Assembly (NCBI GenBank): GCA_913055685.1
Contig: CAJXKC010000001.1
Coordinates: 868,001-932,000 of the forward strand
DNA from: an uncultured Flavobacteriales bacterium
Lineage (GTDB): Bacteria; Bacteroidota; Bacteroidia; Flavobacteriales; Schleiferiaceae
DNA length: 64,000 bases
Reading direction: 5' to 3'
Each line of letters opens with the position of its first letter. Position 1 is the first letter of the stretch. The notes beneath the pieces were generated by a model. The model saw nothing but the letters and a program-made list of their open reading frames with translations, did no database searches and was not told the origin of the DNA. A program made the translations under genes and the position numbers. Below, piece by piece: positions 1-64,000 of this stretch.

Positions 1-2
1 AT

Positions 3-413
3 TTTTGGGATTTCGATGATGGGTCCACCGATACAGGAATTGCACCAATCCACATTTTTAATCCACCAGGGCTTTATTATGAAGTGAGCCTGAGGGTGCG
101 GAATGCCTGTGGAGCGGAAGATGAATATGCCTATCGACTGAGTGAAATAGGTAACGAGGAATATAGTTTACAAAATGGCTTCTCGGTTTACCCCAATCCT
201 TTTAAAGGCTATGTGCAATTGGATAGAAAACTTCTCGATAATAGTCCTTGGCAATGGAGGCTTTATTCCAATACCGGACAACTATTAATGCAAGGATTAG
301 TCACTAATGAGAAGAGTCTTAAAATTGCTACATCAAATTTGAAAAAGGGTATTTATTATCTCTGGATAAGCAATGAGCAAGGAAGCAGGCTAAATTGGAA
401 ACTGCTTAAATAG
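3..413 (+). CDS. PKD-domain T9SS-exported protein, 3' end only
   Basis: The reading frame is open from base 3, so the gene begins before the window; the ORF-track start at 84 is only an internal GTG. The visible residues show the end of a PKD domain (WDFDDGSTD near the edge, then YYEVSLRVRNACG). A typical type A T9SS C-terminal sorting domain follows: FSVYPNPFKGYVQLD, a GQLL strand and KGIYYLWISNEQG. Proteins with this tail cross the outer membrane by the type IX system and are normally released or anchored at the surface. The catalytic or binding part lies upstream and cannot be seen. I see no clear terminator after the stop. Confidence 0.85.
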   Translation, partial: FWDFDDGSTDTGIAPIHIFNPPGLYYEVSLRVRNACGAEDEYAYRLSEIGNEEYSLQNGFSVYPNPFKGYVQLDRKLLDNSPWQWRLYSNTGQLLMQGLVTNEKSLKIATSNLKKGIYYLWISNEQGSRLNWKLLK

Positions 414-487
414 ATTAATCCCCTACACCATCATTTTATTGATTCTCCGAGCATTGCAGACTTAATCAAAAATTAACCTGCAAATGC

Positions 488-518
488 TTGCTAAATTTAA
501 TAGGCACAACTAGTTTTG
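488..518 (+). promoter_or_regulatory. Bacteroidota promoter of the DUF4856-imelysin operon
   Basis: A TTG (488-490), 20 bases, then TAGTTTTG (511-518) match the Bacteroidota -33/-7 consensus (TTG, N19-21, TAnnTTTG). Transcription would start near 525, about 23 bases before the ATG at 548. This argues against the longer ORF that begins at the TTG at 488, because that codon would lie in the -33 element. Confidence 0.65.
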
Positions 519-547
519 CGGCCTTATTTAAATTTAATCTAAATAAA

Positions 548-1786
548 ATGAAGACATATAAAACTCTGAAAAGCAGCCTTTTAATCGGGCTATTTATGGT
601 CTCTCTGTCGGCCTGTGAAAAGGAAAACCAGGATAAGTTAAATGAGCCAAGCGTACTTGCTCCTGAAAGCTACAGCTTTAATCGCAATGGCGCTTCTTCG
701 GTCAGCTACAGCGGCCAAACCACCCGATTAGCTATGGGTAAAGAGCTCAATGCAGCATTATTGGACTTTAGTAAAAGTAAGAGTGATTTATTGGCAATGT
801 ATGCCAATCAGGATGCGAGTGGTAATGATGTAGATCCCTTTAGTAACCCCGAGCTTAATGCCTCCGATAAAAGTCTTCGTTCTAAAACGGCGGCATCTTA
901 TGATTACTTTGCCATGAATGCAACCGAAAGTGCTGCCATTCGAGGTCAAATTGATCAATGGATCGAGGCGCAGGTAGATGAAATTTTCCCTTTTGTTAAT
1001 CAAGCTGCCAGTCCGGGTACTGCGGGTCAAGTTGCTGATGGAAGCACCGCGCGTTATGTAAATGCGCAAGGTTTGGAATTTAACCAGGCGGTAGGTAAAT
1101 CTTTAATTGGTGCATTAGCCTTAGACCAAATGCTTAATAATTATTTGAGCGCTTCAGTACTGGATGCGGGCAGCAATCGCGAAGATAATGAGGCGGGTGT
1201 CCTAGCCGAAGGTCAGAATCATACGGTAATGGAGCATAAGTGGGATGAAGCTTATGGTTACCTTTTTGGCGGTGCAGCCGATGGTGCCAAGCCCTTGGCT
1301 ACCTTAGGGGGAGACGATGATTTCTTAAACAAATACTTGGGCCGCTTGGAGGGCGATTCAGATTTTACCGGCGCAGCCGATCGTGTGTTTAATGCCTTTA
1401 AATTAGGTCGAGCTGCAATTGTTGCAGGAGATTATGACTTACGTGATGCTCAGGCCGATATAATTCGTGAGGAACTTTCAGAAATGATCGGTATTCGCGC
1501 TGCCTTCTATTTGCAGGCGGCCAAAAAAGCCTTTGCCAACGGCGAGGATGGTGCGGCTCTGCATGACCTTTCTGAAGCCTATGGTTTTATCTACAGCCTT
1601 CGCTTCACCCATAATGTGGCTACAGATGCTCCCTACTTTGATGCGACTGAAGTAGAAAATATGTTGAGCGATTTAATGGGGGATGGAAACAACGGTTTAT
1701 GGGATGTTAGCGACCAAACCCTGGATGCTATGTCTAATGCCATTGCCGCTCGCTTTAAGTTTGAACTCAATCAGGTTACTAATTAA
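548..1786 (+). CDS. DUF4856 family lipoprotein
   Basis: The start at ATG 548 gives MKTYKTLKSSLLIG and then LSAC, a lipoprotein signal peptide with Cys at the lipobox; the track start at 488 would bury it. The mature part is 412 residues in total with YSFNRNGASSVSYSGQT, the opening I associate with the DUF4856 family. These are Bacteroidota cell-surface or periplasmic lipoproteins usually encoded beside imelysin genes. No catalytic motif is visible and the biochemical role is unknown. It is the first gene of a tight operon: the imelysin gene starts 7 bases after its stop. Its link to iron or another metal is inferred from neighbours only. Confidence 0.8.
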   Translation: MKTYKTLKSSLLIGLFMVSLSACEKENQDKLNEPSVLAPESYSFNRNGASSVSYSGQTTRLAMGKELNAALLDFSKSKSDLLAMYANQDASGNDVDPFSNPELNASDKSLRSKTAASYDYFAMNATESAAIRGQIDQWIEAQVDEIFPFVNQAASPGTAGQVADGSTARYVNAQGLEFNQAVGKSLIGALALDQMLNNYLSASVLDAGSNREDNEAGVLAEGQNHTVMEHKWDEAYGYLFGGAADGAKPLATLGGDDDFLNKYLGRLEGDSDFTGAADRVFNAFKLGRAAIVAGDYDLRDAQADIIREELSEMIGIRAAFYLQAAKKAFANGEDGAALHDLSEAYGFIYSLRFTHNVATDAPYFDATEVENMLSDLMGDGNNGLWDVSDQTLDAMSNAIAARFKFELNQVTN

Positions 1787-1793
1787 TTAGGAC

Positions 1794-2891
1794 ATGTTGC
1801 AAAAGCTTGGATTGGATAAATGGATAATGCTAGGGGCCTTAATGGTCCTTAGCCTATCTTGTGTAGAGGAGGATAAAGGTGATGCTGCAGTTCAGGATAA
1901 TTTCGATCGCCAGGCGCTGCTTAGCTTTTGGGCCGATGAGATTATCATTCCGGCGTATGAAAACTATAGCGAGGAACTAGGGCAATTTGATAGTCTAGTT
2001 CAAAGCTACAGAGCCAAGCAATTGCAGTCCGATTTAATCGCCCTGAAGGCGCAGTTTCAAAAAGCTTATATCGCTTGGCAATGGGTGAGTATTTATGAAA
2101 TTGGACCGGCTGAAAGCCGTGGTCTACGCAATTACAGTAACGTTTATCCTTGTGATACTGCGGAACTCTTAGGATTAGCTAGCTCGGCTAATTACAACCT
2201 TAGTTTACCCTCTACCTTTGATGTGCAGGGCTGGCCGGCTGTAGATTATCTCTTGTTCGGACCCAATGACTTAAGTGTGAGCCCAGAATTGCGTCAGTAT
2301 CTAAGTGATTTGAGTCAGCGGCTCTTAAACCTTAGTCAGGCTACTCTTCAGGACTGGAAGAACTCCTACCGCAATAGCTTTGTCGCAAATGCTGGCTCTT
2401 CGGCCGATGCGAGCGTAAATAAGCTAATTAATGATTTCGTATATCATTATGAGAAGGAATTACGAGCAGGTAAGATTGGCATTCCTGCGGGAGTTTTCTC
2501 GGGTATGCCCCTATCCAATCGCGCGGAAGCCTACTACAATGGTGACCTATCTAAGCAACTGTTTTTGGAATCTCTGGAAGCGCATCGTCGCTTTTTCTCT
2601 GGTTTGTCTTATGACTCCTTAAATAGAGGACCTAGCCTAAAGGCTTACTTGGATTACCTGCAAATTGAGGAGAATGGCACCTTGCTAAGTACCCGCATTG
2701 AGGATCAGTTTGACTTAGTTAAGCAAGTAGCATCGAGCCTAGATTCAAATTTAGCTAAGGCCGCCACCGATCAGACCACTACTATGCTGCAAACCTTTGA
2801 CGCTTTACAGCAAAATGTGATTTGGATGAAGGTCGACATGATGCAAGCTTTAAACGTTCGGGTAGACTACGTTGATGCCGATGGCGATTAG
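1794..2891 (+). CDS. Imelysin-like (peptidase M75 family) lipoprotein
   Basis: The 365-residue protein starts MLQKLGLDKWIMLGALMVLSLSC, a lipoprotein signal with Cys23. Imelysin-family features follow: an all-helical pattern, IYEIGPAESRGLRNYS (about 100-115), and GWPAVDYLLFG (146-156), which corresponds to the GxHxxE-EyLLwG region of the family. Here His is replaced by Pro and Glu by Asp, so the classical putative metal-binding motif is absent. Imelysins (ICMP, EfeO relatives) are tied to iron and other metal uptake, but no protease activity is established for most. The gene is co-transcribed with its neighbours and its 3' end overlaps the HTTM gene. A metal-binding or receptor-accessory role is inference. 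Confidence 0.82.
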   Translation: MLQKLGLDKWIMLGALMVLSLSCVEEDKGDAAVQDNFDRQALLSFWADEIIIPAYENYSEELGQFDSLVQSYRAKQLQSDLIALKAQFQKAYIAWQWVSIYEIGPAESRGLRNYSNVYPCDTAELLGLASSANYNLSLPSTFDVQGWPAVDYLLFGPNDLSVSPELRQYLSDLSQRLLNLSQATLQDWKNSYRNSFVANAGSSADASVNKLINDFVYHYEKELRAGKIGIPAGVFSGMPLSNRAEAYYNGDLSKQLFLESLEAHRRFFSGLSYDSLNRGPSLKAYLDYLQIEENGTLLSTRIEDQFDLVKQVASSLDSNLAKAATDQTTTMLQTFDALQQNVIWMKVDMMQALNVRVDYVDADGD

Positions 2892-4254
2892 CAAGGAACC
2901 CATAAAGGCTTTTACAAACCAGCAATTGTCCATCGCACCATTGCTGGTTTTTCGTATTGTATTTGGGCTGGTGCTAGCCTATGGCATGTTTCGGTTCTGG
3001 TATTTCGATTGGATCGAGAAACTCTACCTCGAACCACAGTTTCATTTTAGCTATTTGGGTTTTGAATGGGTAAAGCCATTCGGCGATTGGACTTATCTGC
3101 TATTCATTCTCTGCGGAATTAGTGCCATTGGAGTGGCGGTCGGATTTTGGTATCGCATCAGCGCAAGCTTGCTTTTCCTCAGCTTTACCTACATCGAGCT
3201 AATGGATAAAACCACCTATCTCAATCACTACTACTTTGTGTCTATGGTGGCCTTTATCCTAATCTTCCTGCCTGCCGCTAAGGGCCTTTCGGCGGATGCG
3301 GGATGGTCCTTAAAAGGTCTTGAGCAGCGTATTTCGCGAGCTTACTACTTACCACTCTGGGCCTTGGTAAGTCTGGTTTACTTTTATGCGGGCTTGGCAA
3401 AACTCAATTCCGATTGGCTTTTGCATGCTCAGCCTTTAAAGCTGTGGTTGCCGGGAGCCTATGATTTACCTCTTTTAGGACCTTATTTGGAGAAAGAATG
3501 GGTGGCCTTCTTTTTTAGTTGGGCTGGAGCGGCTTTTGATCTTTCCGCACCTTTTTTACTGTGGTTCCGCAAAACCAGACCTTATGCCCTTTTTCTGGTG
3601 GTAGTTTTTCATTTGCTAACGCGCCTGCTATTTCCCATCGGACTATTTCCCCTTATTATGGTCTTGGGAGCATTTACCTTTTTAGATCACCGCTACCACC
3701 AAAGGCTTTTAATCTTTATCGGCAGGATTATCCCTAAGGGCCTTTTTAAAGTTCGCTTCAAGCTTCCGCTGATGGAATTTAAAGCAAAGCAGAGCTTTCA
3801 GTGGTTTTTTGGCTTATTTATAATCTTTCAGTTAGTCTGGCCTTGGCGTTACCTCGCCTATCCTGGAGAACTTTTTTGGCATGAGCAAGGATTTCGTTTT
3901 TCCTGGCGCGTAATGCTAATGGAAAAGGCGGGTTATGCTTCATTCACCATCGTTGATGCCCGCGACAAACAGAGCTTTCGCATCAATAATGCCGATTATT
4001 TAAGCAGTTTTCAGGAAAAACAAATGAGCTTTCAGCCCGACTTCATTTTGGAGTATGCACATTATTTGGCCGAACTGCATCGCCAGAAGTTTGGACACGA
4101 TGATGTAGAGGTTTATGCCGATGTTCAGGTAGCTTTAAATGGCAGGTCTAGTCAGCCTTTTATCGATAAAAGCTGTAATCTTGCCGCCGAAAAAAGAGGC
4201 TATTCCCCTAAAAAATGGATACTTCCTTTCAATGACACGATCTACGGTATATAG
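2875..4254 (+). CDS. HTTM-domain (vitamin K gamma-carboxylase-like) membrane protein
   Basis: This is a polytopic inner-membrane protein of about 459 residues with many aromatic-rich hydrophobic helices (for example RIVFGLVLAYGMFRFWYFDW, VSLVYFYAGLAKLNSDWL). The pattern fits the HTTM family, the bacterial relatives of vitamin K-dependent gamma-glutamyl carboxylase. The FYAGLAKLNSDWL segment is the most family-like part. The substrate of bacterial HTTM proteins is not established. The start is ambiguous: TTG 2872, ATG 2875 and ATG 2881 all lie inside the end of the imelysin gene, and I chose the first ATG. The overlaps with both neighbours suggest translational coupling and a shared function with the imelysin and the receptor. 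Confidence 0.78.
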   Translation: MPMAISKEPIKAFTNQQLSIAPLLVFRIVFGLVLAYGMFRFWYFDWIEKLYLEPQFHFSYLGFEWVKPFGDWTYLLFILCGISAIGVAVGFWYRISASLLFLSFTYIELMDKTTYLNHYYFVSMVAFILIFLPAAKGLSADAGWSLKGLEQRISRAYYLPLWALVSLVYFYAGLAKLNSDWLLHAQPLKLWLPGAYDLPLLGPYLEKEWVAFFFSWAGAAFDLSAPFLLWFRKTRPYALFLVVVFHLLTRLLFPIGLFPLIMVLGAFTFLDHRYHQRLLIFIGRIIPKGLFKVRFKLPLMEFKAKQSFQWFFGLFIIFQLVWPWRYLAYPGELFWHEQGFRFSWRVMLMEKAGYASFTIVDARDKQSFRINNADYLSSFQEKQMSFQPDFILEYAHYLAELHRQKFGHDDVEVYADVQVALNGRSSQPFIDKSCNLAAEKRGYSPKKWILPFNDTIYGI

Positions 4255-6676
4255 TATCCTTCTTAGTCTAAGCTGCTTTGCCCTTAAGGCACAGCTTAAC
4301 TACCAAGTGCAAATTTTTTATCCGGATAGCACTCCGGCCGAGGGAGTAGAATTATTTTTTACCGAAGAAGATAAACTAGACTATACCGACAATTATGGGC
4401 GCTTTTCCTTTTACTCTCTGGAGCCCCAGCTTAGCCTCAGTGTATTTAAAGCTAATTACCAAGCTCAAAACCTGGTATTAAAAGCTAATACCGAAAAGCT
4501 GTACAAGATTTATTTGGTGGCCAATTCTGCTCAATTGGAGGAGGTAGAGGTAAAGGGCCAGAAAAAGGATTTTCAACGCCGGACTCTGCGCGCAGTAGAA
4601 GGGACTTCAATTTATGCCGCGAAAAAATCGGAGGTCTTAAAGCTTAAGAGCCTGAACTTGGATTTGGGAGCTAATAATCCCAGGCAGATTTACGCTCAGG
4701 TAACAGGACTTAATATTTACGAAGGAAGTGCCGGTGGGATGCAACTTAACATTGGTGGTCGGGGCTTAGATCCCAACCGCAGCAGTAACTTCAATGTGCG
4801 GCAAAACGGTTACGATATTAGTGCTGATGTGCTTGGTTATCCTGAAAGTTATTATTCGCCACCTCCAGAAGCACTAGCGGAGATTAAAGTGGTTAAAGGC
4901 GCCGCTTCATTACAATATGGAACTCAATTTGGGGGTCTGCTAGAATTTCAATTAAAAGATCCGGTAAGGGACAGCGCACTGGCAATAGAATTACGCCAGA
5001 GTTACGGGAGTTTTAATCGCTTAAACAGCTTTTTAAGTCTTAGTGGAACCAAGGGTAATTGGTCTTATTATACTTATTTCAATTACAAAGAGGGCGCCGC
5101 TTGGCAGGCCAATTCCGCTTATTCTAGTCGTAATGCCTTTTTAGACTTGCGCTATCAAATTGATTCTGAGCAGCAGCTATCCTTTGAATTCTCCTATTTG
5201 AACTATCTAGCCAAGCAGCCAGGTGGGTTAACCGATAGCCAATTTGAGCAAGACCCTAGTCAGAGTCTGCGTGATCGCAATTGGTTTCAAGTAGACTGGC
5301 AATTGTACGCCTTGAAGTATAAGTGGGAGCCCAGCAGTAGGGATTTAATAGAGACACAACTTTTTGCTCTTAATGCCCAGAGAAATGCGCTTGGCTTTAG
5401 AGGTCTGCCGCAAACCTTTAACCTAAACCCGATTAGTACCATCGATCAGAAAGATGCGAAGGGGGAATATCTATATCCACGGGATTTAATAAAAGGTCGC
5501 TTTCAGAACTGGGGACTAGAAAGTCGATGGTTACACCGCTACGGGCAGGCTAATCAGCGTAGGGTTTGGCTTTTAGGTTTAAAATATTATCAAGCACAGA
5601 ATAGCTCCCAACAAGGGGCTGGGTCACGTGGAATGGATGCCAATTTTAAGTTTTACAATCAGCGGTTTCCGGATTACCCTAGTCAGAGTAATTTCCAATT
5701 CCCCAATAGAAATCTAGCCCTATTTTCTGAACATATCTGGTACCTCGGCAATAAGTTTAGCATTACCCCTGGTATACGGGCGGAGTGGATTCGCACCGAA
5801 AGCCAAGGGAATTACCAAAACCTGCTTTTTGACAATGCTGGTAACCTTATTTTTAGGGATACCCTGCGTGATGATCGCGTCTTAGAGCGTAGCTTTATTT
5901 TGGCCGGTATAGGTTTGTCCTATCGATGGCAAGATAATTTGGAAAGCTATTTTAACCTATCGCAGAATTACCGTTCGATTACTTTTAGTGATATCCGTAC
6001 GGTTAATCCCAGCTTTGTAATCGATCCCGACATTAGAGATGAAAAAGGCTTTACTGCCGATTTAGGAACTCGTGGTAAATGGCAGAATCTTCAATTTGAT
6101 GCCAATGTTTTTGGTCTGCTCTATGGCAATCGCATTGGAATTATATTGAACGATCGAGCTCAGCGAGTACGCAAGAACATTGGAACGGCTTTTATTTATG
6201 GCCTCGAAGCCTTTCTCCAACAAGACTGGCAGCTTAGCGAAGACTGGCAGCTATCTTATTTTCTTAATGCCGCCTACACCCGCTCGGTATACCTAAGTAG
6301 TGAAGAGAATAATGTAGTGGGTAAACAAGTGGAATTTATCCCCGAAATTAATTTTAAGCTTGGGCTTGAAGCGACTTACCAATCTTATACCCTCAGTATT
6401 CAAGGTACCTATTTAAGTGAACAGTTTACCGACGTTGAGAATTCGGAAGTTCCTAGTGCTGGTGATATTCGAGAGGGAATTATTGGACCCATTCCTGCTT
6501 ATACCGTTTGGGACTTTAATTTAAGTTACAGAACTCAGCGATTTGAACTGGGCTTTAGTTTAAACAATATGTTTAATGAGGTCTATTTTACGCGAAGGGC
6601 AACGGGATATCCTGGTCCGGGTATAATTACTTCCGATCCCCGCAACTTTAGCCTTTTCGGGGTACTGCGGTTTTAA
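4232..6676 (+). CDS. TonB-dependent outer-membrane receptor
   Basis: The ORF-track start at 4139 is too early. ATG 4232 gives MTRSTVYSILLSLSCFALKAQ, a clean signal peptide, and a protein of 814 residues that overlaps the HTTM stop by 23 bases. Order of domains: carboxypeptidase-regulatory-like domain (about 25-110), TonB plug (about 130-250, with IGGRGLDPNRSSNF and VVKGAASLQYGTQFGG), then a 22-strand-type barrel ending in an aromatic residue (SLFGVLRF). The plug and size resemble FecA/siderophore-type receptors more than SusC glycan importers, and there is no SusD partner. With imelysin and HTTM genes upstream, the ligand could be an iron chelate or another cofactor; that is inference. Confidence 0.88.
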   Translation: MTRSTVYSILLSLSCFALKAQLNYQVQIFYPDSTPAEGVELFFTEEDKLDYTDNYGRFSFYSLEPQLSLSVFKANYQAQNLVLKANTEKLYKIYLVANSAQLEEVEVKGQKKDFQRRTLRAVEGTSIYAAKKSEVLKLKSLNLDLGANNPRQIYAQVTGLNIYEGSAGGMQLNIGGRGLDPNRSSNFNVRQNGYDISADVLGYPESYYSPPPEALAEIKVVKGAASLQYGTQFGGLLEFQLKDPVRDSALAIELRQSYGSFNRLNSFLSLSGTKGNWSYYTYFNYKEGAAWQANSAYSSRNAFLDLRYQIDSEQQLSFEFSYLNYLAKQPGGLTDSQFEQDPSQSLRDRNWFQVDWQLYALKYKWEPSSRDLIETQLFALNAQRNALGFRGLPQTFNLNPISTIDQKDAKGEYLYPRDLIKGRFQNWGLESRWLHRYGQANQRRVWLLGLKYYQAQNSSQQGAGSRGMDANFKFYNQRFPDYPSQSNFQFPNRNLALFSEHIWYLGNKFSITPGIRAEWIRTESQGNYQNLLFDNAGNLIFRDTLRDDRVLERSFILAGIGLSYRWQDNLESYFNLSQNYRSITFSDIRTVNPSFVIDPDIRDEKGFTADLGTRGKWQNLQFDANVFGLLYGNRIGIILNDRAQRVRKNIGTAFIYGLEAFLQQDWQLSEDWQLSYFLNAAYTRSVYLSSEENNVVGKQVEFIPEINFKLGLEATYQSYTLSIQGTYLSEQFTDVENSEVPSAGDIREGIIGPIPAYTVWDFNLSYRTQRFELGFSLNNMFNEVYFTRRATGYPGPGIITSDPRNFSLFGVLRF

Positions 6677-6678
6677 GC

Positions 6679-6705
6679 AAAAAAAAAGACCGCCGGAGCG
6701 GTCTT
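6679..6705 (-). terminator. Rho-independent terminator after the first NTF2-like gene
   Basis: A perfect 8-bp stem (AAGACCGC / GCGGTCTT, loop CGGA) is followed on the minus strand by a run of nine T. It ends the minus-strand gene 6725-7207 and lies just past the convergent receptor gene, so it may also stop transcription from that side. Confidence 0.85.
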
Positions 6706-6724
6706 AAATTCAGGGTATTCGGAA

Positions 6725-7207
6725 TTATAAAAAACTCCAGAATACTTTATCTACTTTCCAATTACCATTTTCACGTACGAGGGTAATATGCTCTTTCCAA
6801 CGTTGTCCATTGGCGCCAGTGATTAATTCAGCTGAAGCTACCTCACCGTTAATGGCAGTGATGGTAATTTCATTGTTCTGGGCATCAGGAGCCACAACCT
6901 CTTGTCCTACCATTAATCCTTGGATGTCATCCAATTTTTGAACGGGGGTTAGCGATCCATCGCGGTTTAATCCTTGATTGGTGAAGTTGTTGCTTAATAC
7001 TTCGCGCATTTCTTCGAAATCCCCTTCATGGAAGTTTTCGATATAGGTGCGTACCGAAGTTTCAACTTCAGAGTTAGGTCCGCCTTCCTCTTCAAAGCTA
7101 ATAGTGTAGATAGGAAGTTTTGTGGGGCCACCTTCATTGGGGTTTGTTCCATTGGCGGTAGCGCTAAATGAAGCCGATAAGGCTAATGCAATTACTAAAG
7201 ATTTCAT
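6725..7207 (-). CDS. Secreted NTF2/SnoaL-like (lumazine-binding-like) protein A
   Basis: The 160-residue protein has a signal peptide (MKSLVIALALSASFSATANG) and a cone-shaped NTF2-like fold pattern: VRTYIENFHEGDFEEMREVL, FTNQGLNRDGSLTP, ITAINGEVASAELIT and a C-terminal W-K-x-D-K-VFWSF strand. This resembles the SnoaL/DUF4440 and putative lumazine-binding families. Such proteins bind small ligands or act as accessory domains; the ligand here is unknown and I see no catalytic residue set. It is clearly paralogous to the next gene (shared QGLNRDGSL versus QGINRDGSL, QNNEI, KVDKVFWSF versus KIKKIVWSF) but carries an extra acidic insert after the signal peptide. It has its own promoter and terminator. 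Confidence 0.75.
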   Translation of the reverse strand: MKSLVIALALSASFSATANGTNPNEGGPTKLPIYTISFEEEGGPNSEVETSVRTYIENFHEGDFEEMREVLSNNFTNQGLNRDGSLTPVQKLDDIQGLMVGQEVVAPDAQNNEITITAINGEVASAELITGANGQRWKEHITLVRENGNWKVDKVFWSFL

Positions 7208-7234
7208 GTTGTTTTATGTTTTAGTTTCGTTATG

Positions 7235-7281
7235 CTAAAGTAGGAATACCTTGTAATACAGTCTGTTAAGGAATCCTTAAA
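7235..7281 (-). promoter_or_regulatory. Promoter with 11-bp direct repeat, NTF2-like gene A
   Basis: On the minus strand TTTAAGG, ATTC, CTTAACA (7281-7264) form a direct repeat of period 11. After 21 bases comes TACTTTAG (7242-7235), a -7-like element. The same layout with identical spacing occurs upstream of gene B. The CTTAACA unit matches the half-sites beside the PhoB-like regulator gene at 29341-29503. Confidence 0.5.
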
Positions 7282-7340
7282 GACTTTTAAATGTGGGTAT
7301 TAGGTCGGTGAATGGGGGAGAGTTGCAGGGGGTTTGGGGC

Positions 7341-7369
7341 AAAAAAAAAAACCGCCCTGTAAAAGCGGT
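7341..7369 (-). terminator. Rho-independent terminator after NTF2-like gene B
   Basis: A short stem ACCGC / GCGGT (7351-7355 with 7365-7369) is followed on the minus strand by eleven T. It sits just downstream of the minus-strand gene 7394-7807 and separates the two paralogues into independent units. Confidence 0.75.
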
Positions 7370-7393
7370 CTTTATAATCAACGAACCAAACAA

Positions 7394-7807
7394 TTAAAAA
7401 CTCCAAACGATTTTTTTAATCTTCCAAGTTCCTCGAACCTTCTCTAGAAGAATTTCTTCTGTCCAGCGTGAGTTCTCGGGTCCGGTTACTAAACGAACAG
7501 AGGCAAACTCCTCTTGTAGGGAAATGACTTCAATTTCATTGTTCTGTTCCGAAACAGGGGTACTTTCCTGTTGTTTCATTAGATTTTTAAGTCCGCGTGC
7601 GTCGAGCGGCTGACTTAAACTACCGTCGCGGTTAATACCTTGATTTTGAAAGTCATTATGCAAGACCTCCTTCATTGAGGAATAGTCATTGGAAAGGTAA
7701 CTTTCGATGTAGGTTTTAACGGTTTCGCGAACTACGGTTTCGGGACCATTGGCCATAGCGGTAAAGCTAAAGCCTGCCAAGAGCATGGCTAATACTTTGA
7801 TTTTCAT
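7394..7807 (-). CDS. Secreted NTF2/SnoaL-like protein B (paralogue of A)
   Basis: The 137-residue protein has a signal peptide (MKIKVLAMLLAGFSFTAMANG) followed at once by an NTF2-like domain: VKTYIESYLSNDYSSMKEVL, FQNQGINRDGSLSQ, IEVISLQEEFASVRLVTG, and WKIKKIVWSF at the end. It shares motif order and both conserved C-terminal strands with gene A, so the pair is a tandem duplication, and the two ATG codons are exactly 600 bases apart. Function is unknown: the family includes small-ligand-binding and steroid-isomerase-like proteins. The shared promoter suggests the two products are made together, perhaps acting as hetero- or homodimers in the periplasm. Confidence 0.75.
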   Translation of the reverse strand: MKIKVLAMLLAGFSFTAMANGPETVVRETVKTYIESYLSNDYSSMKEVLHNDFQNQGINRDGSLSQPLDARGLKNLMKQQESTPVSEQNNEIEVISLQEEFASVRLVTGPENSRWTEEILLEKVRGTWKIKKIVWSF

Positions 7808-7834
7808 GATAAAGATGTTTTAGTTTCGTTAAGG

Positions 7835-7881
7835 CTAAAGTATCCCTATCCAGAAAATGGGGCTGTTAAGGAAATGCTAAA
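7835..7881 (-). promoter_or_regulatory. Promoter with 11-bp direct repeat, NTF2-like gene B
   Basis: On the minus strand TTTAGCA, TTTC, CTTAACA (7881-7864) form a period-11 repeat. After exactly 21 bases comes TACTTTAG (7842-7835). The 27-base leader to the ATG shares TAACGAAACTAAAACAT with gene A, so promoter and leader are conserved more strictly than the coding sequences. Confidence 0.5.
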
Positions 7882-7908
7882 TGCTGTTTGGCAGCAATAT
7901 TTTAACAT

Positions 7909-8124
7909 TTATAAAGTTTCGCTATTCTTCTTTTCTTCCTGCTCTGGAAGCGCACAATGTTGGCCCGGACAACCAGTATTGGTAATGCCTTGGTAAAGAA
8001 AAACCAGGCCAATACTTAGAATCCACCATGCTTCATCGGCAGCGCCACTGCCAATTAATAAAGCGCCGATCAGCACCCTAAGAATGCGATCGACGCTCCA
8101 ATTTTTCCAATCAAGTTTTTGCAT
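7909..8124 (-). CDS. DUF2892 (YgaP-like membrane anchor) protein
   Basis: This 71-residue protein has the DUF2892 pattern: WSVDRILRVLIGALLIGSG, a second hydrophobic helix (WWILSIGLVFLYQGITN) and then NTGCPGQHCALP with two Cys. In YgaP-type proteins this module anchors a rhodanese domain to the membrane. Here the rhodanese is a separate gene 8 bases upstream, so the two products probably act together in sulfane-sulfur handling. The Cys pair after the second helix is a plausible persulfide or metal site. It is the third gene of the minus-strand trio DUF6132, rhodanese, DUF2892. Confidence 0.8.
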   Translation of the reverse strand: MQKLDWKNWSVDRILRVLIGALLIGSGAADEAWWILSIGLVFLYQGITNTGCPGQHCALPEQEEKKNSETL

Positions 8125-8132
8125 CTAAGCGC

Positions 8133-8417
8133 TTAAGCCTTTTGGGACACCAAATAATTCACGTCTAACCAAGATCCGCCATTATAACATTCGAATCCTT
8201 GCTTAGATAAATATTGTTGGGCCATGCCACTTCGGTTTCCACTTGCACAAACCAAAATTAGAGGTTGGGCTAGAGTCCTTAATTCCTCCATGCGTGACAT
8301 TATTTGATCGAGAGGAATGTTTTTTGAATCGGCTACATTTCCTCCCATAAATTCCATTGGTGTGCGAACGTCTACTACAGTTCCTTGCTCTGAGTTGATG
8401 ATTTCTTGAAGACTCAT
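8133..8417 (-). CDS. Single-domain rhodanese-like sulfurtransferase
   Basis: The 94-residue protein is one rhodanese domain: VVDVRTPMEFMGGNVADSKNIPL, then the active-site loop CASGNRSGMA, in which the Cys carries the persulfide, and a C-terminal GGSWLDV. It would move sulfane sulfur to thiols or cyanide in the cytoplasm or at the inner membrane. Its ATG overlaps the stop of the DUF6132 gene as ATGA, and the DUF2892 gene follows within 8 bases, so the three are one translationally coupled operon. The physiological acceptor is not known from sequence. Confidence 0.9.
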   Translation of the reverse strand: MSLQEIINSEQGTVVDVRTPMEFMGGNVADSKNIPLDQIMSRMEELRTLAQPLILVCASGNRSGMAQQYLSKQGFECYNGGSWLDVNYLVSQKA

Positions 8418-8629
8418 TTTTTCTGTTTTTTTAAATAATCATCGACCATACTTAATAAAAGGCCACCCATAAGACCACCGTATAAACTTGAGTTCAGTGG
8501 GTCCCCAGTAATGGTGCAGCCATCAACACAACCCACTTGCCAGTAATATAGGTATCCGGCCAGTAGGCCTAAGCCAATACCACTGAGGGTAAAAATGTGC
8601 TTTTTAAGTAGGACTTTAATCTGTTTCAT
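8414..8629 (-). CDS. DUF6132 family small membrane protein
   Basis: The 71-residue protein has two hydrophobic helices around VGCVDGCTITGDPLNSSLYGG. I recognise this layout (GC, CxI, P, Y-G) as the Bacteroidota DUF6132 family, which is commonly next to rhodanese genes. The two close Cys residues suggest a role in sulfur or thiol handling, perhaps as a channel or persulfide relay, but this is inference. It is the first gene of the trio. Its ATG is 109 bases from the divergent histidine kinase gene. Confidence 0.7.
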   Translation of the reverse strand: MKQIKVLLKKHIFTLSGIGLGLLAGYLYYWQVGCVDGCTITGDPLNSSLYGGLMGGLLLSMVDDYLKKQKK

Positions 8630-8738
8630 TAGTGCTGCAAAAGTGAGGGCTTCCTTCCATGTGGAAAGTGACCAAAATTACAGGCGGTCAAATCCGAATC
8701 TTCGTGACAAACGTAATTAAATGTAGTAGATTTTTGAT

Positions 8739-10082
8739 ATGGAACGGAAGAGCAGAGATTTATTGATTCTTTTAATTGCAATTAGTGCCTGTGTGATCAG
8801 CCTATTAGCCGGACAGTTGGTCCTAATGATTAGCACATTGGTCTTGGCCCTTGCTTATAGTACTTTGTCTACTCTTAAATTAGGCCTCAGCTTGGAAGCT
8901 GTTACTAAAGAAAAGGAACAGGCCCTTTCTAATAAAGCGGAAGCAGAGTCCCAGGCAGCACTTAAATCCCGTTTTTTGGCTAATATGAGTCATGAGATTC
9001 GCACCCCTCTAAATGGCATAAACGGGATGTTGTATTTATTGAGTCAGACTTCCATTAGCACAGAGCAAAAAGATTTGCTGCGCATTGCCCAAAGCTCCTC
9101 CGATCACCTTATTAATTTGGTTAACATGATTTTGGATTACTCCAAGCTTCAAGTTCATAAAATGAAGTTAAGGCTGGAGCCTACGCCCCTACGCTCTAAG
9201 CTGGAGGATTTAATAGAGATGTTTCGCTTTCAAGCCAGGGAGAAAGATTTACGCTTAAAATTAGAGCTTCCCGAGGAGCTGACGGAGGACACTTATTATG
9301 CTTTAGATGCCGTCCGTCTACAACAAGTACTTATTAATCTTTTAAATAATGCATTGAAGTATACTGATCACGGATACATCCAGCTCAAGGTTGAAATTGT
9401 AAAAGATTACAATGGACAGGATCGATTATACTTCGAAGTTCGAGATACAGGTCCGGGTATGAGTAAAGAGCAGCAAAACCATTTGTTTAAGGCTTTTGAA
9501 CAAGGTCAGCATAAGCGTAACCGCAATAGTGGCACCGGCTTGGGTCTGAGTATTTCTAAGTCTTTGGTCGACTTGATGGGGGGCAAATTATATTTGGAAA
9601 GTAAGGAGTCTCTAGGTTCACGCTTTTATTTCTCTTTAGCTCTACAGCCTTTATCCCGACCCGAAGAAGAGAACTTTAAGTCAAGCGAGGCCATAGAAAG
9701 CTTAAAGGGCTTAAGGGTCTTGCTAGCAGAAGATAATGCGGTGAATTTCCAGGTGGCCATGCGGGTGCTGCATAATTTTGGGGCTGAGGTTTTTTGGGCG
9801 AAGGATGGTTTAGAAGCCTTGGAATTATTTGCAACTGGAGATTTTGATGTCATCTTAATGGACGTGGAAATGCCGCTCCTTAATGGCGTAGAAGCAAGTA
9901 AACGCATCCGAGAAAGTTCGAAGTATCGCATTAAACCAGTGCCCATTTTAGCCTTAAGTGCACGCAGTGTAGACGAAATTCAAGATCAATCGGTTTCTAA
10001 TCTTTTTGATGGCCTTATTCCAAAACCTTTCAAGATTGAAAGCATACAACTAATATTGCGTCGGTTTGTTAATCAAGACTAA
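8739..10082 (+). CDS. Membrane hybrid histidine kinase with C-terminal receiver
   Basis: Domain order in 447 residues: two N-terminal membrane helices (about 7-25 and 27-46) with almost no periplasmic loop, a short coiled segment, HisKA with MSHEIRTPLNG (phosphorylated His85), HATPase_c with N-box NLLNNALKYT, G1 DTGPGM and G2 GTGLGLS, then a receiver domain (about 325-447) with acidic pair E331/D332 and acceptor Asp375 in LMDVEMP. No sensor domain is visible, so the stimulus may be sensed within the membrane or by a partner. No HPt or output regulator lies nearby, so the downstream partner is encoded elsewhere. All catalytic boxes are intact. Confidence 0.93.
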   Translation: MERKSRDLLILLIAISACVISLLAGQLVLMISTLVLALAYSTLSTLKLGLSLEAVTKEKEQALSNKAEAESQAALKSRFLANMSHEIRTPLNGINGMLYLLSQTSISTEQKDLLRIAQSSSDHLINLVNMILDYSKLQVHKMKLRLEPTPLRSKLEDLIEMFRFQAREKDLRLKLELPEELTEDTYYALDAVRLQQVLINLLNNALKYTDHGYIQLKVEIVKDYNGQDRLYFEVRDTGPGMSKEQQNHLFKAFEQGQHKRNRNSGTGLGLSISKSLVDLMGGKLYLESKESLGSRFYFSLALQPLSRPEEENFKSSEAIESLKGLRVLLAEDNAVNFQVAMRVLHNFGAEVFWAKDGLEALELFATGDFDVILMDVEMPLLNGVEASKRIRESSKYRIKPVPILALSARSVDEIQDQSVSNLFDGLIPKPFKIESIQLILRRFVNQD

Positions 10083-10096
10083 AATCGACGTGCTTT

Positions 10097-11362
10097 ATGA
10101 AAAAGTTGGCCTATTTAGCTGCAGTTTGTTCGCTGCTTATGGCTTGTGATCCTCAGCCTCCCAAAGCGGCACTTGCTAATTTAGAACCTAGCCTAGATCT
10201 TCCTCAAGGCTTTGTGGCCGAAGTTTTTGCCGATTCTTTGGGTTACGGCAGACATTTAGCGAGTAGACCCAATGGCGATTTGTATTTGCGATTATCTGAG
10301 CCAAAGAAGGGTTTAAGTATTGTCGCTTTACGCGATAGTGACTCTAATGGAATACCCGAGGAAATTGAGTACTTCGAAGAGTTAGAAGGTGGAACCGGAG
10401 TCAAGTTCCATCAAGGGTACCTCTATTTTTCGACCAATTCTCAAGTCTTCCGCCGTCGTTTTATGGGCAATGAATTAGTGCCAAGCGGGGAGCGTGAACT
10501 CATCTTAAGCCTAGCCGAACAAAATCAGCATGCAGCTAAACCTCTGGCCTTTGATGGAAAGGGGAATATGTTTGTTACCATTGGCGCACCTTCCAATGCC
10601 TGTCAGGACCCCGATCGTAAACCCGGAGTTCCCGGTCAGGACCCATGTCCCTTACTCGAACAATCGGGTGGTATTTGGAAGTTTAGTGATTCAAATTTAG
10701 ATCAACATTTTGAAGATGGCGAACGCTATGCTACAGGAATACGCCACGCCGTAGGGATTCACTACAATCACAAACAAGACAAACTCTACGCCATGCAACA
10801 TGGGCGTGATCAATTGCATGAATTTTGGCCCGAATATTACACTCAGAAGGAGAGCGCCGAGCTTCCGGCTGAAGAGTTTCTAAGAGTGGAAGAGGGAAGT
10901 GATTTTGGTTGGCCCTATTGCTATTATGATCATAAACGCAAAGTGAAACTTCTAAACCCTGAATATGGAGGAAATGCCGATTCTACCGGCCGGTGTTCAA
11001 CTAAGGATTACCCCCTGATGGGCTTTCCGGGTCACTGGGCACCCAATGCTTTAGCGTTTTACCACAGTGAGCAATTTCCAATTTCTTATCGTGATGGAGC
11101 CTTTATTGCCTTTCATGGATCATGGAACCGCGCACCTTTTCCCCAGCAAGGCTACCGGGTGGTATTTGTTCCTTTTAGTGGTGATGATCCCATAAGCGGT
11201 TATCAGAGTTTTGCCACCGGTTTTTCAGGCGCACCGGAGATTGATTATCCTGGTGATGCGGTTTATCGTCCCTGCGGCCTGGCGGTTGGTCCCAGGGGGA
11301 ATTTGTTTATCAGCGATTCTAAAGTGGGGCGAATTTGGCGCATTAGCTACCAGGCTAATTAG
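10097..11362 (+). CDS. Sorbosone/aldose dehydrogenase-like beta-propeller lipoprotein
   Basis: The 421-residue protein starts MKKLAYLAAVCSLLMAC, a lipoprotein signal. It continues as a six-bladed propeller of the glucose/sorbosone dehydrogenase family: LPQGFVAEVFADSL, LAFDGKGNMFVTIGAPSN, YATGIRHAVGIHYN, FGWPYCYYD, and a final GLAVGPRGNLFISDSKVGRIWRI blade. The related soluble PQQ-dependent dehydrogenases oxidise aldoses in the periplasm. Whether PQQ binds here cannot be read from the motifs alone, and no PQQ biosynthesis gene is in the window. Four Cys residues in the NACQDP and DPCP segment and around WPYCYYD could form disulfides. It follows the kinase gene by 14 bases. The opposite-strand transporter gene overlaps its end by 8 bases. 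Confidence 0.82.
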   Translation: MKKLAYLAAVCSLLMACDPQPPKAALANLEPSLDLPQGFVAEVFADSLGYGRHLASRPNGDLYLRLSEPKKGLSIVALRDSDSNGIPEEIEYFEELEGGTGVKFHQGYLYFSTNSQVFRRRFMGNELVPSGERELILSLAEQNQHAAKPLAFDGKGNMFVTIGAPSNACQDPDRKPGVPGQDPCPLLEQSGGIWKFSDSNLDQHFEDGERYATGIRHAVGIHYNHKQDKLYAMQHGRDQLHEFWPEYYTQKESAELPAEEFLRVEEGSDFGWPYCYYDHKRKVKLLNPEYGGNADSTGRCSTKDYPLMGFPGHWAPNALAFYHSEQFPISYRDGAFIAFHGSWNRAPFPQQGYRVVFVPFSGDDPISGYQSFATGFSGAPEIDYPGDAVYRPCGLAVGPRGNLFISDSKVGRIWRISYQAN

Positions 11363-12614
11363 TTAAACTGATCAAATAAATCAGGCTAAAGCCGAATAGA
11401 AAAACAAGGCCCAAATAACTAAGGCCTTGCAGTCTTTTCCCGGGTCGGAATGCCCTTGGAAGTTGTAGCACTAAATAAAAATTGGCGCTTGCGATTAATG
11501 GCGCAACTAAAAAGCTTATCGCCGTGGCTAAGTCTACTAGTGAACCGAATTTCTGACCAAAGGAATAGATTAAAGCTAAGCCTCCTAAGCCCAATAAAAG
11601 TAGCATCGAACGATAGCCTTTCCCCGTCTCGCCTAGCTTAAAGGTGCGGCTCAAATATAGGCTTGCCAGCTTCTCGCCTACACGCGCATAGCCATCAAAT
11701 ACCGCGATGCAGGTACCGAGCATAATGCTAAAGGCAGATGCCGCAATTATGGGTCTGCTCCAGGTCCCTATATTGGAAGTATAAAGTTCAATAATGCCAC
11801 CCGCAAACTGGGAGGCAGAACCTTCGAGGCTATTTGACGTACCGTATAAAAGGTAGGCCCCTAAGATCATGAAGATGGGAGCCAGCACCGCCGATAGAAT
11901 ATATCCAAATCTAAACTCGCGGATAATGCTCTTAAAATCGAGCTTTTTTTCCTTGGCTTGGGCTATAGTCCATAGACTATTCCATGCCGATAGATCCACC
12001 GCGGTAGGCATCCACCCCATCAAAGCAATTAGAAAGGCAAAAGAAGGACTGCTAAACTCAAAGACCTCTGAATTAAACCAAGGGATTGGACTGCTGCTGG
12101 GGCCTTTTATTAGGGCTGCAATAAAGGCAATAATGGTTGACAAGAGTAGCACCGATCCAATGATCTTAATAAGTCTGCCTAAGCCTTGATACCGACCCCA
12201 GAATAAAACCAATACCGACAGGCTAAAAAGGATAATATTGGTTTGAAAAAGAGTGAGGTAGGACTCTAGACCGAATAATTGGTGCATGAAACCAGCAGTT
12301 ACGGCGCCTACCGCTGCGGTCACAAAAAACATGGTGCCCAAGGTTATCAAAAGGAAGATAGCTAGAGCCCAGCGGCCAATTTTCGCATAACCGTCTATTA
12401 AGGACTCACCGCGCGCCGCCGCATAGCGCGAACCATATTCGAAAAATGGATATTTAAAAAGGTTTGCCAAGATAATTGCCCAAAGCAATCCGTAGCCATA
12501 ATCGGCTCCCGCGCGGGTACTTTGCACTAAATGGCTTACGCCGATGGCGGTACTTGCGAAAATAAGACCAGGCCCAAGGCTGGCGATAAATTTTTGGATG
12601 GAAGTCTTTTTCAT
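11355..12614 (-). CDS. Nramp-family-related carrier lacking the DPGN motif
   Basis: The 419-residue, about 11-helix protein has the Nramp framework: GPGLIFAS at the start of helix 1, AGADYGYGLLW after it, and MGWMP in helix 6. In true Nramp proteins helix 1 contains Asp-Pro-Gly-Asn, whose Asp and Asn bind the metal; here the aligned stretch is AIGVSH. In helix 6 the Met-Pro is kept (202-203) but the following His is Thr. The protein therefore belongs to the Nramp-like superfamily, but a Mn/Fe substrate should not be assumed; Mg, another cation or a different solute is possible. It is divergent from tdh. Confidence 0.85.
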   Translation of the reverse strand: MKKTSIQKFIASLGPGLIFASTAIGVSHLVQSTRAGADYGYGLLWAIILANLFKYPFFEYGSRYAAARGESLIDGYAKIGRWALAIFLLITLGTMFFVTAAVGAVTAGFMHQLFGLESYLTLFQTNIILFSLSVLVLFWGRYQGLGRLIKIIGSVLLLSTIIAFIAALIKGPSSSPIPWFNSEVFEFSSPSFAFLIALMGWMPTAVDLSAWNSLWTIAQAKEKKLDFKSIIREFRFGYILSAVLAPIFMILGAYLLYGTSNSLEGSASQFAGGIIELYTSNIGTWSRPIIAASAFSIMLGTCIAVFDGYARVGEKLASLYLSRTFKLGETGKGYRSMLLLLGLGGLALIYSFGQKFGSLVDLATAISFLVAPLIASANFYLVLQLPRAFRPGKRLQGLSYLGLVFLFGFSLIYLISLTN

Positions 12615-12649
12615 TTGGCTTGGTTTTCAAAGATAGGCTTCGAAAAGAA

Positions 12650-12657
12650 TATATTTG
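12650..12657 (+). promoter_or_regulatory. -7 element upstream of tdh
   Basis: TATATTTG is a perfect TAnnTTTG match, 23 bases before the tdh ATG. No convincing -33 TTG is found at the usual distance, so only the -7 box is claimed. Confidence 0.55.
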
Positions 12658-12680
12658 CCCCTCTCAAAAAAGCGTAAAGA

Positions 12681-13625
12681 ATGGCAGAAAAGATCTTGGT
12701 TTTAGGATCCTCTGGTCAAATTGGAACCGATTTAGTAGACCACCTTCGAGAAGCATACGGTAATGATAATGTTATTGCCTCGGACCTTAGAGCACCATCC
12801 GCCGAAAGGCTGGCACAGGGACCCTTTGAGCAATTAAATGCTATGGATGCCCAGGCTGCTTTTGAGGTGATCAAGAAACATGGCGTAACGCAGGTCTATC
12901 ACTTGGTAGCCATGTTGTCTGCTACCGCAGAGAAAATGCCGATGAAAGGTTGGGATTTAAATATGACCAGTCTTTTCAACTTTCTGGAAATGGCGCGCGA
13001 AAAGCATTTTAAGAAAATGTATTGGCCAAGTTCCATTGCCGCTTTTGGGCCCCAAACGCCTAAAGAGAATACCCCACAGCTTACGGTTATGGATCCAGGA
13101 ACAGTTTACGGTATTAGTAAACTAGCCGGCGAATTATGGTGCGACTATTACTTCAAGAAATACGGTGTGGATACTCGTGGTTTGCGTTATCCGGGTTTAA
13201 TTTCCTACAAAACCGAACCGGGAGGTGGTACTACCGATTATGCCGTGGATATATTCCACAAAGCGGTTAAAGGCGAGGACTATTCTTGTTTCCTTTCCGA
13301 AGACCGTCGACTACCCATGATGTATATGCCGGATGCCATTAAAGCGACCGTTGGCATTATGGAAGCGCCAGCAGATCAAGTGAAAATTAGAACCTCTTAT
13401 AATGTGGGGGCCTTTTCTTTCACCCCAAAAGAATTGAGCGCTATAATCGAAAAGGAAATCCCAGGTTTCAGCACCAATTACGATGCCTTAGATAGTCGCG
13501 ATCAAATAGCCGCAGGTTGGCCTTCGAGTATTGACGACCGTGAAGCCCGTGAGCACTGGGGCTGGCAACCCGATTTCGATTTACCGACGATGGTCAAGGA
13601 TATGATTAAGAATTTAAGCAAATAA
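12681..13625 (+). CDS. tdh: L-threonine 3-dehydrogenase, short-chain (epimerase-like) type
   Basis: The 314-residue extended short-chain dehydrogenase starts MAEKILVLGSSGQIG (NAD-binding GxxGxxG) and has the catalytic YGISK. Family-specific signatures point to threonine dehydrogenase rather than a sugar epimerase: LRYPGLISYKTEPGGGTTDY, LPMMYMPDAI, and WPSSIDDREAREHWGW near the C terminus, the last matching the TDH ending. It oxidises L-threonine to 2-amino-3-ketobutyrate with NAD in the cytoplasm. The usual partner gene kbl is not in the window. It is monocistronic, with a -7 box upstream and a strong terminator right after the stop. Confidence 0.9.
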   Translation: MAEKILVLGSSGQIGTDLVDHLREAYGNDNVIASDLRAPSAERLAQGPFEQLNAMDAQAAFEVIKKHGVTQVYHLVAMLSATAEKMPMKGWDLNMTSLFNFLEMAREKHFKKMYWPSSIAAFGPQTPKENTPQLTVMDPGTVYGISKLAGELWCDYYFKKYGVDTRGLRYPGLISYKTEPGGGTTDYAVDIFHKAVKGEDYSCFLSEDRRLPMMYMPDAIKATVGIMEAPADQVKIRTSYNVGAFSFTPKELSAIIEKEIPGFSTNYDALDSRDQIAAGWPSSIDDREAREHWGWQPDFDLPTMVKDMIKNLSK

Positions 13626-13650
13626 AAAAGGCCCGTTTAAGGGCCTTTTT
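13625..13650. terminator. Bidirectional terminator between tdh and the convergent lipoprotein gene
   Basis: A 10-bp stem AAAAAGGCCC / GGGCCTTTTT with loop GTTTAA fills the gap between the two convergent stop codons. The A and T flanks provide a U-tract on either strand. Confidence 0.92.
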
Positions 13651-14160
13651 CTATTTCTTTTCTAAGTATACGTCTAGTAGTAAGTCAATTTCACCTCCCG
13701 CAGTGTCCGCTTCATAGCGCGTAGTAGCCCTTAATGAGGTAGCGGTCTGATTACTGACATCGTAGGTCATTAAGCCATATCGATCGTCATTAATTGTGAA
13801 ACGTGTTTCACTTACATAATCAACATCACCATTGCCAGCTACTAAAACCGGAACCCTTATGGTTTGGGTTAGAATGCTAAGCTCCATGGAAGTGCTCACA
13901 GAATAGTCAACGGTTTTGGCATTAGCGTTAAAAATGTAGTACCCTTCGGTGCTATCACCGGTTCCGTTTAAGGGAATAGATTGACCAAAAGGGGTAAGGA
14001 AACTTCCGTTATAGTCGGCCTGAGTAACATCAAATTCGCCATTTAAGAAAGCAGCTAGGCCCATTAATTGAGGCTCACTGTTTTCATCGTCCCGGTCTTT
14101 TCGGCAAGACGCGAAGCCAATTAATAATGCAAGAAAAAGGGCAGAGGTTTTTAGTTTCAT
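13651..14160 (-). CDS. Hypothetical lipoprotein
   Basis: The ORF-track start (14190) overlaps the upstream gene. ATG at 14160 gives MKLKTSALFLALLIGFASC, a typical lipoprotein signal, and 169 residues. The mature part is Asp- and Thr-rich, beta-strand predicted (FTINDDRYGLMTYDVS, ATTRYEADTAGGEIDLLLDVYLEKK), and resembles small Bacteroidota lipocalin-like or immunoglobulin-like lipoproteins. I do not recognise a family and propose no function. It lies 22 bases after the metallophosphoesterase stop on the same strand, so the two may be co-transcribed. Confidence 0.7.
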   Translation of the reverse strand: MKLKTSALFLALLIGFASCRKDRDDENSEPQLMGLAAFLNGEFDVTQADYNGSFLTPFGQSIPLNGTGDSTEGYYIFNANAKTVDYSVSTSMELSILTQTIRVPVLVAGNGDVDYVSETRFTINDDRYGLMTYDVSNQTATSLRATTRYEADTAGGEIDLLLDVYLEKK

Positions 14161-14182
14161 TGCGCTATGATTTAGGCCAAAT

Positions 14183-15463
14183 TTAGGCAATTTGATCTTC
14201 GCTAGAACCGCGGCGAAACTCCAATACCGTAATTTCTGGCCAAATACCCACTCGGCCAGGGAAAGCTAAAAACCCGAAACCACGGTTCACGTATAAATAG
14301 CGACCGGCTTCTTCGTACAATCCCGCCCATTTTGGGTAGCGATATTTAACCGGACTCCAGCGGAAAAAGCCAGGGATCTCAATGCCGAACTGCATTCCGT
14401 GGGTATGGCCACTTAGAGTAACCGCCATTTTTTTGGGATGCTCTTTTACTTTGTGATCGAAATGGGAAGGGTCGTGGGAAAGCAGAATGTGAAAGTCTTC
14501 GGCGCTGGTGTCGGCTACTGCCTTATCTAAATCGCCGTGCTTTGCAAAGCCACCGGTGCCCCAGTTCTCAACGCCCACCAGGCGAATACTTTGACCATCC
14601 TTCTCGATTTTACGGTTCTCATTGCGCAATAAATCGAAGCCAATATCTGCATGGGTACGATACAATTTCTCCATGTTTGCTTGCTTGGCCTCTTCGCTTT
14701 CCCAGCTTACATAATCACCGTAATCGTGATTCCCCAAAATGGAATATTTACCCATCGGGGCTTCTAGTTTGGAAAAGACCTCTTTCCAAGGGTCCATCTC
14801 ATCGGCTCTATTGTTAACAATATCACCGGTAAAGACGATCATATCGCTCTTTTGCTGATTGATGAGGTCGATTCCGTAGGCAATCTTTTCAGGATTGTCG
14901 AAACTGCCACTATGCACATCCGAAATCTGACTTAAGGTAAAGCCATCGAAAGCTTCGGGGAGGTCGGGGAAGAAAAGGGTCTTTTTAATTACTCGATAAT
15001 TGTATTTACCCTTCCAAATGCCATGTAAGATTCCGGCAAAGGGAATGGCGGCCAGGGCGAGGGCAACTTGACTGATAAAGCGTCTTCTGGAAGGAAGAAA
15101 TTGCTCCGTATTTCCATCGCCGATAAGGCGACCACTCAACCCTACGAGAACTCGAGTGATATCCTCTAATAAAAGCGGGATGCTTATGACCAATTTAGGT
15201 ACAAACAGTAGCACAAAAGAGGCCATCACCAATTTGAAAATCGAGTTTTGATGCGGTCCAGCACTGCGGTCGAAGGTGATGAGTGTATAGATGAGCAAGA
15301 CAATGAAGGCTATGGAAATACCCCAGTATAAATAGCGCCAATAAACTTGATCTCTACTTAAGGTTTTTACAGCTTGATAGGCATAAAAGTCGACGATAGT
15401 TAGTAAGACTACCGGAATTAAAATTCGTAAGAGCACGGTGTTGTTTTTTGGATAAACGCGCAA
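14183..15463 (-). CDS. Membrane-anchored calcineurin-like metallophosphoesterase
   Basis: The N-terminal part (about 1-150) has three to four membrane helices. A calcineurin-type phosphoesterase domain follows with all metal motifs: ISDVHSGSF (DxH), FTGDIVNN (GD), LGNHDYGD (GNHD), LLSHDPSHF and LSGHTHGMQFG (GHTH). This layout is like the YkuE/YaeI membrane phosphoesterases; the substrate cannot be named, though UDP-diacylglucosamine-type lipid pyrophosphates are known in relatives. No ATG fits: the open frame allows TTG 15463 or GTG 15436. A twin-arginine-like RRRFIS before a hydrophobic segment sits mid-protein and is probably not a Tat signal. Confidence 0.88.
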   Translation of the reverse strand: MRVYPKNNTVLLRILIPVVLLTIVDFYAYQAVKTLSRDQVYWRYLYWGISIAFIVLLIYTLITFDRSAGPHQNSIFKLVMASFVLLFVPKLVISIPLLLEDITRVLVGLSGRLIGDGNTEQFLPSRRRFISQVALALAAIPFAGILHGIWKGKYNYRVIKKTLFFPDLPEAFDGFTLSQISDVHSGSFDNPEKIAYGIDLINQQKSDMIVFTGDIVNNRADEMDPWKEVFSKLEAPMGKYSILGNHDYGDYVSWESEEAKQANMEKLYRTHADIGFDLLRNENRKIEKDGQSIRLVGVENWGTGGFAKHGDLDKAVADTSAEDFHILLSHDPSHFDHKVKEHPKKMAVTLSGHTHGMQFGIEIPGFFRWSPVKYRYPKWAGLYEEAGRYLYVNRGFGFLAFPGRVGIWPEITVLEFRRGSSEDQIA

Positions 15464-15530
15464 AGGGCGAAAAAGATTCGGCCTCTTTCATAATAATGCT
15501 AATTTAGGGCTTTCAACCCAAGAATTTCAA

Positions 15531-18335
15531 ATGTCTGATTCTAAGCCTACCCTCTATCTTTTAGATGCCTATGCCCTTATTTATCGTGCTTATTTTGCCT
15601 TTATCAATAATCCGCGAATAAGCTCTAGTGGTTTAGATACATCGGCTATCTTCGGTTTTACTACCACTTTATTGGAGATTCTAGAAAAGAAGAATCCCTC
15701 GCATATCGCCATTGTATACGATACCGCTAAGCCAACTTTTCGTCATGAAGAATACAGCGAGTATAAAGCACAGCGCGATGAAACTCCCGAAGGAATTAAA
15801 GTGGCCTTCCCGTATATTCAAAGGGTGGCAGAAGCTTTTCGTATACCCTTTATTGGGGTAGATGGCTTTGAAGCTGATGATGTAATTGGCACCTTGGCGA
15901 AGCAGGCGGAACAAAAGGGCTATCAGGTATTTATGATGACTCCGGATAAGGATTTTGGGCAATTGGTTTCCGAAAACATTTTCATGTACCGCCCCGGTCG
16001 AAGTGGTAATCCTCCTGAGGTTTGGGGGGTGGAAGAAGTGAAGGCCAAATTTGATATCGATACCGTAGATCAGGTGGTAGATTATCTTGGAATGATGGGC
16101 GATGCGGTAGATAATATTCCTGGCATACCCGGTGTAGGTCCTAAAACTGCCAGTAAGCTGCTTAAGCAGTATGGCAGTATGGAGAGCATGTATGAAAATG
16201 CCGATGAGATTAAGGGCAAGCTAGGGGAGAAGATTCGCGATAACCAAGAGCAGGCCATCCTTTCTAAACATTTGGCTCGAATAGTAATAGATGCGCCGAT
16301 TGAGTTTCATGAAACGGACTTTAAAAAGGATCCGGCAGACGAAGAAAAAATTAAAGAACTCTTTACGGAGTTAGAGTTCAGAACCCTCTCCAAGCGAGTA
16401 TTGGGTCAGGCAGTTAGTGTAGCGGTAGAAAAGGTTCAATCTTCTGCGCCCAAAGCAAATGCTGGTGGACAGACCGATTTGTTTGCCCAGGTTCCAGCAG
16501 AACAACCTAGCTCGGAGGCGGAAGGCGAAGCTCGGAAAATGGCCAATACCGAACATCTCTATCAATTGGTGGAGCATCCAAAAGAGCGCAAATTACTGCT
16601 GGAAAACTTATTGAAACAAAAGGCCGTATGCTTCGATACCGAAACCACCTCCTTGGATGTGCTTAGGGCAGAATTAGTGGGTATTGCCTTTAGCTATGCA
16701 CCAGGCAAGGCCTATTATGTTTCGGTGCCAGAGGGGGAAGGAGAGGCTATTGCAGCCGAGTTCAAGCCCTTTTTTGAAAACGACCAGATTGAGAAAATTG
16801 GCCAGAATTTGAAGTATGATATTTCCATTATGGCCAATTACCAAATAGAGGTCAAAGGACCTTTATTCGATACTATGTTGGCGCATTATCTTATCAACCC
16901 AGACATGCGCCATAATATGGACATATTAGCCGAAACTTATTTAGGCTATACTCCGCAATCTATCGAGGAGCTCATCGGTAAAAAAGGTAAGAACCAGAAG
17001 TCGATGCGTGAGGTTGATCCGGCCAAAGTAGCTGAATATGCTGGCGAAGATGCGGATATCACCCTGCAGTTAGCGGCTATTTTCAAGGAAAAAATTAATG
17101 AAGGTGAAACGGCTAAGGTTTTAAAAGAAATTGAAACCCCACTGGTTCCGGTTTTATCTCGAATGGAGCGCGAAGGCATTAACCTAGATCGCAATGCCCT
17201 TAAAAAGCTTTCGGATGAGTTGGCTGCAGATATTGAGCGCTTAGACCGTGAAATTCATGATTTAGCGGGTAATTCAGACTTTAATATAGCCTCCCCAAAA
17301 CAATTAGGGGACGTTCTTTTTGGAGAGCTCAAGCTGATTGAGAAACCCAAGAAAACTAAGAGTGGTCAGTTCTCTACTTCAGAAGATATTCTTCAAGACT
17401 TAGCCGGTGAACATGAAATCGTTGCTAAGGTTTTGGAATACCGTCAAAGCGTAAAGCTAAAAAGCACATATGTTGATGCTTTACCTGAATTAGTGAATGC
17501 CAACACCAATCGCATTCACACTAGCTTTAACCAGGCAGTGGCAGCTACCGGACGCCTTAGTAGTAATAATCCCAATTTGCAGAATATCCCCATCCGTACC
17601 GAGAGAGGTCGGGAAGTGCGAAAGGCCTTTATACCTAGAGATGAAAGTCACGTTATTTTAGCCGCAGACTACAGTCAGATTGAGCTGCGTCTAATCGCGG
17701 AGCTCAGTAATGAGAAAACCATGATGGATGCTTTCATTAAGGGGGAAGATATCCATGCGGCCACGGCGGCAAAGGTTTTCGGAGTAGATTTATCCGACGT
17801 AAGTCGCGAAATGCGAAGTAATGCCAAGACGGTAAACTTTGGGATTATTTATGGGGTAAGCGCTTTCGGTTTGGCACAGCAAACTAGTTTAAGTAGAGGT
17901 GAAGCTTCCGATATTATCAAAAGCTATTTCCGCACTTATCCGGGGATTCGAGATTATATCGAGGCTCAGAAAGAATTGGCTCGTAAACAAGGTTTTGTGG
18001 AAACTATGCTTGGCCGACGTCGCTACTTGAAGGATATCAATAGCCGTAATGCGGTCGTGCGCGGTCACGCCGAGCGCAATGCCGTGAATGCGCCGATCCA
18101 GGGTACTGCTGCCGATATCATAAAAATTGCGATGATTAAGATAGACGAGGCCCTAAAAGAGTACAAAACTCGCATGCTTTTGCAGGTGCATGACGAATTG
18201 GTTTTTGATGCGCCTAAAGATGAATTGGAAACGGTAACTCCCATTATCGAAAACCTGATGCAAACAGCGGTGGAAACCAAAGTGCCATTGGTAGTAGAAA
18301 GTGGTTATGGCGCTAATTGGCTCGAGGCCCACTAG
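15531..18335 (+). CDS. polA: DNA polymerase I
   Basis: At 934 residues this is full-length Pol I. It has an N-terminal 5' nuclease (about 1-290, with YLLDAYALIYRAYFAF, MMTPDKDFGQLV and IPGIPGVGPKTA). The 3'-5' exonuclease has all acidic motifs intact (FDTETTSLD, GQNLKYDIS, YAGEDADIT), so proofreading should be active. The polymerase domain has motif A DYSQIELRL, motif B RSNAKTVNFGIIYG and motif C QVHDELVF. It acts in Okazaki-fragment processing and repair synthesis. The region between nuclease and exonuclease (about 300-335) is low in complexity. The gene is divergent from the phosphoesterase, and a terminator follows. Confidence 0.98.
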   Translation: MSDSKPTLYLLDAYALIYRAYFAFINNPRISSSGLDTSAIFGFTTTLLEILEKKNPSHIAIVYDTAKPTFRHEEYSEYKAQRDETPEGIKVAFPYIQRVAEAFRIPFIGVDGFEADDVIGTLAKQAEQKGYQVFMMTPDKDFGQLVSENIFMYRPGRSGNPPEVWGVEEVKAKFDIDTVDQVVDYLGMMGDAVDNIPGIPGVGPKTASKLLKQYGSMESMYENADEIKGKLGEKIRDNQEQAILSKHLARIVIDAPIEFHETDFKKDPADEEKIKELFTELEFRTLSKRVLGQAVSVAVEKVQSSAPKANAGGQTDLFAQVPAEQPSSEAEGEARKMANTEHLYQLVEHPKERKLLLENLLKQKAVCFDTETTSLDVLRAELVGIAFSYAPGKAYYVSVPEGEGEAIAAEFKPFFENDQIEKIGQNLKYDISIMANYQIEVKGPLFDTMLAHYLINPDMRHNMDILAETYLGYTPQSIEELIGKKGKNQKSMREVDPAKVAEYAGEDADITLQLAAIFKEKINEGETAKVLKEIETPLVPVLSRMEREGINLDRNALKKLSDELAADIERLDREIHDLAGNSDFNIASPKQLGDVLFGELKLIEKPKKTKSGQFSTSEDILQDLAGEHEIVAKVLEYRQSVKLKSTYVDALPELVNANTNRIHTSFNQAVAATGRLSSNNPNLQNIPIRTERGREVRKAFIPRDESHVILAADYSQIELRLIAELSNEKTMMDAFIKGEDIHAATAAKVFGVDLSDVSREMRSNAKTVNFGIIYGVSAFGLAQQTSLSRGEASDIIKSYFRTYPGIRDYIEAQKELARKQGFVETMLGRRRYLKDINSRNAVVRGHAERNAVNAPIQGTAADIIKIAMIKIDEALKEYKTRMLLQVHDELVFDAPKDELETVTPIIENLMQTAVETKVPLVVESGYGANWLEAH

Positions 18336-18376
18336 ATTTTAATACTAAAGACTAGCTACTAAATACTTTAAAAAGA

Positions 18377-18400
18377 AAAAGCGACCCGGAGGTCGCTTTT
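18377..18400. terminator. Bidirectional terminator between polA and the M43 protease gene
   Basis: A 10-bp stem AAAAGCGACC / GGTCGCTTTT with loop CGGA lies between the convergent stop codons. T-rich ends on both strands allow termination of both genes. Confidence 0.9.
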
Positions 18401-18404
18401 CTAT

Positions 18405-20531
18405 TTATTCAATAATCAGTTTTTCACTTAGTCGCGTTTCCTGTCCTCTGATTTCCATCAGATAAACTCCTGGCGCTAAGTTTAAGTCTAGGTCTTTTTC
18501 AAGATTTGAACCTTGAATATTTAAGGCCTCTTGATGAACCATTTTACCGCTAAGGTCTAGCACTTGGAGGCTGAGGCTGCGGTCCTGTAGGTCGCTAAGT
18601 TTTAGATGCACTCTACCCTGACTAGGATTGGGGTATACCTTAAGATCGGCAGCTTGATATTCATTTAAGCTTACGTCGGTACCTTGCCCGAAACGGATGT
18701 TATCGATATAGAAATTGTTTCCCCCTCCATTTTCGAAAGCGAATTTGATGAGAATGGGGTCGGGGCCAATATAGGCGTCGAAGCTAATGGTCTCGGTTTT
18801 CCACTGACTAGCGGTGGGCACGAAATTAGCCGTTGTCATCGGGGCTGATTGTAAGCGCCCGGAATTGTAGAAACGACGACGAATCCAACTTTGGCCACAG
18901 TCGCGAGACACAAATACTTCTAATTGGTCGGTATTATTGGCGTTTTTAGCCGCAAAGGCATAGTCGAAAAAGAGGTTTAAGCTACTCGCTCCACTAGTTT
19001 CAATCGCTGGAGAAATGAGCTCATCGATTTCGCCGTAGGAAAGAGAAGCATCTTCTAATACTAAAGAGCTGCTTTGGTGTGAGCCAGCGTTTGCAAAATG
19101 CTTAAAGGTGTTGCCGTCTCCACCATCTACGGCGGTCACCAAGTTCGGCAACTGACCATTTTCAAAACTCTCTACCCAAGTTGTTTGGAAGACTGGGGTG
19201 CTGTTATTTTTTACAGTAATGTAGGAGCTGTAGGTTTTGGTATCGGTACCTGCACTATTGCTTACGGTTAAGGTAACATCATAGGTGCCAGGGTTCGCGT
19301 AGGTAACGCTTGGATTTTGAGAAGTGCTGCTGGCAGGGTTCCCACCAGGGAAGGACCAGGTCCAAGACGTAGGGACGCCTTCTTCCGAAATATCCGAAAA
19401 CTGAATTGTTTCGCCATCACAGATGATTTCACGATCGGCTTCTAAAAATGCCTCTGGTGTGCATACTGGCGGGTTTACTAAGCCGGTGAAGCTTGCATTG
19501 GTTCCGGATACTAAGGTTCCTCTTAATCCCGAAAGGGTATGACGCATTCTTGCCTTTTGGTCTGCACTAAACATATTCTGGCAAGAAGTATAATCCATAT
19601 AATTTTCAATCTGATCTACTAAATCAGGCGAATCACTATTGCAAGTATTGGTACTAGGCGAGCAGCCAAAGTTTGAGGCTACTACCGGAGGAGTGTCGTC
19701 ACAAAAATCTCCTTTATCGGCATTGCTGCCTCCAGGAACATCAGTAAAGGGCCAGTTATTACCAACAGTGGCGCCGGTACAGCCAGATTTGTTTGGATCC
19801 TCACCTGGGAAAAAGGTGTGGAATAAGCCTAAATAATGTCCTACTTCATGAGTAAGGGTGCGGCCGTTTGAGCTGTATAGCGAGTTAGCGGCTGTGCCAA
19901 TAGTACCCAATTCATCATGGCGCACAATAATGCCGTCTGAGCTACTAGTGTTCCCTGGGAATGTGGCATAACCTAAAACATTGGAAGGGTTCGCGGGGTC
20001 TGAAGTCCTTACATTGCGAACTACCCAGATATTTAGATAGCGGCTTCTCGGAAAGTCAGTAGCGTAGCGCTTCGATCCATCATTCCCATATAATGAGGTG
20101 TTATCTTGATTGCGAGTGATACCGTCTATACAATTGCCATTGCGATCTTTTTTGGCGAGTACAAATTCAATTTCGGTGTCAACCGCTACTGGTCGAAATA
20201 GAGCCCGAGTTGAACTGGTGTCGGCATTGGTGCGACGGAAGTCTTCATTTAAGATGCGTAGGGCATCTAGAATTTGCGCTTTCGAAATATTGTCTCTTTG
20301 AGTAGCGTAAATAACGTGGAAAACCACCGGGATTTGCAGAACCGTGCCATTGGCCACCGTTTCTACTTCGCTTTGTCCTTCGGCTTTGGGGCCAAAGTAT
20401 TGATTGTATATTTCAGGATTTGCTAATTGCTCTTCCAAGTACTGATCAAAGCCACAGTGCCCATGATCATCGTGTTGAGCGGAAAGATTAAAACCTATAA
20501 AGGCTAGAGATAAAATAAATAGACGCTTCAT
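18405..20531 (-). CDS. Secreted M43 (pappalysin-like) metalloprotease with PKD domain and T9SS tail
   Basis: ATG 20531 gives MKRLFILSLAFIGFNLSAQ, a signal peptide; the longer track ORF adds 11 residues before it. Domains in 708 residues: pro-region, M43 protease with zinc motif HEVGHYLGLFH (228-238) and a Met-turn at NYMDYTSC, a PKD domain (TWSFPGGNPASS through YDVTLTVSNSAG), a jelly-roll-like adhesion domain (about 450-620), and a type A T9SS sorting domain (LKVYPNPSQGRVHL). It is a cell-surface or released protease cutting extracellular protein; the specificity is unknown. Cys residues near the active site fit the disulfide-rich pappalysin class. Confidence 0.93.
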   Translation of the reverse strand: MKRLFILSLAFIGFNLSAQHDDHGHCGFDQYLEEQLANPEIYNQYFGPKAEGQSEVETVANGTVLQIPVVFHVIYATQRDNISKAQILDALRILNEDFRRTNADTSSTRALFRPVAVDTEIEFVLAKKDRNGNCIDGITRNQDNTSLYGNDGSKRYATDFPRSRYLNIWVVRNVRTSDPANPSNVLGYATFPGNTSSSDGIIVRHDELGTIGTAANSLYSSNGRTLTHEVGHYLGLFHTFFPGEDPNKSGCTGATVGNNWPFTDVPGGSNADKGDFCDDTPPVVASNFGCSPSTNTCNSDSPDLVDQIENYMDYTSCQNMFSADQKARMRHTLSGLRGTLVSGTNASFTGLVNPPVCTPEAFLEADREIICDGETIQFSDISEEGVPTSWTWSFPGGNPASSTSQNPSVTYANPGTYDVTLTVSNSAGTDTKTYSSYITVKNNSTPVFQTTWVESFENGQLPNLVTAVDGGDGNTFKHFANAGSHQSSSLVLEDASLSYGEIDELISPAIETSGASSLNLFFDYAFAAKNANNTDQLEVFVSRDCGQSWIRRRFYNSGRLQSAPMTTANFVPTASQWKTETISFDAYIGPDPILIKFAFENGGGNNFYIDNIRFGQGTDVSLNEYQAADLKVYPNPSQGRVHLKLSDLQDRSLSLQVLDLSGKMVHQEALNIQGSNLEKDLDLNLAPGVYLMEIRGQETRLSEKLIIE

Positions 20532-20563
20532 ATAAAAAGGCGATAAAAAGGAATTAGGGGCCA

Positions 20564-20571
20564 CAAATATA
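20564..20571 (-). promoter_or_regulatory. -7 element of the M43 protease gene
   Basis: On the minus strand TATATTTG (20571-20564) is a perfect TAnnTTTG, placing the transcript start about 25 bases before ATG 20531. It also supports the shorter start, because the longer ORF would begin inside the -7 box. Confidence 0.55.
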
Positions 20572-20644
20572 GACGCTTTATAAACTTATTTGGTGGGGTG
20601 CTAAAATCAGTCAGGTAATTTTCAACGATTTATGGTTAATAAGG

Positions 20645-20677
20645 TTTGGTAGAATGAGAAATTATGTTGTATTTTCG
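20645..20677 (+). promoter_or_regulatory. Promoter of rplM-rpsI
   Basis: TTTG (20645-20648), 21 bases, TATTTTCG (20670-20677) fit the Bacteroidota -33/-7 layout. The transcript would carry a leader of about 60 bases before ATG 20745. Within it CCC-TTTTC-GGG and TTAC-TTTAG-GTAA can form small hairpins, so a ribosomal-protein leader is possible but not shown. Confidence 0.6.
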
Positions 20678-20744
20678 CAGCCCCTTTTCGGGAGAGTAGC
20701 TTTACTTTAGGTAACGATTTAAATATTAAGTAGTTGTGAATACA

Positions 20745-21191
20745 ATGAGTTACAAAACAGTGAGTGCAAATAGCAACACTGTTGATAAAAAATGGGTAGT
20801 AGTAGACGCTGAGGGCCAAACTTTAGGTCGTTTAGCTTCTGGAATCGCCTATTTATTGCGCGGTAAGCATAAGACCAATTACACTCCTCACGTAGATTGT
20901 GGTGACAATGTTATTGTGATCAACGCTGAGAAAGTTGTTTTAACTGGTCAGAAAGCTACCGAAAAGGAATATGTTCGTCACACTGAGTATCCTGGTGGTC
21001 AGCGCTTCACTACTCCACGTGAGTTGATGATGAAGAAGCCTACCCGTGTATTGGAGAACGCTGTGAAGGGTATGTTGCCAAAGAATCGTTTAGGTGCTGA
21101 ACTATACCGCAACCTACACGCTTTCGAAGGTGCTGAGCATCCACATGAAGCTCAGAAGCCTCAAACCATCGATATCAATACAATTAAATAA
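20745..21191 (+). CDS. rplM: 50S ribosomal protein L13
   Basis: The 148-residue protein has L13 hallmarks: WVVVDAEGQTLGRLAS, LLRGKHKTNYTPHVDCGD, VVLTGQKATEKEYVRHTEYPGG and GMLPKNRLG. It binds 23S rRNA early in large-subunit assembly. ATG 20745 (MSYKTVSAN) is preferred over the track GTG at 20736. rpsI follows 13 bases after its stop, the usual L13-S9 pair. Confidence 0.97.
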   Translation: MSYKTVSANSNTVDKKWVVVDAEGQTLGRLASGIAYLLRGKHKTNYTPHVDCGDNVIVINAEKVVLTGQKATEKEYVRHTEYPGGQRFTTPRELMMKKPTRVLENAVKGMLPKNRLGAELYRNLHAFEGAEHPHEAQKPQTIDINTIK

Positions 21192-21204
21192 TAAATAGCT
21201 GAGT

Positions 21205-21591
21205 ATGTCTGTAACTCACACTATTGGTAGAAGAAAGAACGCCGTTGCGCGTGTTTTCTTGAAGGAAGGTAAAGGAGCTATCTCTGTAAACAAGAAAGAT
21301 TACAAAGATTACTTCGATACTGCTACCCTTCACTACAAAGTAGAGCAGGCTTTCGCTGTTACTGAGACTACTGGTCAGTATGACGTAGTAATCAATGTAA
21401 CTGGTGGAGGTATTACTGGTCAGGCTGAGGCCATTCGCCTTGGTATTAGCCGCGCTTTATGCGAGGTTAACCCTGACTTCCGCACTACTTTGAAGCCTGA
21501 AGGTTTCTTGACTCGTGATCCACGTATGGTAGAGCGCAAGAAATTCGGTCAGAAGAAAGCGCGTAAGAAGTTCCAATTCTCCAAGCGTTAA
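21205..21591 (+). CDS. rpsI: 30S ribosomal protein S9
   Basis: The 128-residue protein carries the S9 signature [19 protein letters not shown] and the Arg/Lys-rich tail ending [15 protein letters not shown], whose terminal Arg contacts P-site tRNA. It is co-transcribed with rplM. The stop is followed by two hairpins before rpsB. Confidence 0.97.
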
Positions 21592-21597
21592 GAATCT

Positions 21598-21647
21598 ATT
21601 TGGGTTTAGTATCCAAATTCTCCGGGTATTCCAACGGATTGGAATCC
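21598..21647 (+). promoter_or_regulatory. Tandem hairpins between rpsI and rpsB
   Basis: Hairpin 1: ATTTGG / CCAAAT (21598-21618). Hairpin 2: GG(T)ATTCCAA, loop CGGA, TTGGAATCC (21625-21647), a 9-bp stem with one bulge. No T-run directly follows, so this looks more like an RNA leader, processing site or weak attenuator than a simple terminator. An S2-binding autoregulatory site is possible; inference only. Confidence 0.4.
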
Positions 21648-21690
21648 ACCAGAGAGTTGTTTTTAGTGAATGTAAACTTTTAATTATCTC

Positions 21691-22473
21691 ATGGCAGATC
21701 AATTAGTAAAAGAAATGTTAGATGCGGGGGTGCACTTTGGTCACCTTACCCGTAAGTGGAATCCCAACATGGCTCCTTACATCTTTATGGAGCGTAATGG
21801 TATTCACATCATCGACCTGTATAAGACTCAGGCGAAATTAGACCATGCTTCTGAAGCATTAGCAAAAATTGCTGCTAGTGGTCGTAAAATCCTTTATGTA
21901 GCTACTAAGAAACAGGCAAAAGAGATCATCGAGCGCAATGCAGGTGATGTAAACATGCCTTATATCACCGAGCGTTGGCCAGGTGGTATGCTTACCAACT
22001 TCGTTACCATTCGTAAAGCGATCAAAAAGATGCAGAACATCGATCGCATGAAGGAAGATGGTAGCTTTAATACGCTATCTAAGCGTGAGCGTCTTCAAGT
22101 AGACCGTCAACGTGATAAACTGGATCGTCAATTAGGTTCCATCGCAGACATGACCCGACTTCCAGGTGCATTATTCATCGTCGACATCCACAAGGAGCAC
22201 ATTGCCGTTAAGGAAGCTCAAAAATTAGGTATTCCAACTTTTGCAATCGTTGATACCAATAGCGATCCTCAAGAAGTCGACTTCGCTATCCCAGGTAACG
22301 ATGATGCGACTAAGTCAATTGACTTCCTAGTTTCTAAAGTAACTGACGCTATCCGCGGTGGTTTAGCTGAGCGCAATGCTGAAAAATCTAAAGCTAAAGA
22401 CGCTAAGATTAAGAAGGCAGCCGCTAAAGCTGGAGAGACTACTGAGGAAGAAGCTACTACTGAAGAAGCTTAA
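21691..22473 (+). CDS. rpsB: 30S ribosomal protein S2
   Basis: The 260-residue protein has S2 signatures: [10 protein letters not shown]-type start ([18 protein letters not shown]), [33 protein letters not shown] and [19 protein letters not shown]. The C-terminal 25 residues are Lys/Ala/Glu-rich ([19 protein letters not shown]). It is needed to add S1 to the small subunit. It precedes tsf as in most bacteria. Confidence 0.97.
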
Positions 22474-22507
22474 TTTCATCAAAGAATAACGCAGTATTAA
22501 GATACAG

Positions 22508-22545
22508 GAAGGGGTGAAAAGTGATTTTTATCCCTTCTTTATTTT
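22508..22545 (+). terminator. Hairpin/attenuator between rpsB and tsf
   Basis: A 13-bp stem with two G-U pairs (GAAGGGGTGAAAA, loop GTGA, TTTTTATCCCTTC) is followed by CTTTATTTTC. It can act as a partial terminator that lowers tsf relative to rpsB, as known for such intergenic hairpins in other bacteria. Confidence 0.6.
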
Positions 22546-22569
22546 CAAGAATAAAAACACACAAAGACA

Positions 22570-23394
22570 ATGGCTAAGATCACCGCAGCTGAGGTAAATA
22601 AACTCAGAAAACAAACTGGAGCCGGTATGATGGATTGCAAAAATGCCCTAGTTGAGGCAGAAGGCGATTTTGAAAAGGCTGTAGATATCCTTCGTAAAAA
22701 AGGTCAGAAAGTTGCTGCAAAGCGCGCCGACCGCGAAGCAACTGAAGGTTGTGTATTGGCAGCGAGCTCTGCTGACAACTCTTTCGGTGCTGTAATGAGC
22801 TTAAATTGTGAAACTGATTTCGTTGCTAAAAACGATAGTTTCGTAGAATTAACCAATGCTATCCTTAGCACGGCTATCGAGAATAAGGTTGCCGATAAGG
22901 ATGCCCTTTTAGCCATGAGCTTAGGCGAGATGACTGTTGCCGACAAGCTTACTGAGCAAACTGGTGTTATTGGTGAGAAATTAGAAATCGGTTCTTACGA
23001 GGTAATTGAAGCGGCTTATGTAGCTAGTTATATCCACGCAGGTAACAAATTAGCTACTATCGTTGGTCTTACTGCTGAAGCAGAAGAAGCGGGTAAAAAC
23101 GTAGCTATGCAAGCTGCTGCAATGAACCCAGTGGCTCTTGACCGCGACAGCGTAGAGCAAGAAATTATCGACCGCGAATTAGAGGTAGGTAAAGAATTAG
23201 CCCGTCAAGAAGGTAAGCCAGAAGCAATGTTAGACAAGATTGCCGAAGGTCGCTTAAACAAGTTCTTCAAGGAGAACACCTTAGTTGACCAAGCTTATAT
23301 CCGTGATAACAAGTTGAGCATTGCTAAGTACTTACAGTCTGTGAACAAAGACCTTGCAGTAACGGCTTTCCGTCGCGTAGGCTTAGGCGTTTAA
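22570..23394 (+). CDS. tsf: Elongation factor Ts
   Basis: The 274-residue EF-Ts has the N-terminal UBA-like domain ([37 protein letters not shown]) and the EF-Tu contact motif TDFVAKND. It catalyses GDP release from EF-Tu. The family often has about 280-320 residues, so this is a compact version. A strong terminator follows the stop. Confidence 0.97.
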
Positions 23395-23417
23395 TAGCGT
23401 CCGTACTTATTTATAGA

Positions 23418-23450
23418 AGAGCTAATGTTTCGGCATTAGCTCTTTTTTTT
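23418..23450 (+). terminator. Rho-independent terminator after tsf
   Basis: A perfect 10-bp stem AGAGCTAATG / CATTAGCTCT with loop TTTCGG is followed by eight T. It separates the rpsB-tsf unit from pyrH. Confidence 0.95.
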
Positions 23451-23474
23451 ATGCCCAATTTAGGGTCATCCTTG

Positions 23475-23482
23475 TATCTTTG
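23475..23482 (+). promoter_or_regulatory. -7 element of pyrH-frr
   Basis: TATCTTTG matches TAnnTTTG exactly, 19 bases before ATG 23502. It lies after the tsf terminator and inside the upstream extension of the ORF-track start (23451), which supports the shorter pyrH start. Confidence 0.6.
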
Positions 23483-23501
23483 CTTAAACCAAGCGCAGCA
23501 C

Positions 23502-24209
23502 ATGAAATACAAACGCATTCTTCTTAAGTTAAGTGGCGAGTCTTTAATGGGTGATCAAGCCTATGGCATCAATGGTGACCGTTTAAAGGAATACGCGACA
23601 GAAATTAAAACGGTGGTAGAAATGGGCGTGGAAGTAGCCATTGTAATTGGTGGCGGAAACATCTTCCGCGGTTTAAAAGGTGCCAGCGAAGGTATGGACC
23701 GCACCCAGGCAGACCATATGGGAATGCTTGCGACCGTAATTAATGGCTTGGCTCTTCAAAGCGCGCTTGAGGCTGAAGGGGTAAAAACCCGCTTGCAATC
23801 GGCAATTGAAATGGATAAGGTGGCCGAGCCATTTATTCGTCGCAGAGCTACTCGCCACCTCGAAAAAGGTCGTGTGGTTATCTTTGGGGGAGGTACCGGA
23901 AACCCTTATTTTACTACTGATACGGCGGCAACTTTACGCGCCATAGAGGTAGATGCCGATGTGATTTTAAAAGGTACCCGTGTTGACGGTATCTACACGG
24001 CTGACCCCGAAAAAGACGCAAATGCGCAGAAATATGAGTCAATTTCTTTTAAGGAAGTATACGAGAAGGGCTTAAATGTAATGGACATGACCGCCTTTAC
24101 CCTGTCCAAAGAAAACGACCTACCCATCATTGTATTTGACATGAATAAACCAGGTAACTTACAGGCCTTGCTCCAAGGCGAGAAAGTAGGTACCTTGGTA
24201 GCCAATTAA
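23502..24209 (+). CDS. pyrH: Uridylate kinase
   Basis: The 235-residue UMP kinase starts [17 protein letters not shown] and has the amino-acid-kinase motifs [31 protein letters not shown] and [16 protein letters not shown]. It phosphorylates UMP to UDP with ATP in the cytoplasm. frr follows 13 bases after the stop, the common bacterial pair. The dihydroorotase of the same pathway is separately encoded at 44847-46190. Confidence 0.97.
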
Positions 24210-24222
24210 TTTAGATCCTCAA

Positions 24223-24777
24223 ATGGAAGATATCGATTTGATTATCAACGAGGCCGCGGATAGCATGACCAAAGCTATCAAACACCTCGAGAAAGAGTTG
24301 TTGAAGATTAGGGCTGGGCGTGCAAACCCAGCGAACCTCGAAGGGGTGATGGTTGAATATTATGGTTCAATGACGCCTATTTCTCAAGTAGCTAATATCG
24401 CCACTCCCGATGCGCGAACCTTATCGGTTCAGCCATGGGAAAAAGCCATGATTCCAGAATTAGAAAAGGCGATTCTAAACGCCAATCTTGGTCTGAATCC
24501 CCAGAACAATGGCGAGATGATTATTATTAATATTCCGCCCTTAACCGAGGAACGTCGTCGTGAATTGGTAAAGCGTGCTAAAGCTGAAGGAGAAGACGCA
24601 AAAATCTCTATCCGCAATTCCCGTAAGGATGCCAATGACATGCTAAAGGATTTAGACGGAATTAGCGAGGACTTAGTAAAAGATGCCGAAGACCGCGTGC
24701 AAAGCGTTACGAATAAAAATGTTGCGCGAGTAGATGAAATTATCAGTCATAAAGAGGCTGATATCATGAAGGTCTAA
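24223..24777 (+). CDS. frr: Ribosome recycling factor
   Basis: The 184-residue RRF shows KELLKIRAGRANPANLEGVMVEYYGS, IPPLTEERRRELVKRAKAEGEDAKISIRN and a C-terminal helix. It splits post-termination ribosomes together with EF-G. It is co-transcribed with pyrH, and a terminator follows. Confidence 0.97.
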   Translation: MEDIDLIINEAADSMTKAIKHLEKELLKIRAGRANPANLEGVMVEYYGSMTPISQVANIATPDARTLSVQPWEKAMIPELEKAILNANLGLNPQNNGEMIIINIPPLTEERRRELVKRAKAEGEDAKISIRNSRKDANDMLKDLDGISEDLVKDAEDRVQSVTNKNVARVDEIISHKEADIMKV

Positions 24778-24802
24778 GCCGCAGTAAAAGAAAAGAATAT
24801 TG

Positions 24803-24828
24803 AAGGAGTCCAGAGGGCTCCTTTTTTT
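24803..24828 (+). terminator. Rho-independent terminator after frr
   Basis: A 9-bp stem AAGGAGTCC / GGGCTCCTT (one T-G pair, loop AGA) is followed by a run of seven T. The tail touches the stop codon of convergent rsmI. Confidence 0.88.
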
Positions 24829-25501
24829 ATGCCTTTCCGGCGATGCAGATTACGAATTCGCCTTTCGGCTGATGCTCTTCAGCGTAAGCTTGCAGTTCCT
24901 CGAGGCTACCGCGGCGGGTTTCCTCGAATTTCTTGGAAATTTCTCGACTGTAAGAAGCTTGCCTTTCCGGGCCTAAATAGGCGGCTAAATCTTTAAAGGT
25001 GCGCGCCAATCGATGCGGAGATTCATAAACAATAATGGTGCGTTCTTCTTCAGCCAACTTCTTCAGCTTAGTTTGACGGCCCTTCTTCACCGGTAAAAAG
25101 CCTTCAAAAACGAAATTATGTGCCGCAAGGCCGCTGTTAACTAAGGCCGGTACAAATGCGGTTGCCCCGGGAAAAGTTTGTACCTCAATACCATTGTCAA
25201 TCGCCGCTCGCACCATTAAATAGCCGGGGTCTGATATGGCCGGTGTGCCTGCATCGCTAATCAATGCGATATCCTGCCCCGCCTTTAAGGCTTCCACAAA
25301 CTGCCCCACCACCTTATGCTCATTGTGCATATGGAAGGGACGCAGATTGGCATCTATTTCGAAGTGCTTTAAAAGTTTACCGCTGGTACGGGTGTCCTCA
25401 GCTAAAACCAAGTCCACTTCCTTTAAAGTTCGAATGGCGCGAAAACTCATGTCTTCCAAATTGCCAATAGGCGTGGCTACTATGTATAATTTACCTGCCA
25501 T
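24827..25501 (-). CDS. rsmI: 16S rRNA (cytidine1402-2'-O)-methyltransferase
   Basis: The 224-residue SAM-dependent tetrapyrrole-methylase-fold enzyme has LYIVATPIGNLEDMSFRAI, LAEDTRTSGKLL, LISDAGTPAISDPG and VFEGFLPVKKGRQ, all RsmI signatures. It 2'-O-methylates C1402 in the ribosomal decoding centre. The protein is shorter than the E. coli form (about 286 residues) because the C-terminal extension is missing, as is common in this phylum. It directly abuts the ATL gene on the same strand. Confidence 0.95.
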   Translation of the reverse strand: MAGKLYIVATPIGNLEDMSFRAIRTLKEVDLVLAEDTRTSGKLLKHFEIDANLRPFHMHNEHKVVGQFVEALKAGQDIALISDAGTPAISDPGYLMVRAAIDNGIEVQTFPGATAFVPALVNSGLAAHNFVFEGFLPVKKGRQTKLKKLAEEERTIIVYESPHRLARTFKDLAAYLGPERQASYSREISKKFEETRRGSLEELQAYAEEHQPKGEFVICIAGKA

Positions 25502-25837
25502 TTAATATTTCTCGGGATCCAAATGATCGGCCGGATTCCAAAAGTACGTTTCAAAATTTTGAACCTGGTCATTCGCCACTGGAACTCCTTCATTTTCTAA
25601 AAGTTCTTGCATGAGCGTCGAGCCACCAAAATAATGCTTACCGCTTAGCATTCCCAATCTGTTTACCACTCGGTGGGCGGGAACACCTTCTTTGCCAATG
25701 CTGGCATTCATGGCATAGCCGACCATTCGAGCACTTCGTGCTGCGCCAAGGAATTTGGCAATCGCCCCATAGGAGCTTACTCGGCCGGCGGGAATTTGAC
25801 GGCAGACTTCATGCACTCTGTCGAAGAAATCACTCAA
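25502..25837 (-). CDS. Alkyltransferase-like (ATL) DNA-binding protein
   Basis: The 111-residue protein matches the MGMT/ATL C-terminal DNA-binding domain: VCRQIPAGRVSSYGAIAKFLG, SARMVGYAMNAS, PAHRVVNRLGMLSG. The reactive Cys of the PCHRV motif is Ala (A54), so it cannot accept alkyl groups. Such ATL proteins flip out O6-alkylguanine and hand it to nucleotide excision repair. The frame has no usable ATG; TTG 25837 is the only start before the domain. It overlaps trmB by 8 bases and abuts rsmI, so these three form one operon. Confidence 0.88.
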   Translation of the reverse strand: MSDFFDRVHEVCRQIPAGRVSSYGAIAKFLGAARSARMVGYAMNASIGKEGVPAHRVVNRLGMLSGKHYFGGSTLMQELLENEGVPVANDQVQNFETYFWNPADHLDPEKY

Positions 25838-26504
25838 GGCGGAAGCGTAAATAGGTTATGCTTTTTCCTTTGCCTCTAAATAGCATTTCGTAATGCGTCT
25901 GTACCTCATGCAGTATGGGCTCCTGACCTTGCTTCAATTGCTTATCGATGTCGTAGAAGCACTTCTCGATAGGGTAGTTTAGGGCTTGAAGAATGCCGAT
26001 GGTGTAGCCGTGTAAAAACTCGCTATCCGTTTTTAAATGCATTAGCCCGGCGGGCTGTAAAATCTCTTTGTAGCGATTTAAAAAATCGGGATGCGTAAGC
26101 CGGTGCTTTATCCGTTCATGTTTTATTTGTGGGTCGGGAAAGGTGATCCATATTTCTGAAATTTCGCCCGGCGCAAAGCACTTATCGATCAATTCAATTT
26201 GGGCACGCAAGAAGGCCACATTATTCAGTTCATTATCGCGTGCTTCGGTGGCACCATACCAAATGCGTGCCCCTTTAATATCTACGCCAATGTAATTCAC
26301 CTCCGGATTGCGGCGAGCCATGGCTACCGTGTACTCACCTTTGCCGCATCCTAATTCCAAAACAATCGGATTAGAGTTGCCGAACATTTCCTGAGCCCAT
26401 TTACCTGCTAAAGCTAAGCCTGCTAAGGCCTCGTCGCGACTGGGTTCCACCACGTGGCGCATTTCTGCATTTTCCTTAAACCGAATTAGTTTTTTTCTTG
26501 CCAT
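25830..26504 (-). CDS. trmB: tRNA (guanine-N7-)-methyltransferase
   Basis: The 224-residue class I methyltransferase has the SAM motif LELGCGKGEYTVAMA, VDIKGARIW, and TFPDPQIKHERIKHRL, which is the TrmB substrate region (PDP-KxRH type). It forms m7G46 in tRNA variable loops. The start is ATG 26504 and it leads the operon with the ATL protein and rsmI. The adjacent FLHGYTIGILQAL segment is consistent with the family C terminus. Confidence 0.95.
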   Translation of the reverse strand: MARKKLIRFKENAEMRHVVEPSRDEALAGLALAGKWAQEMFGNSNPIVLELGCGKGEYTVAMARRNPEVNYIGVDIKGARIWYGATEARDNELNNVAFLRAQIELIDKCFAPGEISEIWITFPDPQIKHERIKHRLTHPDFLNRYKEILQPAGLMHLKTDSEFLHGYTIGILQALNYPIEKCFYDIDKQLKQGQEPILHEVQTHYEMLFRGKGKSITYLRFRLE

Positions 26505-26543
26505 GGGGCAAAATTAATTCATTGCATTTCAGAACTTGCGACT

Positions 26544-27572
26544 ATGGCAAAAAGAATCCTTTTTGGGGTGTTGAATTGGGGGCTCGGGCATGCGAGTCGC
26601 AGCGGTTTACTAATCCGTAGACTGGTATCCGAAGGATTTGAACCCGTATTAGCTTCCGACGGACTAGCCTTGGAGTACTTGAGAAGAGAGTTTCCTAACT
26701 TAGAAAGTCGCGAATTACCACCCTATGAAGTGCGGTATAGTAAGGGTAGCAACCAATGGCCTAAATTATTGGCTGCCCTTCCTAGTTTGGCTAAGGCAGC
26801 GGCAAAGGAAAAAGCATTAGTAGAATATTGGTTCGAGGCCGATGGTTTTGAGGGGGTTATTTCCGATAACCGCTTAGGTTTCTATCACAAGGCGCGTCCA
26901 TCAGTTTACATTAGTCACCAGTTAGCCCCGCAAGCAGGAATTTTTACAGCCGTCGCCAAAAGACTTCACGCTTCTTATTACACCAATTTTAATGAAATTT
27001 GGGTACCCGATACGCCACTATCTACCCTTAGCGGTAAGCTAAGTAAAGCAAAGGTCGGAGGACTTCGCTACATCGGTCCCTTATCGGCCTTAAAGCCTAA
27101 GGAAGGTAAGCAGAATAAGATCTTGGTAGTGCTAAGTGGACCAGAGCCGCAGCGAAGTATTTTGGAAGCAGATATTTTAAATCAGGCGGAAGCATTAAAG
27201 GAGGACTTGGTGGTAGTACGTGGCACTAATTTAGCCTGTGATTCACGCTATCAGAAGAGCTATAAAATTTATGATTTCCTCGGAGCAGAGGATTTATCAA
27301 AATTGATAAATGAGGCCAAATTGGTGATATCGCGCAGCGGCTACAGCTCCATAATGGACTATTATCATTTAGGTAAGCGGGCGCTTTTAGTTCCTACTCC
27401 GGGCCAAAGTGAACAGGAGTACTTAGCGAAGTCCCTTATGAAAAAGGGGTATTTCCATGCCGTTGCGCAGAAAGACTTGGATTTGGAAAGGGATATTGAA
27501 AAAAGCCTTGCCTATCCCGAACTTGAAGCTCAGCCAATAGTACTAGCCGACGATTTGTTTAGGCTTTTTTAA
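26544..27572 (+). CDS. Glycosyltransferase of the GT28/MurG-like type
   Basis: The 342-residue GT-B fold protein has an N-terminal glycine-rich loop (GVLNWGLGHASRSGLLIRRL). Its C-terminal nucleotide-sugar site is RSGYSSIMDYYHLGKRALLVPTPGQSEQEYL, like the donor loop of MurG and related enzymes. Acceptor and donor are not identifiable. Relatives are annotated as teichoic-acid-like or uncharacterised glycosyltransferases. Its end overlaps the convergent histidine kinase gene by 14 bases. Confidence 0.8.
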   Translation: MAKRILFGVLNWGLGHASRSGLLIRRLVSEGFEPVLASDGLALEYLRREFPNLESRELPPYEVRYSKGSNQWPKLLAALPSLAKAAAKEKALVEYWFEADGFEGVISDNRLGFYHKARPSVYISHQLAPQAGIFTAVAKRLHASYYTNFNEIWVPDTPLSTLSGKLSKAKVGGLRYIGPLSALKPKEGKQNKILVVLSGPEPQRSILEADILNQAEALKEDLVVVRGTNLACDSRYQKSYKIYDFLGAEDLSKLINEAKLVISRSGYSSIMDYYHLGKRALLVPTPGQSEQEYLAKSLMKKGYFHAVAQKDLDLERDIEKSLAYPELEAQPIVLADDLFRLF

Positions 27573-28605
27573 GGGTGAAGGAAAAGGTAGAGCCCTGGTC
27601 TTCACTACTACGCACATTAATAGTTTGCTTATGCGCCTCGATGATGTGCTTTACAATGGATAGTCCCAAACCAGTGCCCCCTGCATCTCTGCTGCGGCTT
27701 TTGTCTACCCGGTAAAAGCGTTCAAAAACTCGTGGGAGATCGGCTTGCGGAATACCCACGCCATCGTCGCTAATTTCAATGAGGATATGTGCATCCATGT
27801 CAAAAAAACGCACTTCGACCATGCCTTTTTCGCGTCCGTATTTTACCGCATTACCAATGAGGTTAATAAGAACCTGCTCAATCTTTGAGCGATCGGCACT
27901 TACCCAAACTGGTCGGTCATTTTCCTTACGGGTTTTAAACTCTATTTTTTTCTTTTTGCCATTGTCTTCGAGCAATTCGTAAACGTCTTCCACCAGTTCA
28001 ACGATATCGAAACGGCCATAATTCACTTGCACGCGATCCGATTCTAGGGCGGAAATAACCTCGAGATCTTCGATGATATTAATCATCCGGTCTACCGACT
28101 TATTAGCCCTTTTTAAATAGCGGCGGTTTATCTCCTTGTCGTCTATTGCTCCGTCTAACAGGGTGAGCAGGTAGCCTTGAATATTGAAAATGGGCGTTTT
28201 TAATTCATGAGAAATATTGCCGATAAATTCCCGACGAAAGTTTTCACGCTCCCTTAATTCAGCAATTTCATTACGGTTTTGGGTGGCCCATTCCGAAACT
28301 TCCTTGGTAACAAGATCGAGATCGGTTGAACGTGCTAATTCATCCTCATCGCGTTCATTACCAATTTTAAGTTCATGAATGTTCTTGTAGATGATCTTAA
28401 CCTTGCTGTATACGAATTGCTCAACCCCAATGCGAATCAAGAAATAGGAGACAAGCGCTATAAAGGTGCTAATAGACAGGGGTAAATAATCGGGTACCCC
28501 TTCCTTTACCAGTACTGCCTTAAAGGCACTAAGGGCAGCAAAGGATATTCCTCCGATTAATATCGAGAGAACAAAGGCTAATGTTCCGGGGCGGTCAAAT
28601 CGCAT
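27559..28605 (-). CDS. PhoR-like sensor histidine kinase
   Basis: The 348-residue kinase has two N-terminal membrane helices with a short external loop, a linker (KIIYKNIHELKIGNE, HAMP-like), HisKA with ISHELKTPIFNIQGYLL (His133), N-box NLIGNAVKYG, G1 DDGVGIP and G2 GGTGLGLSIVKHIIEAH. The layout without a large sensor domain is the one usual for Bacteroidota PhoR homologues, which depend on Pst/PhoU for input. It overlaps the regulator gene by one base (TAATG), so the two form a cognate pair. The phosphate role is inferred from similarity and the Na/Pi transporter nearby. Confidence 0.88.
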   Translation of the reverse strand: MRFDRPGTLAFVLSILIGGISFAALSAFKAVLVKEGVPDYLPLSISTFIALVSYFLIRIGVEQFVYSKVKIIYKNIHELKIGNERDEDELARSTDLDLVTKEVSEWATQNRNEIAELRERENFRREFIGNISHELKTPIFNIQGYLLTLLDGAIDDKEINRRYLKRANKSVDRMINIIEDLEVISALESDRVQVNYGRFDIVELVEDVYELLEDNGKKKKIEFKTRKENDRPVWVSADRSKIEQVLINLIGNAVKYGREKGMVEVRFFDMDAHILIEISDDGVGIPQADLPRVFERFYRVDKSRSRDAGGTGLGLSIVKHIIEAHKQTINVRSSEDQGSTFSFTLKKA

Positions 28606-29291
28606 TATGCTTCAAATTTGTAGCCTACGCCTTTTACGGTTTTAATGTATTTATCGCCGATTTTTTCGCGCAGTTTACGGATGTGTACATCAATGGTTCG
28701 GCCACCGACAACCACCTCGTTGCCCCAGATTTTATCTAGTATTTCATCGCGGTGAAATACCTTGCCGGGACGAGAAATTAGCAGACTCAATAATTCAAAC
28801 TCCTTACGGGGTAGGTCTAGCTTTTTTCCCTTATAACTCACCTGGTATTTATCTAGGTCGATACTCAGGTTACCAAATTCTTGGATGCTATCACTGGCTT
28901 TGCTATTCTGACCATAACGGCGTAATAAGGCTTTGATGCGACTAATCAAAACCTTAGGCTTTATAGGTTTTGTGATATAATCATCGGCTCCAGCGTCGAA
29001 GCCGGCCACCTGCGAATAATCTTCGCCTCTGGCGGTTAAAAAGGCCACTAGGGTGTCTTCAAGTTCGCTGGTATTACGTATTTGATCACAGGTCTCAATG
29101 CCGTCCATTCCCGGCATCATTACATCTAATAATATAAGGTGTGGTTTTTCCTTTTTCGCTTTTTTAAGACCCTCCTCGCCATTGGGGGCGGTGGAAACGT
29201 TAAAACCTTCTTTTTTGAGATTATAGCTTACAAACTCCAATATATCGGGTTCGTCGTCTACTAGTAATAATCGATAATCGCTGTTGTTCAT
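28605..29291 (-). CDS. PhoB/OmpR-type response regulator
   Basis: ATG 29291 gives MNNSDYRLLLVDDEPDILEF and 228 residues; the longer track start is less likely. The receiver domain has D12/D13, acceptor D56 in LLDVMMPGMDG, T in FLTARG and K in ITKPIKP. A winged-helix DNA-binding domain follows, with LDLPRKEFELLSLLISRPGKVFHRDEIL and a GGRTIDVHIRKLREKIGD recognition helix. It should bind direct repeats with an 11-base period. Just upstream lie several CTTAACA repeats, so autoregulation and control of the divergent operon are likely. Confidence 0.92.
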   Translation of the reverse strand: MNNSDYRLLLVDDEPDILEFVSYNLKKEGFNVSTAPNGEEGLKKAKKEKPHLILLDVMMPGMDGIETCDQIRNTSELEDTLVAFLTARGEDYSQVAGFDAGADDYITKPIKPKVLISRIKALLRRYGQNSKASDSIQEFGNLSIDLDKYQVSYKGKKLDLPRKEFELLSLLISRPGKVFHRDEILDKIWGNEVVVGGRTIDVHIRKLREKIGDKYIKTVKGVGYKFEA

Positions 29292-29315
29292 ATTGCGCTG
29301 ATTGGCTTGATGGGT

Positions 29316-29356
29316 CAAAAATAGCTATTAAGCCTATGGTCTTAACCCACTTAACA
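29316..29356 (-). promoter_or_regulatory. Promoter of the PhoB-like regulator with half-sites
   Basis: On the minus strand TATTTTTG (29323-29316) is a good -7 box, about 25 bases before ATG 29291. Upstream lie CTTAACC (29341-29347) and CTTAACA (29350-29356), read on the plus strand, at the position where a -33 or activator site is expected. GTTAAAT (29361) follows at 11-base spacing. Confidence 0.45.
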
Positions 29357-29428
29357 ATTCGTTAAATTAAAATAATCAAGGAGATAACACAATTATCATT
29401 CTTAAGTAATTCATTTGCAGGGATTAGC

Positions 29429-29459
29429 GAATGTTAAGACTTAACATTCGGTTTTTTTT
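29429..29459 (+). terminator. Palindrome with T-run in the phoB-lipoprotein gap
   Basis: GAATGTTAAG-A-CTTAACATTC is a perfect inverted repeat, extended by one more C-G pair, and is followed by GG and eight T. It can act as a plus-strand terminator. Its half-site is the same CTTAACA as the nearby repeats, so it could equally be a regulator site; sequence alone does not decide. Confidence 0.45.
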
Positions 29460-29485
29460 AAAGCCCTCTGGTTTCTTCAAACTGG

Positions 29486-29520
29486 CTTAACACCGACTTA
29501 ACAAAACCCCCTTTCCTTTG
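29486..29520 (+). promoter_or_regulatory. PHO-box-like repeat and -7 element before the lipoprotein-receptor operon
   Basis: Two identical CTTAACA units (29486-29492, 29497-29503) are separated by CCGA, a period of 11 as in PhoB boxes. TTCCTTTG (29513-29520) is the likely -7 box, 20 bases from the first unit, so the repeat takes the -33 place. Direct PhoB-type activation is inferred. Confidence 0.55.
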
Positions 29521-29548
29521 CCGGCAACAAATAACATTTATTTCTCCG

Positions 29549-30742
29549 ATGAAAAAATTTAGAATTTTAACCATGGCTGCCATTGCCGCTTTCGCTCTTA
29601 CTTCTTGTGGGGACGACAATGATGGTGATACTACCCAGCCTGAAGACACTGTACTTTCTGGTTCTTTAACTTCAGATCGTACCCTTACAAAAGACAACAT
29701 TTACACTTTAAGCGGTCGTTATATCGTTGAAGGTGGAGCAACTTTAACCATCGAAGCCGGTACTATTATTAAGGCCGAGCAAGGAACAGGAGCTTCTGCT
29801 TCTGCACTAATTGTAAGTCGTGATGGTATGATTAATGCTCAGGGTACTGCTACCGAGCCAATTATCTTTACCTCAGTTGCCGATCAAATTACTCAGGGTC
29901 AAATTGTATCTCCTAACTTAACTCCTTCTACTAACGGTCTTTGGGGTGGTGTTATCATCTTAGGAGAAGCGCCTATTTCTGCCCAGAACGCTAATGGTGA
30001 CGATGTAGTTGAATTACAGATTGAAGGTATTCCTACTACTGTAAATGCGCTATACGGTGGTACCAATGGTGGCGATAATAGCGGTACATTCTCTTATGTA
30101 TCTATTCGTCATGGTGGTGCTAACATTGGTGATGGAAACGAAATCAATGGCCTTACTATGGGTGGCGTTGGTTCAGGTACCACAGTTAACAACATCGAAA
30201 TCGTAGCGAACCAGGATGATGGTATCGAGTGGTTCGGTGGTAATGTAAGCGTAAATAAGGTAGTAATCTGGAATGCAGGTGACGACGCTTTGGATACCGA
30301 CCAAGACTGGATTGGAACTTGTTCTGATTTCATCATCGTTACTCCTGACGGATCAGCCTTCGAATTAGACGGTCCTGAAGGAAGCACCAACCGTGGTACG
30401 CATCAGTTTGATAACGGTGTAGTATACGCTGGCTCAGCTATCTCCGATCTAGTAGATTGGGATGATAACACAAATGCTGGTCTTACTAATATATACTTCT
30501 ATGGAATTGACGCTTCTTATACCGATGGTATTTCTTCATTCGGTGGTGACGGAGCAGCAACTACTTCTGCTTGGGAATATACTCTACCTGCTGGTTTATC
30601 AGTAGATTCAGTATTCCAAGGTGTGCCAGCTAGCATCCTTACCGAAGTAGCTGAAAATGCAAATACTGTTGGTCCAGATGCAAGTGCCTTAGGGTGGACT
30701 TGGGCTGGAGCCTCTAACTCTTTATCTGCTATCGGATTGTAA
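29549..30742 (+). CDS. Beta-helix-like surface lipoprotein
   Basis: The 397-residue protein has a lipoprotein signal (MKKFRILTMAAIAAFALTSC, Cys20) and an acidic linker (GDDNDGDTTQPED). Repeated strands follow (YIVEGGATLTIEAGTIIKAE, INAQGTATEPIIFTS, VNNIEIVANQDDGIEWFGG, VSVNKVVIWNAGDDALDTD) that suggest a right-handed parallel beta-helix. No catalytic motif is recognised. It is followed by a terminator-like hairpin and then by a TonB-dependent receptor gene 87 bases on. The likely role is a surface partner of that receptor, possibly in capture of a phosphorus-containing ligand; this rests only on the PHO-box-like promoter and neighbours. Confidence 0.72.
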   Translation: MKKFRILTMAAIAAFALTSCGDDNDGDTTQPEDTVLSGSLTSDRTLTKDNIYTLSGRYIVEGGATLTIEAGTIIKAEQGTGASASALIVSRDGMINAQGTATEPIIFTSVADQITQGQIVSPNLTPSTNGLWGGVIILGEAPISAQNANGDDVVELQIEGIPTTVNALYGGTNGGDNSGTFSYVSIRHGGANIGDGNEINGLTMGGVGSGTTVNNIEIVANQDDGIEWFGGNVSVNKVVIWNAGDDALDTDQDWIGTCSDFIIVTPDGSAFELDGPEGSTNRGTHQFDNGVVYAGSAISDLVDWDDNTNAGLTNIYFYGIDASYTDGISSFGGDGAATTSAWEYTLPAGLSVDSVFQGVPASILTEVAENANTVGPDASALGWTWAGASNSLSAIGL

Positions 30743-30764
30743 TCTTACTAACATAGATTATCCC

Positions 30765-30794
30765 AAAGCTTGCCTCCCTCGGGGGCAAGCTTTT
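30765..30794 (+). terminator. Hairpin between the lipoprotein and receptor genes
   Basis: A 13-bp stem (AAAGCTTGCCTCC / GGGGGCAAGCTTT, one T-G pair, loop CTC) is followed by only a short T tail. It may be a partial terminator or an mRNA-stabilising end that makes the lipoprotein more abundant than the receptor. Confidence 0.65.
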
Positions 30795-30829
30795 GTACAT
30801 TTTAAATTTCATTTTTTTAGCGCTTTATC

Positions 30830-33709
30830 ATGAATTTCCTCAAACAAACAGTATCTGCTCTCTTGCTAGTCCTACCAGGACTTTTGTTGGCTCAAAAAGG
30901 TACAATCCGTGGTCAGGTGATCGACGGTGAGAACGGTGAGCCACTCTTCAGCGCCAACGCGGTGATTAAAGGGACGACCAATGGTACCACTACCGACTTT
31001 GACGGTAATTTCGAGCTTCGCGCGGAACCTGGAACCTATACACTGGAACTTAGCTTCATTGGGATGAGCAACCTGCTTATTACCGATGTGGTAGTTAAAT
31101 CGGGAGAAGTAACTGTTATTGATCCAGTGAAATTGGAACCAGCGAGTAGTCAGCTTGCAGAGGTGGTAATTACTTCCGAAGCAGTGCGCAACTCAGAAGC
31201 GGCCTTGGTAACTGTTAAGCGTAAGTCTACCAACCTAATGGACGGTGTGTCTGCGGCAAAACTTCGTAAAACGGGTGATTCCGATGCGGGTGATGCAGCC
31301 AAACGTGTAACCGGAGTTTCGGTAGAAGGTGGAAAATATGTTTATGTACGCGGACTCGGAGACCGCTACACTAAGACCATGCTGAATGGAGTAGATATTC
31401 CTGGCCTTGACCCGGATAAAAACTCCATGCAAATCGACATCTTTCCTACCAATTTGATTTCGAACCTATCGGTGTTAAAAAGTGGATTGGCAGAGTTGCC
31501 AGCCGACTTTACCGGAGGTGTGGTTAACATCGAGACGAAGGAATTTCCTACCAAGAAAATGTTGGATGTATCTATTGGTACTTCTTACAATCCAAGCATG
31601 CACTTTAATAGCAATTACCTAAGCTATGAAGGTGGTGCAACCGATTTCCTAGGCTTTGATGACGGTACCCGTGCCATGCCCAATGGCGATGGAACTGGGC
31701 CCATTCCCTTCTTTAATTCCAATAGCGAAGTAGAAGAGTTTAACAACAAGTTTAATCGGACTCTAGGTGCTACCAACTCTACCAGCTTGATGGATTACAA
31801 TTTGGGGCTTTCCATGGGAGATCAATACGTATTGGAAAATGGTAACAAATTGGGTTACATTTTCTCCGCTACTTACGATAACTCAAGAAGACTATACGAA
31901 GGCATTGAGTATGGCGAATGGCAGCGTTCTCGTTTTACCGATGAATACGAAATGGTAGAAGCTACTACTCAGACTGGTGTGCTTGCTGAAAACAGTGTTT
32001 TATTAGGAGCGCTTGGTGGTATTACCTACAAGACCCTGGCATCTAAATACAAGTTTACGGCGATGCACTTGCAGAATGCTATTTCAAAATCGGCGCAATT
32101 GGAAGTAACGGCCTTAGATGGTGCGGCCCAAGTATCCGATTACAATGCATTTTCGCATAACCTCGAGTTTAACCAACGTGGGGTTACCAATTTACTCTTT
32201 GCCGGTGAGCATTACATCGATGGTGGCGACTGGGAATTAGAGTGGAAAATTTCTCCGACCTTATCAACTATTCAGGATCCGGATATTCGCCGTACTCCTT
32301 TCTCAATAGACCGTGGAGATTCTACTTTTGACCCAGGTGAAGGTGGTCTGCCTAGCCGAATCTGGCGTTTCCTAAATGAGGTAAACCAAGTTTCTAAAGT
32401 AGACGTTCGTCGTCCACATGAGCTATTTAATGCGGATGCAAAATTGAAATTTGGTGTAAGCCATGTATTTAAATACCGTGATTACAGCATTTACCGCTTT
32501 AACTTGCAAAATTATGGAGCTTCTACCACTTATTCGGGAGATCCAAATGCAGTATTAACGTATGATGCTTTTTACCCCAATGGTGGCTTAGCCTATACAC
32601 CAGAATTGAATGTTGGAAAGGCAAACCCTAATGAGTATCAATCCAATATCAACAACTTTGGGGCATACATCTCCGAAGAGTTTGAACCAATTAAAGGTCT
32701 TAAAACAGTAGTAGGATTAAGAGCCGAGTTGTTCTTACAACGTCATACCGGTCGTGATCAAGTGGCAGCATTGAATCCGAATGACCCTAGTGGTAGAACT
32801 TTAGACAATGAGTTGGTTCTGGATGGGTTTAACCTTTTCCCCTCGGCTAACTTAATTTATGCCTTAAACGAGGATATGAACTTGCGTGGTTCTTTCTTCC
32901 GCTCTATTGCTCGTCCTTCTTTTAAGGAATTATCATTTGCCCAGATTTTAGACCCTATTTCTAACCGTACCTTTAATGGTGGCTTATTCCAATACGCCAA
33001 TTGGGATGGTAATTTAGAAGCTACCCTTATCAATAACTTCGATTTACGTTGGGAGTATTTTATCGGTGGCCCTGATATCGTTTCGGTGTCTGCTTTCTAC
33101 AAAGCTTTTGATAATCCGATCGAATTAGTGCGTATTCCTTCAGCTTTACGGGACTTCCAACCACGAAATGTTGGTAATGGTACCTTGTACGGAGTAGAAT
33201 TTGAGTTGCGTAAAAACCTAGGATTCTTGAAAGAAAGCTGGAGCAATTTTGCCTTCTCAGGTAACTTCACCTATACCTATTCACAAATTGATATGACTGA
33301 CGCTGAGTTTGACGCACGTAAATTTTCAGAACGTGATGGTCAGACGATCGAGCGTACTCGCGCTATGGCCGGGCAAGCGCCTTACATCGTAAACGCAGGA
33401 ATCAGTTATGATAATTCGGATAAAGGAATTAGCTCGGGTATCTTCTACAACGTGAAGGGACGCACTTTAGAGATTGTAGGTGGAAACTTAGCACCAGATA
33501 TTTATTCGGAGCCATTCCATAGCTTAAACTTCACCTTAAATAAATCCTTTGGTGAGGAGGGTAAATCTGCCATCAACATTAAGGTATCCAATATTTTAAA
33601 TGATGTGCGCGAGAGCTTATACCAAGCCTATGAGGCAACTCCGCAGGTGTTTAATCGCTTAAATCCAGGGACTGCGGTTTCAATAGGATATACTTATAGT
33701 TTTTATTAA
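30830..33709 (+). CDS. TonB-dependent receptor with carboxypeptidase-regulatory domain
   Basis: The 959-residue outer-membrane protein has a signal peptide ending LLLAQ, a carboxypeptidase-regulatory-like domain (about 23-105, GTIRGQVIDGENGEPL), and a plug (about 125-235, with VYVRGLGDRYTKTMLNG and ELPADFTGGVVNIETKEFP). A 22-strand-type barrel follows, with a C-terminal aromatic end (YTYSFY). The plug is of the RGLGDRYT type seen in large proteobacterial and Bacteroidota receptors, not the SusC type, and there is no SusD. Together with the lipoprotein upstream it forms a likely uptake pair. The ligand is unknown; phosphate esters are one inference from the regulator next door. Confidence 0.9.
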   Translation: MNFLKQTVSALLLVLPGLLLAQKGTIRGQVIDGENGEPLFSANAVIKGTTNGTTTDFDGNFELRAEPGTYTLELSFIGMSNLLITDVVVKSGEVTVIDPVKLEPASSQLAEVVITSEAVRNSEAALVTVKRKSTNLMDGVSAAKLRKTGDSDAGDAAKRVTGVSVEGGKYVYVRGLGDRYTKTMLNGVDIPGLDPDKNSMQIDIFPTNLISNLSVLKSGLAELPADFTGGVVNIETKEFPTKKMLDVSIGTSYNPSMHFNSNYLSYEGGATDFLGFDDGTRAMPNGDGTGPIPFFNSNSEVEEFNNKFNRTLGATNSTSLMDYNLGLSMGDQYVLENGNKLGYIFSATYDNSRRLYEGIEYGEWQRSRFTDEYEMVEATTQTGVLAENSVLLGALGGITYKTLASKYKFTAMHLQNAISKSAQLEVTALDGAAQVSDYNAFSHNLEFNQRGVTNLLFAGEHYIDGGDWELEWKISPTLSTIQDPDIRRTPFSIDRGDSTFDPGEGGLPSRIWRFLNEVNQVSKVDVRRPHELFNADAKLKFGVSHVFKYRDYSIYRFNLQNYGASTTYSGDPNAVLTYDAFYPNGGLAYTPELNVGKANPNEYQSNINNFGAYISEEFEPIKGLKTVVGLRAELFLQRHTGRDQVAALNPNDPSGRTLDNELVLDGFNLFPSANLIYALNEDMNLRGSFFRSIARPSFKELSFAQILDPISNRTFNGGLFQYANWDGNLEATLINNFDLRWEYFIGGPDIVSVSAFYKAFDNPIELVRIPSALRDFQPRNVGNGTLYGVEFELRKNLGFLKESWSNFAFSGNFTYTYSQIDMTDAEFDARKFSERDGQTIERTRAMAGQAPYIVNAGISYDNSDKGISSGIFYNVKGRTLEIVGGNLAPDIYSEPFHSLNFTLNKSFGEEGKSAINIKVSNILNDVRESLYQAYEATPQVFNRLNPGTAVSIGYTYSFY

Positions 33710-33765
33710 TTGATTCCTAGAAGTTTCTGTAAATTCGAGACTTAATTTTAAGACAATATAGAATT

Positions 33766-33796
33766 AAAGAAAGCTCAATCTCTTTGGGCTTTCTTT
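33766..33796 (+). terminator. Terminator-like hairpin after the receptor gene
   Basis: A 13-bp stem (AAAGAAAGCTCAA, loop TCTCT, TTGGGCTTTCTTT) lies 57 bases after the stop. The T-rich descending arm gives a weak U-tract. Confidence 0.7.
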
Positions 33797-33819
33797 GTCC
33801 TTAATCTAATCCCTGTACA

Positions 33820-36800
33820 ATGAAGCGAAGAATATCGATCTTTTTAGCAACTCTAAGTGCCTTGATGATAAGCTATCAAGGTTTTACCAATTCTGGCGGT
33901 GCTCCGCAAGGAAGAACTGGTTCGCCAGCCTCTAACGGCAATACCTGTGCAACCGGTTGTCATAGTGGCGGAACAGCGGCTAGTCAGTCTATTTCCATAA
34001 GTAGCACTATCCCTGCCTCTGGTTACCAAGCGAATACCAATTATACCATTACGGTTACGGCTAACAACGGTACTACCAGCTCTTCGACCATCGGCTTCCA
34101 AGCCTCTGTGGAAGATGCTGCAGGACACGTTGGTTCGATTTCTTTCCCTGGACCTGGAGCGCAAGTTTCCGGATCTTATGTAACTCACACCATTAGTGGA
34201 ACTAGCGCTAGTGGTGGTTCACGCAGCTGGACTTTCAATTGGAATCCTGGTGCCAATCCTCCAGCAAGTGCTACAGTTTACGTTGCTGCTAATTTTGCCA
34301 ATGGAACTGGTGGTACTGCAGGTGACTATATTCTTACGCAGTCGCAAGCCTTTAATCAGGCGGTAAGTGTACCGAGCTACACCATTTCACAAATCAATAG
34401 TCTTGACGCCACTTTTTCACCCGACTCGCTGGGCGTGAACTGCGCTTTAACTGGTGTGGTGTTTACCGATGACTTTGATGGTAATGCCGGCTACAGTTTT
34501 TACATGTATGATAATACTGGCGAAATCAATGTATTCGATTTTGTAGATGAGCCTAATGGTTATCAAGCAACCCGCGGTGACTCAATCCGCGTATATGGCG
34601 ATATCGCTTTCTTCAATGGTCTTTTAGAAATTCAGGTAGATTCAATTCAAACCTTGGCCACCGGCCTTGCACTTCGTGCTCCTAGAGTGGTGACCACCTT
34701 GGATGAAACAACCGAAAGTGATTATATCCGCCTAAATGGCTTTAGCGTGGTTACGCCCTCACAATGGCCATCGGCAGGAAGCAGTGCTAATGTGGATATT
34801 AGCAATGGATCGACTACCCTTACCATGCGTATTGATAGCGATACCGATATCGACGGCAGTCCAGTACCTACTGGTACCTTTGATGTTATTGGTGCCGGAG
34901 CGCAATTCGATAACTCTTCGCCCTACGATGCTGGTTATCAAATCTTCCCTCGCGACATTAACGATATTCTACCTGCAGCAACCGTAATCAACGGAGTGCC
35001 TTTGTATACTATTTCTCAGATCAATAGTCTCGATGCTACCTTCTCACCCGATTCATTGGGCGTTAATTGCGCCATTGATGGGGTAGTTTTCACCGATGAT
35101 TTCGATGGAAATAATGGCTACAGCTTCTACATCTATGATAATACCGGCGAGATTAATGTATTCGACTTTGTAGATGAGCCCGGTGGCTATCAGGCGAACC
35201 GAGGTGATTCAATTCGGGTATTTGGTGATGTGGCCTTCTTTAACGGTCTGCTTGAAATCCAAGTTGATTCTATTCAGACTTTAGGTACCGGCATTAGCCT
35301 TCGTGCCCCTCGTGTAGTATCCATGCTAGACGAAAGCACCGAGAGTGATTACATTCGTTTAAATGGCTTCACTTTGGTAAACGCTGGGCAGTGGCCTGCA
35401 AGCGGAAGTAGCTCTAATGTGGATATTACCAATGGTGTAGATACGCTAACTATGCGTATCGATAGTGATACCGATATTGATGGTACTGCTGCTCCTACTG
35501 GTTATTTCGATGTAATCGGAGCGGGATCCCAGTTCGATAACTCTTCACCTTATGATGAAGGCTATCAAATCTTCCCACGCGATACCAATGATATTATTCC
35601 TGGAGCGGCCCCTGCTACTCCTTGTACCCAGCCATTCTTCTCGGAGTACATCGAAGGAAGCTCGAATAATAAAGGCTTTGAAATCTATAACCCTACTCAG
35701 GCTAACCTCGACTTAGGTCCTTATAAAGTTTACTTGAGTGGTAATGGTGGTAGTTTCACCAATGAGTTTGACTTATCCGGTACTATAGCTTCGGGCGACG
35801 TTTACGTGATCACTACCGATCAGGCTGACCCAACCATGCTAGCGATTGCCGACACTTCTTTATCCTTCCCTAGTGTAGCTCACTTCAATGGCGACGATGC
35901 CTTGTTCTTGGTGGATACCGTAATTGGAGATACCTTAGATATTATTGGGATAATTGGCGTAGACCCAGGTTCTTCTTGGACTGTAGGTGCCGGATCTACC
36001 GAAAACCATACGCTAGTTCGTAATGCTAGTATTACTAATGGTCAAACTGACTGGACCATAGGTGCTACCGAATGGACGGTTAACCCAAGTAATACCTTTA
36101 GCTTCTTTGGTGCGCATACCAGTACTTGTGTAAATACCAGTCCCACTACTCCAACAGTGGCTTTCCGTCCAGGAAACTACTCAGTGCTAGAGAACTTTGG
36201 TACCGGTGCGATTACGCTTGACATTACACCAACCAGTACCACTACCGATACGGTTTATATGGCCTTTAATCCAGGTCCAGGTTTAACTCCAGCCGATGGT
36301 ACTATTAGCCCTGCTTTTGATCCGAACACCGGATTGTTAAGTTTGGTAGTGCCTGCTGGCTCAGATTCTATTAATCTAACTACGACCATTATCGATGATG
36401 CCTTAGTAGAGGGATTAGAATATGGTGATATGCTTATCCTTGGAACTAGTGCTGGCTTAAGCGTGGGTAGTTTAGATTCCATTCGCTTTGAAATTATTGA
36501 TAATGATATCCCTACTTACACTATTGCTCAGGTAAAAGGAGTAGATGCTAATGTATCTCCCGATTCACTAGGAGTACAATGTAAACTGGTAGGTACGGTA
36601 TTTAGCGATGACTTCGACGGTAATGGCGGTTATAGCTTCTACATGTACGATAACACCGGCGGAATCAACATCTTTAATTTCGTGGACGAACCAGGAGGTT
36701 ATCAAGTAAACCGTGGCGATTCTATTCGCGCCATTGGTCATATCGAATTCTACAATGGTCTTATCGAATTGCAAGTAGATTCCATTAAGCTATTGGCGAG

Positions 36801-37896
36801 CGGCCTAAGCTTAAAGCAGCCTACTCAGGTTTATGATTTAGGTGAGCATACCGAAAGTGAGTACATCCGCTTAAATGGTTATTACCTAGTAGATCCTAGC
36901 TCATGGCCAATTTTTGCTGGTTCTAGTGTGAATATGGAAATCACTAATGGTCAGGATACGCTAGTAATGCGTATCGATAGCGATACCGATATCGATGGTA
37001 CTCCGGCTCCAACAGGATACTTTGATGTAATTGGTGCGGGTGGTCAGTTCGACAACAGCGCGCCTTACGACGAGGGTTACCAAATCTTCCCTCGCGACAC
37101 TAATGATATCATCCCCGTAAGCTTGCCACAAGTTTACATTAGTGAGGTAATGCCTAGTTCGAACCTTAGCGCACCGATTAATGGTGATTGGTTTGAAGTT
37201 CGCAACATGGGAACTTCTGCGATTGATCTAAACAATTTCGCTTGGGCGGATGATAGTCGCAACTCTAACTTCCACACCGTTGGAACTTCTGTGCAAATTC
37301 CTGCCGGTGGTAGCGCTTTATTTGTTGACGTAGCTAGCGCTGATGTGAATGCTTGGGAAACCGAGTGGAAGCAAAATGGTCAAGGTTTAATCATTCTTAA
37401 CACGGCCGATGAATTTGATAATGGATTTAGCGATATAGACGCTAGTGGTGATGAGGTAAACCTTTACGATGACGGAGGTCGATTAGTTTCTTCGGTAAGT
37501 TTTGCAGCTTCAGATGTAATGGCTGGCTTTAGCTTAGAATACGATAATAGTGGTGCCCTTCAAGGTGCAGCGGTAGACGGAGTAAATGGTGCATATACCT
37601 CTCAGAATGGAGATGTTGGCTCACCAGGAGATCAATCTGCTATTGGTCTAGAGGATATTCTTAGTCAGAACTTAAGTTTATTCCCGAACCCAAGCAATGG
37701 TATCTTTACCATTATGGCTAGCAATAATGCCGAGAAGGTGGTAGAAATCTACAACCTTAACGGAGCTCTGGTGCAGCAGATTGTTTCTACCGATGTAGAC
37801 ATTCGCATTGACTTAGGAGAAATTCCTGCCGGTGTTTACCTAGTAAAAGTACGTGCCGACAAACAAACAGTTAGTCGCAAGCTGATTGTACAGTAA
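33820..37896 (+). CDS. Large T9SS surface protein with three OB-like repeats, two lamin-tail domains and Calx-beta
   Basis: Domains in 1358 residues: signal peptide; a choice-of-anchor V/reeler-like N-terminal domain with CATGCHSGG (about 20-180); two copies of a roughly 200-residue OB-fold-like module starting YTISQINSLDATFSPDSLG; a lamin-tail domain (FFSEYIEGSSNNKGFEIYN); a Calx-beta domain (VAFRPGNYSVLENFG); a third OB-like copy; a second lamin-tail domain (YISEVMPSSN); and a type A sorting domain (LSLFPNPSNGIFTI). Lamin-tail plus OB modules are frequent in secreted nucleases, but no nuclease catalytic domain is visible here. It may be an adhesin or nucleic-acid-binding surface protein. 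Confidence 0.85.
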   Translation: MKRRISIFLATLSALMISYQGFTNSGGAPQGRTGSPASNGNTCATGCHSGGTAASQSISISSTIPASGYQANTNYTITVTANNGTTSSSTIGFQASVEDAAGHVGSISFPGPGAQVSGSYVTHTISGTSASGGSRSWTFNWNPGANPPASATVYVAANFANGTGGTAGDYILTQSQAFNQAVSVPSYTISQINSLDATFSPDSLGVNCALTGVVFTDDFDGNAGYSFYMYDNTGEINVFDFVDEPNGYQATRGDSIRVYGDIAFFNGLLEIQVDSIQTLATGLALRAPRVVTTLDETTESDYIRLNGFSVVTPSQWPSAGSSANVDISNGSTTLTMRIDSDTDIDGSPVPTGTFDVIGAGAQFDNSSPYDAGYQIFPRDINDILPAATVINGVPLYTISQINSLDATFSPDSLGVNCAIDGVVFTDDFDGNNGYSFYIYDNTGEINVFDFVDEPGGYQANRGDSIRVFGDVAFFNGLLEIQVDSIQTLGTGISLRAPRVVSMLDESTESDYIRLNGFTLVNAGQWPASGSSSNVDITNGVDTLTMRIDSDTDIDGTAAPTGYFDVIGAGSQFDNSSPYDEGYQIFPRDTNDIIPGAAPATPCTQPFFSEYIEGSSNNKGFEIYNPTQANLDLGPYKVYLSGNGGSFTNEFDLSGTIASGDVYVITTDQADPTMLAIADTSLSFPSVAHFNGDDALFLVDTVIGDTLDIIGIIGVDPGSSWTVGAGSTENHTLVRNASITNGQTDWTIGATEWTVNPSNTFSFFGAHTSTCVNTSPTTPTVAFRPGNYSVLENFGTGAITLDITPTSTTTDTVYMAFNPGPGLTPADGTISPAFDPNTGLLSLVVPAGSDSINLTTTIIDDALVEGLEYGDMLILGTSAGLSVGSLDSIRFEIIDNDIPTYTIAQVKGVDANVSPDSLGVQCKLVGTVFSDDFDGNGGYSFYMYDNTGGINIFNFVDEPGGYQVNRGDSIRAIGHIEFYNGLIELQVDSIKLLASGLSLKQPTQVYDLGEHTESEYIRLNGYYLVDPSSWPIFAGSSVNMEITNGQDTLVMRIDSDTDIDGTPAPTGYFDVIGAGGQFDNSAPYDEGYQIFPRDTNDIIPVSLPQVYISEVMPSSNLSAPINGDWFEVRNMGTSAIDLNNFAWADDSRNSNFHTVGTSVQIPAGGSALFVDVASADVNAWETEWKQNGQGLIILNTADEFDNGFSDIDASGDEVNLYDDGGRLVSSVSFAASDVMAGFSLEYDNSGALQGAAVDGVNGAYTSQNGDVGSPGDQSAIGLEDILSQNLSLFPNPSNGIFTIMASNNAEKVVEIYNLNGALVQQIVSTDVDIRIDLGEIPAGVYLVKVRADKQTVSRKLIVQ
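34378..34977 (+). repeat. OB-like module, copy 1 of 3
   Basis: It encodes YTISQINSLDATFSPDSLG through GYQIFPRDINDI, about 200 residues. It is highly similar to copies at about 35005 and 36517, including FTDDFDGN, YDNTGEINVFDFVDEP and MRIDSDTDIDG. Confidence 0.85.
35005..35601 (+). repeat. OB-like module, copy 2 of 3
   Basis: It is nearly identical in protein sequence to copy 1 but clearly diverged at synonymous sites, so the duplication is old and kept by selection. It is directly adjacent to copy 1. Confidence 0.85.
36517..37113 (+). repeat. OB-like module, copy 3 of 3
   Basis: This is a more diverged copy (YTIAQVKGVDANVSPDSLG). It is separated from copy 2 by a lamin-tail and a Calx-beta domain. 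Confidence 0.85.
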
Positions 37897-37921
37897 GTAA
37901 ATTTTAAATAGTATACTAATG

Positions 37922-37950
37922 GGGACTTCTGCTTGGCAGGAGTCCCTTTT
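37922..37950 (+). terminator. Terminator before the Na/Pi cotransporter gene
   Basis: An 11-bp stem (GGGACTTCTGC / GCAGGAGTCCC, one T-G pair, loop TTG) is followed by TTTT. The ORF-track start of the next gene (37933) lies inside its loop, which argues for the later GTG 37960. Confidence 0.85.
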
Positions 37951-37959
37951 CTGATAAAA

Positions 37960-39678
37960 GTGTCTGGTTTAATATTCGACATATTATCCTTAATTGGTGC
38001 CTTGGGTCTCTTCATCTACGGAATGAAAGTGATGAGCGAGTCCATTCAGAAGTTTGCTGGTGCTCGTTTACGCAAGACTATGCGGGCCATGACCGCCAAT
38101 CGTAGCTTGGGGGTTTTCACGGGCTTTACCCTTACCGGAATTTTACAATCTTCATCGGCCACCACGGTGATGATCATCAGCTTTGTGAATGCCGGTCTTA
38201 TCAGTTTGGAGCAATCGGTAGGAGTAATTATGGGGGCCAATTTAGGAACCACCGTTACCGCCTGGCTAGTAGCTCTGTTGGGGATGGGAAAATTTTCCAT
38301 ATCCGCTTTAAGCTTACCCATTTTAGCGATTGCATTTCCAATGATCTTCCTTTCTAAGGAAAGACTCCGTTTGTACGGAGAGGCCATCTTTGGTTTTGCG
38401 ATTTTATTTATAGGTTTATCCTTTATGCGGGATGCCTTGCCTTCATGGCAAGACAATCAGATAATTCTCGATTTTTTACAGCAATTCGATTATCGTCATA
38501 GCAACTACCTGCATAACCTAGGCATTAGCTTTTTATTTGTACTGTTCGGAATGGTGGCCACCTTCCTCTTGCAGTCTTCTTCTGCGGCAATGGCCTTAAC
38601 CATTGTCTTTACCGCTGATGGCTTAATAAGTTTCCCTTTAGCGGCTGCAATAATTCTCGGCGAGAATATTGGTACCACCTTTACTGCTAATATTGCCGCT
38701 GTAGTGGGTAATGTCTATGCCAAGCGAAGTGCGAGAACGCATTTATTATTTAATGTAGTAGGGGTATTATGGGCCCTCTTGCTCTTTCCGTTTTTCCTAG
38801 ATTTTATTGCCTTCCTAAGTAAATTACTCTTTAATGGGAACCCCTTTGAGGATACCGCAAGTATTCCACTGGCTTTAAGTTTATTTCATACCCTTTTTAA
38901 CTTATTTAACCTCATTCTTTTCTTTAACCTCGTTGGGCTCTTGGTTAAACTGGCAACTTGGATGGTCCCTAGTCGTGGTAGTGAGGATGAGTTGTTTGGT
39001 CTCGATTACATCGGCTCCAGCCTTATGGCCACTCCCGAGCTTTCAATTATGGAGGCGCGCAAGGAGTTGGTAAAGTTTGCCGACCTAATACGGAAAGCTT
39101 ATAAATACATTCCATTATTAATCACCGAAATGGACGAGCGTAAGCTAAAATCTTACGTGAATAAGCTTCAGAAATACGAGGATATTTCGGATCGTATGGA
39201 GGTGGAGATTTCCAATTACCTGTCTAAGCTTAGTCAGAGTGAACTTAGCCTCGAAGGCACCAGCAAGGTGCGAGGGATGTTACATGTAGCGAACTACCTC
39301 GAGCGTATCGGCGACATTTATTTAGAGGTAAGCCGTAACCTAACCCATCGCAAGGAGCAAAAAGCCTATTTCACTCCTGATATGCGTAATCAGGTGATGC
39401 AATTATCGGAATTGGTTTCGCGGTGCTTGGATTTAATGGTGAAGAATGTGGATCTAAGTTCGGGTGTTCAAGACTTAGAGGAAACAAAGCGAGTGGAGCG
39501 TGAAGTGACGGAACTTTTCACCAAACTAAAAAGTGATTACATCCATAAAGTAGAAAAGGGTAAATACCGTATTCAGAGTGGTATGTATTACGCCGATTTA
39601 CTCGCGGAGATGGAGCGTATTGCCGACCATGCCACCAATGTGAGTACTACTTTTTTGAAAAGTCAGTTAAGCGATTAA
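37960..39678 (+). CDS. Na+/phosphate cotransporter family protein with PhoU-like domain
   Basis: About 572 residues. The N-terminal half has the two inverted Na/Pi-cotransporter repeats with their QSSSA motifs (LTGILQSSSATTVMI, TFLLQSSSAAMALTIV) and GANLGTT / GENIGTT. The C-terminal part (about 350-572) is a helical PhoU-like domain (RKELVKFADLIRKAYKY to ADLLAEMERIADHATN). It imports inorganic phosphate with sodium across the inner membrane, fitting a marine bacterium. No ATG precedes the first membrane helix; GTG 37960 is the best start because the earlier TTG lies in a terminator. No CTTAACA box is seen directly upstream. Confidence 0.92.
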   Translation: MSGLIFDILSLIGALGLFIYGMKVMSESIQKFAGARLRKTMRAMTANRSLGVFTGFTLTGILQSSSATTVMIISFVNAGLISLEQSVGVIMGANLGTTVTAWLVALLGMGKFSISALSLPILAIAFPMIFLSKERLRLYGEAIFGFAILFIGLSFMRDALPSWQDNQIILDFLQQFDYRHSNYLHNLGISFLFVLFGMVATFLLQSSSAAMALTIVFTADGLISFPLAAAIILGENIGTTFTANIAAVVGNVYAKRSARTHLLFNVVGVLWALLLFPFFLDFIAFLSKLLFNGNPFEDTASIPLALSLFHTLFNLFNLILFFNLVGLLVKLATWMVPSRGSEDELFGLDYIGSSLMATPELSIMEARKELVKFADLIRKAYKYIPLLITEMDERKLKSYVNKLQKYEDISDRMEVEISNYLSKLSQSELSLEGTSKVRGMLHVANYLERIGDIYLEVSRNLTHRKEQKAYFTPDMRNQVMQLSELVSRCLDLMVKNVDLSSGVQDLEETKRVEREVTELFTKLKSDYIHKVEKGKYRIQSGMYYADLLAEMERIADHATNVSTTFLKSQLSD

Positions 39679-40208
39679 TTAATCGCGATAGCCTCGCCAA
39701 TAATTCGCTTGCTCTGGTGACCGGCTCGGTCAACCAACATTAATTCAAAACGAATAGAGTCGGTATTGTTTACCGGATAGTTAGCATAATCAAAAGGAGT
39801 GGTGATGTCGCCTTCCAAGGTTTTGTTTTGTCCTTCGGGGGTCAGATTTGGCAGAATATTATGGAAGGGTAAGCAAGAGTCGGTAGGCGGTATTTCACGA
39901 TACTGGCCAGCAACCCTTTCGAAATAATAAATGAAAAGATCATAGCGCTCTAAGAAGCGACTGTAATTATCGAGGTCGCAAGTATCCGAATTAGAACTTC
40001 CTTCTCGACCAATATCTCCATCACCATCGGTAAAGTAAACCGTTAAATCGATTACCCTTCGGTTATCGGCACTATCGCCTAAATAGCGAATGCTGGCTTC
40101 CCGCCACTGAAGGTTAGGTTCATCGCCAAACTTTTGATCTTGCTCGCAGGCGAAAAGTCCCAGCAAAATGCCAAAGGAGAGTAGTATTTTAGCTCTTGAG
40201 AAACGCAT
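39675..40208 (-). CDS. Hypothetical lipoprotein
   Basis: ATG 40208 gives MRFSRAKILLSFGILLGLFAC, a lipoprotein signal; the track start 43 codons earlier would run into the divergent gene. The 177-residue product is beta-rich with an acidic segment YFTDGDGDIG, which I know from Bacteroidota lipoproteins of unknown function, and a final RIIGEAIAIN. Its stop overlaps the transporter stop by 4 bases, and its ATG directly abuts the ATG of the divergent gene. Function unknown. Confidence 0.75.
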   Translation of the reverse strand: MRFSRAKILLSFGILLGLFACEQDQKFGDEPNLQWREASIRYLGDSADNRRVIDLTVYFTDGDGDIGREGSSNSDTCDLDNYSRFLERYDLFIYYFERVAGQYREIPPTDSCLPFHNILPNLTPEGQNKTLEGDITTPFDYANYPVNNTDSIRFELMLVDRAGHQSKRIIGEAIAIN

Positions 40209-40223
40209 ATGTTTACAAACGTA
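40185..40223. promoter_or_regulatory. Overlapping divergent -7 boxes around two abutting start codons
   Basis: Minus strand: TACGTTTG (40223-40216) is a perfect -7 box, 8 bases before ATG 40208 and inside the first codons of the opposite gene. Plus strand: TATTTTAG (40185-40192) is a weaker -7 box inside the lipoprotein signal-peptide region. The lipoprotein transcript would be nearly leaderless. Confidence 0.4.
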
Positions 40224-41231
40224 CAAGAAGCGGAAAAAATTTCTGCTTATTCCTATATAAAAGAAACGCTGCTCGAGTCTAAAAAGTTGGATTTCGAGGA
40301 CTTGGCCTTGCAAGTTTTTCAAATCCAGGCCGAGCATAATCCTATTTATGCCCAGTGGTTAAAGCTTTTGGGAAAGTCGCCATCCGCCGTAAGGCAACTA
40401 GAGGATATCCCCTTTTTACCGATCGATTTTTTTAAGTCCAAGCGCCTTTCCATTTTTAAAGAAGAACCTAATTATTTTTTTCAAAGTTCCGGAACCGGCG
40501 GCTATGGTCAGAGTAAACATGCCGTTTACAGCGAAGTCTTGTACGACTCTATAACTGACCAGGGTTTTGAAGCTTTTTATGGTCCGATTAAGGACTTTAC
40601 TGTTTTGGCTTTGCTGCCCGCTTATTTGGAGCGTAAAGGATCAAGTTTGGTGCGGATGGCGGATCGTTTTATAAAAGCTTCCGCTGATGAAGATTCGGGC
40701 TTCTTCCTAAATGACTACGCCGCCTTAGCAGAATTATTGGCCAGGAAAAAACAGGAAGGGAGAAAGGTGCTTTTATTAGGCGTGAGTTTTGCTCTTTGGG
40801 ATTTAGCCGAAGCCTTTCCACAAGACTTATCGGGTACCCTAATTATGGAAACCGGCGGGATGAAAGGCCGTCGCAAGGAACTATTACGCCAAGACTTACA
40901 TGCCATTTTAAAAGAGGCTTTTAAGGTAGAGGCCATTCATTCTGAGTATGGAATGACCGAGCTATTTTCCCAAGCCTATAGTAAAGGGGAGGGCTTATTT
41001 AAAGCTACCGATACTTTAAGAGTTTTTGTGCGCGAAATGGAAGACCCTTTTAGCTGGGCGAGAGTAGGTAAAAGCGGTGGATTAAACCTCATTGACCTAG
41101 CTAATTTGGATAGCTGTGCCTTTATCGAAACTCAAGATTTGGGCCGTAAATTTGAGGATGGTAGTTTCGAAATCTTGGGTCGCTTCGATCGGGCAGAGGT
41201 TCGAGGTTGTAATCTTATGATAGGAGGCTAA
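40209..41231 (+). CDS. LuxE-family acyl-protein synthetase-like protein
   Basis: The 340-residue protein resembles LuxE/PF04443: IPFLPIDFFKSKRL, FQSSGTGGYGQSKHAVYSE (adenylation-like Ser/Thr/Gly loop), METGGMKGRRKELLR and IHSEYGMTELFSQAYS. These enzymes activate acyl groups as AMP esters. No luxC, luxD or luciferase gene is near, so bioluminescence is not implied. In Bacteroidota such proteins are stand-alone and of unknown substrate. The start ATG abuts the divergent lipoprotein ATG. Confidence 0.83.
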   Translation: MFTNVQEAEKISAYSYIKETLLESKKLDFEDLALQVFQIQAEHNPIYAQWLKLLGKSPSAVRQLEDIPFLPIDFFKSKRLSIFKEEPNYFFQSSGTGGYGQSKHAVYSEVLYDSITDQGFEAFYGPIKDFTVLALLPAYLERKGSSLVRMADRFIKASADEDSGFFLNDYAALAELLARKKQEGRKVLLLGVSFALWDLAEAFPQDLSGTLIMETGGMKGRRKELLRQDLHAILKEAFKVEAIHSEYGMTELFSQAYSKGEGLFKATDTLRVFVREMEDPFSWARVGKSGGLNLIDLANLDSCAFIETQDLGRKFEDGSFEILGRFDRAEVRGCNLMIGG

Positions 41232-41274
41232 CAAAGGCTATTCACTTTCCTTATCTTCACATAAAATATTTTTC

Positions 41275-42018
41275 ATGCGATCACTTTTGCTTGTTATTTG
41301 TCTCACGCTAGGATCTGCCTTAAGTGCACAGATCCTGGAAGAAAATACTCAGCTGCTGAGCGCTGCTCGCGGCGATGCGGCCTTTGAGCTAAACGCCGGG
41401 GAGCATATTTATACCTATCAAGGAGAAGATGGCTGGTATAAGGCCCGTAAAATGGTATACCTTAAGGCGGCAGATATCGACGAAAACCGCCTTCGCGCCG
41501 GAGCTAAATTATACAATGAAGACGAAGAAGAAATCGGTAAGAGTATTGTGGAATTAAAGCTCTATGAACTTGATACCATTGAAGCCTTTCGTGGCGATAA
41601 TTCGTACCGGGCCATTATTCAAGGCTATGTTTTTGAAACTAAATTAGAGGACGGCTCCGTGCCTGAAGAACGCTTGGGAGCTATAATGGCAACCAAAAAC
41701 CGTACTCAGCAACAAGAAATGTTTGCCGAATTATGGGCGAATAATGAGGCCGAAAATGAAGAGGTAGGGGAGTACAATGTTTGGGTGATTTACGAAAACG
41801 ATAAAACCACCCGCGAGAACAAAGACTTCCGTTTAATTATGGTCTTTCGAGGAAAAGCAACACCTTATGCGGTTATTACTAATGATCATGAAGTCGAGCT
41901 TCCTAAGGTAAAGGAAGTTTGGGAAGACGGAGAGTTCAAGATTCAATACCTGTTTAAGGCTTCGGCCTCGCAAAAGGAAAAGATTGAGGAACTTATATAT
42001 AAGTACTTAGCCTTATAA
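41275..42018 (+). CDS. Hypothetical secreted protein
   Basis: The 247-residue protein has a signal peptide (MRSLLLVICLTLGSALSAQ). A first segment (HIYTYQGEDGWYKARKMVYLKAADI) looks like a small SH3-like or beta domain, and a Glu-rich second half (MFAELWANNEAENEEVGEYNVWVIYEND) ends in a helical tail (SQKEKIEELIYKYLAL). I do not recognise a family. It is 43 bases after the LuxE-like gene on the same strand and ends in a strong terminator. Confidence 0.7.
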   Translation: MRSLLLVICLTLGSALSAQILEENTQLLSAARGDAAFELNAGEHIYTYQGEDGWYKARKMVYLKAADIDENRLRAGAKLYNEDEEEIGKSIVELKLYELDTIEAFRGDNSYRAIIQGYVFETKLEDGSVPEERLGAIMATKNRTQQQEMFAELWANNEAENEEVGEYNVWVIYENDKTTRENKDFRLIMVFRGKATPYAVITNDHEVELPKVKEVWEDGEFKIQYLFKASASQKEKIEELIYKYLAL

Positions 42019-42024
42019 AAAAAG

Positions 42025-42050
42025 AAAGCCCCGATAATTCGGGGCTTTTT
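42025..42050. terminator. Bidirectional terminator between 41275-42018 and tyrS
   Basis: A perfect 10-bp stem AAAGCCCCGA / TCGGGGCTTT with loop TAAT has A and T runs on both sides. It serves both convergent genes. Confidence 0.95.
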
Positions 42051-42054
42051 AATT

Positions 42055-43347
42055 TTAGCTTAGTCGCACGAGGTAATAGTTCTTTTTTCCTTTTTGGGCC
42101 AATATGAACTTAGCACTAATTAGGTCGGTTTTATCAATTTGCTTATCGATGCCAACTTTGGTTTTATTGATGCTGACGCCATTAGCCTGAGTCATTTTTC
42201 GGGCTTCACCTTTTGAGGGGAAGATCTGAGTTTTTTCGGCCAGGAAGCTTACGATATCAATTCCATTCTCAAGGTCCGCCGCACTGATTTCAAACTGAGG
42301 AACACCTTTAAAAACATCCAAAAGAGTTTCTTCATCTAGTTCTCTCAGGTCTTCTTCGGTGCTTTTTCCGAATAAGATTTGTGAGGCCTTTAAGGCTCGA
42401 TCTAAGGCAGCACTGCCGTGAACCATAGTGGTAACCTCTTCGCCTAATTTACTTTGGAGCTTGCGCTGATGAGGAGCTTCTTTATGTTCTGCTAACAAGG
42501 CCTCGATCTCCTCTTTGCTAAGCATGGTAAAGATCTTAATATAGCGCTCCGCATCATCGTCGGAGGTGTTTAACCAAAATTGGTAGAATTTATAGGGACT
42601 GGTGTATTTGGCTGAAAGCCATACGTTTCCTTCTTCGGTTTTACCGAATTTACCACCATCCGCTTTGGTGATAAGCGGACAGGTTAAGGCAAAAGCTTCA
42701 CCACTCTCCTTACGACGAATCAATTCGGTTCCAGTGGTGATATTACCCCATTGGTCGGATCCTCCCATTTGAAGGCGGCAATTGAACTCACGGTAAAGAT
42801 GTAGGAAGTCGTAGCCCTGCACTAATTGGTAAGTGAATTCCGTGAAAGACATGCCCTCACCCTCGCCGCTAAGGCGCTTCTTTACCGAATCCTTAGCCAT
42901 CATGTAATTTACGGTGAGGTGCTTGCCCACATCGCGGATGAAGTCTAAAAAGCTAAAGTCTTTCATCCAATCGTAGTTGTTTACAAGCAGCGCCGCATTG
43001 GGAGCCTCGCTGTCGAAGTCCAAGAAAAGGGAAAGTTGGGCTTTAATCGAATCCTGATTATGACGCAGAGCTGCTTCGTCTAAGAGGTTACGCTCTTTGC
43101 TTTTTCCCGATGGATCACCAATCATACCGGTAGCTCCGCCTACCAAGGCAATCGGTCGATGCCCGGCGTTTTGGAAGTGCTTAAGCATCATAATACTCAC
43201 CAGGTGACCAATATGCAAGGAGTCGGCCGTAGGGTCTATTCCTACATAAGCCGAAGTCATTTCTTTGGCTAATTGTTCCTCGGTTCCAGGCATGGAGTTA
43301 TGTAACATACCCCTCCAGCGTAATTCTTCTACGAAATTGCTCATCAT
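42055..43347 (-). CDS. tyrS: Tyrosyl-tRNA synthetase
   Basis: About 430 residues. The class I signature is [11 protein letters not shown] (HIGH) and the KMSKS loop is the short [11 protein letters not shown] variant typical of bacterial TyrRS. Substrate motifs QGYDFLHLY and [10 protein letters not shown] are present, and a C-terminal S4 RNA-binding domain is visible ([18 protein letters not shown]). It charges tRNA-Tyr. Two adjacent ATG codons follow the track TTG; 43347 is taken as the start. Confidence 0.97.
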
Positions 43348-43445
43348 CTTCAATTGTGGCCCACAAAATTAGGGCTTAGAATCCTTTGGCAAAGCATTAT
43401 TTAGGGGGATTTGATATTTCCTTAGCTTCGCAAAAAGATTTTTTA

Positions 43446-44465
43446 ATGCGGCATACCGTTAGTGGAGCAACTGGCTTAGTAGGGTCACATCTGGTGATGG
43501 AGCTTTTAAAGGCTGGTAAAAGCGTGCGCGCTTTGCACCGGGCAAATTCGGACAAGTCATTATTGAAGCGAGTGTTTCAATATTATGGCGAGGATTTAAG
43601 TCATTATGAAGCGCAACTCGAGTGGCAGGAAGCCGATTTATTGGATCCTTTTGAAGTTGATTCGGCAGTAGAAGGGTCAGAGGTCTTTTATCACTGTGCC
43701 GCTTTAGTGAGTTTTAATCCCAAGGATAAACAAGCGCTAATCATAGATAATGCAAAGATGACCGCCAATGTGGTTAATGCCGCCTTGCATTTTAAGGTGC
43801 CGCGTTTTGTGCACGTTAGTTCGGTAGCCGCCCTAGGCCGTAAACCTGAACAGAAGGAGTTTGATGAAGAGAGTCACTGGGTAGAGAGTAAGCAAAACTC
43901 CAATTATTCCAAAGGAAAATATGCAGCCGAGCTGGAAGTTTGGCGCGGTATTGAGGAAGGCCTTTCGGCTGGAATAGTTAACCCATGTATAATTTTAGGT
44001 CCGGGTACCTGGTCGGGCGGCTCGGCGGCAATTTTCAGGAATGTTGCCGAGGGTTTTAAGTTTTACACCAAAGGCATCAACGCTTTTGTAGATGTCCGCG
44101 ATGTAGTGAAGGCAATTTTAATTTTAGCCGATCGACCCGAGCTCAAAGAGCGATTTGTTATTGCTGCCGAGAACTGGACCTATGAAAAGGTCTTTAAGCA
44201 AATTGCGGAGGCGATGGGAAAGCCAGCTCCGAGCATTGAGGTAAAACCCTGGATGGCAGCTTTTGCCTGGCGCTGGGAAGCCGTAAAAAGTCGTATTACC
44301 GGTAAGGCACCCCTGGTTACCAAGGAAACGAGCCGCACTTCGCTAAATAGCTATTACTACAAGAACGACAATGCCAAGGAAGTTTTGGGGATGGACTTTC
44401 GTGACTTGAAGGAAAGTATTCAGTTTATAGCAGAATGCTATCTAAAGGAACATAGGCTTAATTAG
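43446..44465 (+). CDS. NAD-dependent epimerase/dehydratase (extended SDR)
   Basis: ATG 43446 gives MRHTVSGATGLVGSHLVMELL with the GxxGxxG motif directly at the N terminus, as expected; the track start adds 20 foreign residues. The catalytic YSKGK and a dihydroflavonol-4-reductase-like pattern (FYHCAALVSFNPKDK, FVHVSSVAALG, GIVNPCIILGPG) follow. The substrate is unknown. It is divergent from tyrS and convergent with the DUF4296 gene. Confidence 0.88.
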   Translation: MRHTVSGATGLVGSHLVMELLKAGKSVRALHRANSDKSLLKRVFQYYGEDLSHYEAQLEWQEADLLDPFEVDSAVEGSEVFYHCAALVSFNPKDKQALIIDNAKMTANVVNAALHFKVPRFVHVSSVAALGRKPEQKEFDEESHWVESKQNSNYSKGKYAAELEVWRGIEEGLSAGIVNPCIILGPGTWSGGSAAIFRNVAEGFKFYTKGINAFVDVRDVVKAILILADRPELKERFVIAAENWTYEKVFKQIAEAMGKPAPSIEVKPWMAAFAWRWEAVKSRITGKAPLVTKETSRTSLNSYYYKNDNAKEVLGMDFRDLKESIQFIAECYLKEHRLN

Positions 44466-44467
44466 GC

Positions 44468-44857
44468 TCATTCTTCCTTTTCTTCGTCGAGGTCGGAGGC
44501 CTTAGCGCCTTGCTTACTGCTAATTTTACTGAGTTCCAAAATGACCTTTTCGTACATGCGATCCATTTTCTCCGCATTTTTATTGTAGAAGTCAAATGAG
44601 GAATCGTATTGCGCTTCAGTGATGCCGTATTTTTCCCAAAGGAAATTGTAGTGGTCGATAGCATAAAGGCTGTCGCCCAGTACTTTTTTGCCGATGCGCG
44701 CTCCTTCTATTATATGCACATCGACCAATATTTCGGTCATCTTAGCTTCAGGTATGACCCAATCGGGGTTTGGCGTCTCTTTTTTAGGCGCTTGGGGGCT
44801 GTTGCAGGCTCCAAGGCTTAGAGCCAGTAAAACGATGTACCAAGGTTTAACGGTCAA
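44468..44857 (-). CDS. DUF4296 family lipoprotein
   Basis: The 129-residue protein has a signal MTVKPWYIVLLALSLGAC and the DUF4296 pattern WVIPEAKMTEILVDVHIIEGAR, YNFLWEKYGITEAQYDSSFDFY. Function is unknown; the family is widespread in Bacteroidota. Its ATG lies inside the end of the dihydroorotase gene (11-base overlap), so it is translated from the same transcript. Confidence 0.85.
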   Translation of the reverse strand: MTVKPWYIVLLALSLGACNSPQAPKKETPNPDWVIPEAKMTEILVDVHIIEGARIGKKVLGDSLYAIDHYNFLWEKYGITEAQYDSSFDFYNKNAEKMDRMYEKVILELSKISSKQGAKASDLDEEKEE

Positions 44858-46190
44858 ATTCTAATCTTTGGGCAGCACGGTTTTCTAAAACCTTACCATT
44901 TTCATAAACGAGTGAACCATTAACAAAAGTATGGCTAACTCTGGCGCGGAAGGTAGTGCCCTCGAAAGGAGACCAGCCACATTTGTAAAGTATATTTTCC
45001 TTGGTTACACTCCAAGGTCGACTCGGGTCAACAATAGTGATATCCGCCCAATAGCCTTCGCGGATAAAGCCACGCTCTTTGATGTTGAAGAGGATTGCAG
45101 GGTTGTGACAAGCTTTTTGCACCATCATTTCGATGCTCATTCTCTCATCACGCACAAACTCCATCATGGCCGGCAACCAATGCTGAACCAAGGGACCGCC
45201 GCTAGGGGCAGAGGTGTAAGGATTCTGCTTTTCCTCCAAAGTATGAGGAGCGTGGTCGGTAGCCATTACATCAATGCGGCCATCGATTACTGCTTTTAAT
45301 ATTTCCTCACGATCACGCGACTCTTTAACCGCTGGGTTCCATTTTATGAGGGAGCCTTTGCTAGCGTAGTCTTCATCACTAAACCACAAGTGGTGGATAC
45401 AGGCTTCGGCGGTAATTCTCTTTTTCTCTAATGGCAGACTGTTATCGAAAAGATCACATTCTTCTGCCGTAGAAATATGGAAAACGTGTAATCGGGTATT
45501 ATGCTTTTTGGCTAATTCAACCGCTAGGCGAGAAGATTTAATGCAGGCTTCGCGGCTGCGAATTAAGGGGTGCATTTCCATGGGAATGTCATCGCCATAC
45601 TTCGCTATAGCTTCTTCCATGTTTTTTCGGATGGTTTCCTCATCCTCACTGTGGGTGATAACGGGAATCTTAACCTCCGAGAAAATTGCCTCCAAAGCTT
45701 TTGCATCGTCCACAAGCATATTGCCAGTGCTACTGCCCATAAAGACTTTTACGGCAGGTACTTTGGTAGGATCTATTTTACGAAGCTCCTCAATATTGTC
45801 GTTTGCTCCACCAATATTAAAGCCATAATTGGCCCAAGCTGTTTCTGCGGCAATAGCATACTTTTCTTCCAGCTTTTCAATGGTAGTAGCCGCAGGCTTA
45901 GTGTTGGGTTGTTCAATAAAAGAAGTAACTCCCCCTGCCACCGCAGCGCGTGACTCACTGTAAATATTCCCTTTATGAGTTAAGCCAGGCTCACGAAAGT
46001 GCACTTGGTCGTCGATTAAGCCAGGTAAGATAAAGCTGCCTGCCGCATCAATAACAATAGTGTCGCTATCACGCTGATTAAGATGCATATCTATTTCCGC
46101 GATTCGACCATCTTCAATGTATATATCCTTCTCCGTGATTTCGCCTTCATTTACAAGGCGACCGTTTTTAATTAAAAACTTCCTTTTCAT
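44847..46190 (-). CDS. pyrC: Dihydroorotase (type I-like)
   Basis: The 447-residue amidohydrolase converts carbamoyl-aspartate to dihydroorotate. Visible features: LPGLIDDQVHFREPGL (metal site start), KVFMGSSTGN with Lys148 as the bridging carboxylysine candidate, VITHSEDEE, LHVFHISTAEE and the catalytic Asp in MATDHAPHTLEEK. The usual H-x-H of the first metal motif reads Q62-x-H64 here, so one ligand is replaced. The last 11 bases overlap the DUF4296 gene. Allantoinase or hydantoinase is a less likely alternative. Confidence 0.88.
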   Translation of the reverse strand: MKRKFLIKNGRLVNEGEITEKDIYIEDGRIAEIDMHLNQRDSDTIVIDAAGSFILPGLIDDQVHFREPGLTHKGNIYSESRAAVAGGVTSFIEQPNTKPAATTIEKLEEKYAIAAETAWANYGFNIGGANDNIEELRKIDPTKVPAVKVFMGSSTGNMLVDDAKALEAIFSEVKIPVITHSEDEETIRKNMEEAIAKYGDDIPMEMHPLIRSREACIKSSRLAVELAKKHNTRLHVFHISTAEECDLFDNSLPLEKKRITAEACIHHLWFSDEDYASKGSLIKWNPAVKESRDREEILKAVIDGRIDVMATDHAPHTLEEKQNPYTSAPSGGPLVQHWLPAMMEFVRDERMSIEMMVQKACHNPAILFNIKERGFIREGYWADITIVDPSRPWSVTKENILYKCGWSPFEGTTFRARVSHTFVNGSLVYENGKVLENRAAQRLEFDR

Positions 46191-46200
46191 GGATTAAATC

Positions 46201-46929
46201 TTATTGATGTCTTCCGAGAAGACTGCGAAGCTTGAGTTTTAATACGCCAAATACGGCTTCATTTATAATACCTGAGGTCATCTTAGACTCTCCCAGGCTA
46301 CGGTCGGTAAAGATTACGGGTATCTCCTTAATCTTAAAGCCAAATTTATAAGTGATAAACTTCATTTCAATTTGGAAGGCATAACCTACAAAGCGAATTT
46401 TTTTGAAGTTCATTTTTTCTAAAACAGCCCGTCGGTAACAAACGAATCCTGCGGTAGTATCTTCGATTGGCATGCCGAGGATAAAACGTACATAGCGAGA
46501 GGCAAAATAGCTTAGCAGGACTCTGCTCATTGGCCAGTTTACCACATTTACTCCTTTTACATAGCGAGAGCCAATTGCCATATCAAAACCATCGTCCCTA
46601 CAAGTAGCGTATAGTCGCTCCAAGTCTTTTGGGTCGTGTGAAAAGTCGGCGTCCATTTCAAAGATGTACTGGTAATCGCGCTCTAAGGCCCAAGAGAAGC
46701 CAGCGAGATAGGCAGTACCTAAGCCTTGCTTTCCCTTTCGGGGAAGTAGGAAAAGGCGATGCTCGTATTCACCTTGGAGGTGTTTTACGATTTCTTGAGT
46801 ACCATCGGGAGAATTGTCGTCTACAATTAAAACGTGAAAATCGGTGTGTAAGGAGAATACCGTGCGCAAAATGCGCTCGATGTTTTCCTTTTCGTTATAG
46901 GTTGGTATGACGACTAAAGCCTCTTGCAA
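46201..46929 (-). CDS. Polyprenol-phosphate mannosyltransferase-like GT2
   Basis: The protein of about 242 residues has LVVIPTYNEKENIERIL, the DDNSPDGT motif, EMDADFSHDPKDLERL (DxD) and IGSRYVKGVN, which match the dolichyl-phosphate mannose synthase (Dpm1) type of GT2. It would transfer a sugar from a nucleotide donor to a polyprenyl phosphate at the inner membrane. There is no ATG: TTG 46950 lies inside a -7 box, so TTG 46929 is preferred. It lies 10 bases upstream of the dihydroorotase gene and may share its transcript. Confidence 0.87.
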   Translation of the reverse strand: MQEALVVIPTYNEKENIERILRTVFSLHTDFHVLIVDDNSPDGTQEIVKHLQGEYEHRLFLLPRKGKQGLGTAYLAGFSWALERDYQYIFEMDADFSHDPKDLERLYATCRDDGFDMAIGSRYVKGVNVVNWPMSRVLLSYFASRYVRFILGMPIEDTTAGFVCYRRAVLEKMNFKKIRFVGYAFQIEMKFITYKFGFKIKEIPVIFTDRSLGESKMTSGIINEAVFGVLKLKLRSLLGRHQ

Positions 46930-46947
46930 GGGGGTAAAATTGGGGAG

Positions 46948-46955
46948 CAAAAATA
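46948..46955 (-). promoter_or_regulatory. -7 element of the GT2-pyrC-DUF4296 unit
   Basis: On the minus strand TATTTTTG matches TAnnTTTG, about 19 bases before TTG 46929. A CTTAACA / CTTAAAA direct repeat of period 11 (47008-46991) lies 35 bases further upstream. Confidence 0.45.
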
Positions 46956-47093
46956 AGTATTAATGTGCTACTTAAGGCGGATTAAACAGATTTTAAGAGC
47001 TTGTTAAGCTTTCTAAATGGAGTAAAAACTAAGTCTTTTAAACGAGCTCAGGCTGCTTTTAGTTTAGCGTGGTGTATTCTCTGTCTTTGGAGC

Positions 47094-47123
47094 AAAAAAA
47101 AGCCCCAGCAAATAGCTAGGGCT
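47094..47123 (-). terminator. Terminator after the sdhCAB operon
   Basis: A 9-position stem AGCCCCAGC / GCTAGGGCT with one mismatch (loop AAATA) is followed on the minus strand by a run of eight T. It ends the succinate dehydrogenase operon. Confidence 0.85.
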
Positions 47124-47144
47124 AAGTACTTAATAAAGCTAAAT

Positions 47145-47897
47145 TTATTTCTCGCTGCTGATGCTAGCGCTAAGGTATTCGCGGTTCATGCGTGCAATGT
47201 TTTCCAAGGAAATTCCTTTCGGACATTCTTCTGCGCAAGCACCTACGTTGGAGCAGTTTCCAAATCCTTCTAAGTCCATTTGATTTACCATGTTTAAAAC
47301 ACGGTCTTTCGCTTCAACTTGTCCCTGCGGTAAAAGGGCTAACTGAGAAACTTTAGCCGACACAAACAGCATGGCCGAAGCATTCGGACAAGCCGCTACA
47401 CAGGCACCACAACCAATACAGGTAGCCGCATTAAAGGCTTCATCTGCATTTGCTTTAGGAACTGGAATGGCATTCGCATCCAAAGTGTTTCCTGAAGTGT
47501 TTACCGATACGAAACCACCCGCCTGAATAACGCGGTCCATGGCGTCTCTATTTACCACCAAATCCTTCATTACCGGGAAGGCACGTGCTCTCCAAGGCTC
47601 TACATAAATGGTATCGCCATCCTTGAACTTACGCATATGTAATTGGCAAGTAGTGGTTTCATTTTCGGGTCCATGTGGCTCACCGTTAATGTGCATCGAA
47701 CACATTCCACAAATACCTTCGCGGCAGTCGTGGTCAAATGCAACCGGCTCATCGCCTTTCTCAATTAACTCTTCGTTTAATTGATCCATCATTTCCAAGA
47801 ATGAGCTGTCTTCACTTACATCACTAATGTTGTAGTCTTTTAGCTCTCCTTTACTATTTGCGTTGGCTTGACGCCAGATTTTCAATTTTAAATCCAT
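47145..47897 (-). CDS. sdhB: Succinate dehydrogenase/fumarate reductase iron-sulfur subunit
   Basis: About 250 residues. The [2Fe-2S] ligands are in [15 protein letters not shown] plus a later Cys; the [4Fe-4S] and [3Fe-4S] ligands are in [15 protein letters not shown] and [15 protein letters not shown]. It passes electrons from SdhA to the quinone site. ATG 47897 ([10 protein letters not shown]) is preferred over the track TTG two codons upstream. The gene is last in sdhC-sdhA-sdhB. Confidence 0.97.
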
Positions 47898-47918
47898 GCT
47901 CAAAATTTTTAATCCCGA

Positions 47919-49922
47919 TTACTTGTAGCTACGGGTTTTCAATTCCACATTTTCAAATACTAGATCCTCTTTCACCAATTCAGTGGTGCTAGGATCGCCA
48001 CTGTATTTCCAAGCCGATACAAAGGCGAAGTCTTCGTCGCGACGTAGGGCTTCTCCTTCTTCAGTTTGGTATTCTTCGCGGAAGTGTCCTCCACAGGATT
48101 CTTCGCGTTCAAGCGCGTCTTTACACATCAACTCACCCAATTCCATAAAGTCAGCTACTCGCATCGCTTTATCCAACTCGGGGTTCATTTCGTCTGCCTT
48201 TCCTGGGATTTTTACATTATCCCAGTATTCCGCACGGAGTTCTTGAATTTCCTTAATGGCTTCGGTTAAGCCTTGAGCATTACGAGCCATACCACATTTG
48301 TCCCACATGATGCGGCCCAATTTTTTGTGGTAATAATCCACACTGTGCTTCTTGCCAGCGTTGTTCATCAATTTATCGATGTTGCCTTTCACCTCATTTT
48401 CAGCTGCAGCGAAAGCTTCGTGATTGGTGTCTATTTCACCGGTACGAATCTCATCGGCTAAGTAATCACCAATGGTATAAGGAATTACAAAATAACCATC
48501 AGCTAAACCTTGCATTAGGGCCGAGGCTCCAAGGCGGTTGGCACCATGGTCGGAGAAATTGGCTTCACCTAAGGCGAATAATCCAGGAACCGAGGTCATT
48601 AAGTTGTAATCTACCCAAAGACCACCCATGGTGTAGTGAACCGCTGGGTAAATCATCATTGGGGTTTCGTAGGGATTATCGTCAACGATCTTCTCGTACA
48701 TCGCAAAGAGGTTACCGTATTTGGCTTCCACCACTTTGGTCCCTAATTCACGAATCTTCTCGGGGCTAGGATTGTCGATACCTTGAATATTGGCTTCGGT
48801 TTTACCGTAGCGCTCAATCGCCGCAGCGAAGTCAAGGTAAACTGCTTCCCCAGTTTTATTAACTCCGAAACCTTCGTCGCAACGCTCTTTAGCGGCACGC
48901 GAAGCAACGTCTCGTGGTACGAGGTTACCGAAGCTTGGGTAGCGACGCTCTAAGTAATAGTCGCGTTTCTCTTCTGGAAGATCAGTAGGCTTTAATTTAC
49001 CGGCGCGAATTGCTTCGGCATCCTTACGATCTTTGGGTACCCAAATACGTCCGTCGTTACGAAGCGACTCAGACATCAGCGTAAGCTTAGACTGATGCTC
49101 GCCTGAAACAGGAATACAAGTAGGGTGAATTTGAGTAAAACAAGGGTTGGCAAATAATGCGCCTTTGCGGTGTGCTTTCCAAGCGGCCGAGCCATTTGAG
49201 CCCATGGCATTGGTGGAAAGGAAGAATACGTTACCATAACCTCCCGATGCCAACACAACGGCATGTGCACCATGTCTTTGTATTTCGCCAGTAACCAAAT
49301 TACGAGCGATAATACCGCGAGCTTTGCCATCTACGACAACCACTTCCATCATTTCGTGGCGGTTGTATAGCTTCACCTTGCCTTTGGCAATTTGACGGCT
49401 TAGGGCAGAGTAGGCGCCTAAAAGTAGCTGTTGCCCGGTCTGACCTTTAGCGTAGAAAGTACGACTTACCTGAACCCCACCGAAAGAACGGTTATCAAGG
49501 TTACCGCCGTATTCACGAGCGAAAGGTACACCCTGAGCTACGGCTTGGTCGATGATATTTGCTGATACCTCTGCCAATCGGTATACATTGGCTTCACGAG
49601 AGCGGTAGTCGCCTCCTTTAATAGTATCGTAGAATAAACGGTAAACGGAGTCACCGTCGTTTTGATAGTTTTTAGCGGCATTGATTCCACCCTGAGCGGC
49701 AATAGAGTGCGCGCGACGTGGTGAATCTTGGAAGCAAAATGCTTTCACATTGTAGCCCATCTCTGCTAAAGAAGCAGCGGCTGAGGCTCCCGCCAATCCC
49801 GTTCCAACAACAATAACATCGATATTCCTTTTGTTGGCAGGGTTAACCAAGCGAATGTTGGCCTTGTGATTTTGCCACTTCTTTTCTAGTGGTCCCTCTG
49901 GAATTTTCGAATCTAACTTCAT
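47919..49922 (-). CDS. sdhA: Succinate dehydrogenase/fumarate reductase flavoprotein subunit
   Basis: The 667-residue subunit has an FAD dinucleotide fold [19 protein letters not shown], the flavinylation region [17 protein letters not shown] with its His, and the substrate region [14 protein letters not shown]. It oxidises succinate to fumarate (or the reverse) in the cytoplasmic arm of complex II. The length is typical of the Bacteroidota and epsilon-type enzymes, which are longer than the E. coli protein. It lies between sdhC and sdhB. Confidence 0.97.
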
Positions 49923-49933
49923 GGAGATTGCGT

Positions 49934-50623
49934 TTAATTTTTAGCCATTAAAATGAAAACGGGAATGATTGCATAAGCCAACGGTACGATTACCGAAAAG
50001 GCATAGCCTACAGTCTTAATAACTGGAGTGTAGCGCTTATGGTTTAGACCTAAAGTCTGGAACGCACTGGCAAAGCCATGCCATAAATGGAATGCGATTG
50101 CGGCCATGGCAATTACGTATAAGCTTACCATAATCATTCCGGCACTTCCATCTTGATAGGTCTTTATAACCACGGCAGCTAGGTCTTTGTTCCCTTGACT
50201 GTCCATTCCGATCTCACCCCAGTGCATGGTGTACCAGAATTGGCTCATGTGTAAAATGATAAATGCCAAAATGATAGTTCCTAATAAACCCATATTGCGT
50301 GAGGCCCAAACTGAGTTTGCATTTGGTTTCCAGCTCTTGTAACGCTCTGGACGCGCAGCGCGGTTTTGACGCACTAGTAATAATCCGTCGAAAGCGTGAA
50401 ATAAGATACTGAAGTAAAGTAGGTAGCTCACAATTTTAATCACCGGGAAGGTGGTCATAAATTTTGCGTAAGCATTAAACTTTTCTTGCCCTTCAACCGA
50501 AAGGTCAAGTAGCTGTAAATTACCGAGTAAGTGGACAATCAAAAATGAAATTAAGAAGAGTCCGGTTAGCGACATCCATATTTTCTTCGCGATGGATGAA
50601 CCTAAAATCCCTGATTTTGCCAT
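49934..50623 (-). CDS. sdhC: Succinate dehydrogenase cytochrome b558 subunit
   Basis: The 229-residue membrane anchor has five helices and His ligands for two hemes ([41 protein letters not shown]). The single large anchor without SdhD marks the type B enzyme, as in B. subtilis and Wolinella, which uses menaquinone. It is the first gene of the operon. Confidence 0.95.
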
Positions 50624-50649
50624 AGTTATAGTAGCGCATTGAATTTCCG

Positions 50650-50679
50650 CAAATTTAAGAAGCAGAAAGGATTCCCCAA
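50650..50679 (-). promoter_or_regulatory. Promoter of sdhCAB
   Basis: On the minus strand TTG (50679-50677), 19 bases, TAAATTTG (50657-50650) fit the Bacteroidota consensus. The leader to ATG 50623 would be about 20 bases. Confidence 0.65.
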
Positions 50680-50750
50680 CATCCTGTCCTATTTAGAATG
50701 ATTACAGGAAAGTCCCTAATCGCTTGTGTTTAAAGGCAGCTGCTAATTTT

Positions 50751-50758
50751 TACCTTTG
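50751..50758 (+). promoter_or_regulatory. -7 element of pepP
   Basis: TACCTTTG is a perfect -7 match, 22 bases before ATG 50781. A TTG at 50724 is slightly too far for a normal -33. The box lies inside the upstream ORF-track extension, so the later ATG is right. Confidence 0.55.
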
Positions 50759-50780
50759 CGGGAAACGAAAAATAATTTAC

Positions 50781-52070
50781 ATGCGATACGATTCTATCGA
50801 TTCCCAATTGTTTATTCAGAACCGAGCAAATTTTGCGAAACACCTCACAAAGGGTGCCTTAGCAATTTTCAATGCTAATGATATTTTACCCACCAATGCA
50901 GATGGTACTTTACCCTTTGTGCAAAACCGCGATTTGTTCTATTTAAGCGGAGTAGATCAAGAGGAAAGTATTTTGGTGATCTTTCCTGACGCTTATGATC
51001 CTGCCCATCGCGAGATGTTATTTGTAACCGAAACGAACGAGCATATTGCCCGTTGGGAGGGTGCCAAACTAACTAAGGAGCAAGGAACTGAAGTAAGCGG
51101 GATTAAGTCGGTTTATTGGCTAAGTGAGTTTGAGGCCATACTTAAAAATGTAATGTCTCAGGCGACTGCGGTTTACTTAAATAGCAATGAGCACTTACGC
51201 GCCAAATTAGAAGTTGAAACCCGTGATATGCGCTTTGGGAAATGGATTCGTGAAAAGTATCCCATGCATAATTACCAGAGAAGCGCTCCCGTCATGCATA
51301 AATTGCGGGCCATTAAGTCGCCTATCGAGGTCGACTTGATGAGCAAAGCATCGGAGATCAATACCAAGGCTTTTTTAAGGGTAATGAAATTCTTAAAGCC
51401 TGGAGTAATGGAGTACGAATTGGAAGCCGAGTTTATCCACGAGTACAAGCGCAACGGTTCGCCAGATTTTAGCTACACTCCAATTATTGCTTCGGGTGAA
51501 AGTGCCTGTGTGCTGCACTATATTGAGAACGATAAAGTTTGTAAAGATGGCGATTTAGTGCTTTTCGATTGTGGCAACTGGTATGCCAATTATGCCAGCG
51601 ATGTAACCCGCTGTTTTCCGGTAAATGGTCGCTTTAGCGCCCGCCAGAAAGAGGTCTATAATGCAGTTTTACGAGTACAAAAAGCAAGTTTAGAACTCTT
51701 GCGTCCGGGCAATCAATTACATGAATACCACAAGCAGGTAGGTGAGCTAATGACCAAAGAGTTACTGGATTTAAAACTCATCGATAAAACCGATGTGAAG
51801 AATCAGGATCCGAATTGGCCCGCATACAAGAAATACTTCATGCACGGCACCTCGCATTATATTGGTTTAGACGTGCACGATGTCGGTTTATGGACCGATA
51901 AGATGGAAGTGGGTAATGCTTTTACCTGTGAGCCTGGTATCTACATTCCCGAAGAGGGTATCGGCATTCGTATCGAAGACGATATTATTATTGGAGAAAA
52001 AGAAAACCTCAATATGACGGCTGGTATACCGAAGGAAGTTGAGGAGATTGAAGATTATATGAATAGCTAA
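50781..52070 (+). CDS. pepP: Xaa-Pro aminopeptidase (M24 family)
   Basis: The protein of 429 residues from ATG 50781 has an N-terminal creatinase-like domain and a C-terminal pita-bread domain. The five metal ligands are visible in VLFDCGNWYANYASDVTR (two Asp), MHGTSHYIGLDVHD (His) and EPGIYIPEEGIGIRIED (two Glu). It removes an N-terminal residue before proline in the cytoplasm. Its stop overlaps the start of the next gene by one base (TAATG). Confidence 0.92.
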   Translation: MRYDSIDSQLFIQNRANFAKHLTKGALAIFNANDILPTNADGTLPFVQNRDLFYLSGVDQEESILVIFPDAYDPAHREMLFVTETNEHIARWEGAKLTKEQGTEVSGIKSVYWLSEFEAILKNVMSQATAVYLNSNEHLRAKLEVETRDMRFGKWIREKYPMHNYQRSAPVMHKLRAIKSPIEVDLMSKASEINTKAFLRVMKFLKPGVMEYELEAEFIHEYKRNGSPDFSYTPIIASGESACVLHYIENDKVCKDGDLVLFDCGNWYANYASDVTRCFPVNGRFSARQKEVYNAVLRVQKASLELLRPGNQLHEYHKQVGELMTKELLDLKLIDKTDVKNQDPNWPAYKKYFMHGTSHYIGLDVHDVGLWTDKMEVGNAFTCEPGIYIPEEGIGIRIEDDIIIGEKENLNMTAGIPKEVEEIEDYMNS

Positions 52071-52861
52071 TGAAAGCCATTCACTTCCAGTACAAGGAAG
52101 CTAATTTTTATGCAGAAGAACAGGGCCAAGGTAAGGCCCTGATCTTCTTGCATGGTTTTTTAGAAAACCGTCAAATGTGGGCCTCGGTGATAGAGGCTTT
52201 GCCCAATACCTATCGAAAAATAGTGCTAGACCTGCCTGGTCATGGCAAGTCAGATAACCTAGCCTATGTCCACACCATGGAGGAAATGGCCGAGGTGGTA
52301 ATGGCTTTGGTTCGTCATCTGCGGCTCAAGAAGTTTAGTCTTATTGGCCATTCCATGGGAGGCTATGTGGCTTTAGCTGTGGCTGATAAATATCCGGATA
52401 ACCTTAAGGCTTTGGTACTCATGAATTCCAATTCGCGTGCCGATAGTCCAGAGAAAAAGCTGAATCGCGATCGGGCTATTGCCTTGGTAAAACGCAATCC
52501 GAAATCTTATGTACGTAATGCGATTCCGCTGTTATTTAGGCCGAAAAATCGCAATCTTCTCAAGGAACAGGTAGCTTTGGTGAAGGAACAGGCCTTAGAA
52601 ACTAGTCCCCAGGGTATCGTGGCTGCCCTGGAGGGTATGAAAGATCGGGTTGACCGAGAAATGATTCTAGCCTTCGCGCCTTATCCAATACTATTCATTG
52701 CTTCTAAAAAGGATCCGGTTTTGGACTTTCAAATGTTGGAAGAACAACTGCATTATAATGCGGTGGAATCCTTGATTTTAGAAGACGGCCATATGAGTCA
52801 TTTCGAAAACCCGGAGGCCTTAATTGAGGGTTTGCGCTCATTCTTAAGTCGTAAGCTCTAA
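52070..52861 (+). CDS. Alpha/beta hydrolase
   Basis: The 263-residue protein has oxyanion region LHGFLENRQMW, nucleophile elbow GHSMGGY (Ser), a late acidic residue (KKDPVLDFQ) and catalytic His in DGHMSHFE. Substrate unknown; esterase, lipase or C-C hydrolase are all possible. It is translationally coupled to pepP by a TAATG overlap. Confidence 0.9.
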   Translation: MKAIHFQYKEANFYAEEQGQGKALIFLHGFLENRQMWASVIEALPNTYRKIVLDLPGHGKSDNLAYVHTMEEMAEVVMALVRHLRLKKFSLIGHSMGGYVALAVADKYPDNLKALVLMNSNSRADSPEKKLNRDRAIALVKRNPKSYVRNAIPLLFRPKNRNLLKEQVALVKEQALETSPQGIVAALEGMKDRVDREMILAFAPYPILFIASKKDPVLDFQMLEEQLHYNAVESLILEDGHMSHFENPEALIEGLRSFLSRKL

Positions 52862-52945
52862 AATTTTATCAAGGATTTTCTTCTATCTCATTTTATATTA
52901 AGGAGATACAATTAAGCAGCTGGCAAACATAGGCTTTGCACTTGC

Positions 52946-53042
52946 TAATTTTGCCTGTGGGTAGTGTCCTGTGCTTATAAGTAGCTTGAAAATGTGTTAG
53001 TTGACTAAAAATGAAAGTCCTTAAAATTGGGGGGCTTTTTTT
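52946..53042 (+). ncRNA. Possible small RNA or attenuated leader
   Basis: TAATTTTG (52946-52953) is a perfect -7 box. About 55 bases further on is a terminator-like hairpin AAAGTCC / GGGCTTT (53014-53038) with a T-run to 53042. A transcript of about 80 bases with no ORF would result, or it is a leader with attenuator for the HTH gene at 53088. No known RNA family was recognised. Confidence 0.35.
53014..53042 (+). terminator. Terminator-like hairpin upstream of the HTH gene
   Basis: A 7-bp stem AAAGTCC / GGGCTTT with an 11-base loop is followed by seven T. It lies 150 bases after the alpha/beta hydrolase stop, so it either ends a readthrough transcript or a short RNA. Confidence 0.6.
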
Positions 53043-53087
53043 AAATTGATGAACCAACACCCAAGCAAATTTTAATTTTTAGCCTGC

Positions 53088-54011
53088 ATGCCCTCCATTC
53101 AAGAACGGATTCTCAAGCGGATTGAAGCTCAGTTACCGAAAGGAGAATCTTTAGCCAAAAGTCTAGAGCGCTTTTTAGAAGTTGACTCTAGTACTGCTCG
53201 TCGAAAATTACATGGTGACTCCAATTTAAGTTTAGAACAACTGGAGTCATTAATAGCCGCCGATCCATCTTTATTGGAAGAATTGCTGCCCATAGCCATG
53301 CGCGACAATAATTTTCTAGGCACCTACAGCCATATCCATAGTTATAATGATGTCGCCCAATATCTAAGATCGATTATTAAGCGCTTTGAATTAGCGGTAA
53401 AGGCTGAGGCAAAACTCCAATACATTGCCCGTGATTTACCGCTGTTTTTCTTCTTATCAGACCGCGATCTGGCCTCTTTCAAATTTTCCTTGTGGACAGG
53501 TGAATTGCAAAAGGGAAATCTTATCCAGCTTTGTGATGAGCTATATCAGCTTTGCCAAGAAGCCCATCAATTGTACTTAAGTTTATCTACCGTAGAAATA
53601 TGGAGTCGTGAGGTAACGCGCAATCAGCTGCAGCAATTAAATTGGCATTGGGGAATGACCTACCTGGACCCAAAAATTAAGGAGGGACTCTTGGAAGTGA
53701 TTAAGGATAAAGTAGCTACCTATAAGGAGTGGGCCTATTCGGGTCTTAAAGATGGTAAGGGGAAATTGCAATTGTATTTTTCCGAATACATCGTTATGAA
53801 CAATGGCGGTTTACTGTCTACCGATAGGTTTAAAGTCCTGATGTCGGCCATCAGTAATGTGAACTTTGTAAGCTATACCAATCCCAGTCTTTGTGAAGGT
53901 TTTTTAAAAGAATTTGAAGATCAGCAAAACGCCTCCATATTAGTCTCGCGATCCAATGCCTTAGAGCGCGAGAAGTCTTTTAGTAAATTAATTGAGGACT
54001 TAAACAGCTAG
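53088..54011 (+). CDS. Uncharacterised protein with N-terminal HTH-like segment
   Basis: The 307-residue protein opens with a helical, lambda-repressor-like stretch (GESLAKSLERFLEVDSSTARRKLHGDSNLSLEQLESLIA, about 18-57), consistent with a DNA-binding HTH. The rest is helical with Trp and Tyr and no membrane segment or enzyme motif. I have seen such proteins in Bacteroidota only as hypothetical regulators. It is convergent with thiL, with 4 bases shared. Function and target unknown. Confidence 0.65.
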   Translation: MPSIQERILKRIEAQLPKGESLAKSLERFLEVDSSTARRKLHGDSNLSLEQLESLIAADPSLLEELLPIAMRDNNFLGTYSHIHSYNDVAQYLRSIIKRFELAVKAEAKLQYIARDLPLFFFLSDRDLASFKFSLWTGELQKGNLIQLCDELYQLCQEAHQLYLSLSTVEIWSREVTRNQLQQLNWHWGMTYLDPKIKEGLLEVIKDKVATYKEWAYSGLKDGKGKLQLYFSEYIVMNNGGLLSTDRFKVLMSAISNVNFVSYTNPSLCEGFLKEFEDQQNASILVSRSNALEREKSFSKLIEDLNS

Positions 54012-55063
54012 GATGGTTCCTTGCTGTCGCGCAGGGCATTCCAACCCTGAGCTTGCAGAGGAATACTAGCGCCATCGCGGGTGATTAGATTAGTACCGGC
54101 ATTGGCATCGGTCATGTGTCCGATTACGGTCAAATGTGGATTTCCTTTAATCTTATCGTGCTCCTCAATTGGGATAGTGAATAGTAATTCATAGTCCTCT
54201 CCGCCGTTAAGGGCAATGGTAGAAGCATTTAATTTAAACTCCTCGCATAGTTTAAAAACCTGCGGATCGATGGGTATCTTTTCCTCGTAAATGGCCACGC
54301 CAAGTTTGCTTTGCTTGGAAAGATGTAAGGCCTCCGAGCTAAGTCCGTCTGAGATGTCGATCATCGCCGTCGGGTGAACCTCTAATTTGGCTAAAAGCTC
54401 TGGAATATCCTTACGAGCTTCAGGTTTCAATTGTCGTTCTAGCACATACTCATTGCCTCCTAGTTGGGGCTGTACTTCGGGATTGCCTTGAAATACTTGC
54501 TTTTCTCTTTCCAGTACTTGTAAGCCCATGTAAGCGCCGCCTAAATCTCCCGATACCACCAATAGGTCATTTTCTTTAGCTCCACTGCGTTCGATGATTT
54601 CATTTTCATCGGCCACACCAATGGCAGTAATGCTTAGTATCAAACCCGAATATGATGAAGTCGTATCACCTCCAACTAAGTCTACTTCATACACCTCGCA
54701 GGCGTGACGAATACCTTCGTAAATCTTGTCTAAATACTCGATTCCAAAGCGATTGCTAATGGCAAGGTTTACGGTAATCTGGGTGGGACGCCCGCCCATG
54801 GCATAGATATCCGATAAATTTACCACCACTGCCTTATAGCCTAGATGCTGGGGCGGAACATAGCTTAAATCGAAGTGTACCCCTTCCACCAACATGTCGG
54901 TGCTAACAAGGGTGCGACCACTTAAGTGTTCTAGGATAGCGGCATCGTCTCCAATTCCTTTAATAGTGCTTCCCTGGGTTAAAGGAAAATCTCTGGTTAA
55001 TCTCTCAATTAAACCGAACTCGCCAATATTCTCTAAGCTGGTAAATTTTTCTTCTTCTGCCAT
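54008..55063 (-). CDS. thiL: Thiamine-monophosphate kinase
   Basis: The 351-residue protein has PurM/ThiL features: GEFGLIERLTRDFPL, the Asp-rich KGIGDDAAIL, STDMLVEGVHFDLSYVPPQHLGYKA, YEVDLVGGDTTSS and MIDISDGLSSEALHLSKQS. It phosphorylates thiamine monophosphate to the diphosphate cofactor. It has its own strand and start (ATG 55063) and shares a short intergenic region with the suf operon. No thi-box riboswitch is evident in the 141-base gap. Confidence 0.95.
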   Translation of the reverse strand: MAEEEKFTSLENIGEFGLIERLTRDFPLTQGSTIKGIGDDAAILEHLSGRTLVSTDMLVEGVHFDLSYVPPQHLGYKAVVVNLSDIYAMGGRPTQITVNLAISNRFGIEYLDKIYEGIRHACEVYEVDLVGGDTTSSYSGLILSITAIGVADENEIIERSGAKENDLLVVSGDLGGAYMGLQVLEREKQVFQGNPEVQPQLGGNEYVLERQLKPEARKDIPELLAKLEVHPTAMIDISDGLSSEALHLSKQSKLGVAIYEEKIPIDPQVFKLCEEFKLNASTIALNGGEDYELLFTIPIEEHDKIKGNPHLTVIGHMTDANAGTNLITRDGASIPLQAQGWNALRDSKEPS

Positions 55064-55167
55064 GGGGCAAAATTAGTGGTTTTTCGGTGGTGGCAAATGC
55101 TTAGCCTGACTTAGATTTTTTCAATCAAGAGATAGGGCTTAGGGTAACTCATGCTACTTAATATTAC

Positions 55168-55175
55168 TACCTTTG
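55168..55175 (+). promoter_or_regulatory. -7 element of the suf operon
   Basis: TACCTTTG is a perfect -7 box, 29 bases before ATG 55205. No convincing -33 element or Fur/IscR-like box is seen, so the mode of control is open. Confidence 0.55.
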
Positions 55176-55204
55176 CATTAATTTTGACTAAATCTAAATA
55201 GCTT

Positions 55205-55534
55205 ATGATCAAAGTTTCAGATAGCGCCCGGGATCGCTTGTCCAATCTTATGAAAGAGAGCGGCAAGGATTTAGCCGATACCTATGTTCGCGTAGGCGTT
55301 AGCAGCGGCGGTTGCAGTGGACTTTCTTATAATCTCGATTTTGATAGTGAGATGAAGGAAGATGATAAACTTTTTGAGGATCAAGGTGTAAAGATAGTAG
55401 TGGAAAAGAAAAGCTTCCTGTATTTGGTAGGCACTACGCTCGAGTATAGTGGTGGCTTAAATGGCAAGGGCTTTTCATTTAATAACCCCAATGCTTCTCG
55501 TACCTGTGGGTGCGGCGAAAGTTTTGCGGTTTAA
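55205..55534 (+). CDS. sufA: A-type iron-sulfur carrier (HesB/IscA/SufA)
   Basis: The 109-residue A-type protein has the three cluster Cys: C37 in SSGGCSGLSY and C101/C103 in RTCGCGESF. It delivers Fe-S clusters from the SufBCD scaffold to target enzymes. It is first in the operon, 10 bases before sufB. The name sufA is used by position; erpA-like function cannot be excluded. Confidence 0.92.
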   Translation: MIKVSDSARDRLSNLMKESGKDLADTYVRVGVSSGGCSGLSYNLDFDSEMKEDDKLFEDQGVKIVVEKKSFLYLVGTTLEYSGGLNGKGFSFNNPNASRTCGCGESFAV

Positions 55535-55544
55535 AAACTAGTCT

Positions 55545-56987
55545 ATGAAGACGGAAGAAAGTTACTTAGAAGAGGTTACGGCCTCGGAATACAAATACGG
55601 TTTCTACACCAATATCGAGTCGGATAAAGTTCCTCCCGGATTAAATGAGGAGGTTATCCGCATTATTTCGGCCAAGAAAAATGAGCCCGAATGGATGTTG
55701 GAGTGGCGCTTGGATGCTTTCCGGAAATTTCAGAAAATGACCGAGCCCAAATGGCCAAATGTGACCTACCCAGAGCCAGACCTTCAGGCTATTTCCTATT
55801 ATGCGGCGCCTAAGAAGAAGAAAGAACTGGAAAGCCTTGATGAGGTTGATCCCGAACTTTTAAAAACCTTCGAAAAGCTCGGAATTTCATTAGACGAGCA
55901 AAAGCGCTTAACCGGAGTAGCCATGGATGTGGTAGTAGACTCGGTATCGGTAGCAACCACTTTTAAGGCCAAGCTAAGAGAATTGGGTATCATCTTCTGC
56001 TCCATTTCGGAAGCAATTCAGGAGCATCCCGAATTAGTGAAGAAATACTTGGGAACGGTAGTACCTAAGTCTGATAACTATTATGCAGCTTTAAATTCGG
56101 CGGTATTTACCGATGGTTCTTTCTGTTACATTCCCAAAGGAGTGCGTTGTCCGATGGAATTAAGCACCTACTTCCGTATTAATGAAGCGGGAACGGGTCA
56201 GTTTGAGCGCACCTTGGTAATTGCAGATGAGGCTTCCTATGTTTCCTATTTAGAAGGCTGTACCGCCCCCATGCGTGATGAGAATCAATTGCATGCCGCG
56301 GTAGTAGAATTGGTGGCCCTCGATGATGCTGAGATTAAATACTCAACTGTACAAAACTGGTATCCAGGCGATAAAGAAGGGAAAGGAGGGGTTTACAACT
56401 TTGTAACCAAACGCGGTCTTTGTGAGCGCAATGCTAAAATCTCTTGGACACAGGTTGAGACCGGTTCGGCCGTAACTTGGAAATACCCTTCATGTATTCT
56501 TAAAGGCGAAAATTCGGTAGGTGAATTCTATTCCGTTGCCGTTACCAATAACTATCAACAAGCCGATACTGGTACTAAGATGATTCACTTGGGTAAAAAC
56601 ACCAAGAGTACCATTATTAGTAAAGGGATTTGCGCGGGTAAATCGAATGGTTCCTACCGAGGCTTGGTTAAAATCGGCCCGCGAGCCGAAAATGCACGCA
56701 ACTTCTCACAGTGCGATTCGCTCTTAATGGGTGATGGATGTGGTTCGCATACCTTCCCCTATATCGAAACACAAAACAAGAGTGCGAAAATTGAGCATGA
56801 GGCGACTACCTCAAAAATTGGTGAAGACCAAATTTTCTATTGCCAGCAACGTGGTATTGGCGAGGAAGAGGCGATTGCCCTTATTGTAAACGGATATTGT
56901 AAAGATGTACTGAACCAATTGCCGATGGAGTTTGCGGTAGAAGCGCAAAAATTATTGGCTATTAGTCTAGAAGGATCAGTAGGATAA
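55545..56987 (+). CDS. sufB: Fe-S cluster scaffold SufB
   Basis: The 480-residue protein has the SufB core: [47 protein letters not shown], the Fe-S site region [12 protein letters not shown] and [19 protein letters not shown], and [14 protein letters not shown] near the end. It is the cluster-assembling subunit of the SufBCD complex, fuelled by SufC. sufC follows 15 bases downstream. Confidence 0.98.
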
Positions 56988-57002
56988 TATTAATTCAGAG
57001 TC

Positions 57003-57758
57003 ATGTTAAAAATCAGCAACCTTCAGGCAGGTATTGAAGGAAAAGAAATATTAAAAGGAATTGATCTAGAGGTAAAGCCAGGAGAGGTACATGCCATCAT
57101 GGGACCGAATGGTTCTGGAAAAAGTACTCTTTCATCGGTAATTGCCGGTCGTGAAGACTATGAAGTAAACGGCGGGAACATCGACTTTGAGGGCGAAGAT
57201 CTTCTGGATTTGGGTCCGGATGAACGTGCGCACAAAGGAATTTTCTTGTCCTTCCAATACCCGGTAGAGATACCTGGGGTTACGGTAACCAATTTTATCA
57301 AAACCGCCATTAATGAATCGCGCAAGGCAAAGGGTGAAGAGGCCATGCCAGCCAACGAAATGTTGAAGAAAATGCGCGAGAAAATGAGCTTACTGGAAAT
57401 CGATAATGCTTTCTTGAGCCGCAGCCTTAATGAAGGTTTCTCAGGTGGTGAGAAGAAGCGTAATGAGATTTTTCAAATGGCCATGTTGGAGCCCAAATTG
57501 GCCATTCTTGATGAAACAGATTCTGGTTTAGATATCGATGCCTTGCGTATTGTGGCCAATGGGGTAAATAAACTGAAGAGCAAGAATAATGCGGTGATTG
57601 TGATTACGCACTACCAGCGTTTGCTCGATTACATTGTGCCCGATTTTGTGCACGTCCTCTACAAAGGCCGTATCGTGAAAAGTGGCGACAAGACTCTTGC
57701 CCATGAGCTAGAAGCCAAAGGTTACGATTGGATTAAAGAAGAAAGGGTAGAAGGCTAA
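57003..57758 (+). CDS. sufC: SUF ATPase SufC
   Basis: The 251-residue ABC-type ATPase has Walker [10 protein letters not shown] (34-42), a [14 protein letters not shown]-loop, signature [11 protein letters not shown] and Walker [13 protein letters not shown]. It powers the conformational change in the SufBCD scaffold in the cytoplasm. It is not a transporter despite the fold. Confidence 0.98.
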
Positions 57759-57776
57759 TCCCAAAAGCAAAAGAAA

Positions 57777-59096
57777 TTGGAAGCATTAAAAGATAAATTA
57801 GAATCTTCCTTCCTCGTTTTTGAAAACGAACTCAATGGTCAGGCGCTTGGAGAGGTCCATAATCGTCGCAAAGAAGCGTTCGAGCGTTTTGTAGAAAGTG
57901 GTTTTCCTACTAAACGTCACGAGGAGTGGAAGTATACTAATCTAAAACCCATCCTTAAGCACGATTACCGTGTATTTTTAAGTGATGACAATACCGTTGA
58001 CTTCTCTGCCATTAAGAAGTTCTTCCTTAGCGATACCGATACCTATAAATTGGTGTTTATCGATGGCTATTATAGCTCCTGGCTAAGTGAAACCACTCAC
58101 GAGAAATTCGACATCTGCACCTTTAGCAGTATGCTTACCAAGTACCGTGATGTAGCCGAAAAGTATTTCAACAAAGCCCTTCCCAAGGAGGAAGCCTTGG
58201 CATCAGTAAATACTGCTTTTGCGAAGGAAGGCGCTTTTATCCGCATTAAGCGCAACCAAACGGCGGATAAGCCGGTGGAGCTAATCTTCATTACTACCGA
58301 CCACGGTGTTGAAACTATGTCGCAACCCCGCAACTTAGTGGTAGTAGAAGAGAATGCCGAGGTGAGTATTTTAGAGCGTCATCAGAGCTTAAGTTCTAAG
58401 CCAGTGTTGACCAATGTGGCAACTGAGATTTTTGCTTTGCGCGATTCCAGACTGAATTATTACAAGATTCAGAATGATGTGCACACAGCTTCTTTAATCG
58501 ACAGCACTTCCGTTAAGCAGTATGCGAATAGTTCGGTAACGGTAGGCACCTTTGCGCTGGGCAATAAGTTTGTTCGTAATAACCTCAACTTTTTCCTAGA
58601 GGAAGAATATACCCAAAGCTATTTGGATGGCATTACTATTATCGATGAGGGCCAAACAGTAGATCACCATACCTTGGTAGACCATAAAGTGCCTAATTGT
58701 TACAGCGATGAATTGTATAAGGGGATATACGATGCTAATGCTCATGGGGTATTCAACGGTAAGGTAATGGTGCATCCCCATGCCCAGAAAACCAATGCTT
58801 TCCAGCAGAATAACAACATTTTACTTACTGATAAAGCCTCTATTGATACCAAGCCTCAGTTGGAGATTTATGCCGACGATGTGAAGTGCTCGCACGGCTG
58901 TACCATAGGCCAGCTTGACGACGAAGCCTTATTCTACATGCAGAGCCGTGGTATTCCTGAAAAAGAAGCTAAGGCCTTATTACTTTATGCTTTTGCCAAC
59001 GATAGCTTGCGTAATGTGAAGATTCCCGCTTTACGTAAGAAGCTAAACCGCCAGATTGCCAATAAGCTAAATGTTAATCTAGACTTTGAATTGTAA
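57777..59096 (+). CDS. sufD: SUF scaffold subunit SufD
   Basis: The 439-residue protein is related to SufB in its C-terminal beta-helix (NVATEIFALRDSRLNYYKIQND, LYKGIYDANAHGVFNGKVMVHPHAQKTNAFQQ, DVKCSHGCTIGQLDDEALFYMQSRGI) and has an N-terminal helix with RHEEWKYTNL typical of SufD. It completes the SufBC2D complex. No in-frame ATG exists near the 5' end; TTG 57777, 18 bases after sufC, is the best start and may limit its level. Confidence 0.96.
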   Translation: MEALKDKLESSFLVFENELNGQALGEVHNRRKEAFERFVESGFPTKRHEEWKYTNLKPILKHDYRVFLSDDNTVDFSAIKKFFLSDTDTYKLVFIDGYYSSWLSETTHEKFDICTFSSMLTKYRDVAEKYFNKALPKEEALASVNTAFAKEGAFIRIKRNQTADKPVELIFITTDHGVETMSQPRNLVVVEENAEVSILERHQSLSSKPVLTNVATEIFALRDSRLNYYKIQNDVHTASLIDSTSVKQYANSSVTVGTFALGNKFVRNNLNFFLEEEYTQSYLDGITIIDEGQTVDHHTLVDHKVPNCYSDELYKGIYDANAHGVFNGKVMVHPHAQKTNAFQQNNNILLTDKASIDTKPQLEIYADDVKCSHGCTIGQLDDEALFYMQSRGIPEKEAKALLLYAFANDSLRNVKIPALRKKLNRQIANKLNVNLDFEL

Positions 59097-59099
59097 TCT

Positions 59100-60341
59100 A
59101 TGAACAGCAGCGAAACCGCGCTTTTAGATATTGATAAAATCCGTGAGGACTTCCCAATTCTTCACCAAGAAGTGAATGGGCGTCCTTTGGTTTATTTCGA
59201 TAATGCAGCTAGCACCCAAAAGCCAAAAGTGGTTATCGATGCCATCTCAGATTACTACCAATCCATAAATTCTAATGTGCACCGCGGCGTGCATCATCTT
59301 AGTCAGAAGGCCACCGACGCCTTTGAAGCCTCACGAGAAAAGGTCCGGGTGCACCTCAATGCCGCCGAAGCTGCCGAAGTACTTTTTACCAAAGGCACAA
59401 CCGATAGTATTAACCTAGTAGCCAATAGCCTTGGTCAGGGAATGATTGGCGAGGGAGATGAAATTATCGTTTCTCAGCTTGAGCATCATTCCAATATTGT
59501 GCCTTGGCAAATGCTCTGCGAGCGCAGTGGAGCAAAGCTTAAAGTGATTCCCATTAACGAGAAGGGTGAATTGCGCATGGAGGTTTATGCCGATCTGCTA
59601 AGTTCTAAAACCAAATTGGTGGCGGTTAATCATATTTCCAATGCCTTAGGAACCATTAATCCGGTAAAGGAAATTATTGCCATGGCGCACGAAAAAGGAG
59701 CCATGGTCCTAATTGACGGAGCCCAAGCGGTTCCTCATTTGGCGGTGGATGTTCAGGATCTTGATGCTGACTTCTACTGTTTCAGCGGACATAAAATATT
59801 TGGTCCGACGGGTATTGGTGTGCTTTACGGAAAGCGCCATATCCTAGAGGCCATGCCTCCCTATCAAGGGGGCGGAGAAATGATTGCCGAGGTGAGTTTC
59901 GAAAAAACCACTTATGCTGGACTGCCTCATAAGTTTGAAGCTGGCACTCCTCATATCGAAGGAGGCATTGTGCTAGGAACGGCGATTGATTATATGAATT
60001 CAATCGGCTTGGATGCTATTGCGGCCTATGAGAAAGAACTCCTGGAATATGGAACCGCTCAGCTAAAAGCGGCTTTTCCCGATTTACGCATCATTGGTGA
60101 GGCCGAGGATAAGACTTCGGTAATTTCCTTTTTGATAGGCGCTATTCATCCCTATGATATGGGAGTAATCCTAGACAAACTGGGCATCGCTGTGCGCACG
60201 GGTCACCATTGTACCCAACCAATCATGCAGCATTTTGATATTCCTGGCACATTAAGAGCTAGTTTTGCTTTTTACAATACCAAACCTGAAATAGATAAGC
60301 TGGTTGAAGCCTTGAAAAAGGCGGTGGCCATGTTGAGTTAA
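59100..60341 (+). CDS. sufS: Cysteine desulfurase SufS
   Basis: The 413-residue PLP enzyme has FDNAASTQKP, SNVHRGVHHLSQ, the PLP Lys in FSGHKIFGPTG (K232) and the catalytic Cys in RTGHHCTQP (C371), as in group II desulfurases. It removes sulfur from cysteine and passes it to SufE. The start follows sufD by 3 bases. Confidence 0.97.
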   Translation: MNSSETALLDIDKIREDFPILHQEVNGRPLVYFDNAASTQKPKVVIDAISDYYQSINSNVHRGVHHLSQKATDAFEASREKVRVHLNAAEAAEVLFTKGTTDSINLVANSLGQGMIGEGDEIIVSQLEHHSNIVPWQMLCERSGAKLKVIPINEKGELRMEVYADLLSSKTKLVAVNHISNALGTINPVKEIIAMAHEKGAMVLIDGAQAVPHLAVDVQDLDADFYCFSGHKIFGPTGIGVLYGKRHILEAMPPYQGGGEMIAEVSFEKTTYAGLPHKFEAGTPHIEGGIVLGTAIDYMNSIGLDAIAAYEKELLEYGTAQLKAAFPDLRIIGEAEDKTSVISFLIGAIHPYDMGVILDKLGIAVRTGHHCTQPIMQHFDIPGTLRASFAFYNTKPEIDKLVEALKKAVAMLS

Positions 60342-60342
60342 G

Positions 60343-61260
60343 ATGAAGAAGTGGGTTCTAAAAGCGCTCATCCAGAAAGTTATTTCCTTCCTGCCAGGGA
60401 GTCATAAACTTAATTACTGGTTCCAGAAATACATCACCAAGGGAGTGCGACTCAGCGATCAATACTTCCAAGACAAACTGGTGCATGCACTCGATCATTT
60501 ACGTTTTGCCAAAAAAGCTGGTCTAGCTACTAGTTTTAAAAGCCTAGAGCTTGGAACAGGCTGGTATCCAGTAGTGCCGCTAAGTTTCTATTTGGCCGGG
60601 GCAAAGCAGGTAAGTAGCATTGACCTTAACCGCCTTATGACCCACGACTCCCTTTGCGATTGTATTGAGGCTTTTCAGAAGGCTTTGAAAGCAAATGAAC
60701 TGTCGGCATTTGATGAGTATTTCCGCTCCGAACGAATTGAGCAATTACAGAAAATTGATTGCCGTTCTATGGATCAAGAGAGCTTAATGCTTATCCTCAA
60801 CTTTGAATACCGTGTAGGAGATGCTCGAAAACTGAGCGATGCGGATGGGCAATTTGACCTTATTCATAGCAATAATGTCTTTGAACATGTATACCCCGAG
60901 GTATTGAAAGAGATATTGCTTGAGTTTAAAAGGGTCTTAAAGCCTGAGGGAATCATGAGTCACTTTATTGATATGTCGGATCATTTCGCCCATTTGGATT
61001 CCAGCATTACCATATACAATTTCCTGCGTTACAGCGAAAAGGCTTGGGCGCGTATCGATAACTCTGTACAACCGCAAAATCGCTGGCGCTTAAGTGACTA
61101 CGAACAATTGTACCGAGAATTGAATTTTAATATTACCGAGCGTGAAGCCCGTCCCGGTGAGCCGGAAGCTTTAGCCAATACGAAGCTACATTCCGACTAT
61201 GCCGAACGCGATAAGCGAGACTTGGCGGTGAGTCACGTTCACCTTGTAAATACAATCTAA
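60343..61260 (+). CDS. SAM-dependent methyltransferase inside the suf operon
   Basis: The 305-residue class I methyltransferase has motif I LELGTGWYPVVPLSFYLAG, an acidic VSSIDLNRL second strand, FDLIHSNNVFEHVY (motif IV area) and LLEFKRVLKPEGIMS. The target is unknown; the family resembles small-molecule or lipid methylases. It sits between sufS and sufE with 1-base gaps or overlaps, so it is certainly co-expressed with Fe-S assembly. Whether it acts in that pathway or only shares the promoter cannot be told from sequence. Confidence 0.85.
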   Translation: MKKWVLKALIQKVISFLPGSHKLNYWFQKYITKGVRLSDQYFQDKLVHALDHLRFAKKAGLATSFKSLELGTGWYPVVPLSFYLAGAKQVSSIDLNRLMTHDSLCDCIEAFQKALKANELSAFDEYFRSERIEQLQKIDCRSMDQESLMLILNFEYRVGDARKLSDADGQFDLIHSNNVFEHVYPEVLKEILLEFKRVLKPEGIMSHFIDMSDHFAHLDSSITIYNFLRYSEKAWARIDNSVQPQNRWRLSDYEQLYRELNFNITEREARPGEPEALANTKLHSDYAERDKRDLAVSHVHLVNTI

Positions 61261-61679
61261 TGGCCAGTATTTCCGAAATTCAAGAAGACATCATTGCCGA
61301 ATTTGGCATGTTCGACGATTGGATGCAACGCTATGAGTATTTAATCGATTTAGGTAAATCATTACCGCTTATCGATGAAGTTTACAAAGTGGAGGACAAT
61401 ATTATTAAAGGATGTCAGAGTCGCGTTTGGCTGCACGCCGAAGGCGATAAAGATGCGGTTCGCTTTACAGCGGATTCGGATGCGATTTTGACCAAAGGCT
61501 TAATCGCTCTATTGGTGCGCGTTTTTGATGGTCAGAAGGCCACCGATATCTCTGCGGCAGACCTCCGCTTTTTAGATCAAATTGGCTTAAAAGAACATTT
61601 GAGTCCGACCCGGGCCAACGGACTTTTAAGCATGGTTAAACAAATGAAATTTTACGCTTTGGCTCTACAAGCCAAATAA
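61260..61679 (+). CDS. sufE: Sulfur acceptor SufE
   Basis: The 139-residue protein has the SufE fold with persulfide Cys52 in NIIKGCQSRVWL and ILTKGLIALLVRVFDG. It accepts sulfur from SufS and hands it to SufB. Its ATG overlaps the methyltransferase stop by one base. Confidence 0.96.
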   Translation: MASISEIQEDIIAEFGMFDDWMQRYEYLIDLGKSLPLIDEVYKVEDNIIKGCQSRVWLHAEGDKDAVRFTADSDAILTKGLIALLVRVFDGQKATDISAADLRFLDQIGLKEHLSPTRANGLLSMVKQMKFYALALQAK

Positions 61680-61691
61680 AACACCAGAGCT

Positions 61692-62012
61692 ATGAACGAC
61701 GCTGAAATGCAAAAAATTGGAGACGATGTAGTAGATATGCTGCGCTCCATTTTTGATCCAGAAATCCCGGTGAATATTTACGAGCTAGGGCTTATTTATG
61801 ACGTTCAAGTAAGCAGCGAAGGTGATGTTAAAATTCTAATGACCCTTACCTCGCCCAATTGCCCGGTGGCCGAAAGTATGCCTGAGGAGGTAAAGCAAAA
61901 GGTAGGAACTATCGAAGGGGTAAAAGAGGTTGAGGTGGAAATCACCTTTGATCCACCTTGGACCAAGGATATGATGAGCGAGGAAGCAATGTTGGAATTG
62001 GGATTTTTATGA
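61692..62012 (+). CDS. sufT: SufT/MIP18-family (DUF59) Fe-S maturation factor
   Basis: The 106-residue DUF59 protein has IFDPEIPVNIYELGLIYDV, LTSPNCPVAESMPEEV with the conserved Cys, and VEITFDPPWTKDMMSEEA. SufT assists maturation of Fe-S proteins under high demand. It is in the operon as in many bacteria. The next gene starts 1 base after its stop. Confidence 0.94.
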   Translation: MNDAEMQKIGDDVVDMLRSIFDPEIPVNIYELGLIYDVQVSSEGDVKILMTLTSPNCPVAESMPEEVKQKVGTIEGVKEVEVEITFDPPWTKDMMSEEAMLELGFL

Positions 62013-62013
62013 T

Positions 62014-63459
62014 ATGACAAAAACAGGGATCGACGGCATACACTATTATGTTCCCTCACTAGTATTGCCAATTGAAGTATTAGCTGAGGCAAGGGGAATC
62101 GATTATGCAAAACTAAATAAAGGATTGGGTCTCGAGGGCATGGCGCTTTGCGATGCCGACGAGGATGTGGCCACCATGGCCGCCGAAGCAGCCCTTCGAC
62201 TGATGGAAGAACAAGGGCTAAATCCAGCAGAGATTGATCGTATTTATCTAGGAACAGAATCTGCTTTGGATGCAGCTAAGCCTACGGCCGCCTATATATT
62301 GGGGATTATCGAAGAGCGATTGACCCCTAAATTTGGACCACGCTGCTTGCGCAATTGCGATATCATAGACATGACTTTCGCTTGCATTGGTGGAGTAGAT
62401 GCCTTGCTGAATTCAGTAGATTATATCCGCTTAAATCCAAGTCGGAAGGCTATCGTTATTGCTGCTGATAAAGCGCAATACGATCTAGGCAGCACCGGAG
62501 AATATACGCAAGGGGCAGGTGCGGTAGCACTTTCCATTAGTGCCAACCCAAAACTTTTGATTCTAGATGAGACCTACGGGGTGGCTACAAAAAGTGAATA
62601 TGATTTCTTTAAACCGCGCCGGGTGTACAATAAAACTGAGTTATTGAAGGCTGCTGCTTCCTTGCTTGGTACCAACATAAGTCCCAAAGATGTGGAGGCG
62701 CTTTTGGAAAGCGCTAATCATCCTTTCTGGGGCAGTGATAAGTCGGAGATTGAGTTATTTAAGGAAGAACCTGTTTTCGACGGACCTTATTCCAACGACT
62801 GTTATAAGGCTCGAACCTCGGAGGCTTTAAAGCACTTAGAATCCCAAAGAGAAGGTTTTAACTTATTGGAGGATTGGCCTTATATGGTTTTCCATTTACC
62901 CTATGCCTTCCAAGCTCGCCGCATGTTCACCGAAATGTGGCTCGAACGATTGAGCGCAGCTGACCTAGCTAACTTAGTCGCAGAATTAGGTATGCCATCC
63001 GGCAAAAGCCCAAATTGGGATATGGACTTTTTAAAAGCAGCTTCCAAATCGGCGTATTACCGCCAATTTATTTCCGAACGCATTGAGGCTGGTGAAAGGG
63101 CTTCCTCCAAAATTGGTAATATGTATACTGCTTCAATCTTTATGAGCTTCCTTTCCTTGTTAGAAGTGGCTAGGGAAGAAGGACGTTATTTGAAAGATCA
63201 GAACATAGGGTTTATTGCTTATGGCAGTGGATCGAAGTCCAAAGTGTTTTCAGGTCGATTCGCCGAAAACTGGCAAAGCGCCTTGCCGCAGGAAAATATT
63301 TTTGCTAGCCTTGAAAATAGAAGGCTCGTGAGCTTTGAAAGCTACGAAGCCTTGCATAGAGGCAGTCAAAAAGACCCGGTGCTTGCGCGTAAAGGCATAC
63401 GTTTTCAGGGCCTAGCAACCGAAGCTAATCGGGAGGGATATAGATATTATAAGAACTAA
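62014..63459 (+). CDS. Hydroxymethylglutaryl-CoA synthase family protein
   Basis: The 481-residue thiolase-fold enzyme keeps the whole HMG-CoA synthase triad: Glu82 in LGTESALDAAK, Cys124 in TFACIGGVDAL and His294 in MVFHLPYAFQARRM. It should condense acetyl-CoA with acetoacetyl-CoA, the first committed step of the mevalonate pathway, or act in a related beta-branching reaction. No other mevalonate gene is in the window. It is 1 base behind sufT. The length is nearer to eukaryotic-type than to the short MvaS of Gram-positives. Confidence 0.9.
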   Translation: MTKTGIDGIHYYVPSLVLPIEVLAEARGIDYAKLNKGLGLEGMALCDADEDVATMAAEAALRLMEEQGLNPAEIDRIYLGTESALDAAKPTAAYILGIIEERLTPKFGPRCLRNCDIIDMTFACIGGVDALLNSVDYIRLNPSRKAIVIAADKAQYDLGSTGEYTQGAGAVALSISANPKLLILDETYGVATKSEYDFFKPRRVYNKTELLKAAASLLGTNISPKDVEALLESANHPFWGSDKSEIELFKEEPVFDGPYSNDCYKARTSEALKHLESQREGFNLLEDWPYMVFHLPYAFQARRMFTEMWLERLSAADLANLVAELGMPSGKSPNWDMDFLKAASKSAYYRQFISERIEAGERASSKIGNMYTASIFMSFLSLLEVAREEGRYLKDQNIGFIAYGSGSKSKVFSGRFAENWQSALPQENIFASLENRRLVSFESYEALHRGSQKDPVLARKGIRFQGLATEANREGYRYYKN

Positions 63460-63462
63460 TCG

Positions 63463-63966
63463 ATGGAGGAAATTCGCAATAAGGTAGCCGAAAGTGGTCT
63501 AATCACCCTTAGTCTGGAGGACTACTATCCGCGAGCAGCACGCTTAAATTTGGATATTGCTCCCTGGCTTTATGAGGGCATGATATTGCGTGAAAAAGAT
63601 TTTAGAGCCCACTTAAAGGAGCACGATTGGTCGCAATACCAAGACGCTTATGTGGCGGTATTCTGTTCGGCCGATGCTATTGTTCCCCAGTGGGCGTATA
63701 TGCTCTTGGGCTCCTATCTGCAAGGTCTGGCCAAGAAAGTAGTTTTTGGTGATCAGGCAATTCTGGAAACGGTAGTGATGGATGAAGTGCTTTCAAAACT
63801 GGATCTGGAACAATTCAAGGATAAAAGGGTGATCCTTAAAGGTTGTGGGTCTTTGCCAATTCCGCCACAGGCCTACCTAAAGTTTAGTATGGAATTACAA
63901 AAGGTAGTAAAGAGCCTCATGTTTGGGGAAGCTTGTTCTACCGTACCGATATACAAGAAAAAGTAG
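63463..63966 (+). CDS. DUF2480 family protein
   Basis: The 167-residue protein has the DUF2480 pattern: SGLITLSLEDYYP, FRAHLKEHDWSQYQDAYVAVFCSADAIVPQWAYMLLG, VILKGCGSLPIPPQAYLKF. A conserved Cys lies in the KGCG segment and another in FCSAD. Family function is unknown; the gene is common near suf genes in Bacteroidota, which hints at an Fe-S or thiol link. It starts 3 bases after the HMG-CoA synthase stop, so it belongs to the same transcript. Confidence 0.85.
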   Translation: MEEIRNKVAESGLITLSLEDYYPRAARLNLDIAPWLYEGMILREKDFRAHLKEHDWSQYQDAYVAVFCSADAIVPQWAYMLLGSYLQGLAKKVVFGDQAILETVVMDEVLSKLDLEQFKDKRVILKGCGSLPIPPQAYLKFSMELQKVVKSLMFGEACSTVPIYKKK

Positions 63967-63974
63967 TTGGAGAC

Positions 63975-64000
63975 ATGGATTTTGATATTCTTGGTATAAA
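63975..64000 (+). CDS. Start of next gene, cut by window edge
   Basis: ATG 63975 opens a frame (MDFDILGI) 8 bases after the DUF2480 stop and runs to the window edge. Spacing suggests the operon continues. Too short to identify. Confidence 0.4.

Follow-up and report, generated by a model that had tools for sequence, protein, structure and literature searches.

A cluster of CTTAACA heptamers lies between a phoB-like regulator gene and a lipoprotein gene of an uncultured Flavobacteriales bacterium, and it raises the question of whether this gap is an operator region that serves both genes. The window analysed here is the whole stretch of 64,000 nucleotides around this locus. The sequence-only reading had placed the cluster between these two genes, and indeed it occupies exactly the divergent intergenic gap at positions 29292-29548. 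The genes of the locus are:

26544-27572, plus strand: family-28-type glycosyltransferase (PF04101), convergent with phoR, a homologue of the Pi-induced Fjoh_0541 type
27559-28605, minus strand: phoR/pnpS-like sensor histidine kinase, 348 aa, with NCBIfam PnpS and PhoR matches
28605-29291, minus strand: phoB-like response regulator, 228 aa, with receiver and OmpR/PhoB winged-helix domains, ATG at 29291
29549-30742, plus strand: surface lipoprotein, predicted beta-helix (FII-like), homologous to lipoproteins of phoBR-TBDT clusters
30830-33709, plus strand: TonB-dependent receptor (PF00593, PF07715, PF13715)
33820-37896, plus strand: T9SS-secreted DUF5689/lamin-tail protein, conserved downstream
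37933-39678, plus strand: NptA-type Na+/Pi cotransporter carrying PhoU domains at its C-terminus (PF02690, PF01895)

Genes flanking the divergent gap

The TTG at 29318 proposed by the ORF finder as the start of the regulator was rejected, because it overlaps the promoter and the conserved start is ATG 29291, whose Met is conserved as GTTnTTCAT in an alignment of the divergent gap (17 sequences, the window's own among them). The regulator is the best PhoB match (TIGR02154) of its genome, with scores below the cut-offs of both PhoB profiles (219.8 of 296.2 bits for TIGR02154 and 219.3 of 270 bits for NF053854); of 14 control genomes, just two reached the TIGR02154 cut-off. On these profile scores we term the protein PhoB-like and do not assign it as a PhoB equivalog. 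The kinase scored below the NCBIfam cut-offs as well (PnpS, 273 of 400 bits; PhoR, 241 of 334 bits). The structure model of the lipoprotein had a pLDDT of 87, and Foldseek returned weak matches, mostly to beta-helix proteins and none below E 0.001.

The product of 33820-37896 is a large protein with three DUF5689 stretches, a lamin-tail domain and an OB-fold; its gene keeps its place between those of the TonB receptor and the Na/Pi symporter, and the protein is possibly phosphorus-related. The Na/Pi cotransporter gene was found after the TonB receptor gene in eight of the nine relatives checked that had enough contig. A strong terminator-like hairpin at about 37930-37955 overlaps the annotated TTG start of the cotransporter ORF, so that the true start is probably a later codon; since the hairpin separates the DUF5689 gene from the cotransporter gene, their cotranscription is not certain.

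Half-sites in the gap

All copies reported earlier were found, that is, exact CTTAACA at 29350, 29432 (minus strand), 29440, 29486 and 29497, and CTTAACC at 29341. The partners at a distance of 11 bp were also correct: 29361 reads GTTAAAT (with 29350) and 29497 reads CTTAACA (with 29486). A third in-phase half-site, CTTCAAA at 29475-29481, was absent from the earlier list. The earlier reading expected a given heptamer only a few times per strand in 64 kb by chance. CTTAACA itself is not rare, since the window has 12 exact copies versus 9.7 expected from shuffles; its clustering is unusual nevertheless. Five of the 12 copies fall within 154 bp (29350-29503). For any given stretch of 165 bp, the Poisson probability of five or more copies is 8e-11; the largest cluster within 165 bp in 200 simulated 64-kb sequences comprised two copies. 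A window scan for a tandem triple TTAA pattern gave a sole, unrelated match at 46982, and a sigma-70 scan yielded no promoter of the classical type, which is in line with expectation for Bacteroidota.

The -7 consensus of Bacteroidota promoters is TAnnTTTG at -12 to -5 (PMC9723704). With this consensus and the half-sites, the gap is organised as follows:

29316-29323, minus strand: phoB -7 element, TATTTTTG, a perfect match to TAnnTTTG
29350-29367, plus strand: phoB-proximal operator O1, CTTAACA-ATTC-GTTAAAT, 11-bp period, with CTTAACAAnnnTTAAT conserved
29428-29459, unstranded: perfect 11+1+11 palindrome CGAATGTTAAGACTTAACATTCG (29428-29450) followed by GT8, terminator-like on the plus strand
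29475-29503, plus strand: operator O2, CTTCAAA-CTGG-CTTAACA-CCGA-CTTAACA, three half-sites with an exact 11-bp period, conserved
29513-29520, plus strand: -7 element of the lipoprotein/TonB-receptor operon, TTCCTTTG, one mismatch to TAnnTTTG, 9 bp past the end of O2

Both genes thus have a -7 element of the Bacteroidota sigma-A type, and their transcription starts can be predicted. Taking TAnnTTTG as -12 to -5, transcription would start at about 29525 for the lipoprotein operon and at about 29311 for phoB, which would place O2 at about -50 to -22 and O1 at about -39 to -56 of phoB.

Conservation of O1 and O2

In the gap alignment, two conserved blocks remain, O1 and O2, and the AAAAnTA of the phoB -7 element is conserved among the 17 sequences. 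The CTTAACC at 29341 is not conserved, and the copy may have arisen by chance. The palindrome is absent in relatives, even within the genus, where at most one half of it is kept. The inverted pair 29432/29440 was rejected as a PhoB site, as it is not conserved and an inverted arrangement is not of the PhoB type; the palindrome probably does not belong to the Pho operator.

In most loci that have O1 within 70 bp of phoB and a recognised -7 element, the two are 34-35 bp apart, and the distance between O1 and phoB was unchanged in two loci whose gap to the lipoprotein gene had grown to 409 and 497 bp. Since this spacing is fixed regardless of intergenic length, we assign O1 to phoB and O2 to the lipoprotein operon. 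O1 points away from phoB, an unusual orientation for a classical activating box. In six relatives (L019, L020, L022, L023, L037 and L039), an extra minus-strand 11-bp pair that points at phoB is present 25-40 bp beyond O1; the species of the window is without it.

For a wider comparison, about 110 loci encoding the lipoprotein were reduced to 78 dereplicated upstream regions. The lipoprotein and TonB receptor genes adjoin each other in nearly all loci, and the divergent PhoB-like neighbour occurs mainly in Flavobacteriales. A relative outside the family (locus L121) carries the gene order of the Flavobacterium johnsoniae phoBR cluster. The 78 upstream regions contain 26 TTAAC pairs at spacing 11, versus 0.2 expected from dinucleotide shuffles, and 0-4 pairs at other spacings, save for nine at spacing 31. 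The density of the 11-bp pairs was 9.5 per 10 kb in the upstream regions and 0.32 elsewhere in the same loci, a 30-fold difference. In 58 of the 78 regions there was a box that agreed at 10 or more of the 12 positions, versus about 4.5 in shuffled sequence, and 14 of the 20 TTTG occurrences after good boxes are located at exactly 13 bp.

A composite promoter at the lipoprotein operon and at pit

The sequence-only reading had proposed a genome-wide motif search as a check. With the bare box the search was not informative: TTAACA-N5-TTAACA pairs with at most one mismatch occurred 22 times in the whole genome, versus 21 times for the backward controls. The composite TTAAC-N7-TAACA-N13-TTTG, on the other hand, was matched perfectly at exactly two places of the 2.96-Mb genome, the O2 promoter and the promoter of pit, the genome's one PHO4-family transporter gene. 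Across 12 genomes, a slightly looser composite gave 25 matches, of which 11 were at promoters of the lipoprotein gene, 11 at those of pit and three elsewhere, versus seven for the backward control, and the pit upstream regions of relatives have the box and the spacing seen in the genome of the window. Since bare pairs are no commoner than in the backward control, the bare box defines no regulon, whereas the composite promoter does.

Several further boxes were not accepted as targets. The exact matches beside pruA (C3:174577) and beside the gene of a T9SS protein (C1:167825) are without the full promoter, and their targets are uncertain; the boxes near moxR, dapF, an RprY-like system and other genes carry one mismatch, and we do not claim them as regulon members. 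The moxR box is located about 75 bp upstream of the moxR/bat operon (C1:771265; L206 4266). A nearly identical box, TTAACACTAG[AG]TTAACAAAA, precedes homologous genes of T9SS-secreted proteins in two genera (C1:167808-167841, L009 7826; L211 1501), and these boxes read away from the gene, like O1 at phoB. Two species of the genus carry tandem boxes, with opposite orientations, between pruA and the gene of a 121-aa protein (C3:174566-174593, L003 1490-1517; L227 1501).

The Pst system was not found in the genome: there was no PstS (TIGR02136) and no PstB above the cut-off, so that the pstSCAB genes of a canonical Pst-linked Pho regulon could not be recognised. Porin_O_P was not found in the genome either.

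Interpretation of the region

The boxes consist of at least two 7-bp half-sites in direct repeat with 4-bp spacers (29475/29486/29497 and 29350/29361) and stand at a fixed spacing close upstream of the -7 element (9 bp to TTCCTTTG, the same in relatives and at pit). Judged by sequence only, they are associated with phosphate genes, namely the pit promoter in 11 genomes and the PhoU-type Na/Pi symporter of the cluster. On this evidence, the feature is a Pho box of the PhoB type combined with a Bacteroidota promoter core; switches of this kind are known, and the present one is unusually well supported. The operator serving both directions through PhoB-like 11-bp repeats, as suggested earlier, stands in its essentials, with a conserved box at a set distance from each promoter and the same architecture at pit; it has to be confined to 29350/29361 and 29475/29486/29497, as 29341 and 29432/29440 are not conserved. 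We consider it very probable that the region is a divergent promoter/operator of a Bacteroidota Pho regulon, in which the PhoB-like regulator would activate the lipoprotein operon via O2 and autoregulate via O1, with pit under an O2-type promoter. We infer that the adjacent PhoB-like protein binds these boxes and that the promoters of this species depend on phosphate.

Under phosphate scarcity, the kinase (27559-28605) would phosphorylate the PhoB-like regulator (28605-29291), which would bind head-to-tail on the 11-bp direct repeats of CTTAACA. Bound to O2, the regulator would stand in for the -33 element and bring RNA polymerase to TTCCTTTG (class II activation), and pit would be activated likewise from its O2-type promoter. 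Through O1, the regulator would control its own gene, by either activation or repression: the box faces away from phoB, whereas the PhoB of F. johnsoniae rises when Pi is depleted. Since an O2-type promoter would also drive pit, such a regulon would couple uptake across the outer membrane with phosphate import across the inner membrane and with autoregulation.

Two other readings compete with this one. The boxes could be real operators of the OmpR family that are used by another regulator (C2:103161 or the RprY-like C4:18916), the PhoB-like gene being merely adjacent: proteins of this family share direct-repeat operators of 10-11 bp, both candidates are full-length members encoded in the genome, and PhoP of Riemerella anatipestifer, with its TTTAACA motif, pairs with a BaeS-type kinase and is perhaps the orthologue of a different regulator. 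However, the box precedes the phosphate transporter gene pit, it precedes phoB itself at a fixed distance, and the homologous F. johnsoniae genes respond to Pi, and we regard this reading as improbable. A chance or repeat-derived accumulation of an AT-rich heptamer without function might be argued from its unremarkable total in the window (12 versus 9.7) and from the unconserved copies at 29341 and in 29428-29450. The clustering was never approached in simulations, though, and the exact phase and spacing are conserved in dozens of genomes; conservation rules out a chance origin of O1 and O2, and the probability that the cluster as a whole arose in this way is negligible.

The palindrome at 29428-29450 may be functional in itself, either as a hairpin that terminates transcription or as an inverted-repeat operator of its own, which would be compatible with the Pho operator reading. 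With its T8 it looks like a stable terminator hairpin: its folding energy is -9.8 kcal/mol (z -3.6), and it gave one terminator-like match in the scan. The two exact CTTAACA words in it are inverted relative to each other. Against a function stand its lack of conservation even in the genus, where relatives retain one half at most, and the fact that no upstream plus-strand gene is in need of a terminator, and we consider it rather doubtful.

If the region is the operator of a Pho regulon, this regulon would have no Pst system. It is conceivable, though we hold it only tentatively, that the PhoR-like kinase senses phosphate via another transporter, e.g., the PhoU-fused Na/Pi symporter of the cluster or Pit, whose own gene has the box as well. 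Bacteroidota matter in phosphorus turnover, and in the literature searched their Pho regulon is known mainly from expression data. Our analysis supplies a searchable candidate for a Bacteroidota Pho promoter, CTTAACA direct repeats at 11 bp placed 9 bp before TAnnTTTG, which in 12 genomes selected phosphate promoters with few other matches. In bacteria without Pst, it also connects Pit-type phosphate import with an uncharacterised pair of lipoprotein and TonB receptor. Besides the Riemerella motif, no described Bacteroidota Pho box was found in the literature searched, whose coverage mostly excludes subscription journals. The Pho box is little described for this lineage in that literature, and phosphate sensing by the kinase without Pst is the more interesting question.

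Comparison with known systems

A close counterpart of the locus is the F. johnsoniae cluster Fjoh_0541-0546 (PUSIV), which encodes a glycosyltransferase, OprP, PhoR, PhoB, a TBDT and the beta-helix lipoprotein FII (PMC8115612). Upon Pi depletion, PhoB, the TBDT and the FII lipoprotein increased by log2 values of 3.1, 8.0 and 9.9, respectively; the text of that paper makes no mention of an operator (PMC8115612). The glycosyltransferase, PhoR, PhoB, TBDT and beta-helix lipoprotein are homologous in the two clusters, whereas in F. johnsoniae the TBDT gene precedes the lipoprotein gene and an oprP gene is present. In Riemerella anatipestifer, DAP-seq yielded the motif TTTAACA for PhoP, which directly activates the moxR/bat operon; the authors likened this motif to that of ArcA and not to an 11-bp Pho box (PMC9603813). 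This is again a PhoP/PhoB-type regulator of Bacteroidota with a near-identical half-site, and a moxR box, with one mismatch, is found here too; the partner kinase of PhoP is of the BaeS type, and PhoP is perhaps the orthologue of another regulator.

Outside the phylum, cyanobacterial SphR binds tandem CTTAACCT in three copies (PMC1906773). The half-site is nearly identical, the period is 11 bp, and the three copies correspond to those of O2, whereas the promoter core, phylum and target genes differ. The Pho box of E. coli PhoB consists of two CTGTCAT half-sites in an 11-bp unit (PMC4415409, PMC1906773). In contrast to E. coli, the half-site here is CTTAACA, the core is TAnnTTTG at 9 bp, and the proposed targets are the TonB receptor/lipoprotein operon and pit instead of pstSCAB. 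Both systems share 7-bp direct half-sites with 4-bp spacers, which lie shortly before the -10/-7 element and replace the upstream promoter element, and a regulator of the PhoB type.
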